Under the pieces are notes generated by a model that saw only the letters and a program-made list of their open reading frames with translations, did no database searches and had not been told where the DNA came from. A stretch of DNA of 24,061 nucleotides from positions 1 to 24,061 of IMG/VR virus record IMGVR_UViG_3300027714_000120. One strand, given 5' to 3'. Positions 1-24,061 of this stretch are shown one piece after another. This DNA is from a virus. Position 1 is the stretch's first letter; every line of letters begins with the position of its first letter. The translations under genes and the position numbers were made by a program.

Positions 1-3000
1 AAGTAGATCAAATATACCGCCTTCGGCTTTCCGAGTTCTTTGTAGACTCCCTAGTACCTTGCCACCAGCAGCAGACCGCTCACGATCTTCTTCGTCCACA
101 AAAGCCCCACCTGCTTGCATGTTATACGGCAGACCTGTCATCTTATCTATACGTTCATCAGGCTCTTCAGGAACTTGAGGTACGTCATATACTTCGCCGC
201 CTTTGGCTAGTTTAAAATCTTTAAACTCCTGCTCTTCTGTTTGTTGAGCAGCACTTATTTCTGGACTAGTAGGGGGAGGACTTTCTTCTTCTTCTTCAAA
301 GAATAAATTAGTGTTCAACATTTCTATACGTTTGTCAGTTAAAGCCTTGACTAATTTACTTACACTATTAATTTCAGATTCTGGATCAAAAGGAGTTTTT
401 TCAAACATACTCATAAGTGAGGTTTCTGTCACTATATTATAAGGAGTAAAATATTTGCCTGCTAGTAAAGAACCTATTTCAAGATTGCCCATGTTTCTGT
501 TTTTTAATACAACAAGTGTTTTACTAAGACCTATTAGTTCTTTTGTTGCTAAAATTTGCCTGTATATATCTTGCATACTTTCGTATCTTTTTCTTTCAAG
601 GGCTACATATTCATCAACAATTTTTTCAGGTGTATTTTCATAGTTTATAATAGGTCTTGCAAGATCGTTTTTCCTACCATTATATTCTGAGACTCTGTAA
701 CCTAAAACTGTTTCAGGGTCTACTTTATTTAAACGCAAACCTGCAAAAGTAGCTGCTAGTTCTACACCTGTAGGTGTAACATACCCTGTATTACGATCAG
801 GTGTGGCTAGGAAAGCCCCAGAACGTGCAATATCTTCTGCTGAAAAACCTGTTGTGGGTATAAAAGATTGGAATATATGCCAGATACCATTTTCTAATTT
901 TTCTTGAGTTGAAAGAACATCATTAAAAAGATTATTACCTCTAGCTGTTCTTCCATCTGAAGACAAAGCAGCATACCCAACATCTGTAAGAGCCTGAGTT
1001 AAAATGGGTTGATCTGTATATGGCCCAAGCAAGTCACCTATTGCTGTTAAAGTACCGTTTACTATTCGCGTTTCTAATGCCTCACCTTTTAATTTACCAG
1101 TTCTAACCTCTTCAAACATAGCTGCAAAAGGAGCATTTATAGTTTCATAAGAATTTAAAAATTGTGTATCTATAAGATAAGTCTCACCATCTAATACAAC
1201 AGGTATTCTTGGGGAAGATTTAGACCACGGTTTTTCATCTATTGTTTGAAGAGCTTTTAATTTTTCGCGTCCTAAACCAACTAATGCGCCCATACCTTCT
1301 GCCGCACCGTACCACACTCCCATCTGTGTTGTTCTACCTGCAAAACGCCGCATACCTCTTCTTTGTAGTACTTTATTACTAGAGCTTATTTCTCTAAAAG
1401 CTTCTCTATAAATATTAACACTAGTTCTCAATGACTCAGCAGGAAAAGAAACAAAACTACCAAAAGGCATTTGTCTTAATCGTTTAACATAGGGTGGAAC
1501 AAAATCATAATTAGGAACAGTTGAACGAACTATTCTAGCTGCTTCAGCTTCTAGTAGACTTACATCAGCATCGGGCAGTGCTTTTTTAAGCGTGTCTAAT
1601 TCTGCATTATGTATAACTATTTTATAAAAATCATCTACTGCTACATATGATTTTTCCATGCCTTTAAGAACAGGATCAACTGCTTTCGTTCCACGCTTAA
1701 CTAATGGGTCTAAAGTTTCCCCAACTGCGCCTCTTACGCCACCGTAATTTGCTAAAGTTTCAGTAGCAGAGTCCAATATATTTTTGTCGGCATCTCTAAA
1801 ACCTGATTCTAATAACGATCTAAATTCTGAAACATTAGTGTTAGTATTAACTACTCCTAGTCTTAAATATTTTTGATACAGTTCGTTTAGACCTTCATCG
1901 CCTTTATCTGTTGCGTTATTATATAAAGTTTTAAATGTATCCTTTACTGACTGAGATGCGGGGTTAACTATAATACCGTTAGCAGGGCCAAACTGCGCTC
2001 CTCCTATAACATTACGAACCTGAGTTGGTACACTGTAAACAGTTTTTGATTTTTGAGAAAGACCTTTTAATGATAAAAATCCTTTATAAAAAGAATTCAT
2101 ACTCCTAAGATCAAATGATCCCTGATCAGATTTTAGAGCAGATGCAATTTCTGGTGTGGTGTAATAAGTAAATTCATCTTTTACCCCATCAAGCATAGAA
2201 CCAGTGCCTGTTATTTCAGTGCTGTATACATCTGTATCAAATATTACGTCATCTGTTTCTGTTCTAATAGTTGCTCTTGGTTCTACAGGTGATACTGCTT
2301 CTGTACCGGGCAATGTGTTAGATTGACCAAGATTACGAACTTTAAATATATACTTGCCATCTCCTAATCTTAAAAGGTTCTCATGGAACTCAGCATCATT
2401 ATAAAATTTTGCCATTTTTTGAGCAGTAACAATGACAGACTCATCTACTGATTCTATCTCGCCCATTAGTTTTCTTATTTCTACAGGTATATCTTCATTT
2501 TTAGCTTTAAAAATTTTGTTATTTAATTTTTGTATTGAAGCCATATATTCTAAAGCACTTTTATCCCCTCTATTTAATATGTTATTTACATCTAGTCCAG
2601 CTTTTAATTTAGATGTATCAGGAAGTTCTCCTGCATTCATATATTTTTGAGCTATAAAATCTATAGCATCATTTTTTATTTCGTCAGAAGGTTTATAATT
2701 TTTATCTTCAAAAAGTCTAAATGATCTTCTAATATATGAACCTATATTATCTTGTATTATGTCTTTTAATTCAGGACTAACCATAGTTGAATCAGAAAGC
2801 CTTTCAGAAAGTTGATCAATAAATGCTCTGCCTTCTAAGACCTGTTCAGCTACTTCGTCTGGCAAATCAAATTGCCTAGCAACATTTTCAATTGGAGTTA
2901 AATACGGACTAGCTGAATCGTCTAGTGGTGTATTAAAAGCAGTCATAACTCTGTCATTTAATCGGGGGTCGTTGTCGTTAAAATTATTTATAACTTTATT

Positions 3001-4320
3001 TAATTTAGAACTAATTATTTCTGCTTCATGTATAGTAGTTCTTTGTGCGTACAAAGAATCATTAAAAGCATCAAAAGCTTTGGGAGTCCAAAAACCCCTA
3101 GATGTAAATGTAGAATTAAGAACTCTATTTAGAACGCTGCTTTGTTGTAGTTCTATTTGCGCTTGACCTTTTGGAGTTTCATCAAACCTTAGTTCTGGCT
3201 CTTCTCGCAAGTTTCTAATAGCAGCGGCATCTTGTAACTCAGCACTACTTGGTGTAACATAATCTTCTTTCCATTGGTCTACAGAACCGCCTTCTTTTGG
3301 TGTTGTTATTTTTTTCTTTTGTTCTTCAATAAAGTCAACAAACAATTCGCCTTTGTCTTCTGGAGATAATTGTCTTGGAGTTTTACTAAATTTATCACGA
3401 ATTAATTTTCTAAATGTATTAACACCACCAACTACATCTATTAATGCACCCATTAAAGAGCCTTCTCCTAAAAGCTTTAATCTTTTTATAGCTTCAGAAT
3501 CATCCTTGTCTGCTGCTAAAAACAAATAAGAATTCCATTCTCTTGCAGTTTCTTCACCCATAACATTTTCTATAACATTACTAATATTCTCATCAGGATT
3601 AGTTAGTAGTTGATCAATAGCTCCACCAGACGCAGTGCTTTTTAAAAACCCATTACGCCAAGTTTTACTTTTCATTAATAACTCAGGTATATTTTTATAT
3701 ATACCTATGCCACCAGCCAAGTATGTTCCTACTTCTGCCGCAGTGCCTATAGCAGTATCCATAGGAAATATTCTTCCAGTATCAGAATCGTATATTGTCA
3801 TTACATCAACACCCGTAACTTTGGCTGTTGTTTCTGCTGCGTTTTCTGAAAGAGTACGATTGATTACGTTTTGCATTTCAGGAGATTCTATAACGTCTAA
3901 AGATTCTTGTATTTGTCTATTAGGTACAGCCTTTGCAATTTTAGTTGCAGCAAATATACCTAATTTTTCAAGGTCAACACGGGTATCAGTCCACAGTTTT
4001 GCAAAGTCTAAACCAACATCTTTAATATCTGGTTTAGTAGGATTAAAATCTGGGCCAAAGTCGTATCTAGGAACTCCGCTTTCTCTAGCTTCTGCATTTT
4101 TTCTTACAGTAGAATCAAGATAGTCTGCTGACAACCCAGCTTCAGTAAGATTTCTAGTTGTTTCTTCTTCTTTATTTACAGGCACTACAGGCTCTAGAGG
4201 CACTACAGGCTCTGGAGGTTTAGTAACGCTATCAATAATAGCCTGTTGTTCAGGAGTAAGAGTGCTTGCTCTAACTTCGGCTATTGCTGCTTTTTGATCT
4301 TCAGTTAATTGTTGTGGCAT
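1..4320 (-). CDS. Giant internal/ejected virion protein, 3' end beyond window
   Basis: The frame is open from the ATG at 4320 (MPQQLTEDQK) to the window edge with no stop, giving at least 1440 residues; the C-terminus is missing. An AGG sits about 8 bases upstream and the previous gene stops 7 bases before the start. I recognise no enzyme motif and specifically no lytic transglycosylase signature. Near residues 35-47 is a short Pro-Glu-Val repeat (PEPVVP, LEPVVP). The middle is long, mostly helical-looking and charged. The last 75 visible residues change character: an acidic run of five Glu, then four GG motifs (AKGGEV, QAGGAF, AAGGKV, AEGGIF) and EEPDERID. Size and position, last in a row of large virion-type genes, match the ejected inner-core proteins of podoviruses (the role of T7 gp16). 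That role is inferred from context, not homology. Confidence 0.85.
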   Translation of the reverse strand, partial: MPQQLTEDQKAAIAEVRASTLTPEQQAIIDSVTKPPEPVVPLEPVVPVNKEEETTRNLTEAGLSADYLDSTVRKNAEARESGVPRYDFGPDFNPTKPDIKDVGLDFAKLWTDTRVDLEKLGIFAATKIAKAVPNRQIQESLDVIESPEMQNVINRTLSENAAETTAKVTGVDVMTIYDSDTGRIFPMDTAIGTAAEVGTYLAGGIGIYKNIPELLMKSKTWRNGFLKSTASGGAIDQLLTNPDENISNVIENVMGEETAREWNSYLFLAADKDDSEAIKRLKLLGEGSLMGALIDVVGGVNTFRKLIRDKFSKTPRQLSPEDKGELFVDFIEEQKKKITTPKEGGSVDQWKEDYVTPSSAELQDAAAIRNLREEPELRFDETPKGQAQIELQQSSVLNRVLNSTFTSRGFWTPKAFDAFNDSLYAQRTTIHEAEIISSKLNKVINNFNDNDPRLNDRVMTAFNTPLDDSASPYLTPIENVARQFDLPDEVAEQVLEGRAFIDQLSERLSDSTMVSPELKDIIQDNIGSYIRRSFRLFEDKNYKPSDEIKNDAIDFIAQKYMNAGELPDTSKLKAGLDVNNILNRGDKSALEYMASIQKLNNKIFKAKNEDIPVEIRKLMGEIESVDESVIVTAQKMAKFYNDAEFHENLLRLGDGKYIFKVRNLGQSNTLPGTEAVSPVEPRATIRTETDDVIFDTDVYSTEITGTGSMLDGVKDEFTYYTTPEIASALKSDQGSFDLRSMNSFYKGFLSLKGLSQKSKTVYSVPTQVRNVIGGAQFGPANGIIVNPASQSVKDTFKTLYNNATDKGDEGLNELYQKYLRLGVVNTNTNVSEFRSLLESGFRDADKNILDSATETLANYGGVRGAVGETLDPLVKRGTKAVDPVLKGMEKSYVAVDDFYKIVIHNAELDTLKKALPDADVSLLEAEAARIVRSTVPNYDFVPPYVKRLRQMPFGSFVSFPAESLRTSVNIYREAFREISSSNKVLQRRGMRRFAGRTTQMGVWYGAAEGMGALVGLGREKLKALQTIDEKPWSKSSPRIPVVLDGETYLIDTQFLNSYETINAPFAAMFEEVRTGKLKGEALETRIVNGTLTAIGDLLGPYTDQPILTQALTDVGYAALSSDGRTARGNNLFNDVLSTQEKLENGIWHIFQSFIPTTGFSAEDIARSGAFLATPDRNTGYVTPTGVELAATFAGLRLNKVDPETVLGYRVSEYNGRKNDLARPIINYENTPEKIVDEYVALERKRYESMQDIYRQILATKELIGLSKTLVVLKNRNMGNLEIGSLLAGKYFTPYNIVTETSLMSMFEKTPFDPESEINSVSKLVKALTDKRIEMLNTNLFFEEEEESPPPTSPEISAAQQTEEQEFKDFKLAKGGEVYDVPQVPEEPDERIDKMTGLPYNMQAGGAFVDEEDRERSAAGGKVLGSLQRTRKAEGGIFDLL
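4181..4213 (-). repeat. 15-bp direct repeat, 18 bp apart
   Basis: GGCACTACAGGCTCT occurs at 4181-4195 and again at 4199-4213, exactly 18 bases (six codons) apart. It encodes the repeated Glu-Pro-Val-Val-Pro linker near the N-terminus of the giant protein. The spacing keeps the reading frame, as expected for slippage in a flexible linker. Confidence 0.8.
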
Positions 4321-4327
4321 AGTAAAC

Positions 4328-5779
4328 CTAATTTTTTGGTGGAAACTGAGCGCGTTGTGTTTCGTTCATCTTATCCCAATCTTCTTGAGTAAGGGTAGAC
4401 CCGTAACCTTCAGGCATCGGCACATTATTCTTTCTTAATGGGCCATCACCACGAGCTAATGAATTAAGGTTTCTGGCTTGGTCAACATACTGTAACATTG
4501 ATGCGTCTATTCTTGCCAACGCCGCTTCTACTTCAACAGGATCATCTGAAGTCTGAGCAATCATTGTTTCTATTTGAAGCATTGTAGTACCTTGCATTCT
4601 CATAAGTTCTAAAGTTGCTACATTTTCAAATTCATCTTTTATATATAATTGTGGGTTTCTGTTTAGTATTTCTTCACCCAATGCTTGAACCTGTCTATAT
4701 TCTGGTATAGTTTTAGGATTCATATAACTTAACTTTAAGTTTCCTGCTTCAGCAACAAAAATTTCCAGTGCTTCTGGCGTACCAAATTTTTCCATTTGTT
4801 CAAGTGTATCTGCGTTGTCCATTAATACATCTAAAGCTTTTGCTGCTCTGTCATCAGCAGTATCTGTATTATTAAAAACAGTTACAAAGTCACCATATGA
4901 CGTTATCATTTCGCCATTATTTACATTTTCTTTTACTGTCACTTCTTGCGTTGTTAATCTCTTGTCAGAACTTATTACATAATTTGTATCTGTTGATACT
5001 GGACGCAGAAGACCTGCAAGTTCTCCTTGTGTAAATTTTTTTAAATTAGCCATATCAAAAGCAGAAAAAATATCTTTGCTTTCATCGTATGCTTTTTTAA
5101 AGCCATTAAAATTTGCTACATTATTAGCTATTGGACTATTACTCAAAGCTTCTATAGCTGCTGCATCTAGCTCTTCTTGGCTCTTACGCCCAAAAAGACC
5201 TCTGGCTCTTTTTATTATATGGCCTGAAATTCTTCTAGGATTTATAGAAGAAGTTAAATCTGCAAGGAGGGCTGCTCTGTCTGCATCACTGCCTATAGTT
5301 CTTGAAGAAGCTAAAGCGGTCATATAGTCAGCAGCTAATTCATCAGTTAGGCTTCTTGTTTCTTCAGCTATAAGTTTATTAAATGGCCCTTTATCACCTA
5401 TTGCTGCTGTTTGATAATCATTTCTAGATTCAATTTCAGCCTCGGCTCTAGTCCGAAAAGAATCTTTATGTTGGTTAAAAAAATATTCATTAGGTGTTAT
5501 ACCTGCTTTCGCTATAGCTGCTTCCGTAGCTAATAATTCTGCACTATTCCTTCCTGCTATTTTAAAGTTAGAAGCTACTTCCATTACTTCGGGATTAGAA
5601 AACAGAAGATCAGTATCTTTTCTTTTAGCATAAGCTTCTAGACCTGTAGTAAGGGCGGGAGCAGCAAGGCTAATAAAAGCTTGTCTCTTCTCCCACTTTT
5701 CGCGGTCTTTACGGAAGCTGTCATCTCTACGCTGTTTAGAGGCTAGTAGGCTGCTACCTAGTTCTGATGCTTTACTCAT
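4328..5779 (-). CDS. Internal virion-type protein, 483 aa, unknown function
   Basis: I do not recognise a named family. The start ATG at 5779 has AAGGA about 8 bases upstream; that Shine-Dalgarno overlaps the end of the preceding gene, which stops 2 bases before. The protein is soluble-looking and rich in Ala, Glu, Asp and Leu. It starts with a basic, charged helix (residues 10-35, many Arg, Lys and Asp) and then a short apolar stretch (ISLAAPALTTGL, about 36-47). No signal peptide, clear TM helix or catalytic motif is visible. The tail ends in a Pro/Gln/Asn-rich segment (FPPKN). Lying between the cationic 415-residue protein and the giant terminal protein, it is best read as part of the internal or ejected protein set (compare T7 gp14-gp16 in position only). 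Confidence 0.85.
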   Translation of the reverse strand: MSKASELGSSLLASKQRRDDSFRKDREKWEKRQAFISLAAPALTTGLEAYAKRKDTDLLFSNPEVMEVASNFKIAGRNSAELLATEAAIAKAGITPNEYFFNQHKDSFRTRAEAEIESRNDYQTAAIGDKGPFNKLIAEETRSLTDELAADYMTALASSRTIGSDADRAALLADLTSSINPRRISGHIIKRARGLFGRKSQEELDAAAIEALSNSPIANNVANFNGFKKAYDESKDIFSAFDMANLKKFTQGELAGLLRPVSTDTNYVISSDKRLTTQEVTVKENVNNGEMITSYGDFVTVFNNTDTADDRAAKALDVLMDNADTLEQMEKFGTPEALEIFVAEAGNLKLSYMNPKTIPEYRQVQALGEEILNRNPQLYIKDEFENVATLELMRMQGTTMLQIETMIAQTSDDPVEVEAALARIDASMLQYVDQARNLNSLARGDGPLRKNNVPMPEGYGSTLTQEDWDKMNETQRAQFPPKN

Positions 5780-5781
5780 GA

Positions 5782-6357
5782 CTAATTCCTTCCTAGTAGG
5801 CTACTATTATCTTCTTCAACAATTTGTTTTGGTTGTTCTAATAAACTTGGCAGTTCTGCATTTTCAATTTGAGCCATGACTTCTTCGGGCAAAGCACCAG
5901 AAGGTATTGGAGATTTTGAAAGACTTTTAATTTTATCCCTGTTGACATCAACATTAAATAATTGGTTGTCTGCTTCTGCGTCATCATCTTCTTCTTTATA
6001 AATGATAGGTTCTATATTTGCCCTTTCACAAAGAGCTAATAATATATAACATAAAGGCTCTGCTAATATCATCATTAAGTCAGGATTCCATTTACCCTCT
6101 GTAAAACCTTTAAATAGTATGCCCTGTGTCAAATCCATTAAAGGAGTTCCATCGGCTATCGTGTCCATTATAGGCCCATAGTTTTCTTCCTCTGCTAAAA
6201 GATTTACTAGATAAACACCAGCCTCACTTAAATCTGTAAACTCAGGAGGCTTTTCCCACGGATAAGGATCATCAGGGTCGTTTGTTAAACCTTGACCCGG
6301 AATTGATCTAGTTAAAGAAATCCTAGAATCTATAGGCGTGTCTTGTTCTATTGCCAT
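5782..6357 (-). CDS. Conserved marine-phage-type protein, 191 aa
   Basis: The start at 6357 is supported by AAAGGAG about 8 bases upstream. The N-terminal part holds a Pro-rich acidic segment, DPDDPYPWEKPPEF (about 27-40). It is followed by a compact helical domain (about 41-120), and then an acidic run (EEDDDAEAD, about 121-129). The C-terminus is low-complexity and charged. The order of a PWEKPPEFTD-like entry, a GILFKGFTEGKW turn and a helical Leu/Ile-rich block resembles small proteins I associate with marine phage structural regions, but I cannot name the family and no function is known to me. Its place among large virion-type genes suggests a virion component or an assembly partner of a neighbour. 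Confidence 0.82.
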   Translation of the reverse strand: MAIEQDTPIDSRISLTRSIPGQGLTNDPDDPYPWEKPPEFTDLSEAGVYLVNLLAEEENYGPIMDTIADGTPLMDLTQGILFKGFTEGKWNPDLMMILAEPLCYILLALCERANIEPIIYKEEDDDAEADNQLFNVDVNRDKIKSLSKSPIPSGALPEEVMAQIENAELPSLLEQPKQIVEEDNSSLLGRN

Positions 6358-6369
6358 CGTAAAGCTCCT

Positions 6370-7617
6370 TTAAGCTAGATTGTAATATGCTTTTAAAGAT
6401 TCAGCATATGTATTTCTGCCATCGTATAAACCTGTTGCGGGACTTGAAGACTGTAAAGCAAAGCCCCCGCCTATTCCATAATCTACTGCTGCGCCTGCGC
6501 CCTGTACAAGTGTATCTCCTGCATTGATAACATAACCATATTCAGGAGCTTCAGGAGGATCACCAGCTATTGCGTTTCGTGCTGCATCTGTAAGTAGTGT
6601 TGTGCCTACGCTTGTAGCAACACCTTTTGCAGCCGAGCCTGTTGCTGAATCAAAAAATCCTTCGCCTAGTTCAGCAGCTAATCTATCTTTTGTTGCTGTT
6701 GCTGTTGCTGTACTGTAGTTTGTGTAATCTTGAAGAGTAGGCTCACTGCCAACTAAACCAAGTTTTTGTGCAGCAGGCAATTGATTTTGAAAACCCATTA
6801 AGCTGTCAGATGTAGGTATAGGTACTTTATCTTTTAATAACTGTGCTGCTCTATTTGGAGTAACATTACCTGTGACCGACTCAGGTAACATTCCATAATC
6901 TATAGCTGCACTAGTTTTTAAATCCCCAACAAAATCAGTACCTGTATATTGCGTTATATTATCCATATCTAAATTAATAGTTCGCCCATCAATGCTGCCC
7001 CAATCTTTTATTGTTGGATTCATTCTTTGAATGTCTTCTACAGAATGGAAGGCACTGTCTGAAATACTTTCTAATGTTGTGTTTGCGCCTGCTGTTATTT
7101 TAGACTTAAAGGGGTCTAGAATTTTACCTGCATTCTCAGTTATGTTTGTTGTAACTTTTCCCCAAGCTTCTCCAAAAGAATTACTACCAGACTGAACCCA
7201 TGTGTCAAGACCGCCACCTGCTTTAAATCCAAACTTAGTAGCGTCAAAGCCTATCTTGTTTAAACCAGTTTTAGTGAACTCGCTAACAAATTTGCTTACT
7301 CCTTCAGTCACAGTACCAAAAGCATTCTTAGCTGTAGTAACAAATTTACCTGCCTTACCTATTACAAACTGTGCGCCTTTAAGTATTTGTGCGCCTATTG
7401 GCCCCATAGCTGTTAAAGCTCTTGCAGCTATACCGCCCACGCCTTTTAATAAGCCACCCAATATTGGCCCAAGCGGTATAAACATAAGAGCTATCTGACC
7501 GACAATACCTATCTTGTCCATGAACTTACCAACTTTCATAGCTACTTTTTTAATGCCCTTGCCAATCTTTTTAAAGACCTTTTTAACGCCCCTAAATATT
7601 TTTTTAAAAAAGCCCAT
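6370..7617 (-). CDS. Virion protein with cationic amphipathic, membrane-active N-terminus
   Basis: 415 residues; AGGAG about 6 bases before ATG 7617 fixes the start. Residues 1-33 are a striking Lys/Phe/Gly/Val segment (FFKKIFRGVKKVFKKIGKGI and onward): 12 Lys/Arg and no acidic residue until Asp34, in an amphipathic spacing. Residues about 36-95 are apolar and Gly-rich (GQIALMFIPLGPILGGLL and on), resembling a glycine-zipper or hairpin membrane segment. The rest is Gly/Thr/Ala-rich and mostly neutral. This layout resembles membrane-active peptides joined to a structural domain. In a podovirus-like gene order it fits a protein ejected early to open or line a path across the host membrane. Function is inferred from composition and location. 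A secreted toxin or holin is less likely, because no signal peptide is present and the gene sits among virion genes. Confidence 0.85.
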   Translation of the reverse strand: MGFFKKIFRGVKKVFKKIGKGIKKVAMKVGKFMDKIGIVGQIALMFIPLGPILGGLLKGVGGIAARALTAMGPIGAQILKGAQFVIGKAGKFVTTAKNAFGTVTEGVSKFVSEFTKTGLNKIGFDATKFGFKAGGGLDTWVQSGSNSFGEAWGKVTTNITENAGKILDPFKSKITAGANTTLESISDSAFHSVEDIQRMNPTIKDWGSIDGRTINLDMDNITQYTGTDFVGDLKTSAAIDYGMLPESVTGNVTPNRAAQLLKDKVPIPTSDSLMGFQNQLPAAQKLGLVGSEPTLQDYTNYSTATATATKDRLAAELGEGFFDSATGSAAKGVATSVGTTLLTDAARNAIAGDPPEAPEYGYVINAGDTLVQGAGAAVDYGIGGGFALQSSSPATGLYDGRNTYAESLKAYYNLA

Positions 7618-7634
7618 TTAATTCTCCTGTGTAC

Positions 7635-10600
7635 TTATGTAATAATAGTTTTAACAATATCAACTATAGGTTTTATACCTGTTGCGCCTGTACCAGCTAC
7701 ATCATTAGAGATAGCAGTAGCATATAACGTAGTGGCTCTTTGCTCATCATTTTCATAAGCCTGTCTTAAATATGCAGCTTCGTCTCTTAATTCTTGCCAC
7801 ATAAAATTCTGATCGGCTGCTGAAATCTGAAAAGCTTTAGCAGCATTTTCTTGGTTAGTAGCATTCTGAGCTGCTGTATTAATAGTATTTGCTTGTCTAC
7901 GCCACTGTACATTTGATTGTTCTATAGCTTGAGCATTAGCAGTATTCCATTGATCTCTTTGTAAATCTTGTTGTTCGTTAAACGTATCAACTTGTACATC
8001 TATCTGGTTATTAAATTTATTTACATCTATAGCATTCCCAGCGTTTATAGCGGATACTCTATTTTTTTCAGCGGCATTAAACTGCGACATAGCATTACCT
8101 TGTGCAGCATTAAACTGTTCAATTTGAGAAGCTAGACTTTCATTAAACTGATTTACTTGGTTATCAGATGTTGCATTAAATTGTCTGGCTACATTTGTAG
8201 ACGCTTGATTAGATAATAATCTTTGCTGTTCTACTTGTGTGTCTAGTATTAATGCTTGTTGTTGATTACTTAAATCAGTCATATCTCTTTGTAAAAAATT
8301 CTGAGCTTGAGTAACAGCTAACTTAGTTCTTTGGTCTGCTGCTGCCATATCTAATCCTGCAAGTGCAGTAGCGTCTTGCATTATGCCCTGTTGTCTAGCA
8401 TTAAAATCAGCTAATGAAATACTTTGCATAAACTTACTGTTTGCTATTTCTACTTGTTGAGCATCAGAAAATTTATTTAAATCTATACGAGCCACCATAG
8501 CAGCATTCTCTACGGCCTTTTGTTGATCTGCACTTAATAATGCTGTGCCTAGTTGTGCTGCAATATTACCAGATGTCAAATTTGTTTGCATCCTAGCGTT
8601 CAGGTTAGCTAACTCTGTTTGCTGGGCTGTAGTTAGATTTTCTGAACCTGCTTGATTCCGCGAAGTTAAATTTGCCAACCTCATTTGCTGTTCATTACTA
8701 AGATTAGCTGTCTTCATTTGCTGATCAAAAGCAGCATTCTTAGATATAAAATCAGCAGCTACTTGCATCTCAGCAAGACGCTCTTGGTTTACAGCCGTCA
8801 TGTTTTGTTGTGCAGACTGATTCTGTATTTCTAAATTAGCTAATTCTATTTGCTGTCTATTGCCTAAATTCTGAGCTACAGAAGCATTTTCATTTTGTGC
8901 ATTAAGTTCAGCAGTTCTTTGTTGGTTTTGTAAATTAGTTAATCTTTGTTCTTGTTGCTGTTGGAAAGATAAAGTATCTCTCTCTTGTGTGAATTGACTT
9001 TGAAGAACTTTTAAATTCTGCGAGAACTGAGCAGTCTGCGATTCAGCAGTTTGCCTGTTAGCCAGATTGTTTAACCTTCTATTAGCTTCTGTTTGCGCTC
9101 TTTGAAGATTAGCCTGTTGCTCATTAGATAAGTTTTGGGCAGCTCTAGCCTGTAATGCTTGTGCATTGCTTTGTGCAATAGGTAAAGCACTTTGTATAAC
9201 AGCATTAAAAAGCGCATCTCTTCCTACTGTAGAAACATCCATGCCTCTTTGAGCAAGTCTTTGATTAATAGAATCAACAGCAGGTTTAGCCCATGTGGGT
9301 ATAGTGCCTGACTCCATCCCCGCTAATAGTGTTTCCATTTGTGAGGATACTAGAGCCTCTGGAGGAAGCGCGGCTATTGCTGCAATTACTTCAGGCGGCT
9401 CATTGTCTATTTGAGCAGTAACTTTTGCAGGGTCTTGAACTATAGATTGAGCAAGGCTAGAATTAATACCTGCTGTTTCAGCCGTAAATTTAATTGCAGC
9501 ATCTTGCGCTTCTATACCTGTGATTGCTCTACGTTGATAAGCATCATAGCCTATAGTATCTGTAATCTTAGCAGCTTCACTATCTGCAGCAACGCTTGTA
9601 AGTTCTGATCTAGTTTGTTTTTCAGCATCTGGTGTGGCTGACAAATTAACATCTTCTCTAAGATTTACTTTGTCTATAAAAGAACTATCGCTTATAACTA
9701 CATCAGTAGTTCTTTTAGCAAGACCGCTTTTAGCTTGGTTAAGACTAAATTGTGCGGCTTTTGTATTCGCAGTTAGTGCGCGTATTTCGTCTACTGTAAC
9801 TGGTGGACGATTTAAGTCTGTAGCAAATTGAGGACTGTTAAGAATATCTGCTAAGAAAGCATTATAATTAGCAGGAGACACTACACCTGCTTTTGCGGCT
9901 TTTGAAAGAGCTGCTTTTGCGGCTCTAAATGTAGGTGCGGGTACGGCTGTAGGAGGTGTAATATCTACATAAGCATCTAGTACTTCTACATCGCTATCTG
10001 GCGTAACTGTCCCTGTAGCTGAATCATCTATATCTACACTTGCTCTATCATCAAATAATAAAGCAGGGTCTACGCGATCATAGTCTTGAATAAACGCACC
10101 CGCAGCTTGTGATTCATCTACTGTTGTAGCGGGGTTATCTGTTACCCAAGGTTTAGTTGCAACATCTACGTTAGATAGTTGTACATCATCAGCAGCATTT
10201 AATGTAGCTGTATTTTCAGCAGAAGTAACTTCAGTAGCAGTATTAGCAGCATCAGCAGCGGCTTTAGCAGCGGCAGCGCGGGCAGCGGCTTCGGCAGCAG
10301 CGGCTTCAGCGGCAGCTTTTTCTGCGTCCATGTTACGGAATTCATAAGGAGTTTTAGTTGTTTCTCCAGTAACAGGATCAGTAGTTGTAGTGGCAGCATA
10401 AGGATCACGAGCTAATGAATCTGCATATGTATACTGCATATCTTGAACTTGTCCGGGTTCAAGAGGAGTTCTTCCGATTGGTTGTCCTGTCTGTACCGCT
10501 TCTCGTCTTCTTATTTCCTGCGTTACTTGGTCTGCTCTGACTCCAAATTGTGCGGCTGCTTGATCTGCTGTTACTGCTCCTGAAGCAATAGCATCTTGAA

Positions 10601-10982
10601 CTTGTTGTGTTTCAGCTTCGCTATAGTCACCATCAGCGGGTATAGCAGCAATAGAGGCACTAGTGTCTGCATTTATTGTTTTTAAATTAGTATTTACATA
10701 GTCTTCAGTTACGCCATATTGAGTTGCAAGGTCGGCAGCACTTATAGTACCTGCATTAAGACCAGCTACAGCAGTATCAAGATCAGATTGAGTGTAAGCT
10801 TGATTTGGGACGTTTGCTGCTGGTGGAGTAGTTGTTGCTGGTGGAGCAGTTGTCACTGGTGGCACATCAGGCTCTATTGTTCCTACTGTGCCTCCAATAC
10901 CCTCTACCCCATTATAGCCAACACGACCACCCTTACGATAGTCTTTTCTTTTCTTTTGCGCCCTTGCTCTTTTCTTAGCCAT
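7635..10982 (-). CDS. Large helical 11-mer repeat virion protein, 1115 aa
   Basis: The start at 10982 has TAGGA 7 bases upstream. Residues 1-22 are strongly basic with a GG motif (RAQKKRKDYRKGGRVGY). Residues 31-60 are a Pro/Thr linker. Residues 63-104 and 120-161 are two copies of a helix-turn-helix-like module, each with the pattern Ala-Asp-x-Ala-x-Gln-Tyr/Phe-Gly-Val. Residues about 218-250 are almost pure Ala/Glu/Lys. Residues 603-1053 form 41 consecutive 11-residue repeats without insertion or deletion, with Asn at position 4 in 27 of them. The last 62 residues leave the repeat and end in a small apolar tail (IVDIVKTIIT). Cys is absent. A long rod-like or bundle-forming internal virion protein is likely; a tape-measure-like role is possible, though a podovirus would not need one. 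Confidence 0.88.
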   Translation of the reverse strand: MAKKRARAQKKRKDYRKGGRVGYNGVEGIGGTVGTIEPDVPPVTTAPPATTTPPAANVPNQAYTQSDLDTAVAGLNAGTISAADLATQYGVTEDYVNTNLKTINADTSASIAAIPADGDYSEAETQQVQDAIASGAVTADQAAAQFGVRADQVTQEIRRREAVQTGQPIGRTPLEPGQVQDMQYTYADSLARDPYAATTTTDPVTGETTKTPYEFRNMDAEKAAAEAAAAEAAARAAAAKAAADAANTATEVTSAENTATLNAADDVQLSNVDVATKPWVTDNPATTVDESQAAGAFIQDYDRVDPALLFDDRASVDIDDSATGTVTPDSDVEVLDAYVDITPPTAVPAPTFRAAKAALSKAAKAGVVSPANYNAFLADILNSPQFATDLNRPPVTVDEIRALTANTKAAQFSLNQAKSGLAKRTTDVVISDSSFIDKVNLREDVNLSATPDAEKQTRSELTSVAADSEAAKITDTIGYDAYQRRAITGIEAQDAAIKFTAETAGINSSLAQSIVQDPAKVTAQIDNEPPEVIAAIAALPPEALVSSQMETLLAGMESGTIPTWAKPAVDSINQRLAQRGMDVSTVGRDALFNAVIQSALPIAQSNAQALQARAAQNLSNEQQANLQRAQTEANRRLNNLANRQTAESQTAQFSQNLKVLQSQFTQERDTLSFQQQQEQRLTNLQNQQRTAELNAQNENASVAQNLGNRQQIELANLEIQNQSAQQNMTAVNQERLAEMQVAADFISKNAAFDQQMKTANLSNEQQMRLANLTSRNQAGSENLTTAQQTELANLNARMQTNLTSGNIAAQLGTALLSADQQKAVENAAMVARIDLNKFSDAQQVEIANSKFMQSISLADFNARQQGIMQDATALAGLDMAAADQRTKLAVTQAQNFLQRDMTDLSNQQQALILDTQVEQQRLLSNQASTNVARQFNATSDNQVNQFNESLASQIEQFNAAQGNAMSQFNAAEKNRVSAINAGNAIDVNKFNNQIDVQVDTFNEQQDLQRDQWNTANAQAIEQSNVQWRRQANTINTAAQNATNQENAAKAFQISAADQNFMWQELRDEAAYLRQAYENDEQRATTLYATAISNDVAGTGATGIKPIVDIVKTIIT
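7824..9176 (-). repeat. Hendecad domain: 41 x 33 bp coding repeats
   Basis: Translated in 11-residue lines starting at residue 603 of the 1115-residue protein, the sequence stays in register for 41 lines. Examples are KTANLSNEQQM, RLANLTSRNQA, ELANLNARMQT, RQFNATSDNQV, NQFNESLASQI and EQFNAAQGNAM. Position 4 is Asn in 27 lines and Asp in 4. Lines 30 to 41 all carry Asn there. Gln is frequent at positions 9-10, and apolar residues favour positions 2, 5 and 11. The DNA copies are diverged, so the pattern is maintained at protein level. Confidence 0.85.
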
Positions 10983-10990
10983 AATAATTC

Positions 10991-11401
10991 CTATTTATTC
11001 CTTTCTACTTTACGGATTTTTTCTACTGTTCTCATGGAACCTAAGCCGAGCATACCAAGCAATACTGGCATCATAGTTGAGACATCAATCAATGGTATAA
11101 GTACATCTGATCCTGCTAAAGTCATTACAAAATTACCCATAGGAATTAAAATAAAATTCCCCGCAAGCCCCAGACAACAAGTCCATCCCACGGCCGGGCG
11201 CCATCCAGATACAAAAAGACTATTATTTTTTGCTTCTTCTTGGTTGACTGCAATCTGTGCCATGACCTGTTCTTGACCGTGTCTCTCAGCCATAGTTGCA
11301 ATTTCGTGACTAAGCTTCTCACGCAGGTCTTTATCCGCTATGCTTTTATCCAGCAAAGTTGAGATTGGCCCTACTAAACTATTAATAAAATTTAACATCA
11401 T
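10991..11401 (-). CDS. Holin, GTA-type three-TM family
   Basis: 136 residues. The N-terminal half (1-60) is charged and helical (LLDKSIADKDLREKLSHEIA). It is followed by SGWRPAVGWTCCLGLAGNF (about 65-83), then two more apolar segments (about 84-97 and 99-121) and a conserved-looking end, LGMLGLGSMRTVEKI. The SGWRP-x-x-GW entry into three short TM segments and the LGxGxxRTxEKI end match what I know of the 'holin of 3TMs, for gene-transfer release' family. It would oligomerise in the inner membrane and trigger lysis or release. Two ATG codons in a row (11401 and 11398) overlap the TGA of the 47-residue gene. The segment 11161-11220 is unusually GC-rich for this genome. Confidence 0.85.
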   Translation of the reverse strand: MMLNFINSLVGPISTLLDKSIADKDLREKLSHEIATMAERHGQEQVMAQIAVNQEEAKNNSLFVSGWRPAVGWTCCLGLAGNFILIPMGNFVMTLAGSDVLIPLIDVSTMMPVLLGMLGLGSMRTVEKIRKVERNK

Positions 11402-11541
11402 AATATGTAAGCTATAGCCAATAAGATTATAAGACCAATACCTATAGATATAAGTTCACGCCTTGGTGCGGTTACAGGCTCTCTAAGTTTTTCTTTAGTT
11501 TTAATAACAAGTGCTTTTAGTTTATCTAAAAAGTTTAACAT
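11398..11541 (-). CDS. 47-residue single-pass membrane protein
   Basis: This short frame begins at ATG 11541, inside the TAATG that ends the upstream 83-residue gene, and stops at TGA 11400-11398 inside the ATGATG that starts the holin. Both overlaps argue for a translated, coupled gene. It starts MLNFLDKLKALVIKTKEKLR, a basic amphipathic helix. A Pro/Arg turn (EPVTAPRREL) follows, then a C-terminal TM segment (ISIGIGLIILLAIAYIL) that ends at the membrane. The first residues resemble the start of the next gene (MLNFINSL), which could reflect duplication or chance. A holin partner, antiholin or pinholin-like role is possible from position and topology only. GAAAAA is the only purine run upstream, so expression probably relies on coupling. 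Confidence 0.75.
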   Translation of the reverse strand: MLNFLDKLKALVIKTKEKLREPVTAPRRELISIGIGLIILLAIAYIL

Positions 11542-11792
11542 TATTTTTCCCATCCCATGTAAATACCTATAGCTAGTGCAGTTAAAATTGCTGTTGTAAC
11601 GGCTCTGGCTATTGTATGGCCTACTGTTTGTTTAGTAGCTCTCCAAGTATCTAGTAAGCTTCTTAATTCTCTGACATCGTTAGGCGCGTCTATATCTGAA
11701 AGACCTACTTCTTTCAGTGCTTGTTTTGCACCTTCTTTAGCGGCCTGCTGTATAACTAATTTTATTTCTGCTTCAGTCATTTTAATTACCAT
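11541..11792 (-). CDS. Small membrane protein, DUF6127-like
   Basis: 83 residues: a charged, helical N-terminal half (EAEIKLVIQQAAKEGAKQAL, about 7-26), an acidic centre (DIDAPNDVRELRSLLDTWR), then one C-terminal TM helix (about 64-80, TTAILTALAIGIYMG). The pattern of EGAKQALKEVGL, then NDVRELRSLLDTWR, then a single TM matches small phage and prophage proteins that I associate with DUF6127; the name is from memory. The ATG at 11792 overlaps the previous gene's stop, with AAGG only 4 bases upstream; the in-frame ATG at 11780 is an alternative. It sits directly before a 47-residue TM protein and a holin, so a lysis-accessory role is reasonable but unproved. Confidence 0.8.
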   Translation of the reverse strand: MVIKMTEAEIKLVIQQAAKEGAKQALKEVGLSDIDAPNDVRELRSLLDTWRATKQTVGHTIARAVTTAILTALAIGIYMGWEK

Positions 11793-12064
11793 TTAACCTT
11801 ATCAGCCCAATAAGCAGCACTCATCTTACCCTTAGAAATATTTTTACCATGCCGAGCTTTAAAACTCTTTCTCTTTGCTTTCATCTTTGCAGACTCACCT
11901 GCTTTTGGTTTGCCTGCTGTGCTTGCTCCTTGCTCTCCAAAACGTATTACTTTTTGTTTACCGTTTGCACATGCTTTAACCACATGGGATTTTTTAGCGT
12001 GGCTAGGTGTACGCTTGGGTTTATTACAAGCCATTTTCTTTTTGTCTATCTTTTTAGTTGCCAT
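11786..12064 (-). CDS. Small basic conserved phage protein, 92 aa
   Basis: Start ATG 12064 has GAGG 6 bases upstream. The protein is extremely basic, with more than a quarter Lys and several Arg and His. It has two Cys (about 13 and 32), a central KVIRFGEQGASTAGKPKAGE segment, and an end I have seen in marine phage proteins, SFKARHGKNISKGKMSAAYWADKVKW in overlapping pieces. I know no function. Charge and size suit nucleic-acid or phospholipid binding, and the conserved C-terminal YWADKVKW looks like a folded determinant rather than random basic sequence. Its final codons overlap the start of the next gene by 7 bases. Confidence 0.82.
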   Translation of the reverse strand: MATKKIDKKKMACNKPKRTPSHAKKSHVVKACANGKQKVIRFGEQGASTAGKPKAGESAKMKAKRKSFKARHGKNISKGKMSAAYWADKVKW

Positions 12065-12065
12065 G

Positions 12066-12263
12066 TTAGTCCTCTTCTGGGTTTATTAATTCAAGAGTCA
12101 GGCTAGTTTTAAAAATGTCTAAAAGACCTATTAGGGACTCTAGAGGTAGTCCATCTTCTGAACATTTTATAACACATGCACTTAGTTCTTCTGATGCATT
12201 CGCTAATAGAAGATCAGAATTTTTAATCGGCAATGTTATTACATTATTATCATCCATAGTCAT
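12066..12263 (-). CDS. Small acidic hypothetical protein, 65 aa (or 63)
   Basis: There is no recognised family. The product is acidic and helical in its second half (GLPLESLIGLLDIFKTSLTLELI), with Cys at about 29 and 34. Two start codons are possible: ATG 12263, one base after the preceding stop, and ATG 12257 (MDDNN), which has AGGA 5 bases upstream and looks better placed. The frame is tightly packed between its neighbours, with a 1-base gap on each side, which supports translation. No TM segment or signal peptide is evident. Confidence 0.7.
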   Translation of the reverse strand: MTMDDNNVITLPIKNSDLLLANASEELSACVIKCSEDGLPLESLIGLLDIFKTSLTLELINPEED

Positions 12264-12264
12264 C

Positions 12265-12657
12265 CTAAAGATCGTCTAGTTCATCATGAGTAGTGCAATT
12301 ATTTATGGCTGTAATACTTGCATCTTTTACATCTTTAGCTGTGCTAATTAGTGATGGATTACCAGACCCATCTTTTAATTCAAGTTTAGTTTGTGCTATA
12401 ACTACTTCTTGGTAAATTCCTTTAGCTTCTAAAATTGCATCTATTTTTCTATCGTCTACAGAAATGTTTTCAATATTATAAACAATTTGAACGGGATCAG
12501 TAGTGAGGTCAAATGTATGCCCTGTATATACCTGTCGTTTATCTGTAATATCAGGATGTACTTCAACAGCATCTCTCCAGCCTTCTTCTCCAGAAGGGGG
12601 TTGTGTGTCCCAAACTTGGGTTACTGCATCATTTACAACCCGTACAAAATGACTCAT
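12265..12657 (-). CDS. Tail-fibre assembly/chaperone-like protein, 130 aa
   Basis: AAGGAG lies 6 bases before ATG 12657, and the start overlaps the preceding stop as ATGA. The N-terminus (FVRVVNDAVTQVWDTQPPSG, then EEGWRDAVEVHPDI) has the 'value plus expectation' look of small proteins encoded next to phage tail fibres, in which a short beta domain is followed by a helical C-terminus. The C-terminal half (about 70-130) is helical with spaced Asp/Lys. I place it with fibre-assembly or fibre-associated proteins by position, four genes after the fibre with related accessories between, and by general architecture. I cannot show a sequence match to a characterised chaperone. Confidence 0.72.
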   Translation of the reverse strand: MSHFVRVVNDAVTQVWDTQPPSGEEGWRDAVEVHPDITDKRQVYTGHTFDLTTDPVQIVYNIENISVDDRKIDAILEAKGIYQEVVIAQTKLELKDGSGNPSLISTAKDVKDASITAINNCTTHDELDDL

Positions 12658-14423
12658 ACAACTCTCCTTAATACTGTTTTTTTATGTAGACGCTCTTTAA
12701 TAGTGTTAAAAGGTTCTTCCCAATTATTAAACTTTTTCTGTCTAAACAATTTCATTGTATCATAGTAGGGACAAGTATCGCCCTCCTGTGCATAAAAAAA
12801 GTAAGGCATGATCGGAATAATCGTCCAAGTCTCAACGCCCATTGCAGCCGCTAAGTGGCTGACTGAAGTGCAGGAGGATATGACCAAATCACACGAGGCC
12901 GCAGCCTGTCGGGTATCTTCCCAAGAATCTAATGGCACTTGCTTAACCCAGCTAGGACAAGCCTCTGCACCTTCATCGCGCTGTAATGAGATAAACTCCG
13001 CATCAACGTCTTTCAGGGCATCAAACATAAGGTCATGCGGAAACTTTCTGTGATGTACATCTTCAAACTCTAGACTCCCTAGCCATCTAAGACCAATGCG
13101 TTTACGGAAACCTTTAATAGTTTTAGGTTTAGTAATATAGGCTTCACCCGTTAGGTCTTCTAACTCAAACCCAAGTGGCACAATAACCGACATACCTTGC
13201 ACATAGAAATTGTGGTAAACGCCGTGGCAGGCAAAATCCTGAACAACTGCGCTTACGCCTTCTACGTCTATGAATAGTGTTGTCAAAGGAGCCGAGCAAG
13301 ACACAATAACCTTACAGCCTCTAGCAGCAATGTGTTTGGCATAGCGTACTTGGTGTATCTGATCGCCAAGACCGCCTTCTAAATGAAGTAGCACTGTGCC
13401 TTTAGATTTTCCGTCCCACGGAGGTGCAGGTGAGTTAGGAAGTGGCGCTCCAAATATTCCTTCAATACGTCCACGATCCATTAACTGATAACCTTCCTGT
13501 ATCTTTCCTTGACGTAGTACATACCATCCACGATTAAAAGCTGCTCGGTGATTGTTTGGTTCTTCTTTTTTAATCTTCTGAGCTAACCGCCACCCCTCTG
13601 CAAAGTTACCCATCTTAGACGCGGATAACTGAAAGTCTAGGTCGCGTAGCTCAGGCACTGTGCGAGGCGTGTCTAGCCAGAACTCAGGCTGACAGAACAT
13701 GCTGTAGTGGTGCTTTAATACGTCTCGTGGGTCTTCGTTGTGTTGTTTGGCAAGGAAAGGCTGGATGTCATGCATTCCAGCATAACCATGTACTTCTTTA
13801 TCATTTTCTTGAAGACTAGTACCATCAATATTAGTCAAGTCGTATTCAAAATCATCTAACTCAAGAAAAGCATGTATGCGGTCAAGCTGTAATTTTGGAT
13901 TAGCAATTAAATCTTCGTACTCAATCAAACAAAAACAATCAGGATTAGAATTATAACCTGCTTGTAAAGAAAGATATGACCTTTTTAAATAACCTGATAA
14001 CCTGTCAGAATATATAAAATCATCAAGATTTTCAGGCTTTGCAATTCTTACAAAAGAAGCCATGCAGTCAGGTACTGAGCGTACAGTAGCAATAATCTTA
14101 GGCTTATTCCCTAAAACTTTTTCCATAATTTCCATAATTAATGGTATAGGCCAACCACGACTTTTATCTATAATAATTGAATGATCATAATCTGCGTAAA
14201 ACTCATTAACAACAGCGGTCATAGATTTAACTAATAATTCATAATTTTTCTCATTTGACGAAAGCAAACCTGTAGTGTTCCATGTAGTAGCCATTCCATT
14301 TAATGCAAATATTAAACCTGATGTAGCAGAAACATGGGTTTGTTTATTTTGATTAAGAATAGCAGACAACACAGTAGAACCTGAACGTGGTACACCTGAT
14401 AAAAAATGTAATTGTTTATTCAT
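12654..14423 (-). CDS. Sulfotransferase-TPR-glycosyltransferase fusion
   Basis: 589 residues. Residues about 5-250 are a PAPS-dependent sulfotransferase: the 5'-phosphosulfate loop SGVPRSGSTVL (9-19) follows a beta strand, and a 3'-phosphate site IIATVRSVPDCMASFVR (110-126) carries the expected Arg and Ser. Residues about 265-320 resemble TPR units (MGNFAEGWRLAQKIKKEEPN, then AAFNRGWYVLRQGKIQEGYQ). Residues about 342-575 resemble a GT-B glycosyltransferase of the heptosyltransferase (GT9)/TPR-linked type. These include LLHLEGGLGDQIHQVRYAK (345-363) and a C-terminal donor-site-like block, DLVISSCTSVSHLAAAMGVE (512-531). It lies two genes after the fibre and probably sulfates and glycosylates a virion protein or surface glycan; the substrate is unknown. 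GC is about 27-35% upstream of residue 200 and about 50% after it. Confidence 0.88.
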   Translation of the reverse strand: MNKQLHFLSGVPRSGSTVLSAILNQNKQTHVSATSGLIFALNGMATTWNTTGLLSSNEKNYELLVKSMTAVVNEFYADYDHSIIIDKSRGWPIPLIMEIMEKVLGNKPKIIATVRSVPDCMASFVRIAKPENLDDFIYSDRLSGYLKRSYLSLQAGYNSNPDCFCLIEYEDLIANPKLQLDRIHAFLELDDFEYDLTNIDGTSLQENDKEVHGYAGMHDIQPFLAKQHNEDPRDVLKHHYSMFCQPEFWLDTPRTVPELRDLDFQLSASKMGNFAEGWRLAQKIKKEEPNNHRAAFNRGWYVLRQGKIQEGYQLMDRGRIEGIFGAPLPNSPAPPWDGKSKGTVLLHLEGGLGDQIHQVRYAKHIAARGCKVIVSCSAPLTTLFIDVEGVSAVVQDFACHGVYHNFYVQGMSVIVPLGFELEDLTGEAYITKPKTIKGFRKRIGLRWLGSLEFEDVHHRKFPHDLMFDALKDVDAEFISLQRDEGAEACPSWVKQVPLDSWEDTRQAAASCDLVISSCTSVSHLAAAMGVETWTIIPIMPYFFYAQEGDTCPYYDTMKLFRQKKFNNWEEPFNTIKERLHKKTVLRRVV

Positions 14424-14424
14424 A

Positions 14425-15555
14425 TTAACTACTTTTTATCCCATGTAATGAGTAACCATAACTGTTGTTTACTATTCCTGTCCAAGTAGTAAGTGAGCCT
14501 ACTTGTACTGGTGCGCTTTGATCTGAAGTGTTGCCTTGTCCATTACCTCCCAAACCTCCATATCCCCACGCATACATTTTACCGCTTTCAATAGCTTGAC
14601 TATTAAACGCATATGCTGCTATCTTTTCCCACGTAGTTGCTGAACCTATTTGTACTGGAGATGATCTATTAGTATTACTTCCATCACCTAAACGATAGGA
14701 ACTGTTGGCCCCCCATGCCCAGAGCGTACCATCAGTTTTAAGAGCAATCGTATGTGCGTTACTTGATGATACTCTAAGCCAATTAGTAAGAGAGCCTACT
14801 TGTACTGGAGAAAACCTATTAGTAGTATTACCAGTACCTAATTTTCCATTAGCACCAAATCCCCATGCCCATAAAGTATTATCAGTTTTAACAGCTATAC
14901 AAAAAGCATCAGTGCTGGCGCCACCTCCTGATACTTGCGCCCAATTAGTTAAATCTCCTACTATTGCCGGAGCAGTTCTATCTGAGCCTTCGCCATCGCC
15001 ATTTCCAAGACCCCCAGCAACACCCCAAGTGTAAAGTTGCCCATCAGTATTAATAGCAGCATTGTGGAATCCACCTGCTTGCATTTGCGCCCAATTAGTT
15101 GCTGAACCTATTTGTACTGGAACAGATTTCTGAGTGGTAGTACCATTGCCTACTTGCCCATTATCGTTTTGTCCCCATGCCCAGAGCGTACCATCAGTTT
15201 TAATAGCCGCTGAAAAGTAATAACCCGCTGTAACTTGTAACCACGTAGTTAATGATCCTATTTGTGTTGGGTTTGATTTATGATTATTATGCCCTAGTCC
15301 TAACTGACGATTTGCATTTCTACCAAAAGAATACATTTTACCAAGACTATTTGGAAATATTCCATGATATACCCCACCTGCTCCTTCAAGCCAATCTTCA
15401 TCCGATCCTACTTGTACTGGAGATGATTTACTAGCAGTAGACCCAATACCTGATCTTCCATCAGTACCCGGCCCCCAGCTCCATAATTGGCCCTCAATTG
15501 AAGCTGCGCCAAACGAACGCATGTTTGCAAAAAGTGATTGTAAAATACCACTCAT
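14425..15555 (-). CDS. RCC1-type seven-bladed beta-propeller, tail-associated
   Basis: I take ATG 15555 (MSGILQ) as the start, giving 376 residues: it overlaps the fibre stop as ATGA and has GGGAG 9 bases upstream. A nine-residue-longer version from 15582 has no such support. Seven repeats are visible by the W/F-G strand (WSWG, YSFG, WAWG, YTWG, WAWG, WAWG, YAWG), with the Gly at about residues 28, 78, 128, 178, 232, 282 and 331, near 50-residue spacing. Each is followed by a Gly/Asn turn, a PVQ[VI]GS strand and a conserved Trp. Seven blades make a closed propeller of the RCC1 fold. No enzyme residues are apparent. In this position it is most likely a receptor-binding or fibre-tip accessory; a host-directed binding role is also possible. 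Confidence 0.88.
   Translation of the reverse strand: MSGILQSLFANMRSFGAASIEGQLWSWGPGTDGRSGIGSTASKSSPVQVGSDEDWLEGAGGVYHGIFPNSLGKMYSFGRNANRQLGLGHNNHKSNPTQIGSLTTWLQVTAGYYFSAAIKTDGTLWAWGQNDNGQVGNGTTTQKSVPVQIGSATNWAQMQAGGFHNAAINTDGQLYTWGVAGGLGNGDGEGSDRTAPAIVGDLTNWAQVSGGGASTDAFCIAVKTDNTLWAWGFGANGKLGTGNTTNRFSPVQVGSLTNWLRVSSSNAHTIALKTDGTLWAWGANSSYRLGDGSNTNRSSPVQIGSATTWEKIAAYAFNSQAIESGKMYAWGYGGLGGNGQGNTSDQSAPVQVGSLTTWTGIVNNSYGYSLHGIKSS
14711..15203 (-). repeat. 31-bp exact repeat between two propeller blades
   Basis: The 31 bases at 14711-14741 and 15173-15203 are identical, encoding the Lys-Thr-Asp-Gly-Thr-Leu-Trp-Ala-Trp-Gly strand of blades six and three. Other blades encode similar residues with different codons. 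Exact DNA identity at this distance points to recent gene conversion or blade duplication. Confidence 0.85.
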
Positions 15556-18350
15556 GTTAAACCGCTCCCAGAGATTAACCATGAAGTTGCTATTATTTTT
15601 ACTGCTGTTGCGGAACCAAACTGGGCTAGTGTACGTGAACCAGTTGTTCCAGCAGAAGATAAATACATTGTATCACTTGTAATTGCAATAGTCACATCAG
15701 CTACTGCCATGTTAATAAATGTAATAGCTGTTCCAACAGGGTAAGCAACTGAACCGTTTGCTGGTATAGTAAAAGTTCTAGCGTTATTATCACCTACGGG
15801 GTGAAATATATGTTTACCGGAGTCTGCAAGAACTAACGTATAAGCAGCACTTTTACTATTCTGAGGTATGTTTTTAAAACCTACATCAGTAAGCCCATCA
15901 AGAATATTAAGCTCTGCTGCGGTACTAGTAACTCCATCAAGAATATTAAGTTCTGCTGTAGTGCTTGTCACACCATCAAGAAGATTAAGTTCTGTTGCAG
16001 TGCTTGTAACACCATCAAGGATATTTAACTCTGCTGCAGTGCTTGTAACACCATCAAGAATATTTAACTCTGCTGTAGTGCTTGTAACACCATCTATTAA
16101 ATTTAACTCTGTTGCTGTTGCTGTGACACCATCAAGAATATTTAACTCAGCAGCCGTACTTGTAACAGCAGTGCTACCCAATATTAAATCACCATCAGGA
16201 ACTATAACATCACCTGCAAAAGTAACACCATTTGTACCTGTTGGTACATGGGCAACTAATGCATCAGCATCGTTTCTAATAGTTATATCGCCTGTACTAC
16301 CCTGCCCTGTAAGAACAAGACCGTCAGCAGCAGCGTAACCTATTGCAGCATTATCACCTGCAGAAGTATCACCATCTGGTTCAAAGGTAGCGGCTGTAGC
16401 TACACCTGTAACATCAACAGAAGCTAAAACAGAATTACCTGCAACGTCTATTGCTCCACTAATGTCTAAGGTAGCTGCATCTAGTTCGCCAGAAATAGTA
16501 AAGTTGCGTATACCTGTGTAGTCTTTATTAGAATCTAAAATAACTGCTTTAGAAGCTACTGCCGTTCCTACTGCAGTTGAGCCAATATCAAGAGCGTTGA
16601 GTTCTCCTACAACTGCTGTAATTCCGTCTAAAGCATTAAGTTCTGCTGCGGTACTTGTAACACCGTCAAGAATATTAAGTTCTGCTGCGGTGCTTGTAAC
16701 ACCATCAAGAATATTTAATTCGGCAGCAGTACTTGTTACACCGTCAAGAATGTTAAGTTCAGCAGTAGTACTTGTAACACCATCAAGAAGATTAATTTCG
16801 GTAGCTGTTGAAGTAACTGCTACATTTTCATTAATTTTAGGAGATGTTAAAGTTTTATTTGTCAACGTGTCTACAGATACACGAGATAGTAATGTTGAAT
16901 TAGCACCTGCGGGTAACATTAAAGTGTTGGTAACACTTGCAGAGTGTGGTTGCCCAAATACTTTTTGACCATGACTATTACTTTCACAATTAAATACTAC
17001 TGCACCTGAGTTAGTATTTCCTCTAACTACAACTGTACCTGTTCCATTAGGAGCTAGATCAAGAGTTGCATTTGAAGTAGTAACAATATCTGCACCGTTC
17101 ATGTCTAAGTTACCGCCCAATTGAGGACTAGTATCTTCTACTACATTAGATAAGTCTCCACTTGAACCAGTACCTGCAATGATAGCTGATCTAGTAACTC
17201 TTTTAAGACCGCCACCAGATGTATCAACTGCTAACAAAACATCATCATCCGCAGCAGTACTAATTTCTGTTAAATCTCCTACAGCAACAGGATTAAAATT
17301 AGTGCCATCTGCTACTAAAATATGGCCTGCTGTGTTTGTTGCCATTACTAGATCGTCACCACTAATAGTAAGATCGCCTGCTATAGTAAGATTTCTTATT
17401 CCAGTATAATCTTTGTTAGCGTCTAAGATAACTGCTTTAGAAGCTACGGCGGTTCCTATTGCTGTTGAACCAATATCAAGAGCGTTTAGCTCTCCTACAA
17501 CTGCTGTAATACCATCTAAAGCGTTAAGCTCCGCTGCTGTGCTTGTAACACCATCTAAAATATTAAGTTCTGCTGCGGTACTAGTTACACCATCAAGAAT
17601 ATTAAGTTCTGCTGCGGTGCTTGTTACGCCATCTAAGATATTAAGTTCTGCTGCGGTACTTGTGACACCATCAAGAATATTAAGTTCTGCTGCGGTGCTT
17701 GTTACGCCATCTAGGATGTTAAGTTCAGCAGCCGTAGAAGTAATAGCTGTACCTGCTAAATCTAAAACATCTGCAAACACTGTACCGTCAACATATACAT
17801 TACGCCATTGTTGGCTTGCAGAACCTAAGTCAAAAGTATCGTCATCGTCAGGTATAATATGTGAATCAACATTAGCTCCAAAAACTACATTATCAGCAGC
17901 GGCATCACCCAGTGTAATTGTTCCACCATTAAATGTAGTTGTCCCTGTTACAGTAAGATTTCCACCTACTCCAACATTACCTGTAGTTGTAATACTATCT
18001 ATAAAGGCATTTTTAAAATATTTACTACTTGTTCCTAAGTCTAAATCGCTGTCAGCGTTAGGTACTAGTGCGCCATCTTGCAAGACCATTTGTTTTGCAG
18101 CGGCACTAGAAACTTCTACATAGAACTCCCAAGTATTACCTGTGGTCAATATTTTATTTAAAAAATCTTGATCACCTATAGTGTGAATATTACCGCCTTC
18201 TCCTGATGTGCCATCGTGCCTATGACCTGTAGTTCCACTAGACGCATATGAAAAAGCAGTTAGGAGACGGTTAAATTCTTCATTAAATAACGCAGCAGTA
18301 ATTGTATCGCCATCTGCGAAACTGCTTTGTCTTACATAACTTGTAGCCAT
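15552..18350 (-). CDS. Tail fibre with 13-residue repeat arrays
   Basis: 932 residues; TAGGAG lies 9 bases before ATG 18350. The N-terminus (FADGDTITAALFNEEFNRLL, about 11-30) then TGHRHDGTSGEGG (about 41-53) is a form common at the head of marine phage fibres; the His-x-His in GHRHDGT could bind a metal. Residues 95-200 hold DLDLGTSSKYFKN and DTFDLGSASQQWRNVY units, which look like beta-prism or shaft repeats. Three arrays of TSTAAELNILDGV follow (204-294, 513-590, 730-820). A 55-residue segment is duplicated (269-323 and 565-619). The C-terminal 110 residues (KSAAYTLVLADSGKHIFH onward) look like the distal tip domain. Role: receptor binding. It directly follows the nozzle-like gene and precedes the propeller and sulfotransferase genes. 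Confidence 0.9.
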   Translation of the reverse strand: MATSYVRQSSFADGDTITAALFNEEFNRLLTAFSYASSGTTGHRHDGTSGEGGNIHTIGDQDFLNKILTTGNTWEFYVEVSSAAAKQMVLQDGALVPNADSDLDLGTSSKYFKNAFIDSITTTGNVGVGGNLTVTGTTTFNGGTITLGDAAADNVVFGANVDSHIIPDDDDTFDLGSASQQWRNVYVDGTVFADVLDLAGTAITSTAAELNILDGVTSTAAELNILDGVTSTAAELNILDGVTSTAAELNILDGVTSTAAELNILDGVTSTAAELNALDGITAVVGELNALDIGSTAIGTAVASKAVILDANKDYTGIRNLTIAGDLTISGDDLVMATNTAGHILVADGTNFNPVAVGDLTEISTAADDDVLLAVDTSGGGLKRVTRSAIIAGTGSSGDLSNVVEDTSPQLGGNLDMNGADIVTTSNATLDLAPNGTGTVVVRGNTNSGAVVFNCESNSHGQKVFGQPHSASVTNTLMLPAGANSTLLSRVSVDTLTNKTLTSPKINENVAVTSTATEINLLDGVTSTTAELNILDGVTSTAAELNILDGVTSTAAELNILDGVTSTAAELNALDGITAVVGELNALDIGSTAVGTAVASKAVILDSNKDYTGIRNFTISGELDAATLDISGAIDVAGNSVLASVDVTGVATAATFEPDGDTSAGDNAAIGYAAADGLVLTGQGSTGDITIRNDADALVAHVPTGTNGVTFAGDVIVPDGDLILGSTAVTSTAAELNILDGVTATATELNLIDGVTSTTAELNILDGVTSTAAELNILDGVTSTATELNLLDGVTSTTAELNILDGVTSTAAELNILDGLTDVGFKNIPQNSKSAAYTLVLADSGKHIFHPVGDNNARTFTIPANGSVAYPVGTAITFINMAVADVTIAITSDTMYLSSAGTTGSRTLAQFGSATAVKIIATSWLISGSGLT
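15891..16163 (-). repeat. Fibre repeat array 3 (7 x 39 bp)
   Basis: Fibre residues 730-820: seven units alternating between TSTAAELNILDGV, TSTTAELNILDGV and TATATELNLIDGV or TSTATELNLLDGV types. A higher-order order of three units (TATELNL[IL], TTAELNI, TAAELNI) occurs twice, suggesting duplication in 117-bp steps. Confidence 0.88.
16581..16814 (-). repeat. Fibre repeat array 2 (6 x 39 bp)
   Basis: Fibre residues 513-590: TSTATEINLLDGV, TSTTAELNILDGV, two TSTAAELNILDGV, TSTAAELNALDGI and the degenerate TAVVGELNALDIG. The last two units and the following 29 residues copy the end of array 1, so a block of about 55 residues (165 bp) has been duplicated within the gene. Confidence 0.9.
17469..17741 (-). 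repeat. Fibre repeat array 1 (7 x 39 bp)
   Basis: Fibre residues 204-294: five copies of TSTAAELNILDGV, one TSTAAELNALDGI and one degenerate TAVVGELNALDIG, each 39 bases. Synonymous differences between copies show that the array is not a fresh slippage product throughout. Confidence 0.9.
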
Positions 18351-18355
18351 TTTTG

Positions 18356-19969
18356 TTATCTCCTACCGGAAGGTCTATAATCTACATAGAAACCGTTTAT
18401 TGAATAAGGTGCTTTAGTATCCTGACTGAATATTTTAAAAGCAATATTATGTCCACTGCCTTGAACGGCTGTTCTAACCATTGGATCACCTGATGAACCA
18501 AATACAGAACTTCCAAAAAGAGAAGCAACACTTCCAAATACTGCTGGAGTTGGTATTTCATCTAAGGCATACAAAGGCGGTTGTAGCCTATCTAAAGAAT
18601 CAAAATCATATGAAACTTTTAAATTAGGTTGTATTGCCCCTTCAGGTGTAAAAGATATTTTTGCGTAGTGTAAAGATTTAAGTGTACCCGCATCTCCAAA
18701 ATCTAAATTAGGTGTTTTATATCTAGCATCTACATTTGTAGTCACACCTGCGGGATTAAAAGAGTTACCTTTATTATGGTTATAAACATAACCTGCACTA
18801 TCACCATGATATATTTGTTCTATATTTGAAAAATCAAATCCTGATGCAAAACCTTGTGCTTGTATACCTATAGTTTCAGACCACTCAAAACCATTAGGAG
18901 TTATAGTTCCAATTATACCTTTAGATGTAGAAGTAGTTCCTGTTGGTGCGCTATAAAAAAATCTATACTGTGATTTACTTCTTAGTACTGCACTACTAAT
19001 AGTAAATGAGCCTATAGATTTTGCTACTGTAGATACTACAGATTGAATTTGCCGTGACACAGAGCCTAACTCTACGTCACCAATTCTATCTGTACCTGCA
19101 ACTAAACGAAAACCATCAGGACTCAAGAATAATAGATCGCCGCCTATCTCTTGGATACTGTGTCCGTCTAAGCAACCTACGTTCTTTGTTATAGGTGTAA
19201 TAGCTATAGTATCAGCATCATTTATATTTGATAACTTATAAATACTATTTTTACAAAATATAATTAAATCAGCGCGGAAACTTTTTATCCCTACTACTTG
19301 ATCATCTAACGCAATACTTCCTGAACCACTACTAGTAAAACTATTTATGTCACTTGTACCGCTATAAAATATTGTGTTAAGTGCTGTGTCTGCACCAGCG
19401 ACTACTAAATGTTTATCATGCACAACACAGAATTTAGGAAAGACAGTACCTGAGACTGTAATCTCTTCATAAAAATAAGTTCTATTAGTTAATGCTCCTG
19501 TACCTGTCATTTTGAAAAGAGCAGGTTTAGCACCTGAACCTTTATCAGTAATAATTAATTCACCATATACACTGTTTCCTTCAAATACAGCAAAAGTAGC
19601 TTGGGCTTGGGATGTTCTTGCTGCCGTACTACGTCCATTAAATGTACTGTAATTGTCACCACCGCCAGCTACACTAGCTTTATTTATTTGTAACCAACTT
19701 TCTCCATCTAAACTAAAATAAATATTAGTTCCTGAACAAGCAATTAGGCCATCCGCATACACAAAAAGCCCTAATATACCATTAGAGCCATTGGGATTTA
19801 CAGCGTCACTACCACCAAATTGCGTATAGCCATTTATTCTTCTATACCCACCATCAGGATCAACTTCAAAGTTTTCTAGTTCGGTAGCAAAACCGGGCTG
19901 CTCTAACATTTGAAACTGATTTAGATTAGTATTTAAGCCACCTTGACAGGATAAACCAAATGCTTGCAT
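18356..19969 (-). CDS. Tail nozzle/tubular-B-like protein, 537 aa
   Basis: The protein opens MQAFGLSCQGGLNTNLNQ, then EQPGFATELENFEVDPDGGYRRINGY: the 'list of defined quantities plus reference' start seen in podovirus tail-tube proteins of the T7 gp12 and P22 gp10 (stabilisation) type. The body is beta-rich with repeated strand-turn units (LFVYADGLIACSGTNIYFSL, FCVVHDKHLVVAGADTAL, GGDLLFLSPDGFRLVAGTD) that suggest a propeller, and it ends in YSINGFYVDYRPSGRR. No enzyme motif is seen. It would extend the connector and carry the fibres, which are encoded next. The start ATG 19969 is two bases after the previous stop, with only a weak AGG upstream. Family-level assignment is by pattern memory; the structural role is fairly safe from gene order. 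Confidence 0.82.
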   Translation of the reverse strand: MQAFGLSCQGGLNTNLNQFQMLEQPGFATELENFEVDPDGGYRRINGYTQFGGSDAVNPNGSNGILGLFVYADGLIACSGTNIYFSLDGESWLQINKASVAGGGDNYSTFNGRSTAARTSQAQATFAVFEGNSVYGELIITDKGSGAKPALFKMTGTGALTNRTYFYEEITVSGTVFPKFCVVHDKHLVVAGADTALNTIFYSGTSDINSFTSSGSGSIALDDQVVGIKSFRADLIIFCKNSIYKLSNINDADTIAITPITKNVGCLDGHSIQEIGGDLLFLSPDGFRLVAGTDRIGDVELGSVSRQIQSVVSTVAKSIGSFTISSAVLRSKSQYRFFYSAPTGTTSTSKGIIGTITPNGFEWSETIGIQAQGFASGFDFSNIEQIYHGDSAGYVYNHNKGNSFNPAGVTTNVDARYKTPNLDFGDAGTLKSLHYAKISFTPEGAIQPNLKVSYDFDSLDRLQPPLYALDEIPTPAVFGSVASLFGSSVFGSSGDPMVRTAVQGSGHNIAFKIFSQDTKAPYSINGFYVDYRPSGRR

Positions 19970-19971
19970 AA

Positions 19972-20742
19972 TTAAATAAACCTAATTCTATCATCAGACA
20001 TAACTGTGGGCGTTGGATGCAGTAGATTTTCTCTCATGCTTTTTAATCCTTTCTTATAATCATCTAAAGCAAAGACTGCCATTTGAGGATTATCTTTAAA
20101 TTGATGTGTGTAATATCTAGCCTTAGATAATACAACAGTTTTATACACATCAGGGAAAACAATTGCGTCACCATGAGCATCTAACTGTGTAGGTAAGTCA
20201 TAAGCAAAGAACCAAACTTTATATACTTTATCTGGTATTGGGCTTAATCCAAATTTTCTAGAATCAGGACTTCTAATAACAAATTGAGGTGTCCCACCTA
20301 CTGCTTGATCAGCATCATCAGCATTTTCTTGTGTACGTCTAAAGTCTTTCCACTTTTCTGTGCTTATAAAATTTAAATTTCTAGACACATAAGGTGCTGT
20401 TTCGCCACTAACACCTACAGTTGTAATATAAAAATTATTCCAATCTATAGCACCATAATCATTTACTATACTGGAACTTGCTGCTTTTAATTCATACCAC
20501 CTAGTTGCTGCTGTAGTTTGAACAACAACATTTCCAAACATTGGATCAGTAGCCCCACTTTCTCCTGTAGATAAGAAGGGCCATTTTGGTTCTTCATTTA
20601 CTATATCTAAGTATGCTCTATTTATACAATCTTTAGCGTGTGCTTGTATTCCTACAGCACTAGAGAAATTTGAAGCCGTAACAACAATTTCATTCAGCTC
20701 ACGCAACAGTTCATTTGTTAACTCTAAGAAGGTAGTAGCCAT
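19972..20742 (-). CDS. Head-tail connector/adaptor (gp11- or gp4-like)
   Basis: 256 residues: TFLELTNELLRELNEIVVTASNF then HAKDCINRAYLDIVNEEPKWPFL (about 33-55) form a helical start typical of podovirus adaptor proteins (T7 gp11 tail tubular A, P22 gp4). A beta-rich middle with TRWYEL follows, then the motif PDSRKFGLSPIPDKVYKVWF, and a helical end (YKTVVLSKARYYTHQFKDN, about 202-220; DDYKKGLKSMREN). It would ring the portal below the head. It sits after the capsid genes and before the nozzle-like gene, as expected. The start ATG 20742 follows the previous stop by two bases with a poor Shine-Dalgarno, so translation may be coupled. Confidence 0.85.
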   Translation of the reverse strand: MATTFLELTNELLRELNEIVVTASNFSSAVGIQAHAKDCINRAYLDIVNEEPKWPFLSTGESGATDPMFGNVVVQTTAATRWYELKAASSSIVNDYGAIDWNNFYITTVGVSGETAPYVSRNLNFISTEKWKDFRRTQENADDADQAVGGTPQFVIRSPDSRKFGLSPIPDKVYKVWFFAYDLPTQLDAHGDAIVFPDVYKTVVLSKARYYTHQFKDNPQMAVFALDDYKKGLKSMRENLLHPTPTVMSDDRIRFI

Positions 20743-20744
20743 AA

Positions 20745-20897
20745 TTATTTATCTTTCTTTTTAAAAATTCTGTCGTAGTTTTCATCATACTTTTTCTTTC
20801 GTTCACGCTCAAAGAAAGAACCTGCAAGACCTAAAGTTTTGCCTCTCTTTTTACTATTAAGCATTACTGGCTGGGCATCTGTTCCGATTTGAGGCAT
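20745..20897 (-). CDS. 50-residue basic protein between capsid and connector
   Basis: I choose ATG 20897 (MPQIGTDAQP) because AAGGAG lies 7 bases upstream; an upstream in-frame start at 20948 would run through a terminator hairpin and lacks a Shine-Dalgarno. The protein is Lys/Arg-rich, with a SKKRGKTLGLAGSFFERERKKK centre (in two pieces: SKKRGKTLG and FFERERKKK) and an FKKKDK end. I do not recognise it. It is the first gene after the terminator. Candidate roles are a minor head or connector component, by position only. Confidence 0.75.
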   Translation of the reverse strand: MPQIGTDAQPVMLNSKKRGKTLGLAGSFFERERKKKYDENYDRIFKKKDK

Positions 20898-20910
20898 TCT
20901 TTGCTCCTTT

Positions 20911-20946
20911 AAAACAAAAAAAGTAAGGAGGCTTTTTACAGCCCCC
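20911..20946 (-). terminator. Rho-independent terminator after capsid gene
   Basis: Reading the minus strand, GGGGGCT (20946-20940), loop GTAAAA and AGCCTCC (20933-20927) form a 7-bp stem with one G-U pair. A T-rich run follows (20926-20911, including seven T in a row). It begins 14 bases after the capsid stop and ends just before the Shine-Dalgarno of the 50-residue gene. It probably lowers, rather than abolishes, transcription of the tail genes relative to capsid. Confidence 0.8.
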
Positions 20947-20959
20947 AAACTTAAACTAA

Positions 20960-21949
20960 CTAGTCAACGCCATAGAAGGCAGAAACTAACGCATCAGGAC
21001 GTAGTACTTTGGAACCATATACATGGAGTCCTCGTACAATGTCACCGAAGCTATCAGGATCACGCAACACTTCAGTACTAGTAATAGTCTGAGCTGTCGC
21101 TGTAGCAGACATGTGACCAGCAAGAACACGACCAGCAGCGTTTGATGCTGCAGCAATGTTGTTAGTCTTATACATGTCAAAGCCACGCAACTTACCAGAT
21201 GAAACTAGTCCGTTACGAATTGACCCTTGACCTGCATTGTAATCCACTGAAAGAAGTTTAGAAGAACTTTGAACAAGTATCTCATAAAATTCAGGATTAG
21301 CTAGGAACCAACGGCCCTCTTCTGGAACATTAGATTCATCCAGTAGGCGAGACATATGGGATAGTACATCAATAGGATCATGCTCTGAGCTGCCAAAGCC
21401 AATATCCAAATTACCTGTACCGTCAAAAGTTCCTGCTGCAAGGTCAGTTGCACTATCAGAACCAAGAATATGATTGGGGCTAGATGCTGATACACCCGCA
21501 AGCATAGTCGCAATAACACCTTCATCAAAAGCATCTTTCAGTGCATAAGCAGCGGCAGATGTTGCAGCTTCTCTGAAATTAACATGAGACATGTTAGATT
21601 CAATATCGTCTACAATGAATTTGAAAGCATTAGCTGTGTCAACGACAAGATTTACTTCTTGGTCAGTCAACTTAGTTTGCGTAATGTCTGCACCCCTTTC
21701 GTAAGTGTAGACAGTAATTTCTGGTTCTTTGATGATCCTTACAGAATCACCGTATGCTGCAATTTCACCAGCATAGTCAGTATTCGTAATTGCTTCCGCA
21801 ACTGAAGACTTCCTAAAAAAGTTTAGAACTTGTTTAGAATAGACTGCTGGTAAAAAGTATGAGTTAGTTTGTCCAGCTACTGAGTTACCAAAGTTACCAT
21901 TGGTGTCAGTACTCTGTTCAAAAAACTGGTCTGATGCATTATAAGCCAT
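20960..21949 (-). CDS. Major capsid protein (HK97-fold type)
   Basis: 329 residues; GGAG 8 bases before ATG 21949. The N-terminus (AYNASDQFFEQSTDTNGN, then FLPAVYSKQVLNFFRKSSVAEAIT at about 33-56) leads into GDSVRIIKEPEITVYTYERG and NAFKFIVDDIESNMSHVNFREAA (about 107-129). A segment FLANPEFYEILVQSSSKLLS follows, then SGKLRGFDMYKTNNIAAAS. These are the spine-helix and domain pattern of HK97-fold coat proteins as used by T7-like and related marine podoviruses. It sits after a scaffold-like gene and before a strong terminator, the normal place for coat. Codon use is somewhat more GC-rich than in neighbours, consistent with high expression. The gene ends TAG with no readthrough or frameshift extension visible. 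Confidence 0.92.
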   Translation of the reverse strand: MAYNASDQFFEQSTDTNGNFGNSVAGQTNSYFLPAVYSKQVLNFFRKSSVAEAITNTDYAGEIAAYGDSVRIIKEPEITVYTYERGADITQTKLTDQEVNLVVDTANAFKFIVDDIESNMSHVNFREAATSAAAYALKDAFDEGVIATMLAGVSASSPNHILGSDSATDLAAGTFDGTGNLDIGFGSSEHDPIDVLSHMSRLLDESNVPEEGRWFLANPEFYEILVQSSSKLLSVDYNAGQGSIRNGLVSSGKLRGFDMYKTNNIAAASNAAGRVLAGHMSATATAQTITSTEVLRDPDSFGDIVRGLHVYGSKVLRPDALVSAFYGVD

Positions 21950-21976
21950 GATTATATCTCCAAATAAAAAACAATT

Positions 21977-22819
21977 TTACCGGATTCTGCCCTCTTCTAA
22001 TGCTTGATTAATCTCGTCTGAGTATTTATCAAAATCATTGAGGGACATCCTCTGGATTTCCCGTTGTGTCCAGATTTTAGGAGCTTTAGCATCTACAGCC
22101 GTTGTTTTGGTTGACACCATATCAGCGGCGTTGCCAGCTTCTTTCTGTCTAGACTTTTGTTGTTTCGGCTGATTAGCACCCTTTTCCATTTTATAAAGAT
22201 CAATAGCACGACTAGCTAAACTAGCATCATTATTATTAGCATAAACCCACTGTTGTATTGCTTCTGGTTGTTCTTTCGCCCAGTTGTGAAAATCATCATC
22301 ACCCCTTATATCTTCAAAATCAGGATGCTTTCTCTTGAGTTCGGACTCCGCTTCTCGTTTTAAGAGATCAGTTTCACGCTGTTGGATAACCGATAGTTGT
22401 TCGCGTAACTCTTGAGTTTGACTTTCACTTTGCATATGAGCGACAGATTCTACAGTTTCATACAAATCTGGATTTGATGCCTTGAACTTCTCTAATTCTT
22501 CTAAAGACTTTGGAGCTTTATATGCAGGAGCTTTAGAGGCTGCGTCTGCTAAAAGTTCTTGTTCCTTTTGTTTGAATTGAGAAACTCTTTGGTCATAATG
22601 CTTTTTTAAATCGTCATATCTTTTTTTATAATTTGCACCTTTAGGCTTAGTGTCAGGGGTTCCATCTGATTCTTCATCAGTAGAAGTGGCCTGCACTGAT
22701 TGTTGGGTTTCATAAAACAAACCATCTGCGTCACCTTTTGATGGTTTATCTGGTGTGTGCCAACTTTTCTTTGCGTTATAAAGGTTAGGTACTTGTTCTT
22801 CCATTTGTTGATCAGCCAT
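21977..22819 (-). CDS. Scaffolding protein
   Basis: I use ATG 22819 (MADQQMEEQ; 280 residues) because GGAG lies 6 bases upstream; the slightly longer reading would need a GTG inside that site. The protein is highly charged, rich in Gln, Lys, Glu, Asp and Ser, and without Cys. It has a disordered acidic N-terminus, a coiled-coil-like centre (about 60-195, KKRYDDLKKHYDQRVSQFKQ then QTQELREQLSVIQQRETDLL) and a basic-acidic C-terminal helix (TQREIQRMSLNDFDKYSDEI). HPDFEDIRGDDDFHNWAKEQ near 160 is a stretch often seen in phage scaffold proteins of this size. It is immediately before the coat gene. Role: coat assembly in the procapsid, then loss or cleavage; no protease is evident here. Confidence 0.88.
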   Translation of the reverse strand: MADQQMEEQVPNLYNAKKSWHTPDKPSKGDADGLFYETQQSVQATSTDEESDGTPDTKPKGANYKKRYDDLKKHYDQRVSQFKQKEQELLADAASKAPAYKAPKSLEELEKFKASNPDLYETVESVAHMQSESQTQELREQLSVIQQRETDLLKREAESELKRKHPDFEDIRGDDDFHNWAKEQPEAIQQWVYANNNDASLASRAIDLYKMEKGANQPKQQKSRQKEAGNAADMVSTKTTAVDAKAPKIWTQREIQRMSLNDFDKYSDEINQALEEGRIR

Positions 22820-22913
22820 ACTTTTCTCCACGGGGCTTGTTGTTTAAAAGGTAGCCATAACAATAAATTACTTGCAAATAATTCAGTACGGGGCTTTTAC
22901 GTCAAGGTCGCCG
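22820..22913 (-). promoter_or_regulatory. Largest intergenic gap; weak promoter-like elements
   Basis: This 94-base gap before the scaffold gene is the longest untranslated stretch. On the minus strand TTGACG (22905-22900) and AATTAT (22883-22878) are 16 bases apart, a moderate sigma70-like pair. The 9-mer AAGCCCCGT occurs twice, at 22896-22888 and 22838-22830. A capsid-module promoter is possible; the evidence is thin. Confidence 0.25.
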
Positions 22914-23921
22914 TTATCGTTTACTTATATTTAAACTCGGCATTTGATTAGAAGATAACATTGATTCTTTTATATTATCTTCTTCATCTGCTTTGTTTTT
23001 CTTCATTAAACCACCATCATAGGCACGTTCAGCTTCGTCCATCATACTTTGAAGCGACCCCGCACCTATTTGATCAGTGGCTTTTTTAGTGACTACAAAT
23101 TCACCTGCAGATAATCTAGCAGGTATTGAATCTGAAGTACCATCTCCGGGGCCGTCAACTGGCCCGTCTCCCGAAAATTCTGCTGCTGTATCAACAACCT
23201 TATCAAATATCATACTAAGTTGTGGATCAGACTCTAAAGCATTCATTAAATAAGATTGCTCTTCTTGTTCTAAAGCTTCAGTCATTACAAAATCTATATA
23301 ATTATCTTCCACTTCTGCATCTGGAAGTTGTGAAGCTTCTACTGCTGCCATTTCTTCTGGCGGTATATTTGGGTATGTATCTACTGGCATATCTGTCATT
23401 TCAGGAGGTACTAACATAGAGCCACCTTCTTGATAAGCATCTCTTTTCATAGAGCCACCTTCAGCTTTTTTAGTAACAGGTAAATCTGCTAAATATGTTC
23501 TACCTTCAAATTCAAAAGTATCTGCTCTTGCTTCTCTAGCTTCTCCAAAAGCATTTTGAAAAGCAGAAGCAGAATCAGTATTTTTTTGATAAGTAGGAAA
23601 ATCGTTAGGGTTAATTCTTTCATCCGGTTCTTTTATTTCAGCATCTATTTCGCCAGCATCAGCAGCTTCTAAAAGTGCCATACCCTCATCTGAATTAGCA
23701 AGATAACCTAAACCCCCAGCAACAACAATTCCTGTTGCTACATCTTTATTATGGACTGCTTGCCCTCTAGTACCAGCTTGACTTTGTTTTTGGCCTGCTT
23801 TAAGTGGTTTAAGAATTGCTATAAGTTTTTTTACTAACGATCCTTTTCCATACATTTCTCTTTCAGGAGTAGATAGCATAGAACCACCCATCATTTTTTC
23901 TTCGCGATTTGGTTTATCCAT
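22914..23921 (-). CDS. GG-motif head-region protein, 335 aa
   Basis: Unrecognised by name. The start ATG 23921 has AAAGGT about 8 bases upstream. It contains four GG motifs (MMGGSML, AEGGSMK, QEGGSML, YDGGLMK at about 11-15, 154-158, 165-169 and 302-306), three of them GGSM. A small apolar segment (GIVVAGGLGYLA, about 64-75) is present. So is a KEPDERI string (97-103) also found in the giant protein. Residues about 264-300 (SDSIPARLSAGEFVVTKKA, then DQIGAGSLQSMMDE) are a compact, conserved-looking domain typical of unnamed marine phage structural-region proteins. Otherwise acidic and low in aromatic residues. It precedes scaffold and coat, so a head or portal-associated role is likely, but function is unknown. 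Confidence 0.82.
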   Translation of the reverse strand: MDKPNREEKMMGGSMLSTPEREMYGKGSLVKKLIAILKPLKAGQKQSQAGTRGQAVHNKDVATGIVVAGGLGYLANSDEGMALLEAADAGEIDAEIKEPDERINPNDFPTYQKNTDSASAFQNAFGEAREARADTFEFEGRTYLADLPVTKKAEGGSMKRDAYQEGGSMLVPPEMTDMPVDTYPNIPPEEMAAVEASQLPDAEVEDNYIDFVMTEALEQEEQSYLMNALESDPQLSMIFDKVVDTAAEFSGDGPVDGPGDGTSDSIPARLSAGEFVVTKKATDQIGAGSLQSMMDEAERAYDGGLMKKNKADEEDNIKESMLSSNQMPSLNISKR

Positions 23922-23934
23922 TATTTACTACCTT

Positions 23935-24061
23935 TTATTTAGCTTTCTTTTTTGCCGTAGCAGACAAGTCTTTTAAATGAAATAACTTTACACTAGTTTT
24001 AGTATGACTTTTTCCAGTGTGCAAAGTACCGTCAGCCATCTTGTGTGAATTACCTGTAAAC
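23935..24061 (-). CDS. Small basic phage protein, 5' end outside window
   Basis: The frame is open at the window edge and stops at TAA 23937-23935, leaving 41 visible residues: FTGNSHKMADGTLHTGKSHT and then KTSVKLFHLKDLSATAKKKAK. The pattern of GN-x-H-K-M-x-DGT-x-HTGK-x-H-T-K, followed by LFHLKDLS and a Lys-rich tail, resembles very small proteins encoded near portal and scaffold genes of marine phages, as I remember them. Function is unknown. The internal ATG at residue 8 is a possible but less likely start, because the conserved-looking sequence continues upstream of it. Confidence 0.72.
   Translation of the reverse strand, partial: FTGNSHKMADGTLHTGKSHTKTSVKLFHLKDLSATAKKKAK

Follow-up and report, generated by a model that had tools for sequence, protein, structure and literature searches.

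A sulfotransferase–TPR–glycosyltransferase fusion gene linked to RCC1 propeller genes in the tail operons of aquatic viruses

The window analysed here is the whole of a 24-kb viral record (24,061 nucleotides), linear and probably a fragment, from a virus of aquatic bacteria. Its capsid protein is 58% identical to the capsid protein of Pelagibacter phage HTVC115P, which makes SAR11 or another alphaproteobacterium a plausible host. The tail operon reads adaptor, tail, fibre, RCC1 propeller, a gene joining a sulfotransferase (ST), a TPR segment and a glycosyltransferase (GT), a 130-aa gene, small genes and holin; the original prediction had the order of fibre, propeller and fusion gene right (Table 1). 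A single base separates the RCC1 gene from the ST-TPR-GT gene, which in turn overlaps the 130-aa gene, and the fusion gene therefore lies inside a tight tail operon. The 130-aa gene gave no PHROG match at E ≤ 0.1 and no Pfam match at E ≤ 1; its product is possibly a tail-assembly chaperone, a guess made from its position. Another cassette gene family, of 127 aa, is present in 61 of 91 loci. The single 589-residue open reading frame is real: a chance reading frame or an assembly join was ruled out by the Pfam Sulfotransfer_3 match (1.2e-14) and by the recovery of at least 147 distinct fusions.

Table 1. Genes and features of the tail operon discussed in the text (positions in the window)
Feature	Position	Strand	Basis
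Tail fibre with TSTAAELNILDGV repeats, 932 aa	15552..18350	-	sequence
RCC1 beta-propeller gene, 385 aa; proposed acceptor	14425..15582	-	Pfam RCC1 4.3e-58, 7 repeats
ST-TPR-GT fusion gene, 589 aa	12654..14423	-	complete ORF, ATG start
Sulfotransferase domain, residues 1-250	13674..14423	-	PF13469 E 1.2e-14, PF00685 2.2e-8; phrog_27463 9.7e-48; TPST2 fold match 5e-8
5'-phosphosulfate-binding loop SGVPRSGST, residues 9-17	14373..14399	-	conserved in fusions
3'-phosphate-binding pair R115 + S123	14055..14081	-	invariant in 137/137 fusions
Short TPR segment, four helices, residues 256-320	13464..13658	-	model helices 261-270, 274-287, 292-304, 308-319
GT-B glycosyltransferase domain, residues 340-583	12675..13406	-	predicted fold matches
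GGLGDQI motif, residues 350-356	13356..13376	-	G351, G353, D354 invariant in 137/137 fusions
S-C-T donor-site motif, residues 517-519, at the D-T position of GT9 enzymes	12867..12875	-	C518 + T519 in 135/135 fusions with letters there
130-aa cassette gene, downstream of the fusion, 4-base overlap	12265..12657	-	family c2 in 68/91 loci

The N-terminal half exceeds the curated Pfam cut-offs for sulfotransferases (PF13469, 55.6 bits against 27, over residues 7–190; PF00685, 34.3 bits against 22), and the match to phrog_27463, a family of unknown function, spans residues 1–250. Both elements by which PAPS-dependent sulfotransferases are recognized, a 5'-phosphosulfate-binding loop of the form PxSGxx and a 3'-phosphate-binding R...S pair, are found (PRSGST, and R115 with S123), the loop at residues 9–17 and the pair within residues 110–126, where they had been placed by the original prediction. 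Residues G10, R13, S14, G15, S16 and T17 are kept in all 132 fusions with letters there and P12 in 131 of them, while K87 is conserved in 136 of 137 aligned fusions. When the AlphaFold model was compared with known folds using Foldseek, tyrosylprotein sulfotransferases (TPST) ranked first (TPST2, 5.0e-8, probability 1.00), and a profile of the sulfotransferase half run against solved structures found TPST1 (2.8e-11). Sequence and model together confirm the N-terminal half as a PAPS sulfotransferase, its activity being predicted. The phage domain shares with the tyrosylprotein sulfotransferases the fold and both PAPS-binding loops, but it is joined to a glycosyltransferase and does not keep their EETR segment, in which we take the catalytic glutamate of TPST to lie. 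Since the phage profile has an S/T-rich stretch where TPST has EETR, membership in the tyrosylprotein sulfotransferases was dropped.

The "TPR-like linker" between the two halves is present as a short segment of about two TPR units. A search of PDB sequences with a profile of the GT half returned chiefly TPR proteins (consensus TPR proteins, best E 2e-4) and no glycosyltransferase domain. This half falls below all sequence-family cut-offs, the Pfam Glyco_transf_9 model giving 11.3–12.0 bits against a curated cut-off of 22 (E 0.13–0.22). Its identity as a glycosyltransferase is confirmed by the predicted GT-B fold, for which Foldseek found WaaC (2.4e-5), SPY (4.4e-5), heptosyltransferase II (4.6e-5), the T. 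terrenum OGT (5.5e-5) and TibC (8.1e-5). The motif GGLGDQI and the late block DLVISSCTSVSHLAAAMGVE stand at residues 350–356 and 512–531, as had been proposed, and D354 is the putative catalytic aspartate. The donor site of GT9 enzymes carries an aspartate in a D-T motif; here this aspartate is replaced by C518 in 135 of 135 fusions, and as most stand-alone phage relatives also have SCT, the C-T donor motif is a feature of the lineage. TibC is a protein-directed heptosyltransferase that modifies an adhesin. The phage enzyme has the GT-B fold in common with TibC-type adhesin heptosyltransferases and with the GT9 enzyme WaaC, and differs from them in its score under the Pfam GT9 cut-off, in the change from D-T to C-T, and in the added TPR segment and sulfotransferase. 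The likeness to O-GlcNAc transferase (GT41) drawn in the original prediction is no more than partial: SPY and the T. terrenum OGT are among the fold matches, but the phage TPR has only four helices and the fold fits GT9 heptosyltransferases at least as well.

The AlphaFold model used here was built on a 67-sequence alignment and has a mean pLDDT of 91.6 and a pTM of 0.73; with 15 close sequences instead, the model was poor (pLDDT 49.8). No membrane segment was found in the ST-TPR-GT protein (maximum 19-residue hydropathy 1.5). Both halves are under strong purifying selection, the median dN/dS being 0.058 for the ST half and 0.065 for the GT half, with a median dS above 1, that is near saturation, for both estimates. 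The profile and structure comparisons proposed with the original prediction found the PAPS site unbroken and a GT-B fold present, and so gave no computational refutation; as the PAPS-site motifs are conserved and the predicted fold is GT-B, a fusion of sulfotransferase, TPR and GT-B domains is upheld.

Scanned with a profile, IMG/VR yielded 510 matching stretches, and nearly all of the distinct fusions gathered come from that source. A host-encoded origin of the gene was rejected, as only two MAG contigs with the fusion were found in an 84,980-species genome collection and these may be viral sequence that ended up in a bacterial bin. Phages of a 50,697-record collection lack the fusion, the two halves being found there separately, and a viral library contained no full-length match, the best being a 571-aa phage protein with 31% identity over 362 columns. 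One locus (L018:7157-8927) has the fusion as two overlapping reading frames that part near residue 197, the result of a frameshift or a sequencing error.

Stand-alone sulfotransferases and TPR-GTs of phages (S-SKS1, S-SRM01, AG-345-E08, BUCT-ZZ01) are homologous to the halves of the fusion, with about 21–34% identity, and in several cases lie near tail fibre and RCC1 genes; they differ in being separate genes or, in BUCT-ZZ01, in having a methyltransferase-like domain in place of the sulfotransferase. In the marine virus AG-345-E08 a TPR-GT gene (L022, 11740-13050) and an ST gene (15553-16386) share a cluster with genes for RCC1 proteins and 2OG-Fe(II) oxygenases. In S-SRM01 the two genes are about 4 kb apart, after a tail fibre and an RCC1-like gene, and in five loci (L251, L256, L260, L262 and L263) GT and ST genes are adjacent, near RCC1, and are followed by an APS-kinase-like gene. 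In the Synechococcus phage BUCT-ZZ01 the TPR-GT is joined to a C-terminal methyltransferase-like domain (a sub-threshold Methyltransf_11 match; L021:4857-6572). From these arrangements, RCC1 and the TPR-GT look like the constant pair and the sulfotransferase like an added tailoring step. The "coupled modification" suggested originally gains support from two sides: some relatives encode GT and ST separately but within a single cluster, and an APS-kinase-like gene is linked. As a separate observation, the surroundings of RCC1, TPR-GT and ST in AG-345-E08 (L022:10591-14344), with the oxygenases and a possible further glycosyltransferase, have the look of a tail-modification island, and the BUCT-ZZ01 gene adjoins a BNR/RCC1-like propeller and a tail fibre.

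Linkage to RCC1 was followed in 74 loci, each distinct fusion being represented once and by a locus with 3 kb or more of DNA to either side, and, in the reverse direction, in 75 contigs retrieved with RCC1; the scans took the best 80 matches, so that all these counts are biased to close relatives and neither the 74 nor the 75 loci are a random sample. An RCC1 gene lies on the same strand within 5 kb of the fusion in every one of the 74 loci, directly upstream of it in 69 and directly downstream in 46. Conversely, a GT and/or ST homologue is found on 56 of the 75 RCC1-retrieved contigs (36 with the fusion, 5 with both as separate genes, 11 with GT only and 4 with ST only), and the GT gene directly follows RCC1 in 9 of the 10 "GT only" contigs checked; most of the 18 RCC1 contigs that carry none of these enzymes break off a short way past RCC1. 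Repeats of the TSTAAELN type in the fibre, whose Thr-Ser-Thr had been put forward as an acceptor, occur in only 2 of the 74 fusion loci, as against all 74 for RCC1, and were rejected as a conserved partner; the propeller, named as the second option in the original prediction, is the better acceptor candidate.

As a control we used 19 contigs that have a capsid 81–90% identical to that of the window, keep its order of adaptor, tail and fibre, and include 6 kb or more of downstream sequence. All 19 are without RCC1, ST-GT and APS-kinase-like genes, so that, at the receptor-binding locus, RCC1 and the enzyme come and go as a pair. The cassette also appears to move between backbones, as judged from loci L003 to L008, which have cassette genes in common with the window while their capsid and tail genes gave no match within the DNA compared. 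Several further features of these loci were recorded. In control loci (L390, L399, L412 and others) the cassette slot is taken by other genes or by long fibres of as many as 1965 aa. Look-alikes of GIY-YIG homing endonucleases, recognized by eye, lie beside the fusion or the RCC1 gene in L053:4133-4840, L054:3629-4192 and L066:8800-9498. Eight RCC1-like genes, several of them in tandem, are found near split or partial GT/ST genes and an APS-kinase-like gene in L317:1-17605 and L347:1-16818. In L010:2633-3895 and L004:4438-5709 the downstream RCC1 gene gives way to one for a different protein, about 420 aa long, which retains the N-terminus MSGKWPGGFITK; this suggests that the N-terminus is a constant point of attachment and that the distal domain can be exchanged.

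An APS-kinase-like gene is located downstream of the fusion in 46 of the 74 loci. Its 117 matches among the fusion loci, in which some contigs are counted repeatedly, all lie downstream of the fusion and on its strand. When 80 contigs were retrieved with this gene, 36 proved to carry an ST, directly adjacent in 12 cases; the 24-kb window itself has no such gene. The linked kinase has the expected P-loop and exceeds the Pfam APS_kinase cut-off (PF01583, 26.6 bits against 21.1), its best solved match is the kinase of human PAPS synthetase 1 (PAPSS1, 4.6e-13) over about 80 N-terminal profile positions only, and it is far under the NCBIfam equivalog cut-off (TIGR00455, 18.1 bits against 138.7); for these reasons we call it APS-kinase-like. 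A role as PAPS supplier in the relatives is plausible. A long form of the kinase carries a C-terminal HxGH nucleotidyltransferase domain, nearest by profile to NMN adenylyltransferases; in L072:10312-11154 this fusion of an APS-kinase-like protein to an HxGH adenylyltransferase-like domain has a layout resembling PAPS synthetase.

The fusion protein probably attaches both a sugar and sulfate, and its gene's near-constant company with propeller tail genes suggests that the target is the viruses' own apparatus for binding the host. We consider it moderately likely that the protein is a cytoplasmic enzyme with two activities that decorates the tail, its TPR-GT half glycosylating the RCC1 propeller, or another virion protein of the operon, and its ST half sulfating, most likely, that sugar. 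The enzyme would be made late in infection from the receptor-binding operon, together with the RCC1 protein, which we take to be part of the virion from its position beside the fibre. The TPR-GT half would transfer a sugar from a nucleotide-sugar to the propeller, and the ST half would then transfer sulfate from PAPS, most likely to that sugar, ahead of virion assembly. The linked APS-kinase-like gene of many relatives may raise the PAPS supply. Decoration might benefit the virus through altered charge or binding, protection or evasion. A layout of this kind is known from FlmG of Caulobacter, a TPR and GT-B protein that glycosylates flagellins and binds its acceptor through the TPR (PMC7591256). 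FlmG is likewise soluble, has the TPR before the GT-B domain, and modifies a surface structural protein in the cytoplasm before export; it differs in its 313-residue TPR-containing domain, in having no sulfotransferase and in using pseudaminic acid (PMC7591256), and the comparison with the phage protein is one of layout. Points against tail decoration are a TPR of only about two units, so that binding of the acceptor by the TPR is not assured, a GT half that scores below every family cut-off and has cysteine in place of the donor-motif aspartate, and a window that lacks an APS-kinase-like gene. The two activities could also serve different substrates.

Linkage to a receptor-binding gene would also be expected if the enzyme modified the host receptor, and a GT fold nearest to the LPS heptosyltransferase WaaC, the possible action of phage sulfotransferases and GT9-like enzymes on surface sugars, and a GT25-family (LPS-type) glycosyltransferase gene (PF01755, 1.5e-16; L072:9620-10315) in the cassette of 20 loci would all suit an enzyme that alters the surface glycan (LPS or capsule) recognized by the RCC1 propeller, and so blocks superinfection or re-adsorption of progeny. 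We nevertheless hold this to be unlikely and give it lower weight, since the gene sits within the late tail operon and overlaps or abuts its neighbours, the protein bears a TPR segment and has no membrane segment, and RCC1 genes are multiplied around the enzyme (up to eight, in L317), which better suits service to RCC1 proteins.

The modified virion protein might also be other than the propeller, namely the fibre or the 130-aa or 127-aa cassette protein, all encoded in one operon, the two cassette families being frequent; this seems improbable to us, as RCC1 alone is linked in every locus, and also beside stand-alone GT relatives, whereas window-type fibre repeats are rare. That the ST half sulfates a tyrosine of the propeller as TPST does, independently of the GT half, would agree with its top fold and profile matches and with the 11 tyrosines of the window propeller, but TPST is merely the nearest solved relative, its EETR segment has an S/T-rich counterpart in the phage domain, and the joining to a glycosyltransferase points to a sugar acceptor, so that we regard tyrosine sulfation as very improbable. 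Decoration of the tail by the two halves acting together, the reading that we favour, can be extended to a self-contained phage pathway, in which the APS-kinase-like protein, in some relatives with its adenylyltransferase-like domain, would furnish PAPS and the ST-TPR-GT protein would put sulfated glycans on propellers. This extension is tentative, and we think it rather doubtful, though possible; if true, it would be, to our knowledge, the first sulfated-glycan virion modification by a bacteriophage's own enzymes.

Each half of the protein is a known kind of enzyme. In the literature that we searched, incomplete in coverage, neither a joining of ST and GT in a phage protein nor sulfation of virions is described, and as far as it shows, the fusion, the C-T donor motif, the strict RCC1 linkage and the linked APS-kinase-like gene are unreported. 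The cassette is common in metagenomes, judging by the number of profile-matched stretches, although the cultured phages that were searched lack the fusion. Sulfotransferases recur in aquatic phages, where their function has been called unclear (PMC10580990). The presence of RCC1 in every informative locus and of the APS-kinase-like gene in most, with both missing from same-backbone phages, points to a concrete candidate role, the making of sulfated glycans on the receptor-binding apparatus. RCC1 proteins of phages have been proposed to organise DNA (PMC7247149); decoration of the tail would suggest a function for these puzzling proteins.
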